Source: Arthrobacter sp. NIO-1057 (GTDB taxonomy: Bacteria; Actinomycetota; Actinomycetes; Actinomycetales; Micrococcaceae). Taken from it: DNA of 64,000 nucleotides. The stretch is taken from assembly GCF_900094805.1 (NCBI RefSeq), contig NZ_FMAT01000001.1, positions 434,001 through 498,000 of the forward strand, read 5' to 3'. The translations under genes and the position numbers were made by a program. Under the pieces are notes generated by a model. It was not told the origin of the DNA and did no database searches. It saw nothing but the letters and a program-made list of their open reading frames with translations. Below, one piece after another: positions 1 to 64,000 of this stretch (positions are counted from its first letter, which is position 1; each line of letters starts with the position of its first letter).

Positions 1-153
1 GTATCCATATTGGCTACCAGCTACGAGGGTAGCCACCATGTCGGCGGCGCCAACGCCGGTGGCCGCCACAACCAAGCCTGGTCCAATAATTTTCCAGCGT
101 GGTGGGCCAGCGGCCTCAAGGCTCGCATCTGTCGTATGCGTGCTTTCACTCAT
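1..153 (-). CDS. Nramp-related membrane transporter, N-terminal 51 residues (cut by left edge)
   Basis: This partial minus-strand gene starts with ATG at 153 behind an AAGGAAA ribosome site and runs off the left edge. The visible part has a polar 20-residue tail and then a first membrane segment ending in GSQYGY, which matches the start of Nramp (COG1914) transporters. At the place where metal-transporting Nramp proteins carry DPGN, this protein has GAAD, so the usual TM1 metal ligands are not conserved and the substrate may not be Mn(II) or Fe(II). It diverges from a two-component system and a TAXI binding protein, which suggests regulation by them. Family assignment is fairly sure; substrate is unknown. 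Confidence 0.75.
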   Translation of the reverse strand, partial: MSESTHTTDASLEAAGPPRWKIIGPGLVVAATGVGAADMVATLVAGSQYGY

Positions 154-391
154 TAAGTTTTCCTTTGTCACAGTGCGGTGAGCTTGAGTCGCATCGTCGG
201 TGATGTAGACCACAAGCATGTGAGATCGTCTTCAATAGTGGTAGTGATTTAGATTACTTGCAAACCAAAGGGGAACTACTAACACTTTCTTAGGACAAGG
301 GGCCGTAACCACAAAGTGACACGAGGAAAATTGTTAGGATGGCACTGTAATCACGGGCTTCACGCCCAACCAGAACACCAAGGACGGTGCC
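154..391. promoter_or_regulatory. Divergent intergenic region between transporter and two-component operon
   Basis: This 238-base gap must carry the promoters of the Nramp-related gene (minus) and of the response-regulator operon (plus). It is AT-richer than its flanks around 240-300. I saw no clear repeated operator that could be assigned to the response regulator, and no open frame with coding character. Confidence 0.5.
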
Positions 392-1060
392 GTGCAACTT
401 TTGATCGTCGAGGACGACCAGGCAGTGGCGGGGGCTCTAATTGACGCGGTGAGTGCTGTGGGTCATGAGGCAACGCACGCTAGTCGGGGATCCGATGCAC
501 TTCTTCGCCACCATGCTGCCGAGCTGATCCTCTTGGATCTTGGCCTACCTGATATGGATGGACTGGAAGTTCTTCGAAAGCTGCGGCAAGTCAGTGACGT
601 TCCGGTGGTCATTCTCAGCGCTAGAGATGACGAAAGAAGTGTTGTGCGTGGATTGCGCCAAGGGGCGGACGACTATCTGGTGAAACCGATCGGTCTGACA
701 GTCTTGTTGGCCAAGATCGAAGCAGTTACCAGGCGGGCCCATATGGGGAGCGCCACGGACAAGAATCAAATTAGCGCCGGCTGCCTGTCTATCAATCTGG
801 ATAAGCGCGAAGCCGTGTTAGACGGTCGACCGTTGGCGCTCACCGCTAAAGAATTTGAATTATTGTCATTGCTCGCGCGACACGCAGGATCAGTGGTGAC
901 CCGTGAACAAATACTCGACCAACTGTGGGGAGATGCTTTCCTCGCGGTGTCGCGTTCCTTGGATGTACATCTGACCGGACTTCGCTCGAAACTCGCAAGC
1001 CCCGGAATGATCGTTAACGTTCGTGGTGTTGGATATCGACTTGAAGCGCCATCTTCGTGA
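392..1060 (+). CDS. OmpR/PhoB-family response regulator (TctD-like)
   Basis: A 222-residue DNA-binding response regulator. The receiver domain (about 1-118) has the acidic pocket at D8-D9, the phospho-acceptor D49 in LLDLGLPDMDG and the conserved K98. A winged-helix transcriptional domain (about 125-220) follows, with EFELLSLLARHAG and a closing GVGYRLE typical of OmpR/PhoB. Start is GTG at 392. The stop overlaps the start of the sensor kinase by 4 bases, so the two are translationally coupled. The arrangement with a solute-binding protein recalls TctD/TctE regulators of carboxylate uptake, and the divergent transporter at the left edge is the likely target. Target and signal are inferred. 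Confidence 0.93.
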   Translation: MQLLIVEDDQAVAGALIDAVSAVGHEATHASRGSDALLRHHAAELILLDLGLPDMDGLEVLRKLRQVSDVPVVILSARDDERSVVRGLRQGADDYLVKPIGLTVLLAKIEAVTRRAHMGSATDKNQISAGCLSINLDKREAVLDGRPLALTAKEFELLSLLARHAGSVVTREQILDQLWGDAFLAVSRSLDVHLTGLRSKLASPGMIVNVRGVGYRLEAPSS

Positions 1061-2496
1061 GAATCAGAGTCTTAGCGGTTCTTGGCTCACTGCTACTGGT
1101 GATCGTGGTGCTTGTCAGTTCCGTGCTGATGCAAAGCGTCAGCAGCGATGCCACATCCGACGTTCAAGTAAACCGCCTTTCCTCACTGAACAGGTTTGTC
1201 CAAGTTGCTTCCCACGTCTCCGGTAAGGACGACCTGGAAATGCTGCAGCTCGAAATGGACACGTATTCTCAGCTCTATAATGAGGGACTTTTGATCGTTG
1301 TTGATGATCGACGACTCGTCTCAGGAGATATTCGAGCAGACGATGCGGCGGTCAAAGCAATAGTTGGAGCCGCCGCGCTGAACCTAGATCGCACGGAAAT
1401 CCCGCAGGTCGGTCCATTTAGTGACACAGCGGCGTTGATATCCCGTCCGTTTGGCAACTCAGCTCAAGTGCTTGGATCAGTGACCATGCAAGTGAATCTG
1501 GAACCAGCGAGGATTCGGGTGCTACAAGCCTCGGCATTCATCATTCTGTTGACGCTGGGCATTGGATTCATTTTCCTGCTGCTGGCTGACCGACTGACGA
1601 CGTGGGTACTTCGACCGCTACACCGACTGGATGACTCCGTTCAATTGCTTACTCAAACGCATCAGCCCATACCGCTTGTAGAGCAAGGACCACCAGAGCT
1701 GCGAGCTTTGTCCCGATCCGTCAGCTCCATGGCCCAAACTATGGCTACCAGCCTTCAACAGCAACAAGAGCTTATTGCCGAAACTTCCCACCAACTCCGC
1801 AACCCAGTGGCAGCCCTGAGATTACGCGTGGATCTGCTGAAAATGCGTCTGACCGACGGGCCGAGCCTCGCAGGATTGCATACAGTCGAAAATGAACTAG
1901 CTCGCTTGGAAATGCTATTAGACGGTGTGCTGCGTTTAGCCAGTGCGGAACATCGATTGACTGAACAGAAATCCGACAAGACCGACACCGATGTGGCGCG
2001 ACCTCAAAAGCCAACATATGTCTTTCAAATCCTCGCCGAAGAAATTGAGCGTCAGTCGGCCATGGCCCAAAAAACCGGCAATACCCTGACATTGAATGGA
2101 AATTCAAAGTCCGCGTCAGAGGACGTGGTCTGGTGTCATGAATTTGATTTGCAACAAATGGTCACCGAGCTATTGGACAATGCATTGAAATACGCTCCGG
2201 GTACCGAAATCAAACTAGGACTGTATAAGTCACCAACCACCGTCGACATCATGGTCCATGATCAAGGCCCAGGTTTGCAGCCAAATGAACTTCAGCGAGC
2301 AGGAGAACGTTTTTGGCGAAGTGAAAAAGTCAAAGACACCCCGGGAACTGGACTAGGCCTAGCAATCGTCGATCGTCTGGCACGCGCAAATTCTGGACAG
2401 CTGATCTTCGATTCCCACGGTGGAGCTGGCCTGAAAGCGACCATCAGATTGCCGCGCGCGTCAACAACGGATGGGGAGCGTCATGACAGGGGATAA
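1057..2496 (+). CDS. Membrane sensor histidine kinase (TctE-like)
   Basis: A 479-residue sensor kinase and partner of the regulator just upstream. It has an N-terminal membrane segment (about 5-26), an extracytoplasmic sensing region (about 27-155), a second membrane segment (about 157-178), a HAMP linker, a HisKA dimerisation domain with the phospho-acceptor H245 in ETSHQLRNP, and an HATPase domain with N box LLDNALKYAP and G box GTGLGLAIVDRL. Start GTG at 1057 overlaps the previous stop. The outer domain of about 130 residues could bind a small ligand itself or read out the TAXI lipoprotein encoded next. The ligand is unknown. Confidence 0.93.
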   Translation: MRIRVLAVLGSLLLVIVVLVSSVLMQSVSSDATSDVQVNRLSSLNRFVQVASHVSGKDDLEMLQLEMDTYSQLYNEGLLIVVDDRRLVSGDIRADDAAVKAIVGAAALNLDRTEIPQVGPFSDTAALISRPFGNSAQVLGSVTMQVNLEPARIRVLQASAFIILLTLGIGFIFLLLADRLTTWVLRPLHRLDDSVQLLTQTHQPIPLVEQGPPELRALSRSVSSMAQTMATSLQQQQELIAETSHQLRNPVAALRLRVDLLKMRLTDGPSLAGLHTVENELARLEMLLDGVLRLASAEHRLTEQKSDKTDTDVARPQKPTYVFQILAEEIERQSAMAQKTGNTLTLNGNSKSASEDVVWCHEFDLQQMVTELLDNALKYAPGTEIKLGLYKSPTTVDIMVHDQGPGLQPNELQRAGERFWRSEKVKDTPGTGLGLAIVDRLARANSGQLIFDSHGGAGLKATIRLPRASTTDGERHDRG

Positions 2497-3457
2497 CACT
2501 TTACAACGCCGTACTCTACTTAAGCTGCTCGTCTCAGCTCCGGCACTCATGACAATGCCGTTGATTAGCTCGTGTAGTGCCCTGGCCACTGAACAACAAC
2601 TTGACATCGCTTCAGGCGAAGAAGGAGGGATGTACTACGAATTCGCGCAACTCTTATCATCCGCATTGGTGGGAAACTCGATAGCAGAGCATTCAACTGC
2701 ACTCAATACAGAAGCAAGTGCGCAAAATCTTGAACTGCTTGTCACCGGTCGTGCTCAACTAGCGTTGGCGCTAGCCGATACCGTCGCTGAATTTCGTGCG
2801 CAAACACCGGAACAAGGCAAAATCCGTGCCTTAGGACGTGTTTATCAGAACTATTTTCATTGCATTCTTCGCGCAGACAGCGACGTAAGATCCCTCGGCG
2901 ATTTCCCTGGCCGTTCCATCGGGACAGGTGCCGCAGGCTCCGGTACGTGGGTGACAGGCCAAAGAATTTTAAGCGTTGCGGGAATCAAAGACCATAAGAA
3001 CGCTCCACAGGAACATATCCTGGGCTATACCGCGGGAATCAAAGCGCTGCGACGAGGCGAGATCGATGCGCTATTTCTATTTGGCGGAATGCCCGTGCGC
3101 CCATTGGCTGAACTAGCCGAAGAACTGGAACTGAAACTCCTCGATATTTCCGAAGTGCTTCCAAAATTACGTGATGCCTACCCCGGACTATATGACCGGG
3201 TCGTCATTCCACCTAATACGTACCCGGATGTACCTGCCATCGACACCATTGGCGTCAGCAACCTATTGATGGCCCGAGCCGATCTACCTAACAAAACGGC
3301 AAAAGCCGTAGTCAAGCTCCTTGCCACCGAAGCCCAACAGCTCGTACCCCAATCAAGCGCTGGAATTCAGCATTTAACCCCTGAAACGCTCATCAGCACC
3401 GCGGGACAACCACTTCATCGTGGCGCACGCGAAGCTTATCTCGAATTGCATGGATAG
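2483..3457 (+). CDS. TAXI-family solute-binding lipoprotein
   Basis: A 324-residue extracytoplasmic binding protein of the TAXI (TRAP-associated immunogenic) family. The chosen ATG at 2483 follows GGGGAG, better placed than the in-frame ATG at 2471. The N-terminus has a twin-arginine-like QRRTLLK followed by a hydrophobic stretch and the lipobox LISSC, so it is probably exported, perhaps by Tat, and lipid-anchored. The mature part begins with the family signature LDIASGEEGGMYYEFA and contains GTGAAGSGT. No DctQ/DctM-type membrane genes are adjacent, so it may serve as a sensory binding protein for the upstream kinase rather than a transport component. The ligand is unknown. Confidence 0.87.
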   Translation: MTGDNTLQRRTLLKLLVSAPALMTMPLISSCSALATEQQLDIASGEEGGMYYEFAQLLSSALVGNSIAEHSTALNTEASAQNLELLVTGRAQLALALADTVAEFRAQTPEQGKIRALGRVYQNYFHCILRADSDVRSLGDFPGRSIGTGAAGSGTWVTGQRILSVAGIKDHKNAPQEHILGYTAGIKALRRGEIDALFLFGGMPVRPLAELAEELELKLLDISEVLPKLRDAYPGLYDRVVIPPNTYPDVPAIDTIGVSNLLMARADLPNKTAKAVVKLLATEAQQLVPQSSAGIQHLTPETLISTAGQPLHRGAREAYLELHG

Positions 3458-3545
3458 ATCACCTAAGCGGTCAAGGCAAGAGACGAATCTTTAATTGCCC
3501 ATTAGGGTGGAAGTCAGAACTATTGATGAGAAAGGTAATGCCTAG

Positions 3546-4856
3546 ATGACCACCGCCATTGAACGTATGGAAAATGATGCCATCGAAATCTGCCGCGGTC
3601 TCATCCGTATTGATACGACAAATTTTGGTGAGAACAAAGGCTCCGGCGAACTTGAAGCTGCACGCTACGTCGTCAACTTGTTTGATGAAGTAGGACTTGA
3701 CGCACAAATCTATGAATCAGCACCCGGCCGAGCCAACGTAATACTGCGAATTTCTGGCACTGATCAATCCTTACCGCCACTGATTGTGCATGGCCATCTG
3801 GACGTAGTTCCCGCGATTGCCGAAGACTGGAGCGTTGACCCTTTCGGCGCCGAAATCATCGACGGCATGATTTGGGGCCGCGGTGCCGTAGACATGAAGA
3901 ACATGGATGCCATGATCATCGCCGTGATCCGTCACCTTCGCCGGGAGAATCTCTCGCCTCGACGAGATCTCATTATTGCCTTCTTCGCTGACGAAGAGGC
4001 CGGCGGCGACTATGGTGCTGGCTGGATGGTCGAGAACCATCCCGAAGTTTTTGCAGGCGCTGAAGAAGCGATTAGTGAAGTCGGAGGATTCTCCGTAGAC
4101 ATCAACGGTCGCCGGGCCTACATGCTGCAAACCGCGGAAAAGGGAATCGCGTGGCTCAAACTCACCGCGCGCGGAATGGCGGGGCACGGCTCGCAAATAA
4201 ACAACAACAACGCTGTAACCGCGCTGGCCGGTGCCGTTCACCGTATCGGGGAGCATCAGTGGCCGCTGTCTTATACCAAAACGACGCAGTCCCTGTTAGA
4301 ACAGGTTGCCGAGCTGACGGGTTTGGAATTTGATCAACAAAATCCGCAACCACTTCTTGAAGCGATGGGCAATGTTTCGCGATTTGTGGGCGCAACCCTG
4401 CAGAACACTGCCAATCCTTCGGCCCTGCAAGCTGGCTACAAGCACAACGTCATCCCAGGACAAGCAGAAGCACTCATTGATTGCCGCACCTTGCCCGATG
4501 AACACGAAGCAACGTTGGAGAAGCTACTCGAGTTAGCTGGTGAAGGCGTTGAGTTGTCAATGGTTCACGAACAGGATTCCTTGGAAGTTCCTTTCGCGGG
4601 AGCTTTGGTGGACCATATGGTCCAGTCGCTACTCGATGAGGATCCTGATGCACTCGTCTTGCCTTATATGCTCTCTGGCGGCACGGACAATAAGTGGTTA
4701 GCCACCATTGGGATCACCGGATACGGTTTTGCGCCGCTACAACTGCCAGCGGAGCTTGATTTCACTGGCATGTTCCACGGAGTCGATGAGCGGGTCCCGG
4801 TGGATGCCATTAAGTTCGGTGCCAGGGTTCTGGAAAACCTTATGCGTAGTTACTAA
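3546..4856 (+). CDS. M20/M25/M40 family metallopeptidase
   Basis: A 436-residue zinc-dependent amidohydrolase of the M20 family (relatives of ArgE, DapE and carboxypeptidase G2). Metal and catalytic motifs are visible: GHLDVVPA (about residue 81), WGRGAVDMKN (about 111) and DEEAGG (about 148), with a dimerisation domain in the middle and a C-terminal HGVDERV. ATG at 3546 follows GAGAAAGG. The family removes acyl or amino-acid groups from small peptides or acylated amino acids; the exact substrate cannot be read from sequence. An acyl-CoA dehydrogenase-like gene follows after 40 bases, possibly co-transcribed. Confidence 0.9.
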   Translation: MTTAIERMENDAIEICRGLIRIDTTNFGENKGSGELEAARYVVNLFDEVGLDAQIYESAPGRANVILRISGTDQSLPPLIVHGHLDVVPAIAEDWSVDPFGAEIIDGMIWGRGAVDMKNMDAMIIAVIRHLRRENLSPRRDLIIAFFADEEAGGDYGAGWMVENHPEVFAGAEEAISEVGGFSVDINGRRAYMLQTAEKGIAWLKLTARGMAGHGSQINNNNAVTALAGAVHRIGEHQWPLSYTKTTQSLLEQVAELTGLEFDQQNPQPLLEAMGNVSRFVGATLQNTANPSALQAGYKHNVIPGQAEALIDCRTLPDEHEATLEKLLELAGEGVELSMVHEQDSLEVPFAGALVDHMVQSLLDEDPDALVLPYMLSGGTDNKWLATIGITGYGFAPLQLPAELDFTGMFHGVDERVPVDAIKFGARVLENLMRSY

Positions 4857-4896
4857 TAGTTTTGAAACACCACGATCTTTGTCATCAGGAGTAAAA

Positions 4897-6039
4897 GTGA
4901 GCATTGAGTCAGTTCTTTCAGACGAATTATTGGAGAGTTTTCGCCAGAGAGCTGCACAGTACGATGCTGAAAACTCTTTCGCCACCGAAGACTTTGAAGA
5001 GCTTGTGGCAGCGGGCTACCTCAAAGCTCTCATCCCAGAATCGCAGGGTGGACTGGGCTGGAATTTAGAACAACTTGCGCTAGCTCAACGCCGCCTAGCC
5101 ACCGCCGCTCCGGCAACGGCACTTGCGGTGAATATGCACCACGTGTGGGCCTCGGTGTCCAGCATTCTGAAGGTTCGGGGTGATAACCGACTTCAAATGG
5201 TTGAGGACTGGGTTACTCAAGGTGAGATCATGGCGTTCGGTATTTCCGAACCCGGTAATGACTCAGTGCTCTTTGACTCAAAGACCATGGCAAGTACGGG
5301 AGACGACGGAGCGGTCACCTTTAACGGGGTCAAGATCTTCACCTCACTTTCACCTGCCTTCACCCGGCTTGGCGTGTTTGGCAAAGACAAAGAAACTGGC
5401 GAATTGGTCCATGGGTTTGTCGCCAAAGGACCCGGAGTTGAATCAATGGGGGACTGGAATACCCTAGGCATGCGAGCTAGCCAGTCACACACCACAAAAC
5501 TGGTCAACGCGGTAGCTCCACAAGAGTGGGTACATTCTCGACTGCCAGTTGGGCCGAACCCTGATTTGTTGATCTTCGGGATTTTCGCATCATTCCTCAC
5601 GCTGACCGCCAGCGTGTACGTGGGCATCGCTGATAGAGCCGTGACGCTGGGACAAGAGTCGCTGAACAAGAAGGTGCATCACGACGGTACGAAGTACTCC
5701 CAAGATGTACGGGCCAGGGAATTGCTATCGCAGGCCGCAATGAAACTGATTGCCCTCGATGCGCTTCAACGCTCGGTGGCCTCGGACATTGATGCTGTAG
5801 TGGATCATCAGAGTGCCTGGTTCCCGAAACTCGTTACCCTCCGCACTCTTGCCGGGGATACGGCACGGGAGAATGTGCAGGTACTAGGCCAGCTGCTCGG
5901 CGGCTCAGGATACTTCCGGGGTTCCGAGTTCGAGAGGCTCTATCGCGATGTCCAGGCAAGTTGGTATCACCCTTCCAATGCGGCCTCCGCGTCAAACACC
6001 GTTGCCTCGTGGCTTGTTGGCCCGCTCGATGCTTCCTAG
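4897..6039 (+). CDS. Acyl-CoA dehydrogenase family flavoprotein
   Basis: A 380-residue FAD enzyme of the acyl-CoA dehydrogenase superfamily. GTG at 4897 behind CAGGAG is preferred because the open frame continues upstream into the preceding peptidase gene. The N-terminal helical domain includes ALIPESQGGLGW, the middle domain has the FAD-contacting FGISEPGND, and the C-terminal helical domain ends with GGSGYFRGSEFERLYRD. The overall pattern resembles the branch that oxidises acyl-CoAs or acts as a two-component-type monooxygenase (DszC-like). I cannot assign the substrate, and the catalytic base is not obvious by eye. Confidence 0.85.
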   Translation: MSIESVLSDELLESFRQRAAQYDAENSFATEDFEELVAAGYLKALIPESQGGLGWNLEQLALAQRRLATAAPATALAVNMHHVWASVSSILKVRGDNRLQMVEDWVTQGEIMAFGISEPGNDSVLFDSKTMASTGDDGAVTFNGVKIFTSLSPAFTRLGVFGKDKETGELVHGFVAKGPGVESMGDWNTLGMRASQSHTTKLVNAVAPQEWVHSRLPVGPNPDLLIFGIFASFLTLTASVYVGIADRAVTLGQESLNKKVHHDGTKYSQDVRARELLSQAAMKLIALDALQRSVASDIDAVVDHQSAWFPKLVTLRTLAGDTARENVQVLGQLLGGSGYFRGSEFERLYRDVQASWYHPSNAASASNTVASWLVGPLDAS

Positions 6040-6056
6040 CATTTGGTTCAATCGCG

Positions 6057-6287
6057 CTACGGCAGGGTGCTATGAATTCGCATGACGCGTCGGCGTAGCC
6101 AATATTTGTACACTCCGCCTTCATACTTGCAGGTGCGCATCAGTTCCCATTTGCCATTGTCAGCGTGTTCTCGCAATGCAGAGCGAGCAAGATGCACCGG
6201 TTCGCTGGGGAAGGAGGTAATCACTAGATATTCGAAGCGCTGCTCATCCGGGTGGTGCAGTGGCGGTTTGATTCTTTCTTGAAGCAT
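6057..6287 (-). CDS. DUF5703 family protein
   Basis: A 76-residue small protein that matches the actinobacterial DUF5703 pattern: an N-terminal strand FEYLVITSF, a central HADNGKWEL and a basic C-terminus YWLRRRVMR. The start ATG at 6287 follows AGGGGC; the open frame extends further upstream but without support. It converges on the acyl-CoA dehydrogenase gene (18 bases between stops) and diverges from the small gene at 6331. The function of the family is not known. Confidence 0.8.
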   Translation of the reverse strand: MLQERIKPPLHHPDEQRFEYLVITSFPSEPVHLARSALREHADNGKWELMRTCKYEGGVYKYWLRRRVMRIHSTLP

Positions 6288-6330
6288 CTTGCCCCTATCT
6301 AAAGAACTGCATGCGTTGTAGCTTAAGACC

Positions 6331-6540
6331 ATGAGTACTGATCCAAGTTTTGCACTCCAGACGTTGATTGCCCGACTGGAGCAGCACCTGTCCGTGGTTT
6401 CGCAAAGCCGTGGTTCTGCGGAAGCTTCTGTGGATGCCGCTTTCGGCGCCCTGGCAGATGCCTTCGAAGACTATGAAGATGCGCTGTATGACCAGTATTC
6501 CGAACTTTTGCCTTTCACCATACCTGTTGATGATGCGTGA
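6331..6540 (+). CDS. Small acidic conserved hypothetical protein
   Basis: A 69-residue acidic, probably helical protein (FGALADAFEDYEDALYDQYSE near the middle to C-terminal end). It lies divergent from the DUF5703 gene and just upstream of uppP, a position where related actinobacteria also carry a short uncharacterised gene as far as I recall. No membrane segment, signal peptide or metal motif is visible. Amphipathic helices suggest a protein-interaction role, but no function can be assigned. Confidence 0.6.
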   Translation: MSTDPSFALQTLIARLEQHLSVVSQSRGSAEASVDAAFGALADAFEDYEDALYDQYSELLPFTIPVDDA

Positions 6541-6618
6541 GTACGACCACGGGGTGATTTTTGGCCCAATCGTGTTTTTGAGCATTGATCCGTGGTGAGG
6601 GTGAAGTAATGTCAAGGG

Positions 6619-7443
6619 GTGAATTGGTTTGAAGCAGCTTTCCTTGGATTGATCCAGGGCCTGACCGAGTTCCTCCCGATCTCGTCCTCGGCCCACCTGC
6701 GTATCGTCGGCGAACTTTTGCCGAACGCTCAGGACCCCGGTGCGGCCTTTACGGCTATCACCCAGCTCGGAACCGAGACTGCGGTGATCGTGTTCTTCTG
6801 GCGTGACATTGTCAGAATTATTGGCGCTTGGGCTAAAGCCCTCGTCGGAAAAATTCCACACTCAGACCCGGACGCAAAAATGGGTTGGCTGATTATTGTC
6901 GGCTCGATCCCCATTGCGTTTTTGGGACTCTTACTCGAAAGCTACATCGACACGAACTTCCGGTCGCTGTGGATTGTGGCGACGACCCTGGTGGTCTTCG
7001 GCCTCTTCCTTGCGTTAGCCGATCACTACGGTAAGCAACAGCGCGGACTTGAAAAGCTCACGGTCAAGCACGGTATTTTGTATGGTCTGGCGCAGGCCAT
7101 GGCCCTCATCCCTGGTGTATCGCGTTCCGGCGGTACGATCACTGCCGGTTTGCTTATGGGATACACCCGTGAAGCAGCGGCGCGCTACTCCTTCTTGTTG
7201 GCTATCCCTGCCGTCTACGCCTCGGGCCTATACAAGTTTGTTAAGAGCTTGGATGAGCCAGGCGTGTACACCCTGGGGCAGACCGGCTTGGCCACTGCGA
7301 TCGCTTTCGTGGTCGGTTTCTTGATTGTTGGGTGGTTCTTGAAGTTTGTTTCCACCCACTCTTACCGGTTCTTCGTTTGGTACCGTATTTTGCTGGGCCT
7401 CGTGCTCTTTGTTGCTTTGGGCTTTGGTCTGATCAGCGCCTAA
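6619..7443 (+). CDS. uppP: Undecaprenyl-diphosphatase UppP (BacA)
   Basis: A 274-residue integral membrane phosphatase that converts undecaprenyl diphosphate to the monophosphate, recycling the lipid carrier for peptidoglycan and teichoic acid synthesis. The family hallmarks are clear: [14 protein letters not shown] at the N-terminus (catalytic Glu-rich motif) and GVSRSGGT (about residue 165), with about eight membrane segments and the usual length. The start is GTG at 6619, placed by homology to NWFEAAFLG; its ribosome site (GAGGGTGAAG) is somewhat far upstream. A strong hairpin follows the stop. Confidence 0.95.
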
Positions 7444-7455
7444 TTTGAACGTTGC

Positions 7456-7489
7456 CAAGATGTCCGTGAAGCGTTTCACGGACATCTTG
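7456..7489 (+). terminator. Hairpin terminator after uppP
   Basis: A perfect inverted repeat, CAAGATGTCCGTGAA with its complement, encloses a very short loop beginning 12 bases after the uppP stop. There is no long T run, as is common for actinobacterial terminators. It separates uppP from mshC. Confidence 0.75.
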
Positions 7490-7571
7490 ACGTTAACGGG
7501 AATAAACCTCGTCCTGCTTCACTTGGACTTAAAGGAAGAAAATCGTCGCATCTGCGAAAGGATGTACATCA

Positions 7572-8834
7572 GTGCACGCGTGGAAAAATCCTGAGGTACC
7601 TCAGGTGGCTGGTTCAGCACCAATTTTGGAACTTTTTAACACCGCCACCGGAAACCTGCAGGCCACCGCACCTGCGGATGCGGCCAATACAGCCGCCAGC
7701 ATGTACGTTTGCGGGATCACCCCGTACGACGCTACCCACATGGGGCATGCCTCCACCTACGTCACCTTCGACCTGGTACACCGTACTTGGTTGGACAACG
7801 GCCGTTCCGTGACCTACACCCAAAACATCACCGACGTTGATGACCCACTGCTTGAACGTGCAGAAGCTACCGGTGTGGATTGGCGCGACCTTGCTGAACA
7901 GCAGGTACAGCTGTTCCGCGACGATATGGAAGCACTGAACGTGATTCCACCTCAAAACTATATTGGTGCCGTTGAATCCATCGATTGGTTGGTGCCTGTT
8001 GTGGAGCAACTGCTTGAGGCGGACTTGGCTTACCGCGTCCCCGCTGGCGCTGATGGAGTGGAGGGCGATATCTACTTTGATACCTATGCCGCTGAAAACG
8101 AGGCATGGAGACTAGGGTCGGTGTCGAACTATGACCGCGAGACCATGTTGGGGTTCTTTGCTGAGCGTGGTGGCGATCCACAACGTGTTGGTAAGCGTGA
8201 TGCTCTGGATCCATTGCTCTGGCGAGCAGCCCGAGAAGGCGAACCATCCTGGGCCGGCGGCAAGCTGGGGACCGGACGTCCCGGATGGCACATTGAGTGT
8301 TCGGTGATCGCACGGAAAACCTTGCCAGCACCCTTCACTGTGCAAGGCGGCGGCTCTGACCTTATCTTCCCGCACCACGAGTTTTCGGCAGCTCACGCGG
8401 CGGCGAGCGACCATCAGGAACTCGCCCAGACTTACGTCCACACGGGCATGGTTGGCCTGGACGGTGAAAAGATGAGCAAGTCCTTAGGCAACTTGGTGCT
8501 TGTCTCTAAGCTTCGCGCCGCAGGAGTCGAACCAGTAGCCATTCGAGCAGTATTACTGTCCCAGCACTACCGCACCAATTGGTTCTGGACCGACGAACTG
8601 CTCAACCTTGCACAACAACGCGTAGCCTCATGGCGTGAGCGTTTACAAGGTACCGGACTTGCTGAAGCCACCGCTTTGCTAGCGAGTATTCGCTCGCGTA
8701 TGGCCAACGACCTTGACGCACCAGGGGCCCTGGAAGCCATCGACCATTGGGCCGCACAGCCCGCTGATGGCAGCTCAGATGGTGAGCAAGTACTCCGCGA
8801 TGGTTTTGATGCGCTACTAGGCCTCAAACTCTAA
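7572..8834 (+). CDS. mshC: Mycothiol ligase MshC (Cys:GlcN-Ins ligase)
   Basis: A 420-residue class-I tRNA-synthetase-like enzyme that uses ATP to join cysteine to GlcN-Ins in mycothiol synthesis in the cytosol. It has the HIGH-type motif HMGHAST (about residue 57), the zinc/cysteine-binding [14 protein letters not shown] region, and the signature KMSKSLGNL near residue 297. Its length fits MshC rather than the longer CysS, and the opening (W[13 protein letters not shown]) is MshC-like. The GTG start follows AAAGG. Mycothiol is the main low-molecular-weight thiol of actinobacteria. Confidence 0.95.
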
Positions 8835-8869
8835 GGTCTAAGGAATCAACCAGCAGTATCTCTGATGTT

Positions 8870-8904
8870 CAGGGGTCGACTTCAAATATCGAAGTCGGCC
8901 CCTG
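8870..8904. terminator. Bidirectional hairpin between mshC and PAC2 gene
   Basis: A 14-base stem (CAGGGGTCGACTTC against its complement, one G-T pair) with a 7-base loop lies between the convergent mshC and PAC2 genes and overlaps the last codons of the latter. It can serve as a terminator in both directions. Confidence 0.75.
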
Positions 8905-9790
8905 ACCCATCCTGCCGGAACTTGCCCCGACGGCGCAGGTAACGTTCAAATTCTCGAGCAATGGACTCACCGCTGGCCTCAGGTAAGTCGCTGGTATCTG
9001 TCGCCTCTTCCAGTTGCTTCACATACTTGGCTATATCCGGGTCCGCAGCGGAGAGCTCATCCACACCGTGTTTCCAAGCCAGGGCATCTTCGCGTAATTG
9101 CTGATCTGCGACGGTGATGGGCAGTAACTCTTCGAGCATTTCGATCAGCGCCAGTTGGACCCGTGGGCTAGGGGACTGGGCCACATAGTGGGAAAGTTGT
9201 GCCCACAGCGCCATGCTGGGAATGCCGGCGCGGTCAAACTCGACGCCAAGAACCGAGGGGATACCGGACGGGCCATCATAGTCCGAGGCTTCGATTTTGA
9301 AGTGTTCCTGAAGCCTGGCATCGTCACTGGATAGTGACGTGGGAACAGGTCGTGTATGAGGCACATCCGCCAGGAGTGCTCCCAAAGTGAGTACGGCTTG
9401 TGCGTTATGTTTACGGGCGACCTCAATGATCTGTGCGCAGAAGGACTGCCATTTGAAAGTTGGTTCAACTCCGAGGACCACCAGTAGGTCCGCTGAGGCA
9501 TGTGGCAACGCCAGCTTATAGATTTCGGTGCGTGGCCAATCAACCACTCGGCCCTGGGCGGTGCGGCGAGTCTTGGGCCGAGAGAACTGATAATCGTAAA
9601 AGTCATCAAGTCCAACGGTCGCAACATGCTCAAAGGTGTTTTCTTCGAGGACCAGTCTTAGTGCACCCGATGCCGCGGAGCCAGCGTCATTCCAGCCTTC
9701 GAAGGCTGCCAAGACAATAGTGGGGCGAATCTCATGCTCGGTCCCAGCGATGTAACTATCTAGCGTTGGGGTGTGGAAATCCTTGTTCAT
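8882..9790 (-). CDS. PAC2 family protein
   Basis: A 302-residue protein of the PAC2 family, named for proteasome assembly chaperone 2-like proteins and widespread in actinobacteria. Recognisable parts are AAFEGWNDAGSAA near residue 28, a LVVLGVEPTFKW core and a Glu/Asp-rich C-terminal helical region. The family is structurally similar to nucleoside-phosphorylase-like folds but has no proven enzymatic role in actinobacteria. It lies upstream of the pupylation region, though with no demonstrated link. It converges on mshC and diverges from the HAD gene. Confidence 0.88.
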   Translation of the reverse strand: MNKDFHTPTLDSYIAGTEHEIRPTIVLAAFEGWNDAGSAASGALRLVLEENTFEHVATVGLDDFYDYQFSRPKTRRTAQGRVVDWPRTEIYKLALPHASADLLVVLGVEPTFKWQSFCAQIIEVARKHNAQAVLTLGALLADVPHTRPVPTSLSSDDARLQEHFKIEASDYDGPSGIPSVLGVEFDRAGIPSMALWAQLSHYVAQSPSPRVQLALIEMLEELLPITVADQQLREDALAWKHGVDELSAADPDIAKYVKQLEEATDTSDLPEASGESIAREFERYLRRRGKFRQDGSGADFDI

Positions 9791-9872
9791 CGAAAACTCC
9801 TATGCAGCGTTCTCGCCATGGACGTGGCTTGCCGAAGCGGCTTAGCCCCACTCTTCCATCTAGAATGGACTC

Positions 9873-10586
9873 ATGCCAAGCACCAGTTTTGACTTTGACT
9901 CCGGTCCAGACACCAGATCACCGCAAGCGGTCCTCTGGGATATGGACGGCACGCTGATCGACACCGAGCCCTATTGGCTGGTCGCCGAGGCCGAACTGGT
10001 CGCCTCCCATGGTGGAACCTGGACTGAAGAGCAAGGCCTAGCCTTAGTCGGTAGCGCGCTACCTAACTCCGCCCGTGTTTTGCAAGAAGCCGGCGTGCAA
10101 TTGCCGGTGCGTGAAATCATCGACCTACTGAGCACTCAGGTGGTAGCCGGGCTACGCAAGGAAATCCCTTGGCGTCCGGGTGCTCGTAAATTGTTAGCCG
10201 CCTGCAAAGCAGCGAACATTCCGCAGGCACTGGTGACGATGTCAGAGCGCAGCATCGTCAACGAGTTTTTGGATCAATTGCCTGCCGGCACGTTCCAGGT
10301 TTCAGTCACCGGTGAAGAAGTAGCCAACGGCAAACCGGACCCAGAACCGTATCTCACCGGCTTGCGTTTGTTAGAAGACGCTGTCGGTAATGAACTCAGC
10401 GCACAAAAGTGCATTGGTTTCGAAGATTCGGTGCCGGGCATCGCTTCAGCCTCAGCAGCTGGATTGCACGCAGTGCTCGTACCCAACGCCACGGACCCCG
10501 GTGAGGGGAATTGGCGTCGAATAGCAAGCCTCGATGGTGTGGACGTTCAAGAAATGACTCGATGGTTGGTGCAGGTTAGCGCGTGA
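9873..10586 (+). CDS. HAD-superfamily hydrolase
   Basis: A 237-residue haloacid-dehalogenase-type phosphatase. Motif I is WDMDGTLIDTEPYW (nucleophile and acid/base Asp, about 24-37), motif II lies in LVTMSERS, motif III lysine in NGKPDPEPY, and motif IV in IGFEDSVPGI. The helical cap after motif I marks the beta-phosphoglucomutase/phosphatase-like subgroup. Substrate is not predictable. Its stop overlaps the next start by 4 bases, so it is coupled to the M50 protease. Confidence 0.92.
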   Translation: MPSTSFDFDSGPDTRSPQAVLWDMDGTLIDTEPYWLVAEAELVASHGGTWTEEQGLALVGSALPNSARVLQEAGVQLPVREIIDLLSTQVVAGLRKEIPWRPGARKLLAACKAANIPQALVTMSERSIVNEFLDQLPAGTFQVSVTGEEVANGKPDPEPYLTGLRLLEDAVGNELSAQKCIGFEDSVPGIASASAAGLHAVLVPNATDPGEGNWRRIASLDGVDVQEMTRWLVQVSA

Positions 10587-11710
10587 GCGAAACTTCAGAA
10601 AAATCCCCCGGAATTAAACTAGGTCGTATCGGCGGAGTTCCGGTTTATCTCTCGAGCTCGTGGTTCATCATCACGGCCGTGATCACCGTTTCCATGGGAC
10701 TGCAGCTTTCTCGTAGTCAGTGGATTCCAGGTCTGGGCGCATATGTTTTGGGCTTTGCCTGCGCGGTGGCGATCGCCATAGCCGTGCTTGTCCACGAGGT
10801 CGCTCACGCCATGACAGCTCGCGCTTTCAAATGGCCCGACGCGCATATCGTGCTGACACTCATGGGCGGCCACACCCAATTTGGATCGTTTAAAGCCAAG
10901 CCTGGTGCCTCGCTGTGGGTTGCCTTGGCTGGGCCGGTATCTAATTTTGTGCTTGCCGGTGTGGGCTGGCTGGTTATTCAGAACCTTGAGCCAGGTATTT
11001 ACTCGAAGTTGCTCCTTGACTTCTTCGTATACGCCAACCTGTTGCTCGGTGCGTTTAACGCGTTGCCCGGACTGCCACTAGATGGTGGCCGACTGGTCGA
11101 ATCAATCGTTTGGAAGGCCACCGGCTCCCAGTTCAAAGGTACTATCGCTTCTAGCTGGGTAGGCCGCGTTATCGCCGTGGGCGTTGTATTCTTCTTCGTT
11201 ATTTACCCTTATTTGCGGGGTCAAGAAGTCCAAATCATCACGGCAGTGGTGGGTTTGATGGTGGCGGTGTTCATGTGGCAAGCCACCACTGGGTTGATTG
11301 CCCACTCAAAGATGATGCTTAACCTACCAACCGTGATTGCTTCAGATCTGATGAAGCCTGCTTCTGCCATGCTGTCCCAGGTCACCGTGGCCGATGTATT
11401 CGTCCGGTTGAACCAACGTGGTGGTGAAATCATTCTTGTTGACGCTAAGGGAATGCCAGTGGGCGTCGTTGACGCCCAAGCAATTTCACGGGTTAATCCA
11501 TCGCAGGCCACTGAAGTTCCTGCATTGGCCGTAGCCAGGGCGTTGGGACAGGGCGCGATCGTGGCCGAAGATTCAGATGGGCGGGCACTGATTGACTACC
11601 TCGCCACCGTGAGCTCGGCTGAATACGCCGTGATCAGTGGGCAAGGGCATGTGGTTGGTCTGCTGCATCAGCAGGATATCGTCAACGCCGTGACCGGACG
11701 ACGCAAGTAA
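10583..11710 (+). CDS. Site-2 protease family (M50) metalloprotease with C-terminal CBS-like domain
   Basis: A 375-residue membrane zinc protease that would cut substrates within the bilayer. HEVAH at 71-75 in the second membrane segment and LDGGRLVE (about 171) supply the zinc ligands. About six membrane segments (to residue about 240) are followed by a cytoplasmic portion resembling paired CBS repeats (VIASDLMKPA, then GHVVGLLHQQDIV), which in this subgroup may sense adenine nucleotides. It overlaps the HAD gene. The substrate, possibly an anti-sigma factor, is unknown. Confidence 0.92.
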   Translation: MSETSEKSPGIKLGRIGGVPVYLSSSWFIITAVITVSMGLQLSRSQWIPGLGAYVLGFACAVAIAIAVLVHEVAHAMTARAFKWPDAHIVLTLMGGHTQFGSFKAKPGASLWVALAGPVSNFVLAGVGWLVIQNLEPGIYSKLLLDFFVYANLLLGAFNALPGLPLDGGRLVESIVWKATGSQFKGTIASSWVGRVIAVGVVFFFVIYPYLRGQEVQIITAVVGLMVAVFMWQATTGLIAHSKMMLNLPTVIASDLMKPASAMLSQVTVADVFVRLNQRGGEIILVDAKGMPVGVVDAQAISRVNPSQATEVPALAVARALGQGAIVAEDSDGRALIDYLATVSSAEYAVISGQGHVVGLLHQQDIVNAVTGRRK

Positions 11711-11753
11711 ACTTTCAAAGACTGTATAGAGCATTAAGAAAAGGAACATACCA

Positions 11754-12809
11754 GTGAGCGAAGCCAACTTCCCGGCACCCCACGGTGCGGCTGCCCGCCG
11801 CGGACCATTCCGCGTAGGCGACCGCGTACAGTTGACCGACGAAAAGCGTCGTATCAACACCATCACCCTGCAAAACGGTGGGGAGTTCCACACCCATAAG
11901 GGCGTACTGCCGCATGAGGCCATCATTGGTCTGCCTGAAGGCTCAGTCATCGAGAACATCGATGGCTTCCGTTATCAGGCTCTTCGCCCGCTGGCTAAAG
12001 ATTTTGTGCTTTCGATGCCACGTGGCGCCACCGTGGTGTATCCCAAAGATGCAGCTCAGATTGTTCAGTTTGGCGATATCTTCCCAGGCGCTCGCGTCGT
12101 AGAAGCAGGCGTAGGTTCTGGCGCATTGTCGATCTCACTGCTTCGCGCTGTGGGAGATGATGGATTCTTGCACTCCTTCGAGCGCCGTGAAGAATTTGCT
12201 GACATTGCTCGCGGCAATGTTTCCACCGTGTTCGGCGGGGACCACCCGTCATGGCAGATCTCTATTGGGGACTTCCAAGACAAGGTTGTTGAGTTGGAGG
12301 AGCCAGGCAGCGTGGATCGAGTTGTTCTCGATATGCTCAGCCCTTGGGAGTGCTTGGACGCGGTGGCAACGGTACTGGCACCAGGTGGGGTGTGGACCAA
12401 CTACGTTTCCGCGGTGACCCAGATGTCGCGTGTCGTCGAGGCTATTCGCGCCTCCGGCCAGTTCACCGAACCTGAATGCTTCGAAACATTGGTCCGCGGG
12501 TGGCACGTTGACGGTTTGGCCGTACGTCCAGATCACCGCATGGTCGCCCACACCGCTTTCTTGATAACGTGTCGTCGACTCGCTGATTCGGCTGATGGCA
12601 TCCCTAAGGCCAAGCGAATCAAGGACCACTCATACTCTGCTGAAGACTTGAGCGCGTGGACTAAAGATCACGATGAAGAAGAATGGACCGCAGAGGCGCT
12701 GGGCGAACGTGGTATTTCTGATAAGAAGCTACGTCGAGCTGCACGTGATGCGCACCAGGCCGTACGTGTGCGTGACGCGCAAGATTCTGAGACTGATTCA
12801 GAAGACTAA
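11754..12809 (+). CDS. trmI: tRNA (adenine-58-N1)-methyltransferase TrmI
   Basis: A 351-residue S-adenosylmethionine-dependent enzyme that makes m1A58 in the T loop of tRNA. The Rossmann domain contains the SAM-binding VVEAGVGSGALS (about 113-124) and VVLDMLSPWE (about 186). An N-terminal beta-rich domain precedes it (FHTHKGVLPHEAIIG). The C-terminus is extended and highly charged by comparison with well-studied TrmI proteins. Start GTG at 11754 follows AAAAGGA. In actinobacteria this gene commonly lies immediately upstream of arc, as here. Confidence 0.93.
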   Translation: MSEANFPAPHGAAARRGPFRVGDRVQLTDEKRRINTITLQNGGEFHTHKGVLPHEAIIGLPEGSVIENIDGFRYQALRPLAKDFVLSMPRGATVVYPKDAAQIVQFGDIFPGARVVEAGVGSGALSISLLRAVGDDGFLHSFERREEFADIARGNVSTVFGGDHPSWQISIGDFQDKVVELEEPGSVDRVVLDMLSPWECLDAVATVLAPGGVWTNYVSAVTQMSRVVEAIRASGQFTEPECFETLVRGWHVDGLAVRPDHRMVAHTAFLITCRRLADSADGIPKAKRIKDHSYSAEDLSAWTKDHDEEEWTAEALGERGISDKKLRRAARDAHQAVRVRDAQDSETDSED

Positions 12810-12855
12810 GTTGAGAATTTATCCATATATTGAGATGTAGCGTCTCAATATGTGA

Positions 12856-12892
12856 CTTCGGGCCCCGGGTGTTCTGCACGCGGGGCCTGAAG
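12856..12892 (+). terminator. Hairpin terminator after trmI
   Basis: A 12-base stem (CTTCGGGCCCCG against CGGGGCCTGAAG, one mismatch) is followed by TTCTTA. A second, AT-rich 9-base stem (ATATTGAGA/TCTCAATAT) lies just upstream at 12827-12851. Together they separate trmI from the pupylation operon, which therefore probably has its own promoter in 12893-12987. Confidence 0.7.
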
Positions 12893-12987
12893 TTCTTAGG
12901 ATGGGACTAAGACGGCGCGCTGAGTGCCGGCAAAAACTTCACTGGCACTAAGAATGACCAGCGACGTTGAACGTGGGGAGTTGGAAC

Positions 12988-14670
12988 GTGAACGAAAATC
13001 ACGAGGCAGAAAAATTGGCCGAACGGCTTCAGATGACCGAACGCCAGGTCAACGTGTTGCGCGACAAGAACCGCAACCTTGACAAGCAACTCGCCGGGCT
13101 CAGCGGAAACAACCAACGACTGGTCGCACTGCTCGAAACGACGCGCGAACAGATTATCAATTTGAAAGCAGCGCTGGAAAAAGACGGAGACACACCCTTT
13201 AGCTACGGCACTGTTGTCGCCAAACACCCACGCCGGCATCCAGAACCTGGACAAGGTATTGAATCCACCGGTGTCCAAGCCGTCGACGTCATCTATTCCG
13301 GCCGAAAAATGCGTGTCACCGTCAGCCCACTCATGGACTTCGATGCTGTGCTTATCGGGCAGCAGGTTTTGCTCAATGAAGCATTAGTTGTCGTTGCTTG
13401 TCTTGGATTCGAAGAAACCGGCGAATTAGTCACCGTCAAAGAATTGTTGGAGAACAATCTTGCTGTGGTCATGGCCCACGCCGATGATCAGCGCGTAATC
13501 GAACTAGCCGAACCTTTGCGCAAGATTCACCTGCGAGTTGGCGACCAGCTCACTATTGATTCTCGTAGCGGCATGGCTGTCAGCCGCGTGCAGCTAACCG
13601 ACATGCAGTCGCTGGTTCTTGAAGAAGTCCCAGAGATCTCATACTCCGATATCGGCGGCTTGAACTCGCAGATTGAGGCCATCAAAGACTCTGTTGAATT
13701 GCCTTTCACCCATCCTGAGCTGTACCGGGAGCACGGTCTGAGCGCGCCCAAGGGTATTTTGCTTTACGGGCCTCCAGGCTGTGGAAAGACGCTGATTGCC
13801 AAAGCAGTCGCTCATTCGCTGGCCCAGCGTGTTGTTGAACGTAAAGAAGGAACCAGCACACGAAGCTACTTCTTGAACATCAAGGGACCCGAGCTGCTGG
13901 ACAAATACGTCGGTGAAACCGAACGGCACATTCGACTGATTTTCGCCCGCGCCCGTGAAAAGGCGTTACATGGGGATCCGGTCGTGGTGTTTTTCGACGA
14001 GATGGAAGCCCTGTTTAGGACACGTGGAACGGGTGTGTCCTCGGATGTAGAAACGACCATTGTTCCCCAGCTCTTGGCAGAAATCGACGGCGTAGAACGA
14101 CTGGACAACGTCATCGTCATCGGCGCATCAAACCGTGAAGACATGATTGACCCAGCCATCCTGCGCCCAGGTCGATTGGACGTGAAGATTAAGATTCGCC
14201 GGCCAGATGCCCAAGGCGCCACCGAAATCTTCAGCAAGTACCTGACCACTGAACTGCCACTTCACGAGCAAGAATTGGCTGCCGACTCCGTCAACGCAGA
14301 AGCCGCAATTCGCCGGATGATCAACTCCACCGTTGATGCAATGTACTCCACGGAACGCATCAATGAGTTCTTGGAGGTCACCTACGTCACCGGACAGACC
14401 GAGATTCTCTACTTCAAGGATTTCGCTTCCGGAGCCGTGATTCACAACATCGTTGACCGCGCCAAGAAACACGCCATCAAGGCACTGATCACTAACGACG
14501 AACGTGGTCTGAAAATGGAGTACCTGCTGCGTGCGGTGCGCGAAGAATTTGCCGAACACGAAGATATGCCTAACACCACCAACCCTGATGACTGGGCCCG
14601 TATTTCTGGTCGTAAGGGTGAACGAATCAGCAATATTCGCTCCCTGGTCAACCGTCAGGCAGCATCATGA
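12988..14670 (+). CDS. arc: AAA ATPase ARC (Mpa-type), lacking the proteasome-docking tail
   Basis: A 560-residue ring-forming AAA ATPase that recognises pupylated proteins through its N-terminal coiled coil (about 1-70), followed by OB domains (about 75-205) and one AAA module with Walker A GPPGCGKT, Walker [11 protein letters not shown] and a second region of homology with RPGRLD. GTG at 12988 behind GGGGAG is preferred to TTG at 12967. Proteasome-linked Mpa proteins end in GQYL, which opens the 20S gate; this protein stops at NRQAAS, soon after the AAA module. Its stop overlaps the dop start by 4 bases. Confidence 0.95.
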
Positions 14671-16283
14671 GCGCGCGTCGACTTGTAGGATTAGAGACCG
14701 AGTACGGGGTCATCCGCCCGCAGATGCCCAAAGCGAATGCCACGGTGCTTTCGGCTCAAATAGTCGATGCCTATGCACAACTAGTTGCTGAGCAAAGCTC
14801 CACCGCAACTGCAGCCCGCTGGGACTATGCCGACGAGACTCCTTTGCAAGATGCCCGTGGCTTTGAAATGCAGCGCAGCATGGCACATCCGAGTCAGCTA
14901 ACTGACGCAGAACCAGAACTTGAAGAATCCGGTATCTGGACCGCGGAATCCATTGCCCTAGACGGTAACGACGCTCGGGTGGGATCAACTCTGTATCAAG
15001 AGAAAGATTCCACCGATGTTGTGATGAACATGGTTCTTGGCAACGGTGCCCGGCTGTACGTGGATCACGCTCACCCTGAATACTCCAGCCCTGAATCACT
15101 CACGCCACGCGATGCTGTTCTTTGGGATCAAGCCGGCGATGAAGTCATGCGCAGGGCGGCTCAAACCGCTCAGCGTATGGGCAGCGGCGAGCTATTGCTC
15201 TACAAAAACAACACGGATAACAAGTCAGTATCTTATGGTGCCCACGAAAACTATTTGGTCCCTCGATCTATCGAATTCTCCTCGATCGTCAGTGGACTGA
15301 CTCCGTTCTTTGTTAGTCGGCAAATCTTCTGCGGTGCCGGACGTGTAGGCCGGGGCATGCTCAACGAACGCGCCGAGTTCCAGATTTCGCAGCGCGCAGA
15401 TTTTTTTGAGGCTGAAGTCGGATTGGAAACGACGATTAATCGTCCAATCATCAACACGCGCGATGAGCCACACGCCAATTGGGACAAATATCGTCGCCTT
15501 CACGTGATCATTGGTGACGCTAATCTAGGACAAGTTTCCACCCTGCTCAGGGTTGGCACCACTAATTTGGTCCTGTCTCTGATCGAAGCGAACATGGCCC
15601 CCGCCCTTGAACTGGTCGAGCCGGTTCTAGCATTGCAACAGATTAGCCACGATCCGAGCCTCACAACGCGCGTAAAATTCCGCGGTGGAATCGAGCTATC
15701 GGCCATTGAAATCCAACGGCTCTACCTTGAAGCCAGTGAAAAATATTGTGCGCAGCGCAGTATTGATGATCCTGACACAATCGAAATCCTGACTCGATGG
15801 GCTCAAATCCTTGACGTGCTCGAACATGACCCGTTGGAAGCCGCAGACCAAATTGATTGGATCGCGAAGTACAAACTCATCAGTGGCTTTACCGAACGTC
15901 ATCAGCTCACGCTCGCTGATCCGCGCGTCGCCATGATGGATTTGCAATGGGCGGATTTGCGCACCGATAAGGGGCTGTACTACCGGTTAGCTGCCCGTGG
16001 TGCGATCAAGACCCTATTTAGCCAGGAAGAAATCAACCAGGCCGTGGCCACCCCACCAGAGGACACGCGTGCGTACCTGCGAGGGATGGCTCTTCAACGC
16101 TATGCGCCATATGTGGTGGCGGCTAACTGGGACGCATTGTCCTTTGCAGTTCCTGGAGCGCGACAGATCAGCCGATTCCACATGTCTGAGCCTCTAGAGG
16201 GAACTCGTCAAAGCGTAGGAGACCTCTTCGATGCAAATATGGAGATTTCAGAATTTATCGATGAATTGGCGAGGCGCAAGTAA
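14667..16283 (+). CDS. dop: Deamidase/depupylase of Pup, Dop
   Basis: A 538-residue carboxylate-amine-ligase-fold enzyme that deamidates the C-terminal glutamine of Pup and removes Pup from substrates. It opens with GLETEYGV (the ATP/Mg site) and carries the Dop-specific insert (the Dop loop, about 50-90, with [15 protein letters not shown]) that PafA lacks. Further conserved blocks are [20 protein letters not shown] and [12 protein letters not shown] overlap with arc indicates coupled translation. Because the Pup encoded next ends in Gln, Dop activity is required before ligation. Confidence 0.96.
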
Positions 16284-16289
16284 ACAGCG

Positions 16290-16322
16290 CAGAATAGGTA
16301 TGAGTCTCAGTACCTAATTCTG
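16290..16322 (+). promoter_or_regulatory. Intercistronic hairpin between dop and pup
   Basis: An 11-13 base stem (CAGAATAGGTA against TACCTAATTCTG, one bulged base) with a short loop lies in the 65-base dop-pup gap and ends 26 bases before the pup start. It lacks a T run. Such a hairpin could attenuate read-through or stabilise the 5' end of a processed pup message; this role is inferred. Confidence 0.55.
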
Positions 16323-16348
16323 GGATTCAATAATTTTAGGAGATCAAG

Positions 16349-16534
16349 ATGACTCAGGAAAGCTTCTCAGCTCGCCGCAATACCCAGAACCAGGCAACAG
16401 AGACCGAGCAGGTGCAGGTCAACACCACCGGTCAGTCCGCAGGGGTTGATGACCTGCTCGATGAAATTGATTCGGTTCTCGAGTCCAATGCCGAGGAATT
16501 CGTCCGCGGCTTCGTCCAAAAGGGCGGTCAGTAG
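16349..16534 (+). CDS. pup: Prokaryotic ubiquitin-like protein Pup
   Basis: A 61-residue disordered protein modifier. The C-terminal half is diagnostic: DDLLDEIDSVLESNAEEF then VRGFVQKGGQ. It ends in GGQ, so it must be deamidated to GGE by Dop before PafA can link it to substrate lysines. The N-terminal half is polar with many Gln and Thr. A good ribosome site, AGGAG, precedes ATG at 16349. In proteasome-bearing actinobacteria prcB and prcA usually follow; here pafA follows after 76 bases. Confidence 0.98.
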   Translation: MTQESFSARRNTQNQATETEQVQVNTTGQSAGVDDLLDEIDSVLESNAEEFVRGFVQKGGQ

Positions 16535-16610
16535 AAATACTGCGTTCACAACGCAAACATTCACTGGCACTAGACAAGGCAACGCCGCAGGCGAGGGGAA
16601 GTAACAACGC

Positions 16611-17984
16611 GTGGATCGCAGAATTTACGGTCTTGAAACCGAATTCGGACTAACTTACGTCCCATCTGATGGGCGCCGGCTGACTCCAGAAGATGCTGCA
16701 CGGCATCTATTCAAGCCAGTGGTCAACTGGGGCAGAAGCTCTAATGTCTTCCTGGAAAACGGGTCACGACTCTACCTCGACGTGGGCTCTCATCCGGAAT
16801 ATGCCACGGCCGAATGCGACCAGCTGACCCAACTAATTGCCCATGACCGCGCCGGCGAAGCTTTTATGCTTGATCTCGTTGATCAAGCTGAAGACCAACT
16901 GTTGGAAGAAGGCCATGAAGGCCGCATCTACATGTTCAAGAACAATGTGGACTCGGCCGGCAACTCCTACGGTTGTCATGAAAACTACCTCATTCCACGC
17001 AAGATCGAATTCAAACGACTTGCAGACATGCTCATTCCTTTCTTGGTCACCAGGCAACTATTGTGTGGGGCCGGCCATCTGATCAACGTGGATGACCAGA
17101 CCAAGTTCGTCTTTTCTCAGCGAGCAGACCATATGTGGGAAGGCGTGTCCTCGGCAACGACGCGGTCGCGTCCGATTATCAACACTCGCGATGAGCCCCA
17201 CGCTGATGCCGAATATCACCGGCGTCTACACGTGATCGTGGGAGATTCAACCATGAGCGAGACCACCCAGTTGCTCAAAATTGGTGCCACTGACCTAGTC
17301 CTTAGACTGATTGAATCTGGCGAAATTTACCACGATCTGCGCCTTGAAAACCCAATTCGTTCAATCCGTCAGATTTCACACGATTTCAACGGACAAACAG
17401 TGGTACGCCTAATGGGTGGTGACGAACCGACAGCGTTACAGATTCAGTGGATCCTGTTCGAATCTGTCACAGAGTTTGTCGCCCGGCACGGAGCACACCA
17501 TGATCAGGTTGAGCGGGTCCTTGAACTGTGGGAACGCACTCTGCGGGCGATTGAAACTGAAAACTATTCGCTCATTGATCAAGATATTGATTGGGCTATC
17601 AAGCACAAATTACTTCATGGCTATGCCCAGAAGAATTCGCTGCCGTTGTCCTCTCCACGACTAGCGCAGTTGAATCTGACCTATCACGATATCGACCCTG
17701 CCCGTGGTCTATTCCATGTACTGAAACGCCGTGGTCTGGCATCGAGTGTCGTAACTGATGCGGACATCCGCCAGGCTGTGAATAACCCACCGGCAACGAC
17801 ACGCGCGGCCATTCGAAGTAAGTTTATCCGCGCTGCCAGAGCCAATGGACGGCGCTACAGCGCAGACTGGGTTCACATGAAATACGAGGATGAACCCGGC
17901 GGAATCGTGCTCTGCAAGGATCCCTTTGCAACCAGTGATCCCGAGGTGGATAAGCTCATTGAGTTGATGAGCCAGCGACCGTAA
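16611..17984 (+). CDS. pafA: Pup-protein ligase PafA
   Basis: A 457-residue ATP-dependent ligase that forms an isopeptide bond between the C-terminal glutamate of Pup and lysines of target proteins. It shares the Dop fold but lacks the Dop loop: GLETEFGLTY at the start, HPEYATAECD, SYGCHENYLIPRKIEF and [18 protein letters not shown]. The length is as usual. The GTG start at 16611 follows GAGGGGAAG. A short palindrome follows the stop. Since no proteasome genes are adjacent, pupylation here may act through ARC unfolding or by altering target stability. Confidence 0.97.
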   Translation: MDRRIYGLETEFGLTYVPSDGRRLTPEDAARHLFKPVVNWGRSSNVFLENGSRLYLDVGSHPEYATAECDQLTQLIAHDRAGEAFMLDLVDQAEDQLLEEGHEGRIYMFKNNVDSAGNSYGCHENYLIPRKIEFKRLADMLIPFLVTRQLLCGAGHLINVDDQTKFVFSQRADHMWEGVSSATTRSRPIINTRDEPHADAEYHRRLHVIVGDSTMSETTQLLKIGATDLVLRLIESGEIYHDLRLENPIRSIRQISHDFNGQTVVRLMGGDEPTALQIQWILFESVTEFVARHGAHHDQVERVLELWERTLRAIETENYSLIDQDIDWAIKHKLLHGYAQKNSLPLSSPRLAQLNLTYHDIDPARGLFHVLKRRGLASSVVTDADIRQAVNNPPATTRAAIRSKFIRAARANGRRYSADWVHMKYEDEPGGIVLCKDPFATSDPEVDKLIELMSQRP

Positions 17985-18009
17985 CTAGCGGGCGGAAAGA
18001 CTTTTCACA

Positions 18010-18032
18010 GCTACGAACCCTAGGGTTGTAGC
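18010..18032. repeat. Short palindrome downstream of pafA
   Basis: GCTACGAACCC pairs with its complement around CTAG (one bulged base). It lies 26 bases after pafA and about 70 bases before the FKBP lipoprotein gene, so it is either a weak terminator or an operator for the downstream gene. Confidence 0.45.
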
Positions 18033-18101
18033 AGTGAGTTTGATACTCAATTGATGAGTATCTCTGCAATTTTAAGTTTTGACTTCAACGAAAGTAGATT
18101 C

Positions 18102-19040
18102 GTGCGAAAAGTATTGGCATTGTGCGCTACTGCCTCGGTTCTAGCCTTGGCAGCCTGCGGTTCTGGTTCATCGTCTGACCTGTCTTCGATTTCGGTCAAG
18201 CCTGCGGCTGATGACAACACGGCACCAGAGGTTTCCTTCGATACTCCATTCCTTACCGAAAAGGACGAAGCTGTCACCTTGGAACAGGGCGACGGAGCGG
18301 AAATTAACGCAGGCGATACTGTTTCCATCAAGTCGGGGCTGTACAAGGCTATTGACGGTCTGTCTGCCGGCGAAAACTTCACCGGCACGGCAACCGAGAT
18401 GACTGTTGATGACAGCATGAAGCAGCAGATGCCGGAGCTCTACGATCGTCTCGTGGATTCAAAGGTTGGTGACTGGATCGCATACTCCACCGTCGAAGGA
18501 ACCCAGCAATCCGATGGCACCGTGGCGGATCCTGAAGAAGGCGCTCGTGCCGAACGCATCATTGTCCTCCACGTTGAAAGCAGCACTGCTGCCAGCGGAA
18601 CGATGAGCAAGGACGAAGTGGCTAAGCAGAAGAAGGACGGCAAACTTCCAACTGTTAAGGTCACGGACGGTAAGCCAACCATCACCATCCCTAAGGACAC
18701 CGACGCTCCTAAGGATCTAGTGGTGGACGTTCTCGAAGAGGGTAAGGGCGAAGCTGCTACCGCAACCTCGAAGGTCAAGGCTAAGTACACCGGCGTTACC
18801 TGGGCCGATGGTACAGAGTTTGACGGTAACTTCGATGCCGATGAGGGCACTGAATTCTCCCTGGATGGCGTGATTAAGGGTTGGACCGAAGGAATGACCG
18901 GTTTGAAGGCTGGTTCCAAGGTCTTGCTGACCATTCCAGCTGATAAGGCTTACGGAAATTCTTCTACGAGCGGATCGCCAACCGGCACCCTGGTCTTCTA
19001 CGTAGAATTGGAATCTGTGACAGCTGGCGACAGCGAGTAA
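18102..19040 (+). CDS. FKBP-type peptidyl-prolyl isomerase lipoprotein
   Basis: A 312-residue exported lipoprotein. GTG at 18102 behind GAAAG gives a classical signal (RKVLALC...VLALAACG, lipobox Cys about residue 20); the ATG at 18051 would put an unlikely 17-residue extension in front. A diverged FKBP-like module (about 45-160, with SVGDW-type residues GDWIAYST) precedes a canonical C-terminal FKBP domain (about 220-310) containing VKAKYTGVTWADGTEFD and GWTEGMTGLKAGSK. It probably assists folding of secreted proteins at the outer face of the membrane. Another FKBP gene follows. Confidence 0.9.
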   Translation: MRKVLALCATASVLALAACGSGSSSDLSSISVKPAADDNTAPEVSFDTPFLTEKDEAVTLEQGDGAEINAGDTVSIKSGLYKAIDGLSAGENFTGTATEMTVDDSMKQQMPELYDRLVDSKVGDWIAYSTVEGTQQSDGTVADPEEGARAERIIVLHVESSTAASGTMSKDEVAKQKKDGKLPTVKVTDGKPTITIPKDTDAPKDLVVDVLEEGKGEAATATSKVKAKYTGVTWADGTEFDGNFDADEGTEFSLDGVIKGWTEGMTGLKAGSKVLLTIPADKAYGNSSTSGSPTGTLVFYVELESVTAGDSE

Positions 19041-19073
19041 AGTCCTAAACAACGACTGAGAAAGGCCGTGACT

Positions 19074-19469
19074 ATGTCGTTCGGAGAACGCAACTACGAC
19101 CGCACCAAGCCTGAGATTGACTTCCCAGGTACCGACGCACCCGAAGAACTGGTCATCACCGACCTAATCGAGGGCACTGGCGCTGAGGTCACCCCAGGTA
19201 CCACCGTGCAGGCTCACTATGTTGGTGTTGCTTGGTCGACCGGTGAAGAATTCGATTCTTCCTGGAACCGTGGCCAGACTCTAGACTTCCCAGTCGGAGT
19301 TGGCATGGTGATTCAGGGCTGGGACCAGGGACTGCTAGGCATGAAGGTCGGCGGCCGCCGTCGCTTGGATATTCCATCCAACCTTGCCTACGGCGAGCGA
19401 GGTGCTCCCGGCGCCATCGCACCAAACGAAGCACTGATCTTCGTTGTAGATCTCGTTGGCACCAAGTAA
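19074..19469 (+). CDS. Cytoplasmic FKBP-type peptidyl-prolyl isomerase
   Basis: A 131-residue single-domain FKBP isomerase without signal peptide. ATG at 19074, eight bases after GAGAAAGG, is preferred over GTG at 19068. Conserved active-site blocks are VQAHYVGVAWSTGEEFDSSW, VIQGWDQGLLGMKVGGRR and NLAYGERGAPGAIAPNE. It lies 33 bases after the FKBP lipoprotein stop, so the two form a likely operon of an exported and a cytosolic enzyme. FKBP genes downstream of pafA are common in actinobacteria. Confidence 0.94.
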   Translation: MSFGERNYDRTKPEIDFPGTDAPEELVITDLIEGTGAEVTPGTTVQAHYVGVAWSTGEEFDSSWNRGQTLDFPVGVGMVIQGWDQGLLGMKVGGRRRLDIPSNLAYGERGAPGAIAPNEALIFVVDLVGTK

Positions 19470-19480
19470 ATAGCCAATGA

Positions 19481-19516
19481 AGCTAAGGCTCCGACATAAC
19501 ACTCGGAGCCTTAGCT
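19481..19516 (+). terminator. Hairpin terminator after the FKBP genes
   Basis: A perfect 14-base stem, AGCTAAGGCTCCGA with its complement, and an 8-base loop are followed by GTCTTAA. This ends the pafA-FKBP transcription block before pafBC. Confidence 0.85.
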
Positions 19517-19562
19517 GTCTTAAAAGTCATGCTTAAAGCCAAAAGTTGGTTAGTCTAAACTC

Positions 19563-21560
19563 GTGAGCACAAAGCAATCCAGTGGCCCTAGCAAAGCTGA
19601 ACGCCTAACCAGCCTCATCTATGCCTTGGCAACCAAATCACGGAAATTTAATGCCGACCGGATCGGGGAATATCTTGTTCCCGATGGTTCTGCAGATACC
19701 CGCGAAAAAGCGCTTGATCGACTTAAGGACGATATCCGCAACGATTTCGGACTTCAGCTGATCAAGGAAACCATCGACGGCGTACCGTTTTACAGCATCG
19801 ATACTACCGACTGGTTCCTGCCGCCGGTGACTTTCAGCCCCTCTGAAGCTGGTGTTGTCGCCCTGGCAGCAAGCCTGTGGAAAGACACCAAACTCCAGTC
19901 CTTGGGACTGAACGCCGCCGCGCGAGTCACTGGGCACGGCGATTCAGAATCTCCTGTGGCACCACTTGCCGGATCACTGGTTCCACGCTTATCCATGGAT
20001 GAACCAAACTTCCGTGACTGTGCCCTAGCAGTATTTAACCGAAAATCGGTGAAGTTTGATTATGTCTCGTCACAAGGGACAAAAACCGAACGCATTGTCG
20101 ATATGTGGGGGATAGGCCAGCGGTACGGCAACTGGTACTTCACCGGATATGACCACACCCGAGATGATTCTCGAGTCTTCCGGCTTTCACGGGTACAAGG
20201 GAATTTCGGTACCTATCGGCATAGCGGCTCAAATCGCGCTTACCATGCACGGCCCGAGAATTTTCAGATGAACCAGGTGCTTCTGGACTTTGACCTCAAG
20301 CACCCAGGTTACGTTGCCACCATCGTTCTCCACCGTGACGAAGCTATTCCATTGCGGGCCCAATCGCTCAACGGCAACAACACGAGTTCCGAGCTTCAAA
20401 TCGGTTATTCAGATCCGCATTCATTTGCCGCAGAGCTCGCCGGTTATGGACCAGCGGTACAAGTGTTGGCACCAGCTGATTTAGCTACGCAGGTTCATCA
20501 GTTATTGAAAGATGCAAAAGCCGCACAGATTGCACAGGAGAACCTGGATCACTATCGACAAGTCAAGTTCCGTCCCAACCGTGCCACGGGGCGAGGCACA
20601 ACGACAACGCAAGTGATGCGCAATATTGACATGATTCAGTATGTCGTCGCGCACGGAGTCGTCAAGATCCAAGAACTCGCAGAACGCTATTCCATGAGTG
20701 TCTCAAAGATCCGTGAAGAATTAGCGATGATCATGATGTGCGGTGTTCCTAATGGCCAGCACGATGAACTGATCAATGTTAATGATGGTGACCTTGAATC
20801 CGATACAGTCACTATTTCCAATGCAGCGCTCTTGGCAGAACCGCAAAAACTTGCGCCGTTAGAAGCCGTAGCCATTTTGGGTGGATTGAATGCGTTAGCA
20901 AGCATCCCAGAATTTGAACATCAGGAAGTCTTGAATTCTGCCTTAGAGAAGGTCAATTCAGCGGTCGCTCGCTTCGAAGGTTGGAACGGTGCCCTAGGTT
21001 TTGCACTCTCGAAAGCACGCGAGAACGATATTCCACGCCAACTGGTATCAGCTGCCAAGCAGCACAACGTCGTGTGTATTGATTACTACTCTGCCAGTTC
21101 TCGCACGCATCAGCTGCGGGACGTCGAACCCGTTCGAATGATTGAAGATGGTTCAATTCAATACCTACGTGCTTGGTGTCGTAAACGTGAAGATCTGCTG
21201 ACTTTCCGCGTAGATCGAATTTTGAGTGCGCAAACCTTAGAGGAACACTATGTTCCTTCGTCACGGCATGAAGACCAACAAGATGTTCAGATCCGCTACG
21301 AGGCGAGTTCGGATGATCTTGAGATAGTCCTGTATGTAGACACAGAAATATTGCCTATCGTAGAAGCATTCCATCCGACCTCTTGGTCTACTGGAAAAAT
21401 TGGTCGGGGTTACTTGGCAACGGTGCGATTCTCTGATCATCAAGTTGCGGCACCTTTAGTGGCGCGGCATAGCGGTAAACTGGCTGTGGTTAGTCCCGAC
21501 GCTACACGCGAACAAGTAACGCATTGGTTGGACGAAGCTATTCGAATGTATGAGGATTAG
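19563..21560 (+). CDS. pafBC: Transcriptional activator PafBC (natural PafB-PafC fusion)
   Basis: A 665-residue protein made of two winged-helix-WYL-WCX units in one chain. The first unit (about 1-325) has an HTH starting near KAERLTSLIYALATK and a WYL domain with NWYFTGYDHTRDDSR. The second (about 345-665) repeats the layout with IQYVVAHGVVKIQELAERY and a degenerate WYL (YLRAWCRKREDLLTFRVDRI). In mycobacteria PafB and PafC are separate proteins that form a dimer activating the RecA-independent DNA-damage response. The natural fusion is known from Arthrobacter. GTG start at 19563. It shares this locus with pafA but acts in DNA repair control. Confidence 0.93.
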   Translation: MSTKQSSGPSKAERLTSLIYALATKSRKFNADRIGEYLVPDGSADTREKALDRLKDDIRNDFGLQLIKETIDGVPFYSIDTTDWFLPPVTFSPSEAGVVALAASLWKDTKLQSLGLNAAARVTGHGDSESPVAPLAGSLVPRLSMDEPNFRDCALAVFNRKSVKFDYVSSQGTKTERIVDMWGIGQRYGNWYFTGYDHTRDDSRVFRLSRVQGNFGTYRHSGSNRAYHARPENFQMNQVLLDFDLKHPGYVATIVLHRDEAIPLRAQSLNGNNTSSELQIGYSDPHSFAAELAGYGPAVQVLAPADLATQVHQLLKDAKAAQIAQENLDHYRQVKFRPNRATGRGTTTTQVMRNIDMIQYVVAHGVVKIQELAERYSMSVSKIREELAMIMMCGVPNGQHDELINVNDGDLESDTVTISNAALLAEPQKLAPLEAVAILGGLNALASIPEFEHQEVLNSALEKVNSAVARFEGWNGALGFALSKARENDIPRQLVSAAKQHNVVCIDYYSASSRTHQLRDVEPVRMIEDGSIQYLRAWCRKREDLLTFRVDRILSAQTLEEHYVPSSRHEDQQDVQIRYEASSDDLEIVLYVDTEILPIVEAFHPTSWSTGKIGRGYLATVRFSDHQVAAPLVARHSGKLAVVSPDATREQVTHWLDEAIRMYED

Positions 21561-21563
21561 TAG

Positions 21564-21923
21564 ATGCTTCCTTGGTGGTTTTGGGTCCTGTTGTGGGCGG
21601 TAATAGTATTAGCGGCCGTTCTTGCAGCAGTTCTTGCTGGTTTCCGTTTATTCAAGCAGGGCATGGCAGTTGTTGAGGATTTGGGCGATGCTGCTGACAA
21701 AGTCAGCTCGGGTCTAAGCCAATCTGGCACGATTGTGGAATACGCCCCAAACCCACGCCGCTACCCTCATGGGACCGACGCAACGCATGGTGATCCCGAG
21801 AAGATTCGTAAGTTGCGTGACAAGGGTAAAGCCGAACGCATTGAAGCTCGTCGCTTGCGTAGAATTGCGCGTCGAGCTGAACGTGGCCAAGCTCAAAACA
21901 TGCACGATCTTCGCCTGTTCTGA
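21564..21923 (+). CDS. Small single-span membrane protein, basic C-terminus
   Basis: A 119-residue protein with one N-terminal membrane segment (about 4-28), a short amphipathic linker, and a very basic C-terminal helix rich in Arg and Lys (about 80-115). ATG at 21564 is 3 bases after the pafBC stop, so it is probably co-transcribed and translationally coupled. I do not recognise a named family. The position between pafBC and tatA suggests a conserved hypothetical gene of this group. Confidence 0.75.
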   Translation: MLPWWFWVLLWAVIVLAAVLAAVLAGFRLFKQGMAVVEDLGDAADKVSSGLSQSGTIVEYAPNPRRYPHGTDATHGDPEKIRKLRDKGKAERIEARRLRRIARRAERGQAQNMHDLRLF

Positions 21924-21955
21924 CGTAGAATTTAGATTGAGAGAAGGGAAATCAC

Positions 21956-22171
21956 ATGGGTGGTTTACAGGGATGGCATCTGGTCATCATTATCGTTTTG
22001 GCACTGCTACTTTTCGGCGCGCCAAAGCTTCCAGGCTTGGCTCGCTCGATGGGTCAGTCCTTGCGCATTTTTAAGTCTGAAGTTCGCCAGATGAAGGATG
22101 ACGATCCAAAATCGGAGACTGTCGATGGCACAGTCAATGATCCGAATCCAAATGAAAAGAACAACTCCTAA
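21956..22171 (+). CDS. tatA: Twin-arginine translocase subunit TatA
   Basis: A 71-residue protein with the TatA plan: a short N-terminal membrane helix (about 5-20), the hinge [18 protein letters not shown], an amphipathic helix, and a polar acidic tail. It forms the pore of the Tat system, which exports folded proteins. tatC follows after 8 bases; no tatB is present here, as is common in actinobacteria where it sits elsewhere. A start ATG at 21956 follows GAGAAGGGAA. Confidence 0.95.
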
Positions 22172-22179
22172 CTTCATCT

Positions 22180-23046
22180 GTGGCAACAAATAAAGATAAG
22201 ACACCGCGCAATAAGAAGAAGCGGGTCAAAAACGACGAAGGCCGGATGTCTCTTAAAGAGCATCTGATTGAAGCTCGAAATCGACTTTTTAAGTCGTTGA
22301 TCGCGTTGACCTTGGGAACTATCGCAGGGTTTTTCGTTTACGACTGGTTACTTGAACTGATCATTGCTCCAGTTCAAGCGGCCGGCGGTTCGGTGAACTT
22401 CACGGCAGTGATGTCGCCTTTTGACATCATGATCAAAGTCGCGTTATTCGTTGGAATTCTCGTTTCTTCTCCCGTATGGCTCTATCAGTTGTGGGCGTTT
22501 ATTGTCCCAGGGCTGAAAAAGAACGAACGTCGCCTTAGCTATACTTTCGTCGCCATCTCGGTGCCACTATTTATTGGTGGCGTCGCTATGGCTTATTTTG
22601 TGTTGCCATTCGCTCTGCAGTTCTTTATCAGTCTGGCTCCAGAAAACTCCGAAAATCTCATTAATATCAATGAGTACCTGCCATTTATCATCCGATTGCT
22701 TCTCGCCTTCGGCTTGGCGATGTTGGTACCGGTACTGATGGTGGGACTGAACCTGGTCGGAGTTCTACCTGCCAAGGTTATTCTGAAGAACTGGCGAATT
22801 ACCGTATTCCTCATTGCCGTTGTTGCTGCCATGGCTGCCCCTGGCGGTGACGCCATCACCATGTTCGCTCTCGCTGGTCCATTGTTCTTGACCTTCGCGG
22901 CAGCAACGATTTTCTGCTACTTCAACGACAAGAAACGTGTAAAGAAGCAGGCGGCACAGGACGCTGAAAATGAGCGACTAGCACAAGGGGAGTCGAGTAC
23001 GATCGCCACTCCTGAGCCCATCGACGAACCAAATTCACAGATATAA
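22180..23046 (+). CDS. tatC: Twin-arginine translocase subunit TatC
   Basis: A 288-residue six-span membrane protein that binds twin-arginine signal peptides and nucleates the Tat complex. The N-terminal cytoplasmic part has SLKEHLIEARNRLFKSL, the family motif with the conserved Glu that contacts the signal peptide. Other landmarks are FVGILVSSPVWLYQLWAF and FGLAMLVPVL. The N-terminus carries an additional Lys-rich stretch (KDKTPRNKKKRVK). GTG start at 22180. Confidence 0.96.
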   Translation: MATNKDKTPRNKKKRVKNDEGRMSLKEHLIEARNRLFKSLIALTLGTIAGFFVYDWLLELIIAPVQAAGGSVNFTAVMSPFDIMIKVALFVGILVSSPVWLYQLWAFIVPGLKKNERRLSYTFVAISVPLFIGGVAMAYFVLPFALQFFISLAPENSENLININEYLPFIIRLLLAFGLAMLVPVLMVGLNLVGVLPAKVILKNWRITVFLIAVVAAMAAPGGDAITMFALAGPLFLTFAAATIFCYFNDKKRVKKQAAQDAENERLAQGESSTIATPEPIDEPNSQI

Positions 23047-23075
23047 CTGATCGTCAAGAAAGCGAACGGCCACAA

Positions 23076-25859
23076 GTGACTTCACCCGCGGAACGATACG
23101 CGACTTCCAAGGCACGGCAGGTCGAACACGGCTCTGCACTTCCCGACTTCCGCGCAAGTATTTCCTTTGACCTGGATCCATTCCAGACCGAAGCGTGTAG
23201 GAAAGTCACTGAGGGCCATAGCGTCCTTGTCGCCGCACCGACCGGTGCTGGCAAGACTGTCGTCGGCGAATTCGCGATCTTCCAGGCACTGCGTGAGAAT
23301 CGCAAAGCCTTCTACACCACACCCATCAAGGCACTGAGTAATCAAAAGTACTCAGAACTGGTCAACCGCTACGGTGCCAAGCGCGTTGGCCTACTCACGG
23401 GTGACACGTCGGTCAACTCTGAAGCCCAGATCGTGGTGATGACCACCGAAGTTCTGCGCAACATGTTGTACGCCGACTCGCAAACGCTCGATGGCCTTGG
23501 ATACGTCATCATGGATGAAGTCCACTACCTGGCGGATAAATTCCGTGGCGCGGTGTGGGAAGAAGTCATCATCCACCTGCCATCAAACGTTCAAATTATC
23601 TCGTTGTCTGCCACGGTATCCAATGCAGAAGAATTTGGCGGCTGGCTAGATACTGTTCGTGGACAAACAGACATTATCGTTTCCGAACACCGGCCTGTGC
23701 CCCTGTTCCAGCACGTGATGGTCGGACCAAATATTGTTGATCTTTTTGCTGAGGATGTTGCCTTCGACAAGGTTGCCGAAGGCGAATCCAAAGCAAGCGT
23801 CAATCCTGAACTGCGCAAACTAGTACGGACCCACAATTCTGGTGGTCGGGTTCAGCGTGGACGTGGCAAGGGCGGACGCGGACCACAACGGGGTTCTGGT
23901 TTTGGCCAACGGGTTAATCGCCCTTCCGTTATTGGCAAACTGGATCGTGCTGGGCTTCTACCTGCCATCTTCTTCATTTTCTCCCGCAAGGGTTGCGACA
24001 TGGCGGTACAACAATGCGCCATGGCTGATCTTCGACTAACCACTAACGAGGAAGCGGCAGAAATTGCCCAAGCCCTCGATGAAGTGTCTTACCGGATCCC
24101 AAGTGAAGACCTTGATGTGCTGGAGTTCTGGGCCTGGCGAGATGGGCTGATTCGTGGCTTTGCCTCCCATCATGCTGGTCTGCTTCCAATTTTTAAAGAG
24201 ATTGTTGAAGACCTCTTTGCTAGAAACCTCATCAAAGTGGTCTTTGCTACCGAAACCTTGGCATTGGGCGTCAACATGCCAGCCCGGTCCGTTGTTTTGG
24301 AAAAGCTCGTTAAGTTCAACGGCGAGTCCCATGTCCAGATTTCATCGGTGGAGTACACCCAGCTGACTGGTCGCGCAGGTCGTCGTGGCATTGACGTCGA
24401 GGGGCACTCCATCGTTGTGTGGAACCCTGAGCTCGAACCGGAAGCATTGGCGGGTCTGGCTTCTAAACGAACCTATCCGTTGAACTCTTCCTTCCGACCG
24501 ACTTACAACATGTCGACCAACTTGTTGGCCCAATTCGGTCGTGAACAAACCCGTCAAATTCTTGAATCGTCCTTTGCCCAGTATCAGGCAGACCGTTCCG
24601 TGGTGGGAATGGCCCGACAGGTGCGTTCCAAAGAAGAATCACTGGCAGGATACGCGAAGTCAATGCAATGCCACCTCGGCGACTTTACTGAGTATCTGAA
24701 GATTCAACGTAACTTGTCGACGCTCGAGAAATCCGCGGCAAAGAACCGGCGCACCGAACGACGTTCGGCTGCTGAACGCTCTCTACAAGCGGTGATTCGC
24801 GGGGATGTGGTGGACCTTCCTGGTGGGCGTCGCTTCGGCCGGGCTGTGATCGTTGAGCTTGATACCGCGATGTACAACCCACGACATACCGTGCTCACCG
24901 ATGAAGGGCAACTACGCCGGTTGTCGGCTGAAGACTTGAACGGTCCAGTTGAAATCATTTCGCGAATCAGAATCCCCAAGGGATTCACCGGTCGTGCGCC
25001 CAAGGAACGCCGGGACTTGGCCTCATCACTGCGAAACGCTGTGGACGACCATCGCCCGCCGCGCCAAGATGCGCAAAGCTTTAACTATGATGGCGCGGAC
25101 TCTTTTGAACGTGAGATCGCCGCGATGCGGATGGAGCTGAAAGATCATCCGTGTCACGCCTGCTCGGAGAAGGACCAGCATATGCGCTGGGCCGACCGGT
25201 ACTGGAAGCTGAAAAAAGATACTGATAAGGCTCGTCGAGCCATTCGTGGGCGCACCAATACGATTGCGACACAGTTCGACAAGGTGTGTAAAGTTCTCGA
25301 ACAGTTCGAATACCTCACTCCTTCGGGTGAAAATGATGACCTTACGCTCACGGACTCAGGCCGCCGACTGCGCCGGATCTATGGGGAACGTGATCTGCTG
25401 ACCAGCCAAATCCTTGAGACCGGGAAGCTGAGCAAGCTCAATGCAGAAGAACTTTGCGCGGTAGTTGCCAGCTTGGTGTATCAAGCTCGTCGCGATGGTG
25501 ATCGCCCAGATCCAAAGATGCCGACCGATAAGGTAACCGATATCTGGGATACCACCATCAAGATCTGGGGTGCACTCTCCGACGCGGAAGAAGCGTTGAA
25601 TTTGGATCCTACGGCTCCGCCAGAATCCGGATTGATCTGGCCCATGTACAAGTGGGCCAGGGGATCGAGTCTGAATAGCGCACTGCGTGGGACCGATATG
25701 GCACCTGGCGACTTTGTCCGCTGGGCCAAACAGGTCATCGATACCTTGGACCAGTTCGCCAAGAATACCGATCTACCCCCAATGCTGGTGCGTAATGCCT
25801 TCAAGGCAGTGGATCAGGTCAAACGCGGAGTTGTGGCCTACTCAAATGTTTTGGCTTAG
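23076..25859 (+). CDS. DEAD/DEAH-box RNA helicase, HelY/Mtr4-like
   Basis: A 927-residue superfamily-2 helicase of the Ski2/Mtr4 type found in actinobacteria. It has motif I APTGAGKTV (about 53), motif II DEVH (about 145), motif III SLSAT (about 172), and motif VI QLTGRAGRRG (about 429), followed by a C-terminal helical region equivalent to the DSHCT domain. A glycine/arginine-rich insert (about 255-285, RVQRGRGKGGRGPQRG) may bind RNA. It probably takes part in RNA turnover. It follows tatC after 29 bases and may be co-transcribed with it. Start GTG at 23076. Confidence 0.92.
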   Translation: MTSPAERYATSKARQVEHGSALPDFRASISFDLDPFQTEACRKVTEGHSVLVAAPTGAGKTVVGEFAIFQALRENRKAFYTTPIKALSNQKYSELVNRYGAKRVGLLTGDTSVNSEAQIVVMTTEVLRNMLYADSQTLDGLGYVIMDEVHYLADKFRGAVWEEVIIHLPSNVQIISLSATVSNAEEFGGWLDTVRGQTDIIVSEHRPVPLFQHVMVGPNIVDLFAEDVAFDKVAEGESKASVNPELRKLVRTHNSGGRVQRGRGKGGRGPQRGSGFGQRVNRPSVIGKLDRAGLLPAIFFIFSRKGCDMAVQQCAMADLRLTTNEEAAEIAQALDEVSYRIPSEDLDVLEFWAWRDGLIRGFASHHAGLLPIFKEIVEDLFARNLIKVVFATETLALGVNMPARSVVLEKLVKFNGESHVQISSVEYTQLTGRAGRRGIDVEGHSIVVWNPELEPEALAGLASKRTYPLNSSFRPTYNMSTNLLAQFGREQTRQILESSFAQYQADRSVVGMARQVRSKEESLAGYAKSMQCHLGDFTEYLKIQRNLSTLEKSAAKNRRTERRSAAERSLQAVIRGDVVDLPGGRRFGRAVIVELDTAMYNPRHTVLTDEGQLRRLSAEDLNGPVEIISRIRIPKGFTGRAPKERRDLASSLRNAVDDHRPPRQDAQSFNYDGADSFEREIAAMRMELKDHPCHACSEKDQHMRWADRYWKLKKDTDKARRAIRGRTNTIATQFDKVCKVLEQFEYLTPSGENDDLTLTDSGRRLRRIYGERDLLTSQILETGKLSKLNAEELCAVVASLVYQARRDGDRPDPKMPTDKVTDIWDTTIKIWGALSDAEEALNLDPTAPPESGLIWPMYKWARGSSLNSALRGTDMAPGDFVRWAKQVIDTLDQFAKNTDLPPMLVRNAFKAVDQVKRGVVAYSNVLA

Positions 25860-25919
25860 CCCGGTGCTAGAGCCAATAAGAACTTACTAATTTGGTGTAC
25901 GAGAAAAGGGAGCACGCTG

Positions 25920-27518
25920 ATGGCAAAAACGCTGTACCGCAACGGGGCAGTTTATTCCGCCGCAGATCCATTTGCGACCGCCATGGTGGTCGATGGAGAT
26001 ACGATTTCTTGGCTAGGCGGTGAGGACGCGGCGCAGCGTCACGCAGAATCGGTAGATCAGGTGATCGATTTACGTGGTGGGCTGGTGACTCCGGCCTTCG
26101 TTGAGTCACACACCCACCTTGCCGCACTGGGCCGTACCTTGGCAGGTTCAGATCTCAGCTCAGCTTCCTCGGCGAGCTCGCTGCTGTCCCTCGTGGCAAC
26201 TAAGGGACAAAAGTCCAGCAAGATCGTTTTGGCTCAGGGTTGGGATAACTCGGACTGGGCGCAACAGGACCTGCCGAGCGAGCACGACCTGACCAGCGCT
26301 GCTGACGGTCGTGCCTACTATCTTTCGCGTCGTGATGTGCACAGCGCTCTTGTCAATCAGGAGCTCTTGGACTTCCTGGGATTGGGCTATCTGAAGCCGG
26401 GAGTTGTCTCTGGCAACGACCACGATGAAGTTCGTTTAGCATTGGCCAAGGCACAGAAAGCCGACCAAGCATTCCAACGATTGGCCCTTGAACACTATGC
26501 CTCACGAGGCTTTGCCACCGTCGTAGAAATGGCTGCACCCCAATTAGAAGGTCGTGCAGCTTTGGATCAGCTCTTGGCAGAGGATCAGCCAAATTTGCCT
26601 AAGGTGTACGCCTTCTGGGGCGAAATGGTCAACGATGAAGATGCCGCTGATGAGCTCTTCGCTTCATTCCCTACCGGCCGATTATTGGGCTTGGGTGGAG
26701 ATCTGAAGGTTGATGGCTCCCTTGGTAGCCACACTGCCTACCTGCGCGAAGACTATAGCGATCGCCCTGGTGAACGCGGCACCTTGTATCTGAGCAAGGA
26801 AGAGATCGCGGCACACATAATCGCGTGCAGTAATCGCGGAATCCAGGCGTCCTTCCACGTCATCGGTGACGGTGCACTGGACGAGGTGCTTGACGCATTT
26901 GATCTGGCCGCTGAACAGATTGGTATTTCCAAGGTCCAGATGGGGCGCCATCGCCTAGAACATGTGGAAATGGTTGATGAGGCTACGCGCGCACGGCTCT
27001 TAAAGTACGCACTCACGGTCTCCATGCAGCCAGTGTTCGATACAGCGTGGGGCGGTTCGAATGGTATGTATGTGCAGCGATTGGGTGATCGTGCCTCGTC
27101 GATGAACAACCTATCCGCGATGCTGTCAGCTGGTGTCCCATTGGTTCTCGGCTCCGACGCACCAGTGACCGAGGTCGACGGGTGGGAGGTCGTGCGTGCA
27201 GCCATGAACATGTCTAACGAGCAGGCTCGTATTTCAGCCCGGGCTGCGTTCTTGGCTCAAACTCGGTCCACGTACCGCGCCATGGGAGAGATGAATCCCT
27301 TGGCGGGTCAGCTGGCCATTGGTGCTCAGGCAACCTTCGCCGTGTGGACTGCCTCTGAACTTGCTGTGCAGACCCCGGATGTTCGTATTAGTTCTTGGAG
27401 TACCGATGCGCGTGCTGGTACTCCGATGCTGCCTGTCGTTGATGAGGAGATTCCTCAGTGTTTGCGCACCGTTCGTGCCGGAATTACGATTTTCGACAAT
27501 CTTGAACAGGCGGATTAG
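25920..27518 (+). CDS. Amidohydrolase family protein (YtcJ-like)
   Basis: A 532-residue amidohydrolase of the COG1574/YtcJ type. The N-terminal composite domain is followed by the metal motif ESHTHL (about 61) and by GLGGDLKVDGSLGSHTAYL (about 258); a C-terminal SDAPV (about 418) supplies the last metal-binding Asp. These enzymes hydrolyse N-substituted amides or cyclic amides, but substrates are mostly unassigned. ATG at 25920 follows AAAAGGGAG. It stands alone between the helicase and a long non-coding gap. Confidence 0.88.
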   Translation: MAKTLYRNGAVYSAADPFATAMVVDGDTISWLGGEDAAQRHAESVDQVIDLRGGLVTPAFVESHTHLAALGRTLAGSDLSSASSASSLLSLVATKGQKSSKIVLAQGWDNSDWAQQDLPSEHDLTSAADGRAYYLSRRDVHSALVNQELLDFLGLGYLKPGVVSGNDHDEVRLALAKAQKADQAFQRLALEHYASRGFATVVEMAAPQLEGRAALDQLLAEDQPNLPKVYAFWGEMVNDEDAADELFASFPTGRLLGLGGDLKVDGSLGSHTAYLREDYSDRPGERGTLYLSKEEIAAHIIACSNRGIQASFHVIGDGALDEVLDAFDLAAEQIGISKVQMGRHRLEHVEMVDEATRARLLKYALTVSMQPVFDTAWGGSNGMYVQRLGDRASSMNNLSAMLSAGVPLVLGSDAPVTEVDGWEVVRAAMNMSNEQARISARAAFLAQTRSTYRAMGEMNPLAGQLAIGAQATFAVWTASELAVQTPDVRISSWSTDARAGTPMLPVVDEEIPQCLRTVRAGITIFDNLEQAD

Positions 27519-27614
27519 CTCATAGCGAAAGTCTTGACTTCAACCGTATTAAATTCGCCAAGTTACGTCTGACTAGTAGCGTCTAGATAAAGATTGAAGT
27601 CATTAGATGGTTGA

Positions 27615-27642
27615 CAGCCTAGGTGGGTCACCCACTAGGCTG
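27615..27642 (+). terminator. Hairpin after the amidohydrolase
   Basis: CAGCCTAG-TGGG pairs with CCCACTAGGCTG (one bulged G) around a very short loop, 97 bases beyond the amidohydrolase stop. It is terminator-like but lacks a T run. Confidence 0.6.
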
Positions 27643-27693
27643 AGGTAAGCGCCTCTTCGTGATGCACAAGCATTGCGTTCGAAACGACGCAAT

Positions 27694-27783
27694 ATAAACA
27701 ACGATCCTCAGTGACCTTAGATAACATTTTGTTCCTTTTTGCGGGCAGAATAGGGCCGAAGTCACTGAGGATCGTTAGTTTAT
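27694..27783. repeat. 90-base element with 22-base inverted repeat arms
   Basis: The arms contain a perfect 16-base core, AACGATCCTCAGTGAC at 27700-27715 and its exact complement at 27761-27776. After one bulged base the match continues for six more bases (ATAAAC/GTTTAT). The 45-base centre is AT-rich with a TTTGTTCCTTTTT run. No coding frame lies inside. It could be a structured RNA, a terminator with a large loop, or a miniature mobile-element remnant. Confidence 0.6.
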
Positions 27784-27927
27784 TCAGTGTCTTGGATGAT
27801 CTGGCGAACTAATGGTGACTATAATTTGAGTTTGGACTATCTCTTCTTGATGTGTCTGCGGCTAGTTGGCTAGCTCTGCGCCTTCCAGGAAGAAGTTTTT
27901 GTTGTATACCCAGAAAGGTGTCGCCGA

Positions 27928-28656
27928 GTGCGCGTCATTACAATCATCCCGACCTATAACGAGCTGGAGTCGCTCCCGCTAACCGTAGGGCGGTTGCGAT
28001 CCGCTGTTCCGGATTCTGATGTATTGATCGTTGATGATAATTCGCCTGACGGCACGGGTGAACTGGCCGACAAGATGTCGGCTGAAGACTCAAATATCCA
28101 CGTACTTCACCGCACTGGCAAGGACGGCCTGGGTGCTGCGTACATCGCCGGCTTCGAATGGGCGCTAGCTCGCGATTACGATGTCTTGGTGGAAATGGAC
28201 GCAGATGGCTCGCACATGCCTGAGCAACTTCCACGCTTGCTAGAGGCCAGCGCTGCAGGAGCCGATCTGGTGATCGGTTCACGCTGGGTCAAGGGAGGAG
28301 AGGTCGTCAACTGGCCGCTACTTCGCAAGGTCATTTCCCGCGGCGGGAGCTTCTACTCCCGTACCATGCTAGGCCTGCCTTTGCGCGACATTACCGCAGG
28401 CTATCGTGCATTCAAACGCGAGACCTTAGAAGCCATTGACTTCGATGCCGTGGAATCACGCGGTTATGGTTTCCAAGTCGATATGACTTTCCGCGTGGCT
28501 ATGCTCCGTAAGAAGATCGTCGAAGTTCCTGTGACCTTCGTGGAACGCGAACTTGGTGCATCCAAGATGAGCGGAAATATTGTTTTCGAAGCAATGTGGA
28601 ATGTTACTCGTTGGGGCCTAGGCGCCCGTTGGAAGAAGCTAACTTCTAAGAAGTAG
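27928..28656 (+). CDS. Polyprenol-phosphate mannose synthase (GT2 family)
   Basis: A 242-residue GT-A glycosyltransferase of the dolichol/polyprenol-phosphate mannose synthase family. It transfers mannose from GDP-mannose to a polyprenyl phosphate at the inner membrane face, feeding lipoglycan and protein mannosylation. Motifs: IIPTYNELESL at the start, VDDNSPDGTG (about 35), EMDADGSHMPEQLP (about 90) with the metal-binding Asp pair, and DITAGYRAF (about 156). It has no membrane domain and no fused apolipoprotein N-acyltransferase as in mycobacterial Ppm1. GTG start at 27928 follows AGAAAGG. Confidence 0.92.
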   Translation: MRVITIIPTYNELESLPLTVGRLRSAVPDSDVLIVDDNSPDGTGELADKMSAEDSNIHVLHRTGKDGLGAAYIAGFEWALARDYDVLVEMDADGSHMPEQLPRLLEASAAGADLVIGSRWVKGGEVVNWPLLRKVISRGGSFYSRTMLGLPLRDITAGYRAFKRETLEAIDFDAVESRGYGFQVDMTFRVAMLRKKIVEVPVTFVERELGASKMSGNIVFEAMWNVTRWGLGARWKKLTSKK

Positions 28657-28663
28657 ATTTCCT

Positions 28664-28705
28664 GTAATGGTGCGCATCGAGAACTCTCTTGTTGCGTGCC
28701 ATTAC
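28664..28705 (+). terminator. Imperfect hairpin just after the mannose synthase gene
   Basis: GTAATGG...GCA pairs with TGC...CCATTAC with two mismatches and a loop of about 16 bases, starting 8 bases after the stop. It probably contributes to termination together with the stronger hairpin downstream. Confidence 0.4.
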
Positions 28706-28750
28706 TGGCTAATGGCGTTTTCTTAATAGCGGCATACTTTGCCGTAAAAC

Positions 28751-28799
28751 ACTTCAGGGCTGGCCACACAATTTTTCATTGTGTGGCCAGCCCTGAAGT
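28751..28799. terminator. Strong bidirectional terminator
   Basis: A perfect 22-base stem (arms 28751-28772 and 28778-28799) with a TTTTC loop lies between the mannose synthase gene (plus) and rbpA (minus), which converge on it. One of the longest perfect hairpins in the window. Confidence 0.88.
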
Positions 28800-28845
28800 A
28801 TGTAACAAGCCTATGCTGGATATTCCAGCATGTTTTGGGGGAGTG

Positions 28846-29193
28846 CTATACAGCTTCCCCGCGAGAAGCGCGTAGCTGTGCTAGGCGGTCTGCCAGAGTC
28901 TTTTCCAGTTCTTCTTCACTACGACGCTCAAGAAGCATGTCCCAGTGGGTACGAACAGGCTTTTCGGCGTTAGCTTCTTCCATCTGGGCTTCGCCGTGGA
29001 CGAGCTTAGCTTCTTTGCCGGTCTTGGTGTGCCAGACTGCTGGAATTTCAGCTTCAGCTGCAAAGACAACAAAGACGGTTTCTCCGTCTTCGGTACGGTA
29101 TTCCACGCGCTGACGGGCAGCTGGCTCCACACCTGCCTCAGATTCCATGCTCTGTGCACCCAGGCGCATGCCTCGTAGGCTGCGATCGCTCAT
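28846..29193 (-). CDS. rbpA: RNA polymerase-binding protein RbpA
   Basis: A 115-residue actinobacterial transcription factor that binds RNA polymerase and the principal sigma factor and stabilises open complexes. N-terminal tail SDRSLRGMRLGAQSMESE, a central RbpA core (about 30-70), and the basic-linker/sigma-interaction part KPVRTHWDMLLERRSEEELE are all present. The core has no cysteines, so it cannot bind zinc as some Streptomyces forms do. ATG at 29193 follows GGAGGG. A SigR-type promoter sequence lies about 40 bases upstream. Confidence 0.96.
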   Translation of the reverse strand: MSDRSLRGMRLGAQSMESEAGVEPAARQRVEYRTEDGETVFVVFAAEAEIPAVWHTKTGKEAKLVHGEAQMEEANAEKPVRTHWDMLLERRSEEELEKTLADRLAQLRASRGEAV

Positions 29194-29234
29194 GTTTTCC
29201 CTCCGCGATGTTTAAAGAATTCGCTACACGTACC

Positions 29235-29260
29235 AACGTTTGGCACCAAGAAATAATTCC
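29235..29260 (-). promoter_or_regulatory. Probable SigR/SigH-type promoter of rbpA
   Basis: On the minus strand GGAAT (29260-29256) is separated by exactly 18 bases from GTT (29237-29235), the consensus of the thiol-stress ECF sigma SigR of Streptomyces and SigH of mycobacteria. The -10 lies 42 bases upstream of the rbpA start. A 12-base palindrome TTTGGTACCAAA sits further upstream near 29284-29295. Confidence 0.6.
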
Positions 29261-29311
29261 AGCCAACAAGGGGATCTGAATTCTTTGGTACCAAAACATC
29301 CATTATACGCG

Positions 29312-29348
29312 TTAGCGGCGAGGTGCATGGTCTGCACCTCGCCGCTAA
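29312..29348 (-). terminator. Terminator of the SPFH/NfeD operon
   Basis: A perfect 16-base stem, TTAGCGGCGAGGTGCA with its complement, and a 5-base loop lie 30 bases beyond the end of the SPFH gene on the minus strand. Confidence 0.85.
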
Positions 29349-29377
29349 TGATGATCTAGTTGTGAAACTAGATACCG

Positions 29378-30307
29378 CTACACCTCGTTGCTAGGTGCAG
29401 GTGGAGTCGATGGGGAAGTCGGGGCAGCGTTGCCGCCCAATGCTCCGCCAATGCCCTTCAAGGCCTCGGTTAGCTCGCTTGGGATAACCCAGAGAGTATT
29501 GGACGTACCTTCTGCAAGCTTAGGCAAAGTCTGCAGGTACTGGTAAGCCAATAGTTCATGATCAGGGCGACCAGCGTGAATTGCGTCGAAGACCTTCTGA
29601 ATAGCCTGAGCTTCACCGTCAGCACGCAGGATTGAGGACTGTGCGTCACCTTCGGCCTTCAGGATCTCAGCCTGTCGTTGACCTTCAGCAGTAAGAATCG
29701 CCGACTGCTTGGTACCCTCTGCGGTCAAGATGGCTGCACGACGATCACGTTCTGCTCGCATCTGCTTTTCCATCGAGTCCTGGATCGACAGTGGTGGATC
29801 AATGGCCTTGAGCTCCACGCGTGAAACACGAATGCCCCACTTGCCGGTGGCCTCATCCAGAACGCCACGGAGCTGGCCGTTGATCTGGTCGCGGCTGGTC
29901 AAAGCCTCTTCCAGGTTCAAACCACCGACGACGTTACGCAGGGTGGTCGTGGTCAGCTGTTCTACGGCCTGAATGTAGTTGGCAATCTCGTAGGTTGCCG
30001 CACGTGGCTCAGTAATCTGGAAGTAGACCACGGTATCAATGGATACTACGAGGTTATCTTCAGTAATTACTGGCTGTGGTGGGAAAGAAACCACCTGTTC
30101 GCGCAGGTCAAGCAGCGGCAAGAGTCGATCCACAAATGGGATCAACAAAGTTAGGCCAGGATTTAGGGTGCGGCTGTACTTGCCGAGGCGTTCAACAATG
30201 CCTGCGCGTGCCTGTGGCACGATGCGTACGCTACGCAGCAGGACAATGATCACGAAGATCGCCAGAACGACAAGCACGATAGTTACACCAAAACCATTAG
30301 AACTCAT
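29378..30307 (-). CDS. SPFH/stomatin-like membrane protein (QmcA-type)
   Basis: A 309-residue protein with one N-terminal membrane anchor (about 7-25), an SPFH/band-7 domain (about 28-190, with QARAGIVERLGKYSRTL at its start), and a long Ala/Glu/Gln-rich coiled coil (about 190-245) that drives oligomerisation. The C-terminal tail is rich in Pro and Ser. These paraslipins organise membrane microdomains or protease complexes. It is encoded 54 bases downstream of an NfeD-family gene, the standard SPFH/NfeD pairing. ATG at 30307. Confidence 0.93.
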   Translation of the reverse strand: MSSNGFGVTIVLVVLAIFVIIVLLRSVRIVPQARAGIVERLGKYSRTLNPGLTLLIPFVDRLLPLLDLREQVVSFPPQPVITEDNLVVSIDTVVYFQITEPRAATYEIANYIQAVEQLTTTTLRNVVGGLNLEEALTSRDQINGQLRGVLDEATGKWGIRVSRVELKAIDPPLSIQDSMEKQMRAERDRRAAILTAEGTKQSAILTAEGQRQAEILKAEGDAQSSILRADGEAQAIQKVFDAIHAGRPDHELLAYQYLQTLPKLAEGTSNTLWVIPSELTEALKGIGGALGGNAAPTSPSTPPAPSNEV

Positions 30308-30361
30308 GGTTGGTACTCACTTTCATTGTGCTGGATGATGAAGAATTCATTTGAAAACTGA

Positions 30362-30838
30362 TCAGCTTTCAGCTGGATCTGCGGGCTTAGTGGTGAGATA
30401 CGCGGTAGCGCCGTCAATCCGTGAAACCACGCCGTACGTTCCAGGTGACATGGTTGGAACGTCCGGCTCTGCACGAGAAGTCCAGATTTCGCCCATGATC
30501 TTGGCTGAGCCTGAAATCCGCGAAGTGGGTTCGAGGATCAGAGCATCAGCACCGATCAGCCGATCGATATTTGAACGGAACCCCGCAGGCGACTTCTTGA
30601 GGTGCCTGACCGCGATAGGGCGAACAAGCAGAATCATGAGTAGTGAAACAATGCAGAAGACAACTACCTGCAACCACATAGGACCGTTCAGCAGGGCTAC
30701 CGTGACCCCTCCAAGAGCGCCAATGCCCAGCATGATGAAGTACAGGTCAAGTGAAAGCATCTCGATGATGGCCAACAGAAGGAACAACGCAAGCCAAATC
30801 ACCCACGCGTTACTTATGATCCAATCAGCGGTAGTCAT
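30362..30838 (-). CDS. NfeD-family membrane protein
   Basis: A 158-residue short NfeD protein: two to three membrane segments (about 8-75) and a C-terminal OB-fold domain (about 95-155, with GADALILEPTSRISGSAKI and GTYGVVSRIDG). ATG at 30838 lies 5 bases after AGGTGG and is preferred to the GTG three codons upstream. It is the expected partner of the SPFH protein encoded immediately downstream, presumably forming a joint membrane complex. Confidence 0.9.
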   Translation of the reverse strand: MTTADWIISNAWVIWLALFLLLAIIEMLSLDLYFIMLGIGALGGVTVALLNGPMWLQVVVFCIVSLLMILLVRPIAVRHLKKSPAGFRSNIDRLIGADALILEPTSRISGSAKIMGEIWTSRAEPDVPTMSPGTYGVVSRIDGATAYLTTKPADPAES

Positions 30839-30941
30839 GGAATCCACCTAATTTCTCATAGGACAAGGGCCAGAAGCTTTGGCCTTTCTTCTATTCTGCC
30901 GTATGAAGAAAGGGAAGTACGTAGTCATTTTGGGGTATTTT

Positions 30942-31793
30942 CTATGCCTTAGGGATGAAAACATGTACTCCGAAGGAAGCTGTTACCCGTTGTTCACCCA
31001 GATACTGAACTTTATTTCGAAGCTCCTCGGGCTGCAGATGATGCCCGGCAGGGCCCATAAACGCTAGGTTATAAAGATCCTCGGTATTCAAGTCCATCTG
31101 ATAAGTCAGTTGTTCGGTGTGCTTCAGTTGAAAGTCATTGGCATCGAACTTTTCCACCAGAGAAGCTAACTTACCATCCGCAACCGAAAGCATATCCAAG
31201 GGTTCGATAACTTCATTGAGATGATCTGGTTCGCCGGTGACGACAATGCACAGTCCGTGATCACGCAACACGCGTCGAAACTCGGCCGGGTTATGTGGAG
31301 CAAAACAGTTCAGCACCACGTCTCGTGAAGCATCAGCGGAAGGCAAGCGACGCCAAACGTCCCATACCAAGGCCAACGTGTGGGGTAGCTTCGCTGCCCT
31401 TCGCATGGCATAGCGTGAGATGTCTAAGGCGAGGGCATCGTGGTTGGTAGCAGTCGAAGTGCCCAGTATTCGATTGAGGTAGTAGCCGGTACCGGCACCA
31501 GCGTCGAGCAAATCAAGGGAGCTTGATTCCTGATGTCCACGGACAATTTCCGCGATCTTATTGGCCAGTGGTGCATAGTGCCCACGGCTTTGGAAGGCAT
31601 CTCGTGCTTGGACCATAGCCGAAGTGTCTTCGAGAAAATTGGTGCCCTTACCCGTCAAAAAGTTAAAGTACCCTTGCTTCGCTGCATCAAAGCGATGGTC
31701 AGAGTCGCAGACTAACGTCTTGCGTGACTCGTCCTTGAAGTACAAGGGTAGTTCGCAAACGGGGCAGGTCACCGTGGTTTCGTTCGAAGGCAT
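30942..31793 (-). CDS. RlmA-family 23S rRNA (guanine-N1) methyltransferase
   Basis: A 283-residue methyltransferase with an N-terminal zinc ribbon (CPVC at about 10-13, then C and H in VCDSDHRFD) and a SAM-binding Rossmann domain (LLDAGAGTGYYL, about 94-105). This architecture and KQGYFNFLT fit RlmA-I/RlmA-II/TlrB enzymes that methylate G745 or G748 of 23S rRNA; the TlrB branch gives tylosin resistance. Which guanine is modified cannot be decided here. The start ATG shares a base with the end of the deformylase gene upstream. Confidence 0.86.
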   Translation of the reverse strand: MPSNETTVTCPVCELPLYFKDESRKTLVCDSDHRFDAAKQGYFNFLTGKGTNFLEDTSAMVQARDAFQSRGHYAPLANKIAEIVRGHQESSSLDLLDAGAGTGYYLNRILGTSTATNHDALALDISRYAMRRAAKLPHTLALVWDVWRRLPSADASRDVVLNCFAPHNPAEFRRVLRDHGLCIVVTGEPDHLNEVIEPLDMLSVADGKLASLVEKFDANDFQLKHTEQLTYQMDLNTEDLYNLAFMGPAGHHLQPEELRNKVQYLGEQRVTASFGVHVFIPKA

Positions 31794-32434
31794 TAGAAGT
31801 TCAAGACCTTTTTAGCGGTAGCGACATCCATGTTTTCGTGACGCCACAACTCCGTTTCGTTGATCAGTGAACGAGTTTTCGCCTTATCGATGTAGACGGT
31901 ACCGGACAGATGATCCGTTTCATGCTGCACTATTCGTGCCTGCCACCCGCTAAATGATTGCGTGTGTGATGCTCCATCACGCTCGTTGTACGTTGCCGTG
32001 ATGTCTGCGGGGCGCGTAACTACACCTTGGAACCCTTCAAAAGACAGGCATCCCTCATAAAATTCCGCTGTGCGTTCCGAAGCGGCGGTGTAGGTGGGAT
32101 TGAAAATTTCGAAATACTCTAACGGTTCTCGTTCACGCTCGGATGCAATTGATTCCGGTATCGGATACAAGTCTTCAAGCACAGCAATCTGAAGGGGAAT
32201 GCCTATCTGGGGTGCGGCCAGACCTACTCCCGGTGCGTCGTACATCGTCTGGCGCATGGCTTCTAATAGTTCTTCCAGCAGTGGTTGCTTCAGCTGACCG
32301 GTGTACGGGATTGCCTGTCGTCGAAGAACTGGATGGCCAAGCTGAACAATTGGCAGGACCAGGTTATCGTCAGCAGTTTCTAAAACTGAGGTGACTAGTT
32401 CGATGAGCTGTTCGTCGGTGTATTCGGTGTTCAT
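31793..32434 (-). CDS. def: Peptide deformylase
   Basis: A 213-residue iron/zinc enzyme that removes the N-formyl group from nascent proteins. Its three motifs are GVGLAAPQIG (about 70), EGCLSF (about 127) and QHETDHL (about 172), giving the Cys and two His metal ligands and the catalytic Glu. It is slightly longer than Escherichia coli Def, with an N-terminal extension as seen in actinobacterial forms. Its start overlaps the zapE stop by 4 bases, and the methyltransferase gene follows directly. Confidence 0.96.
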   Translation of the reverse strand: MNTEYTDEQLIELVTSVLETADDNLVLPIVQLGHPVLRRQAIPYTGQLKQPLLEELLEAMRQTMYDAPGVGLAAPQIGIPLQIAVLEDLYPIPESIASEREREPLEYFEIFNPTYTAASERTAEFYEGCLSFEGFQGVVTRPADITATYNERDGASHTQSFSGWQARIVQHETDHLSGTVYIDKAKTRSLINETELWRHENMDVATAKKVLNF

Positions 32435-33486
32435 CGGGATGCGGTGGTCCGTTCTACGTCGTGGTGGCGGTTTAGCTGCGCTAACCGTGAGGCCAATCGT
32501 GCTTTTTCGGTGGCGTGCAGCATGTGGCCTAGCTTCGATAGGTCATCTTCAGCATATAAATGAACTTCGATGTCTTTGTCGTAAAAGACATCGATCAGGT
32601 TCGCCAGTCGCCGTTCCTCATCCATAGGCATCGTTTCGCTGGACGGTATTTGAGTCACGTGCCAGCATGAGAATCGAGAGGCAAGCTCGAGATAGTCAGC
32701 AGTATTGCGCCTAGTTCTGCAGATCTGATCAAAACTAATCCAGATTGTCCCGTCCCGGAGCTCAACGGGGCCAATTTGGTCGTATCCGATTTTGATCCAT
32801 TCGTCACCACAGATCGTGGGAGCTGACTGGGGGAGTAGGGTTAGCGAACCCCTACGGTAGCCCTCGGGCGTTGCTTGTAGAGAAGTACTGAGCAGCCGGT
32901 AATCAAACTCATGGTCCAACTCGTAAACTTCGAAGTCGCTACGGATGCTGCCGATGATCGGTTTCACTAGATGGTGAAAGGAATCGTCGTCTAACAGTTT
33001 TTCGGGTTCGTAATTTGAGGTCGTCACTAACTGAATGTCATGCTGCTCGCAGTACTTGACCAGTTTGCCCATGAACATCGCATCGCCGGGCTCGGTGCAG
33101 TGAAATTCGTCGAAAATCAGTACGTCGATTTCGGAGAGTTCACGTTCGAGACCTTGTATAAAGATGGCACCTAAAGTTTGACCGGGTGCGCGATTTTTGG
33201 GGGAGTTCAAGTGATGAAAGAACTCATGAAAATGAAATCTCTTAGTAAGAGCTTCTGGAAGATGTGCCACCAAGGAATTGGTAATCACCGTTTTTCCTCG
33301 GCCGGGTGGTCCATAAATGTATACGCCCCGTCGTTTATGTGGGGCTTTTGATCCCACCGATTCACTCAAGATTCTGATTAATTCACCTTGAGTAGGATCG
33401 GCAGTAATGCCAGCACTGGCTAGCGAGCCCAAGATCTTTTCGGCTAGGGCGTTAGCAGCCGGAATTTGTGTCGACGATTTGAGCAT
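32431..33486 (-). CDS. zapE: ZapE/AFG1-family ATPase
   Basis: A 351-residue AAA-like ATPase of the AFG1/ZapE family (cell division protein in Escherichia coli, mitochondrial AFG1 in yeast). Walker A is YGPPGRGKT (about 54-62); Walker B is IDVLIFDEFHC (about 118); HEFFHHLN between them is typical of the family. The stop overlaps the def start (ATGA). Its role in actinobacterial division has not been established, so the name rests on homology. Confidence 0.92.
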   Translation of the reverse strand: MLKSSTQIPAANALAEKILGSLASAGITADPTQGELIRILSESVGSKAPHKRRGVYIYGPPGRGKTVITNSLVAHLPEALTKRFHFHEFFHHLNSPKNRAPGQTLGAIFIQGLERELSEIDVLIFDEFHCTEPGDAMFMGKLVKYCEQHDIQLVTTSNYEPEKLLDDDSFHHLVKPIIGSIRSDFEVYELDHEFDYRLLSTSLQATPEGYRRGSLTLLPQSAPTICGDEWIKIGYDQIGPVELRDGTIWISFDQICRTRRNTADYLELASRFSCWHVTQIPSSETMPMDEERRLANLIDVFYDKDIEVHLYAEDDLSKLGHMLHATEKARLASRLAQLNRHHDVERTTASR

Positions 33487-33560
33487 GTCTAAATTTTGCC
33501 ATTCTCTGCTGTGACGGCCAATTTAACTCCTGGCAAGCAGCGTACGGCAACGTGTGAGGA

Positions 33561-33821
33561 ATGCGCTTCTTCGGTGTGTTGATTGGCCCTGAGTGGACGG
33601 ATTGTTGTTGGGTGGCACGGAAACTTCTGATTCTAGGGGTGTCTGGCATGACCAATCCGAGTGTTTTGATGGGACGATTGGTAGTTTCCGGACCGCAGAA
33701 AGTCCTAGTCAAATTCGAAGTTACGCATATCAATTCAGATGAATTATTCAGGGGACAGGTGGCAGGTTTAGCTCAAGAGCCTCTATTTCAAGTGAATTTT
33801 TCCGATCCCTATCGCTTTTAG
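33561..33821 (+). CDS. Doubtful small ORF, hypothetical
   Basis: An 86-residue open frame in the 430-base gap between zapE and the ArsR gene. It begins with ATG at 33561, but the GAGGA in front is too close to be a convincing ribosome site, and a start at the ATG of GMTNPSVLMG (33648) is as good. The C-terminal half (VLVKFEVTHINSDELFRGQ) looks more protein-like. I do not recognise it, and a 93-residue ORF lies antisense. It may not be real. Confidence 0.3.
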   Translation: MRFFGVLIGPEWTDCCWVARKLLILGVSGMTNPSVLMGRLVVSGPQKVLVKFEVTHINSDELFRGQVAGLAQEPLFQVNFSDPYRF

Positions 33822-33916
33822 AAGCAGTAAGCCCATAATGGACACACTCACCAAACTGGTCGGGTTGGGACCTGTTGGTTAGTACTACAGTGCAATGGGC
33901 TCAGGGAGTGTTTGCG

Positions 33917-34279
33917 ATGACTAGTGAATATAGCGTTCCAACGGCGCAATCAGGGATCATATCGGGTGATTTGCTTGATATGACAGTGACAGTCCTCAAG
34001 ACGTTATCTGAGCCATTGCGACTTCAAATGCTGTGGGCTTTATGCGAAGACGATCTCACGCTGTCAGAGCTTGCGCAGTTGATTGGTGTCAGCCCAACGG
34101 TAGCTAGCCAATTGCTGTCACGCTTGCGAACCGCTGGTGTTTTACAGACCAATAAATCTGGACGTCACGTGATCTACTCGATGCATGATGAGCTCTCGCG
34201 TCAGTTCATTCGTCAGACCTTGGACTTCGCTGCGCACCGTCTGGCCTTGCAAGAATCAGTAGCCGAACAACTACATTGA
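33917..34279 (+). CDS. ArsR-family winged-helix regulator
   Basis: A 120-residue metal- or thiol-sensing type repressor. ATG at 33917 follows GGGAG; the frame opens 14 codons earlier without support. The winged helix is clear: LSEPLRLQMLWAL, recognition helix LSELAQLIGVSPTVASQLLSRLR and wing TNKSGRHVIYSM. No CxC metal pair of the classic ArsR type is visible, so the effector is uncertain. An ACR3-like carrier lies 1 kb away on the other strand, but DUF3817 separates them. Confidence 0.87.
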   Translation: MTSEYSVPTAQSGIISGDLLDMTVTVLKTLSEPLRLQMLWALCEDDLTLSELAQLIGVSPTVASQLLSRLRTAGVLQTNKSGRHVIYSMHDELSRQFIRQTLDFAAHRLALQESVAEQLH

Positions 34280-34723
34280 CCTTGCGAGATTCACTAGATA
34301 AGTACGCTGTTTCACCTGTTCCCGCTAGCATTATGAGAAAGCCGATAATCTACATTATGTAAAGTACTGTAAATCTGACTCTCCCCACTGAACCCGCTAA
34401 TCCACGCAACCGTCGAACCTACAGACCGCGAAAGCGCACAACGGCAGATCTGATCTGAAGCATCGGGTTCAGCAAAAAGCTGCCTCTAGTTTGCCTGCCG
34501 ATTCGTCTCCGAGGACTCGAACCAACGGAACGTTGACATCCTTTGGACTGTCCGCGGCCAATTGTTTTGTCTGGAGGCAACAAGGGTTAGAGCTCAATGA
34601 CCTAGCACCGGAGCACCAATGGTTGTAGGCACCAGAGACATTTGAACTCGAGATCAAGATAAGCTGTTGGTGATTAATCGTGGTCGTGAGACTCCCCCAG
34701 ATTTTAAGGACGAACGCAGGATT
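34280..34723. other. 444-base gap between ArsR and DUF3817 genes
   Basis: No confident gene. A short minus-strand frame (about 34469-34570) reads SPKDVNVPLVRVLGDESAGK, which looks protein-like and could be the end of a decayed gene, but nothing else supports it. A tRNA T-loop-like GGTTCGAGTCC on the minus strand near 34508-34525 has no matching stem, so no tRNA is called. Confidence 0.5.
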
Positions 34724-35185
34724 ATGTCACCCAAGGTTTTGTACCGAACAATCGCGCGGGCGGAAGCAGTTACGTGGACGTTGCTGATTCTCGCCATGGT
34801 TCTTAAATATGTCGTGAAGGTTGGCGACTGGCCGGTATCAGTTGCTGGTTTCATACACGGCTTCGTGTTCCTGTCGTACATTGCTACTGCGTTATTGGTG
34901 GGCATGAACCAGCGATGGAGTAAGAGGTTGATCCTTACTGCTGCGGCAACCTCTGTGATTCCATATCTAACCGTTCCGTTCGATCAGTGGCTAGAACGTA
35001 GGAACCAATTGAATGGTGCTTGGCGTACTGAATCAACCGATCATCCCAGAGATAACAAGTGGCTAGATCGGACCATGAGATGGCTCGTTGCTCGTCCAAT
35101 TCCAACAGCCATAGGTTTATTTATCGTTGTTGTGGCCGTCTTTTCGGCATTACTGGTTATGGGTCCTCCAGGAAGCCCAAGCTAA
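34724..35185 (+). CDS. DUF3817 membrane protein
   Basis: A 153-residue protein with an N-terminal DUF3817 domain (YRTIARAEAVTWTLLILAM, GFIHGFVFLSYI) of three membrane helices and a fourth membrane segment near the C-terminus (about 125-147). ATG at 34724 matches the usual family beginning (SPKVLYRT); TTG at 34667 would add 19 residues. The family is widespread in actinobacteria, and its function is unknown. Confidence 0.82.
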   Translation: MSPKVLYRTIARAEAVTWTLLILAMVLKYVVKVGDWPVSVAGFIHGFVFLSYIATALLVGMNQRWSKRLILTAAATSVIPYLTVPFDQWLERRNQLNGAWRTESTDHPRDNKWLDRTMRWLVARPIPTAIGLFIVVVAVFSALLVMGPPGSPS

Positions 35186-35310
35186 TTGCATTTTCAGCGG
35201 TGACGCGGAATTAACACTCGCAACGGTGACACCCTTGAGGAGCAATCGATGAGGTGCCAAATATTTGGCCGTTCTAGGTTGCGCTCAACTTTCTTTGCTG
35301 TCGGCGGTCT

Positions 35311-36297
35311 CTATTGAGACTGACTCGACTGCGATTTAATCATTCGTGGTATCGCTTTGATCATGATGATCATTGCTACGAGTTCAACGAGAGTCTGTGT
35401 GACTACGACTGTCGCAGCCATCGAATAATCTTTTGGCAGTGCAAGGGCTATGGGAAGCACAACCAGCGAATTCCTAGTCACTCCGCTGAACGTTGCGGCC
35501 CGTAGTTCGATGATAGAGAGCCGAAACAATCTTCCAACTGCAAACGCGCAAATGCCAGCGACTAGAGCAAACACCGTGAAAATCAAGATTGTCTGGAACA
35601 GTCGGTCGGTATGCTCAGACAGTGAAATGATCTGGGAACCGGATACGCAAAACAGTGTCCCCATCATGGCTGGGACCATGAAATCGCCTGCGGTCTTGGA
35701 CACGCTGCTTACCGCTGTCCACCTTTTACTGAACACTTGGGTAGCAAGCGCGAGCAATAACGGTATGAAGATCAGCAGTATGAGTGCTTCTATAAAAGGC
35801 CCGGGCGTGAAGAGGGTCAACGATGACTTTCCAACGATAAAGATCATGTAGAGCGGGATTAGTGCCATTTGGGCAAGCAACAATAAAGGAGTCGTGGCTA
35901 GCAATTTGTGGCTCGCTCCCCTAGCTAGTCCAGAAAACACGATCACATAGTCAATGCACGGTGCCAGAAGTACCAGTGCAATGCCGATCAAGACAGGCTT
36001 ATCGCCCTGTACGAATCTAGTGAGTATGAAAACTATTGCTGGGACCAGGATGAAGTTGATAACCAATAGGGCGGACATAAATCTGAAGTCTCGCCACCCG
36101 TTCACTAACCGGGTCAGCGGTATGCTCAGGAAAGTCACGTAGAGAAGCAGGCACAGAAGCGGATTGATCAAGGCCGCTAGACCCGCGCGACTTGAAGGAA
36201 AACCAATGCCGGCCAAACAGCCAGCAGCGATGGCAAAAAAATAAAGCGCGATCTGATGCTTATCCATCCAAGCTGCAAATCCTTGCAATAAGATCAC
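35311..36297 (-). CDS. ACR3/bile acid-sodium symporter family carrier
   Basis: A 328-residue, ten-span membrane carrier of the BASS/ACR3 superfamily. The fourth membrane segment contains LLAPCIDYVIVFSGLARG, equivalent to the conserved Cys-containing block of ACR3 arsenite exporters (ARCIAMVIVW in classical members). The last segments have SGVTRNSLVVLPIALALP, also ACR3-like. It may extrude arsenite or a related oxyanion, but this divergent subgroup is poorly tested. The GTG start at 36297 is plausible; a later ATG is possible. Confidence 0.8.
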   Translation of the reverse strand: MILLQGFAAWMDKHQIALYFFAIAAGCLAGIGFPSSRAGLAALINPLLCLLLYVTFLSIPLTRLVNGWRDFRFMSALLVINFILVPAIVFILTRFVQGDKPVLIGIALVLLAPCIDYVIVFSGLARGASHKLLATTPLLLLAQMALIPLYMIFIVGKSSLTLFTPGPFIEALILLIFIPLLLALATQVFSKRWTAVSSVSKTAGDFMVPAMMGTLFCVSGSQIISLSEHTDRLFQTILIFTVFALVAGICAFAVGRLFRLSIIELRAATFSGVTRNSLVVLPIALALPKDYSMAATVVVTQTLVELVAMIIMIKAIPRMIKSQSSQSQ

Positions 36298-36440
36298 CCT
36301 TCTGGTTCAAGTGAGGATTTAGGAAGCGGATAGCGGACGAGTCTTCCGCACCTCTCCCCTAGGATGCTGTGGCTGAAGCGACACTGCCACGAGTCTGAAA
36401 ACGACGCCAAATACTTTGCCGGAATCCCTATCATGAATAT

Positions 36441-36824
36441 ATGAAGCAAAGTATGAGCAAGTGGCCTTGGTTAGCGTTCATAGATATTCTGCTGATCATT
36501 CTCTTCGCATTGTTAGGCCGGCGCGAACATGAACATGGGTTGGCCATCAGCGGAATCTTGATAACTGCCCTACCATTTATCATCGGCTATGCCATAGCAA
36601 CTGGACTATCACGACCATGGATATCCATCAATAAACTGTGGCCGACCGGAATTCTCATCTGGCTCGGCACGGTAGTTTTGGGTGTTGCTGTGCGCCTATT
36701 GATGGGACATACGGCAGCAATTTCCTTCGTGATCGTCACTTTCGTCGTGCTTGCTATCTTCTTGCTCGGTCGACGCGCAGTTTCTACTCTTATCGCCAAA
36801 CGTTCACAGCAACAAAAGGCCTAG
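36441..36824 (+). CDS. DUF3054 membrane protein
   Basis: A 127-residue four-span membrane protein that matches the DUF3054 pattern (FIDILLIILFALLGRREHEH, then WPTGILIWLGTVVLG). Its function is unknown. It diverges from the ACR3-like gene, and its last 21 bases overlap the end of the convergent membrane-protein gene at 36804, so the two transcripts must collide. Confidence 0.85.
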   Translation: MKQSMSKWPWLAFIDILLIILFALLGRREHEHGLAISGILITALPFIIGYAIATGLSRPWISINKLWPTGILIWLGTVVLGVAVRLLMGHTAAISFVIVTFVVLAIFLLGRRAVSTLIAKRSQQQKA

Positions 36825-37346
36825 CCCGTAGGAGCCTGCGGCGACCAAGCTACTGGAGAAGGTACCCAGGATGAATTGTTCTGCGGCACGATGATCTTTC
36901 AATTCAGAGAACCGACCTAATCCCTTCACTGCCAAGACGATAGCTATCCCCTCAGGCCAGCCTGCCCATAACGTGCTGACGATGGCCGCTCGTTCAAGGA
37001 GTCCGATCCATAAACCGCCTCGAAGCGGAGAAGGGTCGGACTCCTTTCTGCTTAGTTCGGAATCATTTCTGGCAGCGTGGCGGAAGATGAGCTCAGTAAA
37101 TGGCCCACCGAAACTGACCGCAAAAATGCTCGAGAGCATCACCACGTACAGCGCTGGCACGTGAGATGAATGGCCAGGCGTACCGGTCGCGACTGACAGC
37201 ACCGCAGCAGTGAGAGCCAGAAGGCCGGAAATAACAATCAGAACTTCACGCCAACGTGCGCGTTGCCCCATTGCGTAACCCATATAGGCAGCCGCGCAAG
37301 AAAGCACGGCAGCTAGGCTCAAACTGCCCCATGCAGTCCAATACAT
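36804..37346 (-). CDS. Membrane protein paired with the SatD-like gene
   Basis: A 180-residue protein with about five membrane segments (near 8-28, 35-52, 66-80, 113-140 and 158-179) and a short charged loop with DSELSRKESDPS (about 94-106). ATG at 37346 comes directly after the stop of the SatD-like gene and behind GGGGAG, so the two are translationally coupled. The GLGRFSELKDHRAAEQFILGT segment is conserved-looking. Family not recognised with certainty; it probably works with the upstream protein at the membrane. Confidence 0.75.
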   Translation of the reverse strand: MYWTAWGSLSLAAVLSCAAAYMGYAMGQRARWREVLIVISGLLALTAAVLSVATGTPGHSSHVPALYVVMLSSIFAVSFGGPFTELIFRHAARNDSELSRKESDPSPLRGGLWIGLLERAAIVSTLWAGWPEGIAIVLAVKGLGRFSELKDHRAAEQFILGTFSSSLVAAGSYGLGLLLL

Positions 37347-37943
37347 CTACGACTCCCCTAACATTTTCAGTTGGCGAGTCAGAGAATAAGCTGCCTCATC
37401 CATCATGCGATTTGCCTCAAACCATAGCGCTGCAGAAAGACGGGATGAGACCGCTTGCTGGGTGATTCCTAATTCCTGGGCGATCTGTTGCTGCGTCAGA
37501 CCTTCGTCAGCCAAGGTGCCCGCCTCCCAGGCCGTGGCCCTGCGCTTGGAAACGATGCAGGCAGTTAACTGAAGTTCGGCTTCCAGTCGTGTTGCCTCAT
37601 GCGATGGGCCGTGTACGGCCAGGTGCGCATTCGTATTTTTGGATCGTTCGACCGCAACCCGTGCATATTCAAAAGCAGGTCCGCGTCCGGCACGGGTTTC
37701 TTTCGGCAATGGAGTCTCCACCTGGCCGAAACCAAGTCCTACGCTCCAGTCCCCTGATGCTGCCATCATGACGGCCAAGCGAATTGCTTCCGAAGCATCG
37801 TCCATTACAGCTTGAACTTCATCTCCAGCTGTACGCTGGAATGGGCGCACCACAGGAACCGTGGCATTGGCCTGTTCAATGAGGGTTTGCACTTTGTCTT
37901 CCGACGAACGGGATCGCCGTTGGTCAATGGTCAGAACAATCAT
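37347..37943 (-). CDS. SatD-like protein with C-terminal HTH
   Basis: A 198-residue protein in two parts. The N-terminal part (about 1-110) resembles the SatD family: a leading VLTIDQRRSR, an acidic RTAGDEVQAVMDD (about 38-50) and GLGFGQVETPLP, a layout reminiscent of nucleotide-cyclase or GGDEF-like folds. The C-terminal part (about 125-198) is a sigma-like helix-turn-helix (LTQQQIAQELGITQQAVSSR). It is coupled to the membrane protein downstream. It could sense a nucleotide or other ligand and control transcription. SatD identity is moderately sure; biochemical role is unknown. Confidence 0.7.
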   Translation of the reverse strand: MIVLTIDQRRSRSSEDKVQTLIEQANATVPVVRPFQRTAGDEVQAVMDDASEAIRLAVMMAASGDWSVGLGFGQVETPLPKETRAGRGPAFEYARVAVERSKNTNAHLAVHGPSHEATRLEAELQLTACIVSKRRATAWEAGTLADEGLTQQQIAQELGITQQAVSSRLSAALWFEANRMMDEAAYSLTRQLKMLGES

Positions 37944-38104
37944 GGAACAATTCTAAATCATTGTAAAAAGAAATACTAACTTTAACCATTGTTCGCAGCG
38001 TAGAGAGTCTTGACTGAATAATCGCCGAATCACCATTTTCGACTAGAGTTGAAACTAAGTTATAGGTCTTCAGCTTGGAGACTCAGATAGTGAAAGGCGC
38101 AGCA

Positions 38105-38386
38105 ATGGTTACTGCATTCGTCATGATTCAGACGGCAACCGACAGCATCCCCGAGTGTGCTCAGCAAATCTCTGCAATTTCAGGGATCAGTGAGGTTTAT
38201 TCCGTCGCTGGTGACTGGGACCTCATCGCGGTTGCGCGGGTTCACAAGCACGAGGACTTGGCAGAAGTTATTGCCAATAAGCTCTCCAAGATTCCAGGCA
38301 TTCGTGGCACGCAAACCCATATTGCTTTCCGCGCCTACTCGGAACACGATCTGGAGGCAGCTTTCTCTCTGGGGCTTGACGACTAG
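38105..38386 (+). CDS. Stand-alone Lrp/AsnC ligand-binding domain protein
   Basis: A 93-residue protein consisting only of the RAM (AsnC effector) domain: a beta-alpha-beta fold with ISEVYSVAGDWDLIAVARV and PGIRGTQTHIAFRAY. It has no DNA-binding HTH. ATG at 38105, seven bases after AAAGG, is preferred to the upstream codon at 38075. Such single-domain proteins bind amino acids and may modulate full-length Lrp proteins. The convergent neighbour is trpD, separated by a strong hairpin. Confidence 0.9.
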   Translation: MVTAFVMIQTATDSIPECAQQISAISGISEVYSVAGDWDLIAVARVHKHEDLAEVIANKLSKIPGIRGTQTHIAFRAYSEHDLEAAFSLGLDD

Positions 38387-38406
38387 TACAAATCCCTAAG
38401 CTGATA

Positions 38407-38460
38407 CAAGAACGGGTTCTGGTTACTGCTTGTACTAGCAGTAACCAGAACCCGTTCTTG
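38407..38460. terminator. Strong bidirectional terminator between Lrp-like gene and trpD
   Basis: A perfect 24-base stem (arms 38407-38430 and 38437-38460) with loop TGTACT and a trailing TTT lies between the two convergent genes. It is the longest perfect hairpin seen in the window. Confidence 0.9.
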
Positions 38461-38475
38461 TTTAACCTAGTGGGC

Positions 38476-39543
38476 CTACTCCCCTAGGATCTGCTGAGTC
38501 GTCTGTGACCAATTGTCCAGAACTGACTTCGCGGCCCCGGAATCGATAGATTCGGCGGCCTTTGTCAGCGCTGCACCCATTCGATCTTCAAAGTTTCCTT
38601 CGCTTGAAGGGTCGAAGGCCACCATTCCAGCAGCTGCATTCAGTAGCACCGCGTCACGCACTGGCCCCTGAGCGCCGGTAACAATCTGCCGTACAACCTC
38701 TGCGTTATGTACCGCGTCTCCGCCACGTAGTTGCTCGAGGCTCGAACGTTCAATACCTAGATCTTGGGCATCAAAGGAGAACTCGGTGACCTGACCGTCA
38801 CGCACTTCCCACACCTGGTTGCCAGCGGTGGTTGTTAGTTCGTCCAAACCGTCATTACCGCGGAAAACAAGACCACGTGAACCGCGCCGTGCAAGAACGC
38901 CAGCCATAATCGGTGCCATGACCAGATCTGAGCAGCCCACAGCAGAGGAGCTAGGCAGCGCCGGGTTGGTCAATGGCCCCATGAAGTTAAAGGCAGTGGG
39001 AACCCGTAGCTGCCTTCTCGCAACGGCAACGTGTCGCATCGAAGGGTGGAAGACGTTGGCGAAGCAGAACGCAATTCCAACCTTGTTGTAAACCTCTACA
39101 AGCCTCTCAATTGGTACATCGAGGCGCACGCCCAGTGCTTCAAGGACATCTGCCGAACCGGAGGAAGAAGAAGAGGCGCGGTTACCGTGTTTAACGATGT
39201 TGATTCCCGCTCCAGCGCAGACCAGGGTGGCCATGGTGGAGATATTAACCGTGTTCTGACGATCTCCGCCGGTTCCTACAATGTCCAATGTTTGTGCTTC
39301 GATGCTCAACGGCTTCGCATTAGCGACCATGGAATCAACGAGTCCGGTGAGTTCCGCGACGGTTTCTCCCTTGGAGCGTAAGGCAACCAAGAAGCCGGCG
39401 ATCTGAACATCGCTGGCTTCGCCGCTCATGATCTCATTCATGGCCCAAGCTGCCTGAGTGCGGCTGAGATCGCCACCGCCAATCAGAGTGGCCAAGAGAT
39501 CTGGCCATGTTGGGAACTTTTCGTTTTCAAGGCTCGTTGACAC
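38476..39543 (-). CDS. trpD: Anthranilate phosphoribosyltransferase
   Basis: A 355-residue enzyme of tryptophan synthesis that joins anthranilate and PRPP. The signature [14 protein letters not shown] (PRPP-binding) and [21 protein letters not shown], with [11 protein letters not shown] further on, are unambiguous. GTG at 39543 is preferred to an in-frame ATG at 39585, which would add a weakly supported extension. It is a single trp gene here, apart from the rest of the pathway, a common actinobacterial position next to ctaE. Confidence 0.94.
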
Positions 39544-39829
39544 ATATGAAAGCCTATCGAGCCAGCCGTCGCAGTCCCAATTCATGTCATCAAATGATGT
39601 GTCTCAAGTCGCTAAAAACCTAGTGATTCTGGGGATAAATAGGGCACATGAGTGTTGCATAAATGAATGTTTCGTGAGACTCGCCGAATCAAGCTCTACG
39701 AATTGTAGAAAGAGTTTTCTTCGTACTTCCGCGTGTTTCCGCGGTTGTTCTCGCTATGTGGCGCAAAAAACCGCCGACAACCCCTTTCTGCATTGGTATC
39801 TGAGGGGCATTTAGAGACATAATGTCAGT
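39544..39829. promoter_or_regulatory. Divergent region between trpD and ctaE
   Basis: This 286-base AT-richer gap must contain the trpD promoter (minus) and the ctaE-qcrCAB promoter (plus). No frame with coding character, and no hairpin or leader peptide with tryptophan codons was seen. Confidence 0.5.
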
Positions 39830-40468
39830 GTGACAACTGCGACTCATGCCCCAAATACGACGGCGCCACATGCGCCGAACCGCCCAAACATGGTGTCGGT
39901 GGGAACGATGGTGTGGCTCTCCAGCGAGCTCATGTTCTTCGCCGCCCTCTTCGCCATGTATTTCAGCCTTCGGGCTGCCGCGCCCGAACTATGGGCGACT
40001 GAAACTGCCAAACTTAACGTGCCGTTTGCGCTGGTTAACACCCTGATCCTGGTGTCCAGCTCGTTCTCGTGCCAGCTTGGTGTGTTCCGTGCTGAAGAAT
40101 TCAAGCCTCGCCGTACCGGCGGACTGTTCAATTTCAAGGAATGGGGAATGATCGAATGGTTCATTCTTACCTTCATCCTTGGTTCGATCTTCGTCTCGGT
40201 CCAGGCTTATGAATACGTCACTCTCGTTCACGAGGGTGTAGCACTGAACTCGAACTCCTACGCTTCGGCCTTCTACATGACCACCGGCTTCCACGGCATT
40301 CACGTCACCGGTGGCCTGATTGCATTCCTGCTGATCATCGGTCGTGCAATGCTGGCTAAGAAGTTTGGCCACTTCGAAGCAACGGGTTCCATCGTTGTGT
40401 CTTACTACTGGCACTTCGTTGACGTTGTTTGGATCGCGCTGTTCGCGATCATCTACTTCTTGAAGTAG
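39830..40468 (+). CDS. ctaE: Cytochrome c oxidase subunit III
   Basis: A 212-residue subunit of the aa3-type oxidase with five membrane segments. [28 protein letters not shown] near the start and FHGIHVTGG and [13 protein letters not shown] near the end are characteristic of subunit III. GTG at 39830. It is transcribed with the bc1 genes qcrCAB, in keeping with the bc1-aa3 supercomplex of actinobacteria; subunits I, II and IV are encoded by the facing minus-strand operon at 47-50 kb. Confidence 0.96.
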
Positions 40469-40544
40469 CAACTTTTAGTCATTAGTTGCCACACCAAGAA
40501 GTACGGCAACACCACACCAAAGAAACTAAGTGAGGAACCAGCAA

Positions 40545-41339
40545 GTGAAGGCTCTTTCGAAAAAGCGCCGCCACCCGCTCGCCGCTGTGGCCCTGCTTCT
40601 GTTTGGATTGCTGATTACCGGCAGTCTCTACACCGCAGCAGGAAACATCAGCGAAGCGAAGGCCGCTGAGACTACCGCAGCATCGCAGACCGATGTTGAC
40701 GAGGGTCAGAAGCTTTTCGTGGCCAACTGCGCTACCTGCCACGGAATGCGCGCTGAAGGCTCGGACTCCGGTCCGTCGCTGATCGGTGTTGGCGCCGCAT
40801 CTGTTGACTTCCAGGTCGGTACCGGCCGTATGCCAATGCAGATGCAGGGCCCTCAGGCCCAGGCAAAGCCAGCCCAGTTCGACGACAAGCAGATCTCCCA
40901 GCTGGCTGCTTATGTCGCCAGCTTGGGTGCAGGTCCAGCGATCCCGGATGAGGAATACCTCGATACCACTCAAGGCGATGCAGCTCACGGTGGAACCGTC
41001 TTCCGCGTCAACTGCGCTATGTGCCACAACGCCGCCGCTGCCGGTGGTGCTTTGACCCGAGGCAAGTTCGCTCCGACCTTGACCGGCGTATCCGAGAAGC
41101 ACATCTACGAAGCGATGGCTACCGGCCCACAGAACATGCCAGTGTTCAACGACTCGAACATCACCCCAGACGAGAAGCGTGACGTAATCACCTTCCTGAA
41201 GACTATTGAAGCTAATGGTTCCGCTGGTGGTGCAGCCCTGGGCTCCCTGGGTCCTGTTGCTGAAGGTCTGTTCACCTGGACCGCAGGTCTGGGCATCATC
41301 ATCGCCTTCACCATTTGGTTGACCTCGCGTCCTTCCTAA
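40545..41339 (+). CDS. qcrC: Cytochrome bc1 complex diheme cytochrome c subunit
   Basis: A 264-residue membrane-anchored diheme cytochrome c that passes electrons from the Rieske protein to the CuA centre of the oxidase, replacing a soluble cytochrome c. Two heme-binding motifs are visible: CATCH (about residue 67) and CAMCH (about 167). An N-terminal signal-anchor and a C-terminal membrane helix (about 240-258) hold it in place. GTG at 40545 lies eight bases after GAGGA and is chosen over GTG at 40530. Confidence 0.96.
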   Translation: MKALSKKRRHPLAAVALLLFGLLITGSLYTAAGNISEAKAAETTAASQTDVDEGQKLFVANCATCHGMRAEGSDSGPSLIGVGAASVDFQVGTGRMPMQMQGPQAQAKPAQFDDKQISQLAAYVASLGAGPAIPDEEYLDTTQGDAAHGGTVFRVNCAMCHNAAAAGGALTRGKFAPTLTGVSEKHIYEAMATGPQNMPVFNDSNITPDEKRDVITFLKTIEANGSAGGAALGSLGPVAEGLFTWTAGLGIIIAFTIWLTSRPS

Positions 41340-41409
41340 GGCAAACCACGGCCTAGGCCGTAACCATCACTACGTACATAAATTCCTAACAGAAGGATGA
41401 GAGAGAAAC

Positions 41410-42459
41410 ATGGGCGACCATAGTCACGGCAGTCCCGAAAACTCGGGCACCGTTGCTAAGGCTGACGATGTAGCTCAGGATCGTTTCCCCGATCCGGGCT
41501 TGCCACCCCATCGTCCGCGTCTCGCAGACCGCGATCCGCGCGCAGCCAAGCGACATGAGCGTCAAGTAGCGCTCCTATTTACCATCTCCATCATCGGCAC
41601 GCTCTTCTTCTTCGTGGCCTACTTCGTCCTGGGCCGCCTGGGCGAAATGTCCTTCGCTGAGCTGCGTGTGCAGAACGCTGCACTGGGCCTGGGCACCGCA
41701 TTTGCGATGCTCGGTATCGGTGTAGGTATTGTTCACTGGGCTAAGACCCTGATGCCGGATCACGAGCTCATGGAAATGCGCCACGAGATCCGCTCGGAAG
41801 AAGACCGCCAGGATGCCGTCGAGATCGTAGATACCGTTCTTGAAGAATCCGGTATCAAGCGCCGTCCGCTGATCCGCAACACCCTGATCGGTGCCATCGC
41901 CTTGGCTCCGATTCCAGCAATCTTCATGTTCCGCGATCTGGATCGCACCGGTAACACCGCACACCAGATGATTGATTCCCTGCGCCACACCATGTGGGAC
42001 AAGGGCATCCGTTTGACCCGCGATCCATCCGGTACCCCGATTAAGGCCTCGGACGTTCAGATCGGCTCGGCATTCCACGTTGTCCCAGAGGGCATCAACG
42101 AAACCGAGAATCCACTGAACGAAAAGGCTAAGGCTGTAGTTCTGCTGATGCGTATGGATCCAGCAGAAATGCAGATCTCCGAGGGCCGCGAGGATTGGAA
42201 CGTTGACGGCATCGTCGCGTACTCCAAGATCTGCACCCACGTTGGTTGCCCTATCGCACTGTACGAGCAGCACACGCACCACCTGCTGTGCCCTTGCCAC
42301 CAGTCGACCTTCGACCTGACTCAGGAATGCAAGGTTATCTTCGGCCCAGCCGGTCACGCACTGCCACAGTTGCCAATCACCGTCGATTCCGAAGGCTACT
42401 TGGTTGCTCAGAGCGACTTCCATGAGCCTGTTGGCCCGTCCTACTGGGAGCGTGGTTAA
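41410..42459 (+). CDS. qcrA: Cytochrome bc1 complex Rieske iron-sulfur subunit
   Basis: A 349-residue protein with a long N-terminal cytoplasmic and three-helix membrane part, as in actinobacterial QcrA, and a C-terminal Rieske fold. The [2Fe-2S] ligands are in CTHVGC (about residue 276) and CPCHQSTFD (about 296). It takes electrons from menaquinol and passes them to QcrC. The qcrB start follows after two bases. Confidence 0.97.
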   Translation: MGDHSHGSPENSGTVAKADDVAQDRFPDPGLPPHRPRLADRDPRAAKRHERQVALLFTISIIGTLFFFVAYFVLGRLGEMSFAELRVQNAALGLGTAFAMLGIGVGIVHWAKTLMPDHELMEMRHEIRSEEDRQDAVEIVDTVLEESGIKRRPLIRNTLIGAIALAPIPAIFMFRDLDRTGNTAHQMIDSLRHTMWDKGIRLTRDPSGTPIKASDVQIGSAFHVVPEGINETENPLNEKAKAVVLLMRMDPAEMQISEGREDWNVDGIVAYSKICTHVGCPIALYEQHTHHLLCPCHQSTFDLTQECKVIFGPAGHALPQLPITVDSEGYLVAQSDFHEPVGPSYWERG

Positions 42460-42461
42460 TC

Positions 42462-44132
42462 ATGACGACAACTAACGAATACCAGGCCACGACCTCTACC
42501 GGTCGTATCGCCAACTTCGTGGATTCACGTGTTGGTGCCTCGGCCATCGTCAAGGAATTTGGTCGCAAGATCTTCCCTGACCACTGGTCGTTCATGTTTG
42601 GTGAAGTGGCGATGTACACCTTTGTACTGTTGCTGCTTTCGGGTACCTTCCTGACCTTCTTCTTCGATCCGTCCATGGCCCACGTGGTCTACGACGGATC
42701 GTATGTGCCAATGAAGGGCATTGGCATGTCGACTGCGATGTCTTCCACCATGGAGATCTCCTTCGACGTGCGCGGTGGCCTGTTCATGCGTCAGGTACAC
42801 CACTGGTCGGCACTGCTCTTCGTAGCTTCGCTGTCCGTTCACATGCTTCGCGTGTTCTTCACCGGTGCATTCCGTCGCCCACGTGAATTGAACTGGGTTG
42901 TCGGTGGCGTACTGCTGATCATGGGTCTGGCCGCTGGCTTCACCGGCTACTCCCTGCCCGATGATCTGCTCTCCGGTAACGGTCTGCGCATTATTGATGG
43001 CGTTATGAAGGCGCTGCCAATCGTTGGTACTTACCTCTCGATGTTCTTCTTCGGTGGCGAGTTCCCAGGCGAGCACGTGATCCCACGTCTGTACTCGCTG
43101 CACATCATGATCGTGCCTGCCGTGATCATCTTGCTGATTGTGATCCACCTGTTCATGGTTGTGACTCACAAGCACACCCAGTACCCAGGCCCAGGTCGCA
43201 CCAACGACAACGTTGTTGGCTTCCCAGTTGGTCCGGTTTACGCTGCGAAGGCTGGTGGATTCTTCTTCATCGTCTTCGGCATCGTAGCTTTCATCGCAGG
43301 TCTCTTCCAGATCAACCCGGTCTGGAACTACGGTCCATACGACCCATCCCCTGTTTCGGCTGGTACCCAGCCGGACTGGTACATCGGTTTCGTTGATGGT
43401 GCTCTGCGTTTGATGCCAGGTGTACTTGGCAACTTCAGCTTCGAGTGGCATATCCCATTCCCATGGGGTACCAACACTCTGGTTCTCTCGGTACTGCTTC
43501 CTGCACTGGTTCCTGCAGGCGCACTGTTCGCGGTCATGTTCGCATGGCCATGGATCGAGCGTTGGGTTACCAAGGACAACCGCGAGCACCACTTGCTGGA
43601 TCGTCCACGTAATGCACCGTTCCGTACCGCCATGGGTGTAGCCGGTGTGATCTTCTACAGCGTGATGTGGGCAGCTGCATCCTCTGACTTGATCGCAACT
43701 CACTTCCACGTGGCACTGAACGACGTAACCTACTGGCTGCGTGCACTGTTCTTCATTGGCCCAATCCTGGGCTTCTGGCTGACCCGTCGCATCTGCCTGT
43801 CGTTGCAGCGTAAGGATCGCGAGATCGTACTGCACGGTCGCGAAGCTGGCATTATCCAGATGTCGCCAGAAGGCGGCTTCAGTGAGAAGCACGAAGAGAT
43901 CGACGTTTACAAGCGTTACCTCTTGACTAACTTCGTGGATCGCCAGTACATTCCGGCTGAGCCTGACGCCGCTGGCCACGTCTCTCGCAAGGAGAAGCGC
44001 CGCGCAATGATCTCGAAGTTCTTCTTCGAAGATCGCGTCGCCCCAGTAACCCCATCGGAACTGGAAGCAGCACATGCTGCTCACGGTCACCATGAGGTTG
44101 AGGGTGACAAGCAGGACTCGATCGAGAAGTAA
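42462..44132 (+). CDS. qcrB: Cytochrome bc1 complex cytochrome b subunit
   Basis: A 556-residue cytochrome b with eight core membrane helices and the long C-terminal extension typical of actinobacteria. The heme-ligand helices contain GGLFMRQVHHWSALLF and SLHIMIVPAVIILLIVIHLFM, and the quinol site follows with the PDW-type sequence QPDWYIGFVDGALR (actinobacterial PDWY in place of PEWY). This subunit is the target of Q203-type inhibitors in mycobacteria. A strong hairpin ends the operon. Confidence 0.97.
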   Translation: MTTTNEYQATTSTGRIANFVDSRVGASAIVKEFGRKIFPDHWSFMFGEVAMYTFVLLLLSGTFLTFFFDPSMAHVVYDGSYVPMKGIGMSTAMSSTMEISFDVRGGLFMRQVHHWSALLFVASLSVHMLRVFFTGAFRRPRELNWVVGGVLLIMGLAAGFTGYSLPDDLLSGNGLRIIDGVMKALPIVGTYLSMFFFGGEFPGEHVIPRLYSLHIMIVPAVIILLIVIHLFMVVTHKHTQYPGPGRTNDNVVGFPVGPVYAAKAGGFFFIVFGIVAFIAGLFQINPVWNYGPYDPSPVSAGTQPDWYIGFVDGALRLMPGVLGNFSFEWHIPFPWGTNTLVLSVLLPALVPAGALFAVMFAWPWIERWVTKDNREHHLLDRPRNAPFRTAMGVAGVIFYSVMWAAASSDLIATHFHVALNDVTYWLRALFFIGPILGFWLTRRICLSLQRKDREIVLHGREAGIIQMSPEGGFSEKHEEIDVYKRYLLTNFVDRQYIPAEPDAAGHVSRKEKRRAMISKFFFEDRVAPVTPSELEAAHAAHGHHEVEGDKQDSIEK

Positions 44133-44154
44133 TTCCGGCTCGCGTTAGTCACAC

Positions 44155-44188
44155 AGGAAGGGACACACCACATGGTGTGTCCCTTCCT
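44155..44188 (+). terminator. Terminator of the ctaE-qcrCAB operon
   Basis: A perfect 16-base stem AGGAAGGGACACACCA with its complement, a 2-base loop and a following TGTTT lie 22 bases after the qcrB stop. The accessory patch begins beyond this point. Confidence 0.88.
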
Positions 44189-44486
44189 TGTTTAAGTTGA
44201 TACTCCACAACGGCACAGAATCGAATCTGAGCGATCAATGTACTTATACGAGTAAGTATTGCTGTGCCAGGTTGCTGTGTCCCCTGCTGGCCGTATAGGG
44301 GTTTATGAACGTTGCCAAGAACGCGCGCAGTGGCCGTTAAAAGGAATGGTATCCAACAACATTCTGAAGATGCCATCGGCTACAGTACAGCAGTCCTTAT
44401 GCAAGCCAGTAGCAATAGGGGTGGCCGTAGCTATCGCCGAAAATCGGGCGGATATGAACATGACTGACGCGCGGCAACCGGGCCGT

Positions 44487-44951
44487 TCAGTCGTTTCGGG
44501 TACCCCGATGGAGCGCGGCGAAGTCGGTGTGGGCCTGTCCAACGGCGTCCAGGTGGGCTTGAGGTTTCTCGTGGTCGCTGAGCACCCGGTAGATGCTGGC
44601 CAGGCCGGGGGTTGCGACCTTTGCGTTTATCGGTGGGGATGAGCAGGTCGAGCCGAATGCCCTCGAGGGTGGCTTCGCGGATGTTCTCGCGTTCAGGTTC
44701 GGCCATCGTGGCGAAGAACGCGAACAGCACCCGGCCCCCGTGCCGGTTGGGTCGTAGATCCCAGTGAACCGCCCGGCGAGCATTTCCGAGACGATGCCGT
44801 GTGCGGTGAGGTGATCGGCCGGCGCGGTCTGCTCGGCGGAATTCCTCCCGAGTCGCTTCATCTCGTAGACGGTGAAGATGCCCCGGCAGTGCGGGGCGTG
44901 TGCCTTGATTTGCCGGGCTGCCTCCAGCGCGGCTTCGTCCTGGCTCCTCAT
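44487..44951 (-). pseudogene. Decayed serine recombinase (resolvase/invertase family)
   Basis: Fragments of one recombinase occur in two frames on the minus strand. The first frame gives HCRGIFTVYEMKRLGRNSAE to TGIYDPTG; near 44738 the match moves to another frame for LFAFFATMAEPERENIREAT; near 44610 it returns for GLASIYRVLSDHEK. The N-terminal part with the catalytic serine is missing, and the DNA-binding HTH expected after REATLEG is deleted. Base composition is about 63-68% GC in lines I counted, above the neighbouring DNA. It cannot make a working enzyme and marks a former mobile element. Confidence 0.85.
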
Positions 44952-45100
44952 CCCGAAATCCTCTCACAAACATTTCTTATAAGATGGCCCACGCATCTTT
45001 GAGTGAGAATGGGTTCTGAGAAGAAAACCGGCCTTTGCCGGTCCACCGGGCCGCGGCGTCGTCCCCTTTCTCAAAATCGGGCGTTTGCAGGAGCAACTTT

Positions 45101-45146
45101 GGACTATCGGTACAGCGGTTGGCGCCACCCGTTGTACCGATAGTCC
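45101..45146. repeat. 46-base near-perfect palindrome
   Basis: The arms GGACTATCGGTACA and TGTACCGATAGTCC are perfect, and the match runs on through the centre (TGGCGCCA) so that 21 of 23 paired positions agree. It lies in a non-coding stretch between the decayed recombinase and the hypothetical gene at 45188. It could be a recombination site, an operator or a strong hairpin; its rotational symmetry to the centre points to a dimeric DNA-binding protein or a cruciform. Confidence 0.7.
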
Positions 45147-45187
45147 GAGTCCGGATGCGCTACGAGCTCTTCAGTACTTTGATTTCT

Positions 45188-45541
45188 CTACGTGTGAGGA
45201 GGGAATGGTTCTTCCTTGCCGTCGACTATGGTTTGCCAGTAATCAAGTTCGACGGCGTTACTCGGAAGCTCCAGTTCCACGCGCTCCTTTAAGCTGACTG
45301 CTTTCTGGAAATGTCTGCTCAACGATTCCATAGATGGCCACCCAGTTACCGGATCATAGTTGTAGTCAAAATCTTCCTGCCAAGAGCTTAGATTGGCCGC
45401 TAGTTCGTCTGATAACTCCCAAAGGGTTGAATCAGCATTAGAAGGAACAGAATCTCGCCATAGCGGAAAACCGGCGCCCATGGAGTAATCCGCCGTAAGT
45501 CGAACTCGTGTGGACTCTGTGCTCGATTTTTCTAGCGACAT
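45188..45541 (-). CDS. Hypothetical protein, possible immunity protein
   Basis: A 117-residue acidic cytosolic-type protein without signal peptide or membrane segment. The layout LTADYSMGAGFPLWRDS, then LWELSDELAANLSSWQEDFD, then ELDYW at the end resembles small actinobacterial proteins often found beside secreted toxins; this likeness is from memory and unproven. Its start overlaps by 10 bases the end of a broken frame that belongs to a secreted protein, the arrangement expected for a toxin-immunity pair. The DNA is near 45-50% GC, lower than the adjoining recombinase remnant. Confidence 0.6.
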   Translation of the reverse strand: MSLEKSSTESTRVRLTADYSMGAGFPLWRDSVPSNADSTLWELSDELAANLSSWQEDFDYNYDPVTGWPSMESLSRHFQKAVSLKERVELELPSNAVELDYWQTIVDGKEEPFPPHT

Positions 45542-45848
45542 TTTCCATCAGGATATGAAGTGATGACATGGCGTGGATCTTTTGGACTGTTGCTCGACAA
45601 CCAATCGAACGGGTTCAGTAGCCGTGCCTCAACAGTGCCCGGCTTAGGAACGAAACCTCGGCCTGAAAGATACTTGCTGCCGTCAGGAAATTGTGTGCTT
45701 CCTAGTCGGCGGATTCATCTGTGGTGATACTTGTGATGGCAGGCTCTGGCGATGCTGCGTTCGCAGCGATACCACCACTCAGCGCGTTGCCAATTGACAC
45801 AGATGCTACCGCACCGATAGAAAGTATTCTTTGGCGAATTGTTTTCAC
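45532..45848 (-). pseudogene. Frameshifted small secreted protein
   Basis: A GTG at 45848 behind GGGGAA begins a clear signal peptide (KTIRQRILSIGAVASVSIG, cleavage after IAANAA) but stops at 45702 after about 48 residues. Shifting one frame at that point (-1 sense) gives an uninterrupted continuation of about 57 residues, including PDGSKYLSGRGFVPKPG and ending TSYPDGKCR at 45532. Together they would form an exported protein of roughly 105 residues. The break could be a true mutation, a sequencing error or recoding. Its end overlaps the downstream gene at 45541. Confidence 0.5.
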
Positions 45849-46153
45849 TTGTTCCCCGGTTTTCTTCCTCGAACTATTGATTTTGATGAGCCGAAATAGA
45901 CCCAAATTTTTGTAAGAGATATTTCCCCGTCCTTGGAGCCGGCGACTACGCCAGGGCGCAGATCGCGCTTAGATCGTCGTCAGCGGTAACTAACAAACAA
46001 AGCGCCAGGTCCAATATTGGGGCGAATTTCAATAGCATGCAGGTTCATTGACCGTTGAAGTTTTGGCTGAACGCCCTCTGTCAGGACAGCAGGGACTTCC
46101 TGGGCTGATGACACCAGCGAACTTTGGCGCCTATCCCCCGAACGCACCAATGC
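45849..46153. other. 305-base gap with no recognisable gene
   Basis: Between the secreted-protein remnant and the GntR gene I see no supported gene, no tRNA and no strong hairpin. A plus-strand open frame from 46048 runs into the antisense of the GntR gene and has no other support. Confidence 0.6.
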
Positions 46154-46936
46154 TTAGAACGAGTCGGTGTAGCGAGGAGTGCGTGTTCCAACGCGTTGCA
46201 GTGGAACAAAGAGCTTGTAACGATCCGAACGGTACAGCGAAACCGAGTAGTCGGCTAGCCGCTCGCCAATGTACGCATATCGGGTGATCTGCAGCAACGG
46301 GAACCCTGGCACAACACCGAGTAGGTGCGCCTGTCGTTTGCTTGCAGCGGTACTTTCGACTTGATCCTCACCCCACTCCAAAAGAATTCCGTAGCGTTCG
46401 TGCAGCGCCTGGTACAGCTTGGAGGGTGGTTCACCATCAACAAAGCCGGGAACTAGATCTGCCGGCATGTAGTTTTCGTCAAGGCTCATTGGGGTGCCGT
46501 CGGCCAGCAACAGACGTTTGAATTGGACTACCGATGTCCCTTCGTCCACCATGAGCTGCAACGCCAGATTAGCGTTGGCCTTGATTTCAGCAAACTCCAA
46601 AACGTGCGCATCTGGAACCATGCCACGACGCATCATGTCTTCAGAGTAAGAATGCAGCCTGACACGCAGGTCGAGTTTCTCTGGAACCACAAACGTACCG
46701 ATACCGACGACGCGCTTGAGTACTTGTTCATCAACCAGCGCATCTATGGCCTGTCTGATGGTCTTTCGCGCCACGCCAAAGTGTTCGGCAAGTTCGCGCT
46801 CTGGAGGCAGCTTGTAACCGGGTTTGCAGGCCTCACGGGCGTGAGTCTTAAGGATCTCGCGGATCTGGCGATACTTGCTTTGCTTGCTTGTGGGATCAAG
46901 AGAGGCCTCGACCTTTGGCTGGGGTGCGTGGCGCAT
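46154..46936 (-). CDS. GntR-family regulator, HutC/UTRA subfamily
   Basis: A 260-residue repressor. The N-terminal winged helix (about 20-85) includes KLPPERELAEHFGVARKTIRQ, and the C-terminal UTRA domain (about 95-255) binds a small effector, with FKRLLLADGTPMSLDENY typical. ATG at 46936 after GGAGATCAACG is preferred to the codon at 46951. DasR, which responds to amino-sugar phosphates, belongs to the same subfamily, but the effector here is unknown. No transporter or catabolic gene is adjacent; it may be part of the accessory patch or core. Confidence 0.9.
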   Translation of the reverse strand: MRHAPQPKVEASLDPTSKQSKYRQIREILKTHAREACKPGYKLPPERELAEHFGVARKTIRQAIDALVDEQVLKRVVGIGTFVVPEKLDLRVRLHSYSEDMMRRGMVPDAHVLEFAEIKANANLALQLMVDEGTSVVQFKRLLLADGTPMSLDENYMPADLVPGFVDGEPPSKLYQALHERYGILLEWGEDQVESTAASKRQAHLLGVVPGFPLLQITRYAYIGERLADYSVSLYRSDRYKLFVPLQRVGTRTPRYTDSF

Positions 46937-47003
46937 CGTTGATCTCCTCAAGTTCTTCTACAGTCATTGCCTAGTGCAGCAACACTGTTGTTCTTAAAGA
47001 CTA

Positions 47004-47036
47004 ATGGGGTGACAAGCAAATTGCTTGTCACCCCAT
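47004..47036 (-). terminator. Terminator of the ctaCDF operon
   Basis: ATGGGGTGACAAGC pairs perfectly with GCTTGTCACCCCAT around AAATT, 12 bases beyond the ctaF stop on the minus strand. Confidence 0.85.
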
Positions 47037-47048
47037 CAGGATCACTGC

Positions 47049-47450
47049 TTAGTGTGCGTGGTCTCCACGGCTGTATTCGTAAACCCAGCCAACCAGACCT
47101 ACAACTGCAAGTCCGGCACCGATGAAGAAGACCCACCAACCAACGGCAATGCCCAAGAAGGAGATTGCTGCTGAACCGGCAAGTACTAGTGGCCACCAGC
47201 TCCATGGCGAGAACATTCCGATGTCACCGGCGTTCTCGTGGATTTCACCGTCAACGCGGTCCTCTGGACGAGGACCAACGCGCTTGGCGGTGAAGAGCAA
47301 GTACCAGCCAACCATTGCGGACAGGCCGACCAACATGAGCAATGCGAGGAAGCCTACCCATTCGCTCCAGTTGGTCATGTAGCCATAAACGATGGCCACA
47401 GGGGTGAAGAAGAAAACGCCACCTAAGAAAATCCAGGATTCAACTTTCAT
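47049..47450 (-). CDS. ctaF: Cytochrome c oxidase subunit IV, actinobacterial type
   Basis: A 133-residue four-span membrane protein. KVESWIFLGGVFFFTPVAIVYG at the start, a short polar loop (PRPEDRVDGEIHENAGDIG, about 70-88) and FSPWSWWPLVLAGSAA are characteristic of actinobacterial CtaF. The start is two bases after the ctaD stop, so translation is coupled. It stabilises the aa3 oxidase within the bc1-aa3 supercomplex. Confidence 0.93.
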   Translation of the reverse strand: MKVESWIFLGGVFFFTPVAIVYGYMTNWSEWVGFLALLMLVGLSAMVGWYLLFTAKRVGPRPEDRVDGEIHENAGDIGMFSPWSWWPLVLAGSAAISFLGIAVGWWVFFIGAGLAVVGLVGWVYEYSRGDHAH

Positions 47451-47452
47451 CT

Positions 47453-49171
47453 TTACAGATCCTTCTGATCAGCAGGGCCGAAGATCTTTGCAACCGGGGT
47501 TTCCGGGGTAACGCGACCGCTCAGTTCCGGGTGGTGCAGATCCAGAGCTGGACGCTCCGAACGGATGCGTGGAATCGAGTGGAAGTTGTGACGTGGTGGT
47601 GGGCAAGAGGTAGCCCACTCCAGTGAAGCACCGAAGCCCCATGGATCATCAACTTCAACCTTCTTTCCGTAGCGGAAAGTGGTCCATACGTTCCAGAAGA
47701 ATGGAATCATCGATGCGCCCAAGATGAACGCAAAGACAGTCGAAACCTGGTTCATGGTGGTGAAACCATCTTCAGGCATGTAGTCGGCGTAACGACGTGG
47801 CATACCCATGACACCCAGCCAGTGCTGGATCAAGAAGGTTCCGTGGAAGCCGATGAACAGCATCCAGAAGTGAATCTTGCCAAGGCGCTCGTTGAGCAGC
47901 TTGCCGGTCCACTTTGGCCACCAAAAGTAGAAGCCCGCGAACATTGCGAAGACCACGGTACCGAAAACCACGTAGTGGAAGTGTGCCACCACGAAGTAGG
48001 AGTCAGAGACATGGAAGTCCAGTGCAGGTGCGGAAAGGATAATACCGGTCAGACCACCGAACAAGAAGGTGATCATGAAGCCGATGCTCCACAGCATTGG
48101 GGTTTCGAAGGTAATCGAACCACGCCACAGGGTACCGATCCAGTTAAAGAACTTCACACCGGTTGGTACAGCGATCAGCATGGTCATGAAGCCGAAGAAT
48201 GGCAACATTACCGAACCGGTCACGTACATGTGGTGAGCCCACACGGAAACCGACAGTGCAGCAATCGAGATGGTCGCGAAGACCAGACCCTTGTAACCGA
48301 AGATCGGCTTGCGGCTGAAGACCGGGAAGATCTCCGAGACGATACCGAAGAACGGCAACGCAATAATGTAAACCTCAGGGTGACCGAAGAACCAGAACAG
48401 GTGCTGCCATAGAACGGCACCGCCATTATCAGGATCAAAGATGTGTGCGCCGAAGCGACGATCAGCACCCAGTGCGAACAGCGCAGCTGCCAGTGGTGGG
48501 AAGGCCATCAGGACCAGCAACGAGGTGATCAGCGTGTTCCACGAGAAGATCGACATGCGCCACATGGTCATACCAGGGGCACGCAGGCAGATGATCGTGG
48601 TGATGAAGTTGACGGCACCCAAGATGGTACCGAAGCCCGAGAGTGCCAGACCGAAGACCCAGAGGTCTCCACCGACACCAGGCGAGAAGGTGGTGTTCGA
48701 CAATGGTGCGTAAGCGAACCAACCGAAGCTAGCTGCACCCTGTGGGGTGAGGTAGCCAGCCAGTGCGATCAGCGAGCCCATGAGGAAGAACCAGAAAGCC
48801 AGTGCGTTTAGACGTGGGAAGGCCACATCTGGGGAACCGATCTGCAGAGGCATCATAACGTTTGCGAAACCTGCGAAGAGCGGAGTTGCAAACATCAGCA
48901 GCATGACGGTGCCATGCATGGTGAACAGCTGGTTGTACTGTTCCTTGGTCTGCAGGATCTGCATACCTGGTTCGAACAGCTCTGCACGAATCAGCAGCGC
49001 CATGACGCCACCGACACAGAACAGAACGAACGAGCTGATCAGGTACATGTACCCGATCTTCTTGTGGTCGGTCGAAGTGATGTAGTCGACGAAGAGGCGA
49101 CCCTTTGACTTCGGCACCACGGCTGGGGCAATCGACTTGACGTCGTCACTTGCGTATTCAAACGTAGTCAT
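47453..49171 (-). CDS. ctaD: Cytochrome c oxidase subunit I
   Basis: A 572-residue, twelve-span catalytic subunit with heme a, heme a3 and CuB. Conserved blocks include [14 protein letters not shown] (heme a ligand), [14 protein letters not shown] (CuB ligand and cross-linked Tyr), WAHHMYVTG (CuB His pair) and [11 protein letters not shown] (heme a/a3 ligands). It lies between ctaC and ctaF. Reduces oxygen to water and pumps protons. Confidence 0.97.
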
Positions 49172-49176
49172 CGTGA

Positions 49177-50058
49177 TTACTCTCCTTCCCCGTGTTCTAC
49201 TACGACACCGTTAACCGCATCCGGCTGACGATCGTATTCTTCACCGATGTGACCATCGTCCATCTTGGCGAGCTGAGCCTTGAACTCTGCCTCGCTGACA
49301 ACCTCTACATTGAAGAGCATCTCGGAGTGGTACTCGCCGCAAAGTTCGGCGCACTTTCCGTCGTAGCTACCTTCAACCTGAGGGGTCAAGTAGATGTGGT
49401 TGGTCTTGCCTGGGATCATGTCCAGCTTCTGCAAGAAGGCTGGTACCCAGAACGAGTGGATGACGTCGCGGCTGTTCAGGTCCAGCTGTACCGTCTTGCC
49501 TGCTGGCAAGTACAAGGTTGGCAGTTCTTCACGAACGCCTTCCGAGCCATCGGTGTGCAGGTGAGCCTGGGTACCGGCGAAGTGCTTCTCGGTGCCCTGG
49601 TAGGTGTAGTTGAAGTCCCAAGACCACTGCTTGGCTCGAACGTCTACTACGACCTCGGAATCAACAGGCTTGTTGATGCTCTTTTCCAGGGTGTTGTTGA
49701 AGCTGAAGAAGACCAGAACAAGGACCAAAGGAATGGCCGTGTAGAAGATCTCCAATGGCATGTTGTAGCTCAGCTGGCGTGGGTAGCCGGTGTCATTCTT
49801 GCGGCGGCGGTAAGCGATGATGCACCAAAGCATCAAGCCCCAAGTTAAAATGCCGATGACAATCACAGCGATCCACGAGTGAACCCAGAAGTCCTGGATT
49901 GCAGCAGTGTGGTTAGTGGTGTCACGCTCCACGTTAGGGAGCCAACCGCGTTTGGCCTCCGCTGAACATCCCGTCAACAGCAGTGCGCCAGTGCCGACTA
50001 AAGCCAGAACTTTGGCTTTAGCTGACCCGCGACTGCCGGTTCGGTCTTGCGAACTCAC
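49177..50058 (-). CDS. ctaC: Cytochrome c oxidase subunit II
   Basis: A 293-residue lipoprotein with two membrane helices (about 65-85 and 110-130) and an outer cupredoxin domain that holds the CuA centre, visible as [12 protein letters not shown] (about 240-251). GTG at 50058 behind GAGGAAGG gives a normal signal ([16 protein letters not shown]). An in-frame ATG at 50100 has an even better ribosome site (GAGGTGAC) but would add 14 residues before the signal; it lies in a hairpin. Accepts electrons from QcrC. ctaD starts 5 bases later. Confidence 0.94.
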
Positions 50059-50101
50059 AGACGGCCCTTCCTCTTTGTTGGTGCAGAATGTGGTCTTCAT
50101 A

Positions 50102-50140
50102 AGTCACCTCGCGATTTACGAGTTGCACAGTGAGGTGACT
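50102..50140 (-). promoter_or_regulatory. Hairpin in the ctaC leader over a ribosome site
   Basis: AGTCACCTC and GAGGTGACT pair perfectly (9 bases, 21-base loop). On the minus-strand message the second arm is the GAGGTGAC that precedes the in-frame ATG at 50100, so folding would hide that start. This could tune ctaC translation. Confidence 0.45.
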
Positions 50141-50207
50141 CACGAAGGGAAACATAGTTTTACTACTTAATGTAGAGCTTACCCTCTTCGGGGTCAGAAT
50201 ACCGAAA

Positions 50208-50257
50208 AACACCGCTGTTCTAACGAGAAATTTCTTCAACGTTTGAACAGCGGTGTT
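50208..50257 (-). terminator. Terminator of erpA
   Basis: AACACCGCTGTTC and its complement form a perfect 13-base stem around a 24-base loop, 24 bases beyond the erpA stop and upstream of ctaC on the same strand. Confidence 0.65.
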
Positions 50258-50280
50258 AGTTCCCTAAGGTCTCGTGGATC

Positions 50281-50655
50281 TTAGTGGAAGGAATCTCCAC
50301 AAGCGCACGAGCCGGAAGCGGTTGGGTTATCGATGGTGAAACCCTGCTTGGAGATGGTGTCCTCGAAGTCGATGGACGCGCCAGCAAGGTAAGGAACACT
50401 CATCTTGTCGACGATGACCTCAACACCGTCAAAGTTACGCACAGCATCTCCGTCTAGCATGCGCTCGTCGAAGTAAAGCTGGTAAATCAGGCCCGAGCAG
50501 CCACCTGGCTGCACAGCAATGCGAAGACGTAGGTCATCGCGACCTTCCTGTTCCAACAATGAACGCACCTTTTCGGCGGCTACATCGGAAAGGTTTACCT
50601 CGTGTGTTGGCAACTCGGTTGGGTCGCCCTTGGTTTGGTCAACAGCTGCAGTCAT
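50281..50655 (-). CDS. erpA: A-type iron-sulfur carrier ErpA/SufA
   Basis: A 124-residue HesB/IscA-type protein that carries Fe-S clusters to target proteins. The three ligand cysteines are present in PGGCSGLIYQL and the C-terminal SCACGDSF. ATG at 50655 follows GGAGG; a longer frame upstream is unlikely. Its position beside ctaC and near the Rieske and oxidase genes is usual for actinobacteria and fits a role in supplying respiratory clusters. Confidence 0.93.
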   Translation of the reverse strand: MTAAVDQTKGDPTELPTHEVNLSDVAAEKVRSLLEQEGRDDLRLRIAVQPGGCSGLIYQLYFDERMLDGDAVRNFDGVEVIVDKMSVPYLAGASIDFEDTISKQGFTIDNPTASGSCACGDSFH

Positions 50656-50784
50656 GATTTCCTCCCATACTGCTCGTTGTGGCATCCGTTCCAGTTAAAC
50701 CTGAAACTTCGCCTTTGTTCTTGCTACTATCCTACGTCGCAACGTTGAAGAATGCTCCCCTTGCGTCACGTCGTATGACGCGCC

Positions 50785-52194
50785 TCATACTCCTTCAGCG
50801 TTGATCCTGGCCAGCAGAAGCGCTTCGGCCTCGATCGCGTGCTGGAAGTCGCCGAGATGAAGGGACTCATTTGCCGAATGGGCACGTGAATCCGGATCTT
50901 CAACACCGGTGACCAGGATTTGCGCCTTCGGGAAGACCTCCAGCAAATCAGCGATGAATGGAATGGATCCACCCAGTCCCATGTTCACTGGTACAACACC
51001 CCAGGCTTGTTCAAGGGCCCAGCGTGCGGTGTCGTTCGCTGAAGCGTCCAAATCAGCCTTGTAAGCATTGCCAGCTTCTGTGGCTTTGAAATCTACCTGA
51101 GCTCCGCGCAGATCGACTCCCTTCACATGAGCTTCGAGTGCTTGAAGTGCCTCGGCAGGATCTTGCCCTGGCGCCAAACGCATCGATACCTTGAACCGAG
51201 TTTGTGGAATCAAGGTATTTGATGACTGGTCAACGTTAGGGATATCCATTCCAATGACGCTCAGCGCTGGTTTATTCCATAAGCGATCAGTGATTTTTCC
51301 AGTTCCAGCCAAGTTGAACGAATCTAAGACGCCGGAATCGTTACGGAACTGCTCTTCATCGAAGTCAACTTCCGCTGAATCATTGGCGACCAATCCCTCG
51401 ACGGCAACCGCTCCATCGGCATCGTGGAAAGTTGAGATGAGCTTCGCTGCAAGCAATGGTGCATCGAGCACCGGGCCGCCGAACATACCGGAGTGAACTG
51501 CATGCTTGAGTGAACGCACGGTAATTTCCGCAGCGCACATACCGCGCAGGGAGCTCGTGAGAGCTGGTGTGCCAACGGCCCAGTTACTGGAGTCGGCCAC
51601 TACGATAACGTCTGCGGCGAGCTTGTCCTGATGGGCTTCAAGGAAGTTGCGGAATGACGGTGAACCGGCTTCCTCCTCCCCCTCAAAGAAGTAGGTAACA
51701 CCAACGCCAAAGTCTTCAACAAGATCCAGTACTGCGCGCAACGCAGCAATATGGACCATAATTCCGGCCTTGTCGTCTGCTGCTCCACGCCCGAATAGAC
51801 GGTCCCCAACTTTGGTGGCCTCAAATACTGGCGTATTCCAGTCTTCGGCATTGCCTGGGGGTTGGACGTCGTGGTGAGCGTACAAGAGAACAGTCGGCTT
51901 GCCTTCAGCTGCCTTGCGGCGGGCCACGACAGCTGGTGCGCCCATAGCGCCGTTTTCTGCGGGTTCACGCAGAATTTCTACGCTCTCCATACCGGCATCT
52001 TTTGCCAAGGCAGCAACGGTCTCTGCTGACTTCTCCAAGTTCTGTGGGTCAAAAGACTCCCACGCGATGCTGGGGATGGATACCAAGGAACTGAGTTCTT
52101 CGAGGATCTGCTCGAAGTTGGAATCGATATGACTCTTCAGTGTTGAGATATCAACGCCGTTCTTGGCGGCATCGAAGGTTGAATTTGTGCTCAT
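50785..52194 (-). CDS. M20 family dipeptidase
   Basis: A 469-residue zinc dipeptidase of the M20 CPG2/carnosinase-like group. YAHHDVQPPG (about 105), FGRGAADDKAGI (about 134) and EGEEEAGSPSF (about 168) carry the metal ligands and catalytic Glu, and GGSIPFIADL (about 410) lies near the active site. It is longer than the 436-residue M20 protein at 3546 and belongs to a different subgroup. ATG at 52194 opens a single gene between erpA and the DUF3043 gene, from which it diverges. Confidence 0.93.
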   Translation of the reverse strand: MSTNSTFDAAKNGVDISTLKSHIDSNFEQILEELSSLVSIPSIAWESFDPQNLEKSAETVAALAKDAGMESVEILREPAENGAMGAPAVVARRKAAEGKPTVLLYAHHDVQPPGNAEDWNTPVFEATKVGDRLFGRGAADDKAGIMVHIAALRAVLDLVEDFGVGVTYFFEGEEEAGSPSFRNFLEAHQDKLAADVIVVADSSNWAVGTPALTSSLRGMCAAEITVRSLKHAVHSGMFGGPVLDAPLLAAKLISTFHDADGAVAVEGLVANDSAEVDFDEEQFRNDSGVLDSFNLAGTGKITDRLWNKPALSVIGMDIPNVDQSSNTLIPQTRFKVSMRLAPGQDPAEALQALEAHVKGVDLRGAQVDFKATEAGNAYKADLDASANDTARWALEQAWGVVPVNMGLGGSIPFIADLLEVFPKAQILVTGVEDPDSRAHSANESLHLGDFQHAIEAEALLLARINAEGV

Positions 52195-52263
52195 GTGTTC
52201 AGCCTAGCAATTCATTGCGTATCCAATGTCACGCGGCAAGCTAATCCCGGCTAAGATAGAGGG

Positions 52264-52857
52264 GTGTTTGGACGTAAGAAGGATGAACCTCAATCCCCCG
52301 TAAATGTACAGCCCGTAGAGCCGGCTTCGGATTCGACCGACGGCCGCAAAACGGGGCCGACGCCCAAGCGCAGTGCGCAGCAGGCAAACCGTCAGCGACC
52401 ATTGGTTCCGACTGATCGTAAGGCAGCCAAGGAAGCCGAGCGTCAGCAGCGCATTGAAGCGCAGAATCGTTTGCGAATCGCCAACGAGACTGGCGACGAG
52501 CGCTACCTCATGCCACGCGATAAAGGTGAGCAGAAGCGCTACACGCGTAACTTCATTGATGCGCGCTGGATGTTTGGCGAGTTCATGATGTTCATCATCT
52601 TGGCCTTCCTGGTGGTCTCTCTCGTCTTCCAGAAGAACCTTCAGGTTCAGGTCTTTGTTCAGCTCGCTCTTTGGGTTGTTATCGCACTGATCATTATTGA
52701 AGCGATCGTTACCTCGATCGTGCTCAAGCGTCGTTTGGTGAACAAATTTGGCCACATGGAGCGCGGCGTTCGCATGTATGCAGCGATGCGCGGCATGCAG
52801 TTCCGTAAGCTTCGCCTGCCAAAGCCACAAGTAGCCCGCGGGGCAAATATTGACTAA
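52264..52857 (+). CDS. DUF3043 membrane protein
   Basis: A 197-residue protein with a charged N-terminal half (FGRKKDEPQ, then TPKRSAQQANRQRP, then DRKAAKEAERQQRIEAQ) and two membrane helices (about 103-121 and 128-148), matching DUF3043. GTG start at 52264. The function is unknown in actinobacteria. Its own terminator follows. Confidence 0.88.
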   Translation: MFGRKKDEPQSPVNVQPVEPASDSTDGRKTGPTPKRSAQQANRQRPLVPTDRKAAKEAERQQRIEAQNRLRIANETGDERYLMPRDKGEQKRYTRNFIDARWMFGEFMMFIILAFLVVSLVFQKNLQVQVFVQLALWVVIALIIIEAIVTSIVLKRRLVNKFGHMERGVRMYAAMRGMQFRKLRLPKPQVARGANID

Positions 52858-52873
52858 TTAGTCTCAACTAGCG

Positions 52874-52905
52874 AAAGGGACAAGCCAATCTGGGCTTGTC
52901 CCTTT
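52874..52905 (+). terminator. Terminator of the DUF3043 gene
   Basis: A perfect 13-base stem AAAGGGACAAGCC with its complement, a 6-base loop and a trailing TCTAT/T-rich end lie 16 bases after the stop. Confidence 0.88.
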
Positions 52906-53110
52906 TCTATTGTCGCAACTGCGGGATAAACAACGCTTGAATCTTGTATCTACCTTTACAAGTATTTATCTATTACGTATTAGGAGTCGCACTCCCCTTG
53001 TGGAGATTTTTGGTTTCCGACGTGGGCATAGCGAACTGCCCTTTGTACTTCTATTTACAAGGCGAGACCTGCCTCGATTCTGCAAAGAGGTCGCCGGCTT
53101 AAACGCAAAA

Positions 53111-53146
53111 CCGGGTCTACAGAACGCAAACGTGCTGTAGACCCGG
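53111..53146 (-). terminator. Terminator of pyrD
   Basis: CCGGGTCTACAG and its complement form a 12-base stem with a 12-base loop, 35 bases beyond the pyrD stop on the minus strand. Confidence 0.8.
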
Positions 53147-53181
53147 CTATTTAGGTACGCGTCAGTAAAAGCCTATTCGGC

Positions 53182-54246
53182 TTAGAGCATGCGCTCCAAT
53201 CCCCTATTAATAGAACGGGCCCAGAATGGTCCTTCATAGAGGAAGGCGGTGTATCCCTGAACTAGATCTGCGCCAGCATCCAAGCGGTCTTTCACGTCCT
53301 GAGCGGTTTCAACGCCGCCCACCGCAATGAGTGCCATATCCGATGGAACCAAGGAACGAAGCTGACGAAGCACTGCGAGCGACCGCGTCTTCAGAGGCGC
53401 ACCGGATAAGCCGCCTGCACCAATTTCTTCAACCTTGGTCATCTCGCTCTTGAGTCCATCGCGAGTAATGGTGGTGTTGGTCGCGATGATGCCATCTAGC
53501 TTTAGCTCAATGGCAAGTTGTGCGACGTCAGCGACGTCTTCGTCACTGAGGTCCGGTGCAATCTTCACCAAGAGAGGAATGTGGCGACCGGCCACTTTGT
53601 CGGCAAGTTCCCCTACTTTGGAGAGCAAGGGGCGCAAAGACTCAACGCTTTGCAACAAACGAAGTCCGGGGGTGTTGGGGCTTGATACATTGACCACCAA
53701 GTAGTCCGCATGAATGGCAAGCTGACGCGTTGACGCGAGGTAATCCCCTACCGCGTCCTCGAGTTCAACCACCTTGGTCTTGCCAATGTTCACGCCAATG
53801 ACCGGACGAGTCGCAGAGTAATCGCCCTTTAGTTCTTGGCGGGCATTCGCAACGCGCGCCGCAACTCGTTCTGCACCTTCGTTGTTGAAACCCATGCGAT
53901 TGATGACCGCCCGATCCTCAATCAGACGGAAGAGGCGGGGTTGCGGATTACCAGGCTGTGCCTGTCCGGTAACGGTACCAATTTCAACGTGACCGAATCC
54001 GATATCGCTCAGACCAACGATTCCCGTGGCGCCCTTGTCGAACCCTGCGGCCAGACCAAAGGGTGAAGGGAAGTCGATTCCCATCACCGTTCGTTTCAGT
54101 TTTGCAGATGGTGCAAAAAACTTGCGGGTCAGTTTAGTGAGCCCGGCACGTTGCGCAATCTTTATGGCATTAAATGCAAAGTGATGAGCCTGCTCAGGAT
54201 CCATCTTGGCGAACACGTGCTTGAAGACCAAAGGGTATATGCGCAT
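53182..54246 (-). CDS. pyrD: Quinone-dependent dihydroorotate dehydrogenase (class 2)
   Basis: A 354-residue FMN enzyme of pyrimidine synthesis that oxidises dihydroorotate at the membrane. ATG at 54246 is chosen because the protein then begins RIYPLVFKHVF, as class 2 enzymes do; the frame extends 56 codons upstream without support. The N-terminal helices, FPSPFGLAAGFDKGA (about 50-64), NVSSPNTPGLR and the FMN-binding IAVGGVETAQD (about 306) are visible. Confidence 0.95.
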   Translation of the reverse strand: MRIYPLVFKHVFAKMDPEQAHHFAFNAIKIAQRAGLTKLTRKFFAPSAKLKRTVMGIDFPSPFGLAAGFDKGATGIVGLSDIGFGHVEIGTVTGQAQPGNPQPRLFRLIEDRAVINRMGFNNEGAERVAARVANARQELKGDYSATRPVIGVNIGKTKVVELEDAVGDYLASTRQLAIHADYLVVNVSSPNTPGLRLLQSVESLRPLLSKVGELADKVAGRHIPLLVKIAPDLSDEDVADVAQLAIELKLDGIIATNTTITRDGLKSEMTKVEEIGAGGLSGAPLKTRSLAVLRQLRSLVPSDMALIAVGGVETAQDVKDRLDAGADLVQGYTAFLYEGPFWARSINRGLERML

Positions 54247-54306
54247 AGAACCATTTTCCCGTGAAGGGGCCCAAACAGACAACTTGAGATCGGTAGTATT
54301 CAAGAT

Positions 54307-55341
54307 ATGAAGGAGCAGTTCACCACGGATACCGATCAATGGCCCGATTACCAGACAACTACTCGGGCGGGCGAATGGTCGCAAGATCCTCTCGGACCGC
54401 ATTTTCAACAACAAAGTTTAGATTTTGGCACGGATAGTGAAGGACCAGCAGTTGCAACTCTCATTCGTTATCGACCGCAGGGATTTCGCAATAAATTGGG
54501 GCGAAAGGCTAAAGGCGTAGTACTCAGCGTTCACGGGTGGAGCGACTACTTTTATAACCCTGAACTGGCGGAGTTTTGGCACGCCCAGGGCTATCACTTC
54601 TATGCGGTCGACCTACGCCGGCACGGCAGAAGCCTACGCGTGGAACATCAATTGCCCGGTTACGTTGATGACCTAGCGACATTTGATGAAGAACTTGAAG
54701 CGGCTTTGTTGCTGATGAGGTCCGAACATCCGAGTTTGCCGGTCATCGTGCAGGGCCACTCTACGGGCGGACTGATCTTGAGCCTATGGATTGCGCGTAA
54801 GAACCCCGAAATCAAAGCCTTGATACTGAATTCGCCATGGCTGGAGTTCCAAGGCACTGCCTTCTTGCGGATACCCATTTACGGGCTGATGGACGCAATT
54901 ACTCGGACGAATCCTCGGCGAAAACTGATGGGGCCAGAATTTGACCACTACTGGCAGTCCCTCAGTACACAGGCCCACGGCGAATGGGACGTTCACCGTC
55001 TGTGGCGGCCACGCCTCGCATTTCCCAATACGGCTGGATGGCTGAAAACCATCTTTGAAGGTCATGCCCAGGTAGCTAAAGGCTTGAACCTGAGATTACC
55101 GATCCTCGTGATGACTTCCGACAGGACTCACATTGGAACGAACTATAGCCCCGACATGCAACACTGTGACTCGGTGCTTGATGTGCAGCAAACCCGATTG
55201 CGTGCCGCAAAACTAGGCAGCTTCGTCACCCTGTGTGAGGTAGCCGGGGCTATGCATGATGTCTTCACCTCGGCAGAACCAGCACGCGCATATGCCTACC
55301 GCGACCTAGCCTTGTGGCTGCGTATTCTCACAGAGAACTAG
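54307..55341 (+). CDS. Alpha/beta hydrolase, monoacylglycerol-lipase-like
   Basis: A 344-residue serine hydrolase. The nucleophile elbow is QGHSTGGLI (Ser about 152), preceded by VHGWSDYFYNP (about 77, oxyanion region) and followed by the probable catalytic Asp in MTSDRTHIG (about 273) and His in AMHDVFTS (about 317). It is related to the lysophospholipase/monoacylglycerol-lipase group. It diverges from pyrD with only 60 bases between the starts. Substrate is not known. Confidence 0.9.
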   Translation: MKEQFTTDTDQWPDYQTTTRAGEWSQDPLGPHFQQQSLDFGTDSEGPAVATLIRYRPQGFRNKLGRKAKGVVLSVHGWSDYFYNPELAEFWHAQGYHFYAVDLRRHGRSLRVEHQLPGYVDDLATFDEELEAALLLMRSEHPSLPVIVQGHSTGGLILSLWIARKNPEIKALILNSPWLEFQGTAFLRIPIYGLMDAITRTNPRRKLMGPEFDHYWQSLSTQAHGEWDVHRLWRPRLAFPNTAGWLKTIFEGHAQVAKGLNLRLPILVMTSDRTHIGTNYSPDMQHCDSVLDVQQTRLRAAKLGSFVTLCEVAGAMHDVFTSAEPARAYAYRDLALWLRILTEN

Positions 55342-55351
55342 CGACTGCTCT

Positions 55352-56158
55352 TTAGGCTTGCGGCTTGTCTACTGCTCCTCCATAGCGACGGTCGCGTTTG
55401 GCATATTCTTCAACAGCGGTAAACAGGGTTCGACGGTCCACATCCGGCCACAGCTGATCAAGGAAGACCATCTCTGCATAAGCCGATTGCCAGAGCAAGA
55501 AGTTACTTGTCCGCTGTTCACCGCTGGTACGCAGGAACAGATCCACGTCTGGCAATTCTGGGGCGTGCAAATATTTAGCGATGGTTTTCTCCCCCACCGA
55601 ACTGGCACGCAACTTTCCAGCAGCCACATCCTTGGCAATAGCATTCACCGCATCACCAATTTCAGCTCGACCACCGTAATTAACGCACATGGTCAGCTGG
55701 CATCCTTGATTGGCTTCAGTCAGCTCTTCAGCGGCACGTAATTCGTTGATCACTGACTTCCATAGTTTAGGTTCGCGTCCAGACCACCGAATACGTACTC
55801 CCCATGAGTCCAGGGTGTCGCGTTGGCGACGCAATACGTCCCGAGAAAAACCCATCAAGAAACGCACCTCGTCTGGGCTGCGCTTCCAATTTTCGGTGGA
55901 GAAGGCATACACGGAAACGTACTTGATGCCCATTTCTACTGCTCCAGCCATGACATCAAGCAAAGCCGCTTCCCCCGCCCGGTGGCCTTCGGTTCGTGGC
56001 AGGCCCCGCTGGTTTGCCCAACGTCCATTGCCATCCATAACGATAGCCACGTGCTCAGGAATCAATTCCCGAGGAATCCTTGGCATTTGAGGATTCGCTG
56101 GATGAGCGAAGGGTGCTACTGGACCACGACGGCCGGTGATCTTTGGAAGTTTTTTCAA
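55352..56158 (-). CDS. uppS: Isoprenyl transferase (undecaprenyl-diphosphate synthase family)
   Basis: A 268-residue cis-prenyltransferase that builds the polyprenyl carrier for cell-wall synthesis. [14 protein letters not shown] with the catalytic Asp (about 40-53), the GHRAG block, [10 protein letters not shown] (about 113) and [20 protein letters not shown] (about 233-252) are conserved. The start is probably TTG at 56158, behind GGAGAG and overlapping the recO stop; the ATG at 56278 lies deep inside recO. The N-terminal Lys/Arg/Pro-rich 35 residues are variable. Confidence 0.94.
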
Positions 56159-56904
56159 TTTCTCTCCACGAGACGTAGGGAATTCACTGCACGTTCCAAG
56201 TGCCATTGCAAGTAGTTTGCCACGATGTCGGCAGCCTGTTTTCGAGCGCGTGGACCGGCTTGGGCCACAACGGCCCAATTTCCTTGGAGCAAGGCTTCAA
56301 GATATTCAATGGTGATCGGATGAGGTGACAATGAACCCGAAGGACGGCAGTCGTTGCAAACCACTCCTCCAAGCTGAATATGTACCGCCTGATGTGGCCC
56401 AGGCTTGCCGCACTTAACACAGTCTGTAAATGATGGGGCCCAGCCCGCCACCGACAGCGCTCGCAAAATGTAGGAGTCTAGTACGGCTCCGGAATCGACG
56501 CGCTGTTTCGAGAGCAACGCGATGGCCCCATGGAATAGGCGGAATTGCTGAAGGGTGGAGTCGCCCTCCGCCTCCAGCAACTTTTCGGCAATCTCGGCCA
56601 TGGCGTTGGCCACGGTGTAACTCGGATAATCCGCGACGAGCAGGTGACCGTAGGAATTACGAAGTTGCGCCTGAGAGACGATGTCTAGGTTGCGCCCCAA
56701 CACCAATAGGGCGTCAACTTCCATAAAGGGTTCCAAGGTTGCACCGAGCCGTGAGGAGGTACGACGTACGCCCTTGGCTACAGCACGAACAATGCCCTTG
56801 GGCGTGAGTAAGGTGATGATTCGGTCAGCTTCACCCAGCTTATGAGTACGCAGAACTATTCCACGACTGTGGTAGCTCTTGGACGCAAAACCTGATCTGG
56901 ACAC
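56155..56904 (-). CDS. recO: DNA repair protein RecO
   Basis: A 249-residue recombination mediator that loads RecA with RecR. It has an N-terminal OB fold ([24 protein letters not shown]), then ARG-type basic residues ([19 protein letters not shown]), and a zinc-binding C-terminal domain with CVKCGKPGP and VCNDCRPSG. The stop overlaps uppS by 4 bases; uppS and recO are a common actinobacterial pair. Confidence 0.94.
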
Positions 56905-56981
56905 GGAGAATATTCTCCCACTACCACGAACAAAGTACGCAATTGAGCAGTGCCTGCGTGCCGAATTTGCAGCTGAAAGCG

Positions 56982-57029
56982 CAATGCACGCTATGACTTA
57001 GGCGGTGGCCATAGTCATAGCGTGCATTG
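56982..57029 (-). terminator. Terminator of leuA
   Basis: A perfect 17-base stem, CAATGCACGCTATGACT with its complement, and a 14-base loop lie 25 bases beyond the leuA stop on the minus strand. Confidence 0.85.
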
Positions 57030-57053
57030 GTTAGAGACGCTGATCCGCTGGTT

Positions 57054-59094
<2,041 letters not shown>

Positions 59095-60267
59095 ATGAAA
59101 GCGATCATTGTCGGAGCGGGAATCGCCGGGCTGGTTGCTGCGCGACAACTAGGGCTTTCCGGTTGGCAGGTCCTAGTGTTGGAACGCTCTGCAAGCCCAC
59201 GCCCCGATGGCTACATGATGGACTTTTTCGGGCCCGGAGTTGAAGCCTCCGAGCAGATCGGTCTGTACCCCTATCTCAGTCAAGTCGCTTACCAGGTGGA
59301 AGCGGCTGAATACGTGGACCCGTCAGGCCGGGTTACCGCAAGCTTGGACTACCGTACGTTCGCGGATCTTGCTGGAGGTAAGGTGCTCTCCTTACTTCGC
59401 CCCGATATGGAACACGCAGCGCGCAAAGCACTTCAGGAGGTGCCCGAAGGTCAGGTAGAGCTACGCTACGGCGTGCACATTCAACGAATGCAGCTGGACA
59501 GGGCGAAGGTACGGCTCTGGGTTGGGGACGGGCAGGAAGTAGAAACCGCGGACCTGTTGATTGGAGCCGATGGAATCCACTCAGCGGTGAGGACCGCATT
59601 CTTCGGCCCCGAGCAGGACTTCCTGCGCCCACTGGGGATGCGTGCGGCGGCCTTCATCGTGCACGAACCAGCACTCAACCAGCAATTGAAGAATCGATTT
59701 GTACTCAGTGACACGGTGGATCGCACCGCGGGGATCTATGGGTTGCGTGACGGGCAGGTTGCCTCATTCTTGGTCTATCGCCAGGACCCCGCGGCTAAAC
59801 TGGGTGAGAGCTCAGAACGCTTGCGCAGTATCTTCGCCGGCACCGGCCAAAGAGTGGATCGGCTACTGGAGTTATCTCCAGCTAATCCCTATGACGATGT
59901 TGTCGCTCAGGTGGTGATGCCTTGCTGGCACCACCGCTCGGTAGTGCTGATCGGTGACGCGGCCGCAGCGGTGTCCTTGCTGGCTGGACAGGGCGGCGCG
60001 ATGGCGGTCTGCGCGGCTGCTGCCCTGGGCGACGCGTTGGGCGATGTCTACAGCCAAGAGCAGATTCCAGCCGCTTTGGCAGAGTATGAGCGGGTTATGA
60101 GGCCGAAAATTTCCACCGCGCAGGCTTCGGGCCGGCGGGCAGCAAACAGCTTTTTACCCCGCCATCGATTGGGTCTACTATGGCGCCGGCTGATCCTGCG
60201 CTCTACCAAACTGCCCGGGGTTGATCGCCTCGTGGCTGGCCAGATCGTGAAGCGGCTGGCAAAGTGA
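59095..60267 (+). CDS. FAD-dependent aromatic-hydroxylase-type monooxygenase
   Basis: A 390-residue group A flavoprotein monooxygenase (PHBH fold). The N-terminal VGAGIAGLVAARQL binds FAD, the middle has LIGADGIHSAVR (DG motif, about 158-169), and the C-terminal part has LIGDAAAAVSLLAGQGG (about 283-299), the second FAD motif. Related enzymes hydroxylate phenols or, in the Tet(X) branch, tetracyclines. The substrate cannot be inferred. It stands alone between leuA and era, interrupting an otherwise housekeeping neighbourhood. ATG at 59095 follows GAGGAGG. Confidence 0.9.
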   Translation: MKAIIVGAGIAGLVAARQLGLSGWQVLVLERSASPRPDGYMMDFFGPGVEASEQIGLYPYLSQVAYQVEAAEYVDPSGRVTASLDYRTFADLAGGKVLSLLRPDMEHAARKALQEVPEGQVELRYGVHIQRMQLDRAKVRLWVGDGQEVETADLLIGADGIHSAVRTAFFGPEQDFLRPLGMRAAAFIVHEPALNQQLKNRFVLSDTVDRTAGIYGLRDGQVASFLVYRQDPAAKLGESSERLRSIFAGTGQRVDRLLELSPANPYDDVVAQVVMPCWHHRSVVLIGDAAAAVSLLAGQGGAMAVCAAAALGDALGDVYSQEQIPAALAEYERVMRPKISTAQASGRRAANSFLPRHRLGLLWRRLILRSTKLPGVDRLVAGQIVKRLAK

Positions 60268-60298
60268 TGGCCGGAACCCGACGAGGGATTCCGGCCAT
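60267..60298. terminator. Bidirectional hairpin between monooxygenase gene and era
   Basis: ATGGCCGGAA pairs with TTCCGGCCAT, continued by CCC/GGG after one bulge, starting at the last base of the monooxygenase gene and 18 bases beyond era on the other strand. Confidence 0.75.
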
Positions 60299-60316
60299 GA
60301 CATTTTGGGCAGGTTA

Positions 60317-61279
60317 CTAGAAGCCGAGACGTCCTAGCTGCTTGGGGTCGCGCTGCCAGTCCTTGGCGACTTTGACATGCAAATCTAGGTACACCTTGGT
60401 GCCCAGCAACTTTTCGATGCCTTGGCGAGCGTTGGAACCAACCTCGCGCAAACGGGAACCACCACGACCGATGACAATGGCCTTCTGGCTGGAGCGCTCA
60501 ACAAAGAGCGAGACGTGAATGTCGATCAGCGGATTGTCCTCACTGCGGCCTTCTCGAGGGTTCATTTCCTCGACCACGACGGCCAGCGAGTGTGGCAATT
60601 CGTCACGAACGCCTTCGAGGGCTGCTTCACGGATCAGTTCAGCCACCATTTTGGCTTCTGGCTCGTCGGTCAGTTCACCGTCCGGGTACAGAGGTGGACC
60701 CTTCGGTAGCTGCTCAACGAGCACATTGGCGACTTCTTGGACCTGGAATTCTTTAACAGCTGAAACCGGGACGATCGCTGCGAAACCATTCTCCCCAAAA
60801 TTTTGGGTTCCCATTTCAGCCACGGCAATGAGCTGCTGAGCTAGTTGTTCACGGTCCACCAGATCAGCCTTGGTGACCAGTGCGACAATCGGCTTGCGCT
60901 GAAGTTGAGCTAACTGAGTGGCAATGAAACGATCACCGGGGCCAATTTTTTCATTGGCCGGAATGCAGAAGCCGATGGCGTCCACTTCGGAAAGAGTTTC
61001 TGCCACCAGATCGTTCAGTCGCTGACCAAGTAGCGTGCGTGGACGGTGCAGACCTGGGGTGTCGACCAAGATCAGCTGTGCGTCCTCGCGGTGGACGATG
61101 CCGCGGATGGTGTGGCGGGTGGTCTGTGGTTTAGCTGAGGTGATGGCGACCTTTTGGCCTACCAGGGCGTTGGTCAACGTTGACTTGCCGGCGTTCGGGC
61201 GGCCTACAAAGGAGGTGAAGCCCGAACGGAAATCCTCTGGCCATCCACTGGCGGCTAGTAGGTTATGGTTTTCGCTCAT
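60317..61279 (-). CDS. era: GTPase Era
   Basis: A 320-residue GTPase that binds 16S rRNA and assists 30S assembly. G1 GRPNAGKST (about 27), G3 DTPGLH (about 76), G4 TKAD (about 137) and a C-terminal KH domain with VIGRGGSRLREVGSNAR (about 272) are present. The start overlaps the end of the CBS-domain gene by 17 bases. It is the last gene of the phoH-ybeY-corC-era series. Confidence 0.96.
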   Translation of the reverse strand: MSENHNLLAASGWPEDFRSGFTSFVGRPNAGKSTLTNALVGQKVAITSAKPQTTRHTIRGIVHREDAQLILVDTPGLHRPRTLLGQRLNDLVAETLSEVDAIGFCIPANEKIGPGDRFIATQLAQLQRKPIVALVTKADLVDREQLAQQLIAVAEMGTQNFGENGFAAIVPVSAVKEFQVQEVANVLVEQLPKGPPLYPDGELTDEPEAKMVAELIREAALEGVRDELPHSLAVVVEEMNPREGRSEDNPLIDIHVSLFVERSSQKAIVIGRGGSRLREVGSNARQGIEKLLGTKVYLDLHVKVAKDWQRDPKQLGRLGF

Positions 61280-62558
61280 GTGAGGAATCCTCGTCGTTCT
61301 TAGTATGGTCGGATGCGTCTGTTACCAGGCGCTCTACATGGATTTTGCCGATCCGGTTTCGTCGACCTGCGAGGGCGACTACGGTCAGTCTCAGACCGTT
61401 AATATCGGCGGTGGACCCCAGCACCGGCACTGACTCCAGTGCCTTGGAGAGTAGCCCGCCGACGGTGTCGACGTCTGCCTCTTCGATGTGCATGTCAAAA
61501 TGATCGGCGATGTCATCGATCGATGCGGTAGCTACCGCAAACAGTGATCCATCTGGGTTCTCGATCAATTCGGTCCTTGATCGATCATACTCGTCGTCAA
61601 TCTCTCCGACGATTTCTTCGATCAGGTCTTCGAGCGTGACCAGCCCGGCGGTTCCACCATATTCATCAATGACGATGGCAAGGTGGATCGATTCTTGCTG
61701 CAATTCTTGGAGCAGCTCGGCGGCTGACTTAGATTCCGGCACAAAGCGAACCTTGCGCGCCAGATCTGAGAGGGTGACCGCCTGCTGTAGTCCATGGATC
61801 TCACGGATGAGGTCTTTGAGGTAAATGATTCCCTGAATATCGTCGGTGTCTTCCCCAATCAAGGGAATGCGGGAAAAACCTGAGGCGATAAATAGGTCCA
61901 TGGCCGTATGTAGGCTTTGGTCAGCGGTCAGCACCACCATGTCGGTGCGAGGCACCATGACCGACCGAACGTTGGTTTCTTCAAGATCGATGACCGAAGA
62001 GATCAGTTCGGCTGATTCTTCGTCGAGGTCTTCACCTTCAGAGGCACGATCAACCAGATCGCGTAAGCGTTCTTTGCCTAGGTACCCGACCTCGTCGACA
62101 CCGCCGGGGCTCAGCGCCTTGGCGATCGAAGCCAGCCAGTTGGTGACTGGCCCCAGGATCACACGTAACAACCGGACCATCGGTGCGGTGTTCTGCACGA
62201 CGCTTTCTGCGTTGGAGCGGCCGAAGCGGCGAGGGGAAACGCTGACGAGGACAAATCCGAGACCTGCCATGGCGATGGTGGAAATCAGTCCGATCAGCCA
62301 GATGTTCTCCAGCCATTGGGCTACCAACAAGGCGACGGCGACCGCTGAAGCGGTTTCAAACCAGATACGCCAGAACTTAATGGCCTGTGCATGGGTTTCG
62401 GTATCGTCGAGAATTGCCGAGAGCGATTTTGCGTTAGATTCGGCGCGCAAGCGTTCTGCAGCATGACGGGATAGTGCGTAGAAGGCTGAGTCTGCGGCGG
62501 TCAGCACGGCAGAAAAAGCCATGAAGACCAGGGCGAGAATCAGCAAAAGTATTTCCAC
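61263..62558 (-). CDS. Hemolysin-like CorC/CNNM-family membrane protein
   Basis: A 431-residue protein with the N-terminal CNNM (DUF21) membrane domain (three to four helices, about 1-135), a pair of CBS domains (about 195-325, with RSVMVPRTDMV and GIIYLKDLIRE), and a C-terminal CorC_HlyC domain (about 340-420, DTVGGLLSKALESVP). Members are linked to Mg/Co transport and resistance; haemolytic activity is not implied. It is encoded between ybeY and era, with 4 bases to the former. Confidence 0.93.
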   Translation of the reverse strand: MEILLLILALVFMAFSAVLTAADSAFYALSRHAAERLRAESNAKSLSAILDDTETHAQAIKFWRIWFETASAVAVALLVAQWLENIWLIGLISTIAMAGLGFVLVSVSPRRFGRSNAESVVQNTAPMVRLLRVILGPVTNWLASIAKALSPGGVDEVGYLGKERLRDLVDRASEGEDLDEESAELISSVIDLEETNVRSVMVPRTDMVVLTADQSLHTAMDLFIASGFSRIPLIGEDTDDIQGIIYLKDLIREIHGLQQAVTLSDLARKVRFVPESKSAAELLQELQQESIHLAIVIDEYGGTAGLVTLEDLIEEIVGEIDDEYDRSRTELIENPDGSLFAVATASIDDIADHFDMHIEEADVDTVGGLLSKALESVPVLGSTADINGLRLTVVALAGRRNRIGKIHVERLVTDASDHTKNDEDSSHERKP

Positions 62559-62562
62559 GGGG

Positions 62563-63036
62563 CTATTCCACCGTTTCCTTCGGTGCCGGGCGCCCGGTGT
62601 AGGACTCTAAGAGTCGACGCTGCAAGGTGAACATCTCTTCTTTTTCATCCGGTTCCATATGGTCGAAACCCATCAAGTGCAATAGACCGTGGGTCGTGAG
62701 CAACAGGATTTCGTCGTGCGTACTGTGTCCACCGGCCTGTGCCTGTGCTTGGGCTACGGTGGGGCAGATGACGATATCGCCGAGGATGCCGTTGTCGCCT
62801 GGTGCACTGCTGGTACCCGGTCGCAACTCATCCATGGGGAAGCTCATAACGTCGGTGGGACCTTCAAGGTCCATCCATTCCACGTGCAGAGCACTCATGG
62901 CGTCTTCATCGATAAATACGACCGACACCTCGGTTTCCGGGTGCAGGTACATGGCCTTCAACACCGAATCTGCTAGCGCCGAGACGTCTTGCAGATCGAC
63001 CTCGAATTCGGTTTCGTTATTTACTTCAATGCTCAT
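62563..63036 (-). CDS. ybeY: Endoribonuclease YbeY
   Basis: A 157-residue metal-dependent RNase for 16S rRNA 3' processing and ribosome quality control. The zinc motif THGLLHLMGFDH (H-x3-H-x5-H) lies near residue 118, and PTDVMSFPMDE (about 60) is the other conserved block. The ATG at 63036 overlaps the phoH stop (ATGA); an upstream in-frame start would lie deep in phoH. Confidence 0.95.
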   Translation of the reverse strand: MSIEVNNETEFEVDLQDVSALADSVLKAMYLHPETEVSVVFIDEDAMSALHVEWMDLEGPTDVMSFPMDELRPGTSSAPGDNGILGDIVICPTVAQAQAQAGGHSTHDEILLLTTHGLLHLMGFDHMEPDEKEEMFTLQRRLLESYTGRPAPKETVE

Positions 63037-64000
63037 TTGCTGCGCCGTCCCCGGTTGTGTTCTTTGCGTCGGGTATCGTCCCAACGGTCATAGGCAGAAA
63101 CGATGTCAGCGATCAAACGATGGCGGACAACGTCAGAAGAATCTAGGCGACAAACCGAAATGTCCTCGATACCTTCCAGTACATCGCTGGCCATCCGAAG
63201 TCCCGAGGTAGCATTACCAGGCAAGTCCACCTGGGTGATGTCACCGGTGACGACCATCTTTGAACCAAAGCCCAAACGGGTGAGGAACATCTTCATTTGT
63301 TCGCTGGTGGTGTTTTGGGCTTCGTCGAGGATGACGAACGCGTCGTTGAGGGTGCGACCACGCATATAGGCCAGTGGAGCGACCTCAATCGTTCCTGCTT
63401 CGAGCAGCTGCGGAATGGTTTCTGGGTTTACCATGTCGTGTAGCGCGTCGTAGAGCGGGCGGAGGTATGGGTCGATCTTTTCCGTCAAAGAGCCGGGGAG
63501 GAATCCTAGCTTCTCCCCCGCCTCAACTGCCGGACGGGTCAGGATGATCCGGTTTACCTGCTTGTCTTGTAAGGCTGCAACGGCCATGGCCATGGCCAAG
63601 AACGTCTTACCGGTACCTGCCGGGCCGATGCCGAAAGTAATCGTCGAATCTTCGATGGCGTCGACGTAGCTTTTCTGATTGATCGTCTTGGGTCGAATGG
63701 ACCGGCCACGACCTGACAGGATTTTTAGACCTAAAACGTCGGTGGGGGCATCTGAATTGCCGGCGCTGAGCATCTTGATGATCTGCTCGATTGTTTCGGC
63801 GCTCATGCGGGAACCGCGCATGGCCAGTGATCGTGCTTCTTCGGTGACACGCTGTGCTTTGCGGACCTGTGCAGGAATACCTGCCAGCACTAGGGCTTGA
63901 CCATTAGGACGGAAGTTCACCTGCGGGTAAGCACCGGAGAGGATGCGCAATAGCTCATCATTCGGGCCCAAGGTAGCAACCATGAGTTCTGCGGTTTCAA
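63033..64000 (-). CDS. phoH: PhoH family ATPase (right edge may truncate the N-terminus)
   Basis: A PhoH-like P-loop protein, at least 316 residues. Walker A GPAGTGKTFLAM (about 130), PGSLTEKIDPYLRPLYDAL, and the Walker B region AFVILDEAQNTTSEQMKMFL (about 215) are typical. The ATG at 63983 begins VATLGPNDELL, which in relatives lies internal, and the frame stays open to the edge, so the true start is probably outside the window. Coupled to ybeY by 4-base overlap. Confidence 0.94.
   Translation of the reverse strand, partial: ETAELMVATLGPNDELLRILSGAYPQVNFRPNGQALVLAGIPAQVRKAQRVTEEARSLAMRGSRMSAETIEQIIKMLSAGNSDAPTDVLGLKILSGRGRSIRPKTINQKSYVDAIEDSTITFGIGPAGTGKTFLAMAMAVAALQDKQVNRIILTRPAVEAGEKLGFLPGSLTEKIDPYLRPLYDALHDMVNPETIPQLLEAGTIEVAPLAYMRGRTLNDAFVILDEAQNTTSEQMKMFLTRLGFGSKMVVTGDITQVDLPGNATSGLRMASDVLEGIEDISVCRLDSSDVVRHRLIADIVSAYDRWDDTRRKEHNRGRRSK

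Follow-up and report, generated by a model that had tools for sequence, protein, structure and literature searches.

A TAXI-containing two-component operon predicted to control an Nramp-family carrier in Glutamicibacter

At the start of the window (the whole 64,000-nucleotide stretch of Arthrobacter sp. NIO-1057 DNA analysed here), an operon encoding an OmpR-family response regulator (RR), a sensor histidine kinase (HK) and a TAXI solute-binding lipoprotein lies divergent from a gene for an Nramp-family carrier. A conserved operator, also found at unlinked loci, predicts that the Nramp-like gene is under the control of this two-component system, and the prediction is well supported in silico. 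Organic-acid sensing and import is the reading we favour: the trio is probably an extracytoplasmic carboxylate-sensing operon that controls the transporter promoter, with the carrier importing the acid that is sensed or one closely related to it.

Gene arrangement and conservation

Domain and profile searches, together with gene coordinates, showed that the four-gene set is real and confirmed the layout given in the original prediction, in which an Nramp-related gene diverges from RR and HK genes followed by a TAXI gene. On the plus strand, the RR gene (392–1060) encodes Response_reg and Trans_reg_C domains, the HK gene (1057–2496) encodes HisKA and HATPase_c domains and a predicted PAS/Cache-like extracytoplasmic domain, and the third gene (2471–3457) encodes the TAXI protein, whose lipobox, ISSC, was assigned by eye. 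The RR and HK genes overlap by 4 bp and the HK and TAXI genes by 26 bp, or by 14 bp with a TAXI start at the ATG at 2483. Fusion of HK and TAXI as a general feature was rejected and left out of the evidence, since a single uninterrupted frame was found in one (L077) of 52 same-strand loci, a set in which some genomes were entered twice. The carrier gene (PF01566) is on the minus strand, and only its 5′ end, 51 codons (1–153), lies within the window, the gene extending to G000:C3:432873; its longer open reading frame starts at 219, and the likely ATG at 153 was picked by eye.

The trio and the Nramp-like carrier were found together in 17 of the 18 Glutamicibacter genomes searched (the genus was so called after eight named records, two of which are labelled Arthrobacter), and the trio is accompanied by the Nramp-like gene in 17/17 Glutamicibacter loci. 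Since the four genes were adjacent in all eight loci of the first neighbourhood comparison as well, the arrangement is not due to chance, and the possibility raised originally that this neighbourhood is unique to the strain can be set aside. One Glutamicibacter genome (G265) is without the trio; it keeps the carrier and has no box. In other Micrococcaceae, the trio adjoins an MHS-like (KgtP-like) transporter in 24 of 24 loci examined. A TAXI match was obtained in 66 genomes of the family; of these, we examined 41 with the full trio plus loci L184 and L186, the other 23 being left out.

The operator box and the transporters beside it

Comparison of conserved boxes placed a predicted RR operator at 279–293 (plus strand), with the core CTAACACTTTCTTAG and the fuller form CCTAACACTTCCTTAGG in relatives. 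The box sits between the transporter and RR genes wherever these diverge, and at two or fewer mismatches it occurs in 16/17 Nramp|RR regions and 16/17 divergent MHS|RR regions, compared with 3/680 and 0/680 first-order Markov shuffles, respectively; one Glutamicibacter locus (L174) has a degenerate box. Where the MHS and RR genes are co-directional, the box lies 5′ of the MHS gene and not of the RR gene in six of seven loci. Furthermore, the recognition-helix region of the RR, SRSLDVHLTGLR, is common to the MHS-linked regulators, and this region is altered in L183, the one co-directional locus without the box.

The box was also found at Nramp-like promoters unlinked to the trio, in all ten genomes of another genus, g83, that have both the trio and the carrier. 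Among 33 comparison Nramp-like loci without a close trio, it was present at one mismatch or fewer in none, and at two mismatches, in the other orientation, in one; this set includes L239 (from G367, 88% complete, in which no TAXI gene was found) and some loci whose genomes have a TAXI of the TRAP type or a trio far away. Two loci were excluded, namely L245 (three mismatches, opposite orientation), which belongs to G260, the genome of the divergent trio L183, and L100, whose gene has an internal stop; the carrier promoters of G149 and G151, which have the carrier and a distant TAXI gene, also lie outside the comparison. A strict scan of 20 genomes gave 26 sites in 19 genomes, each read individually in its locus, 18 beside MHS and eight beside Nramp-like genes, while the reversed pattern gave four. 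Because the box is conserved at trio, co-directional and unlinked loci, and the strict-scan sites all stand beside one or the other transporter, these comparisons support the Nramp-related protein as the predicted target of the two-component system, as originally proposed.

The operator at unlinked loci also rules out a chance neighbourhood of the carrier. Mere genus-level synteny, with the Nramp-like gene as an unrelated neighbour, might be argued from the M20 peptidase and acyl-CoA dehydrogenase genes flanking the locus, which are likewise syntenic, but it is barely credible given that the box marks Nramp-like promoters at unlinked loci in genomes that have the trio and is absent where there is no trio. 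Additional regulon sites in Glutamicibacter were rejected: 30 matches at one mismatch or fewer comprised 15 at the trio locus and 15 elsewhere, and, as the reversed pattern gave 43, those elsewhere are background. A match of the own genome at C6:152383 is among those away from the trio locus.

Three trio-linked MHS proteins scored highest on the KgtP-type model PRK10406 (441–523 bits), below its cut-off of 550, and gave 397–435 bits on TIGR00883 (cut-off 443.45), so that no NCBIfam cut-off was reached. These transporters share the operator and the trio with the Nramp-like carrier but belong to the MFS family and not to PF01566. No close relative of them was found in 18 Glutamicibacter genomes among the matches listed, the best reaching 38%. 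A POT-type peptide transporter was rejected as the partner in L079, where an MHS gene lies between the POT gene and the RR gene. Since the same DNA switch stands at the relatives' probable organic-acid transporter, the "metal-type" carrier may import an organic acid.

The two-component pair and the TAXI protein

TctD-TctE and BctCDE are two-component systems that combine a binding protein with a nearby transporter for carboxylates, and the RR and HK had originally been labelled TctD/TctE-like. Different from those systems, the HK has no Pfam match up to E 0.001 to the TctE sensor domain, which we take to be 2CSK_N, and membership of TctDE was rejected on this domain search. Among the NCBIfam matches of the RR, TctD ranks 19th (127.3 bits, cut-off 337), and the best, MtrA (174.5 bits), is likewise under its cut-off; the label was therefore dropped. 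No TTT (TctA) permease lies beside the trio, and all four TctA genes found in the genome sit on other contigs (C4, C8 and C12) than C3, which carries the window.

The nearest described pair found is GluR-GluK of Streptomyces coelicolor (SCO5778-5779), which controls gluABCD and resembles the trio in having an OmpR-type RR, a HisKA kinase with a related outer domain and an adjacent transporter. The predicted PAS/Cache-like outer half of the HK pointed to no ligand by itself, and shares 27% in alignment with that of the GluK-like kinase of L110; in the rest of the order, gluABCD-like genes (names assigned by eye) were seen next to five related RR-HK pairs, at loci that also have a TAXI gene. At four GluR-GluK-like loci a TAXI gene stands beside the pair, which is by construction, as these loci were retrieved through the TAXI search. 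Together with the reported binding of glutamate by GluK (PMC9739842), these likenesses would fit a system of the GluR-GluK type, with the kinase itself sensing glutamate, the TAXI protein in an accessory part and glutamate or a related amino acid as the carrier's substrate. Unlike the trio, GluR-GluK has an ABC glutamate transporter as its target and a convergent TAXI gene, and gluABCD genes were not encountered adjoining the trio locus. We consider the glutamate reading quite unlikely: the relatives' partner carrier scores best on a KgtP-type model and no box was found in GluR-type loci at two or fewer mismatches. The TAXI pocket differs too. The glutamate binder VcGluP has the pocket residues Y45, Q93 and E125 (PMC11574862), mapped here via TtGluBP with the VcGluP chain itself outside the alignment; the TAXI protein keeps Y45, but in its subgroup L and N replace Q93 and E125, indicating a pocket other than the VcGluP type. 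Seven TAXI rows that do not belong to this subgroup show the L/N pair as well, which is thus not specific to it.

Membership of the third protein in the TAXI family is clear (174.8 bits on TIGR02122, cut-off 84.35). A TAXI protein working without TRAP has a precedent in TAXI-GltS (Bordetella BP0403), where a non-TRAP secondary carrier is the reported partner (PMC12344293). Different from TAXI-TRAP and TAXI-GltS, the own genome gave no match at E 0.001 to DctM, the TRAP membrane subunit, or to a GltS-family partner; in 9 of 18 Glutamicibacter genomes a DctM match above cut-off was found, by coordinates never close to the trio locus. Direct delivery of ligand from the TAXI protein to the Nramp-like carrier, on the model put forward for TAXI-GltS, is a reading to which that precedent and the missing partners lend themselves. 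It is highly improbable, however, as in 24 loci the intact trio stands beside a carrier of quite another kind, and 104 of the 135 genomes with the Nramp-like carrier gave no TAXI match. Instead, the conserved trio, the overlapping genes and the absent TRAP or GltS partner make it plausible that the TAXI protein contacts the kinase and reports ligand to it. A sensor operon with a TAXI protein, in a genome that has no transporter partner for it, supports the view that a TAXI protein can serve in sensing alone.

The Nramp-family carrier and a proposed mechanism

The carrier belongs to the NRAMP family in the wide sense by both profile (125.3 bits on PF01566, cut-off 29.8; 257.8 bits on NF037982) and fold. 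At its site, GxxD-GxxG takes the place of the SLC11/NRAMP metal residues of TM1 (DxxN) and TM6 (AxxM), and GGVGGTIT-AAYGYW is invariant across 25 carrier orthologues. The DxxN-AxxM motif was read from the 10ky alignment. Of the comparison motifs described for NRAMP-type carriers, DxxN-AxxT and DxxG-TxxA/T (PMC8806188), neither is found in the carrier, the latter being the NRMT (magnesium) pair. Its structure model, of medium confidence (mean pLDDT 73.8), has MntH and EleNRMT as nearest folds and holds no substrate information.

A second PF01566 gene of the own genome stands about 6 kb away from a LamB/YcsF gene, and on account of this proximity we take it to be the PxpT-like one. PxpT, an NRAMP-family protein, is reported to be required for growth on 5-oxoproline (PMC13274462), so that the PxpT/YcsG branch likewise ties a PF01566 protein to an organic substrate, although the regulator there is the GntR-type PxpR. 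Its relative YcsG is reported as an Mn2+ importer that raises cellular Mn (PMC10448178). This report, the PF01566 and NF037982 membership and the nearest folds would agree with a sensor that detects a chelating carboxylate or metal-carboxylate complex and an Nramp-like protein that imports divalent metal to compensate. We regard such compensation as unlikely, because the metal residues of TM1 and TM6 are replaced, the replacement is conserved and other genera have an MHS-like transporter as the co-regulated partner.

For the favoured organic-acid reading, we propose that the TAXI lipoprotein would bind a small organic acid and act on the kinase at its PAS/Cache-like outer domain, and that the kinase, as in its family, would phosphorylate the OmpR-type RR. 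Footprinting by sequence comparison supports the next step, in which the RR would bind the box between the divergent promoters and act on the Nramp-like gene, and perhaps on its own operon too. The carrier, its metal site replaced, may import the acid sensed or one closely similar, and in other Micrococcaceae the MHS-like symporter would take the same role under the same operator. The claim that no described system has this composition stands, as far as searched, for the Nramp-like target (no literature combining TAXI with NRAMP was found, and nothing on such a system among the matches listed), but not for the sensor, given the MHS-adjacent trios and the gluABCD-adjacent pairs.

The carrier was found in 135 of 295 family genomes and, being without a TAXI match in most of these, can do its basic job without the trio sensor; the neighbours of Nramp-like genes away from the trio (18 loci) gave no common substrate clue. 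Tentatively, and with rather less confidence than we attach to the sensing operon, the Glutamicibacter protein may represent a PF01566 branch that carries organic acids and not metals, which came under the control of a TAXI-assisted carboxylate sensor and fills the role that an unrelated MHS-like symporter has in other genera under the same operator. As the conserved operator ties this carrier both to a sensor of the carboxylate type and to a symporter probably for organic acids, the name of NF037982, "Nramp family divalent metal transporter", may be a wrong label for a group common in the family.

Organization and conservation of the sensor locus

An OmpR-type response regulator is encoded at 392-1060, a histidine kinase at 1057-2496 and a TAXI solute-binding lipoprotein at 2471-3457. 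These three genes overlap at their ends and are transcribed on the plus strand, in the opposite direction to an Nramp-family carrier gene. The 5' end of this carrier, 51 codons from the start codon judged likeliest at position 153, lies on the minus strand of the window, and the remainder was taken from the window genome (G000:C3:432873-434219, a longer ORF). The carrier scored 125.3 bits against the PF01566 profile (cut-off 29.8) and 257.8 bits against NF037982, and the gene after it encodes an F420-oxidoreductase domain. Putative mycothiol genes (mshA/mshC, named by eye) are located at 5491-6687 of the fetched locus L003 and at 7572-8834 of the window, approximately 2.2 kb past the carrier gene and 4.1 kb past the TAXI gene, respectively.

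Trio and Nramp-like gene are divergently arranged in 17 of the 18 Glutamicibacter genomes searched, that is, in every TAXI-bearing one, indicating that the four-gene composition of the original prediction is a genuine module conserved across the genus. The flanking M20 peptidase and acyl-CoA dehydrogenase genes are likewise syntenic, and adjacency by itself is therefore weak evidence. In the remaining genome, G265 (locus L197, 8072-10398), regulator, kinase, TAXI gene and predicted operator are all missing and the Nramp-like gene is kept; the gap holds an ORF resembling, by eye, a ribonucleotide reductase small subunit.

Domain search assigned HisKA and HATPase domains to the kinase but matched no TctE sensor domain, so that the TctE-like label first given to it was abandoned. 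None of the best 25 NCBIfam matches of the regulator or the kinase attained its cut-off. Over its first 240 residues the kinase can be aligned with TAXI-adjacent kinases elsewhere in the order (27% identity to that of locus L110), and the structure predicted for these residues shows an outer domain of PAS/Cache-like type (mean pLDDT 81.6), whose best structural match was WalK (E 4.9e-5, TMq 0.64; the WalK entry is an integrative model), followed by chemoreceptor domains (E 4.5e-4 and weaker, TMq ≤0.41). One of the 52 loci examined, L077 of genome G024, encodes the TAXI protein and the kinase in a single uninterrupted frame of 817 codons (8251-10704, minus strand), possibly a natural fusion, although a sequence error may also account for it.

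Transporters adjoining the trio in related bacteria

Across the order, TIGR02122 matched at 44 places in 34 of 149 genomes; the flanks of all of these were fetched as 43 loci, in 16 of which a kinase and a regulator adjoin the TAXI gene. Genes resembling gluABCD (named by eye) adjoin the regulator in L110, L132, L133 and L134 (family f15) and lie downstream of the trio in L130, where SBP_bac_3 was confirmed. From their gene order, we take the f15 regulator-kinase pairs to be GluR-GluK of Streptomyces. GluK/R is described in a review as controlling gluABCD, with glutamate bound by GluK (PMC9739842). An SDF-family dicarboxylate symporter stands beside the system in L075, and a DctM-type TRAP subunit in L107 and L184.

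In all 24 full-trio loci fetched from other Micrococcaceae, whose regulators are 54-70% identical, an MHS-like MFS transporter adjoins the regulator, divergently in 17 and co-directionally in seven. For the three MHS proteins that were scanned, the top model was PRK10406 (441, 523 and 458 bits; cut-off 550), with the general MHS model TIGR00883 at 397-435 bits (cut-off 443.45) and the TcuC, ProP and ShiA models ranking next, all below cut-off. PRK10406, named only 'MFS family transporter', presumably includes the 2-oxoglutarate permease KgtP. More distant MHS relatives occur in all 18 Glutamicibacter genomes, at best 38% identical among the matches listed, and thus no close copy of the trio-linked MHS was seen among them. 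The Nramp-like gene thus occupies the position of a probable organic-acid symporter.

A predicted operator upstream of the transporter genes

Alignment of the 17 intergenic regions between the Nramp-like and regulator genes uncovered a single strongly conserved block, CTAACACTNTCTTAG. In the window, the core of this predicted box spans 279-293, which leaves about 125 bp to the start of the carrier gene and 98 bp to that of the regulator gene. The box also occurs between the MHS and regulator genes of the 17 divergent loci, with at most one mismatch in 16 and three in L182. In the seven co-directional loci it is absent before the regulator and lies upstream of the MHS gene in six, its orientation towards the transporter being constant. 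At ≤2 mismatches it was found in 16/17 regions of the Nramp class (degenerate in L174) and 16/17 of the divergent MHS class, compared with 3/680 and 0/680 Markov shuffles, respectively. Exact core matches in the 18 Glutamicibacter genomes numbered 11, all at this locus. Alignment of 22 regulators showed that the recognition region SRSLDVHLTGLR is common to the two classes, with one residue different in L208. It is altered in L183, the sole co-directional locus lacking the box, and different in six distant regulators, whose loci contain no box at ≤2 mismatches.

In another genus, g83, where regulation can be told apart from mere adjacency, the Nramp-like orthologue (82-86% identical) lies at least 270 kb from the trio or on another contig, and the box is present upstream of it in 10 of 10 genomes with both, its orientation unchanged and its mismatches ≤1. 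Among 33 Nramp-like loci from genomes without a close trio, including G265 and G367 (a g83 genome, 88% complete, in which no TAXI was found), none had the box at ≤1 mismatch, and one (L244) had it at two mismatches in the opposite orientation. The box is also absent at the Nramp-like gene of G260, which bears the diverged trio L183. When 20 whole genomes were scanned under strict conditions, 26 sites turned up in 19 genomes, against four for the reversed pattern; inspected in their loci, all 26 lie in a single orientation directly upstream of an MHS gene (18) or an Nramp-like gene (8). Because of the box at unlinked carriers, the sites of the scan and the shared recognition region, the regulator very likely controls the Nramp-like gene, a computational inference in line with the original prediction.

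Candidate substrates and novelty of the system

In the carrier, TM1 contains GxxD and TM6 contains GxxG; aluminium carriers are described with DxxN-AxxT and magnesium carriers with DxxG-TxxA/T (PMC8806188), and the metal-carrier motif DxxN-AxxM is seen in 10ky. Across 25 orthologues of 55-91% identity the TM6 block GGVGGTIT-AAYGYW does not vary, so that the site is preserved rather than decaying. According to a review, PF01566 has an outgroup devoid of the features needed for manganese and proton transport (PMC9606685), to which we infer that the window carrier belongs. A further PF01566 subgroup (L070 and L071, family f6; 30-32% identical), with GGVGGATGILAYSYW or ...SFW in TM6, also lacks the metal motif. 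PxpT, an NRAMP-family protein of Corynebacterium glutamicum, is reported to be required for growth on 5-oxoproline (PMC13274462), and its relative YcsG is reported as a manganese importer (PMC10448178). A second PF01566 gene of the window genome has a LamB/YcsF gene about 6 kb away and is taken for the PxpT-like one; the window carrier is therefore probably not PxpT. An organic acid is favoured as the substrate of the window carrier, at roughly even odds.

The TAXI protein retains the tyrosine and serine equivalent to glutamate contacts of VcGluP, and has leucine and asparagine at the positions of Q93 and E125 (columns mapped through TtGluBP), residues described as touching the glutamate amino group in VcGluP (PMC11574862). 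This pair is found in every Glutamicibacter and MHS-linked row of the alignment and in seven others (L107_0, L111, L119, L120, L121, L123 and L184_0). The pair would suit ligands lacking this amino group, for example a 2-oxo acid or a di- or tricarboxylate, although a reading of the pocket counts as weak evidence. Nine of the 18 Glutamicibacter genomes have DctM matches over the cut-off elsewhere; the window genome has neither a DctM nor a GltS-family match, which leaves its TAXI protein without a known transport partner and makes a sensory role the simplest reading. Within the region encoded by 2471-2600, its signal peptide has what looks like a twin-arginine start, QRRTLLK, ahead of the lipobox; several relatives have comparable starts, and the protein may be a Tat-exported lipoprotein.

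Among the open-licence papers listed by the literature searches, none described an Nramp-like target under such a sensor. The original remark that no described system of this composition is known therefore holds, within the reach of these searches, for the target and not for the kind of sensor: a two-component sensor with a binding protein adjoining the transporter it controls is a known kind of system, and the Nramp-like target is its new part.
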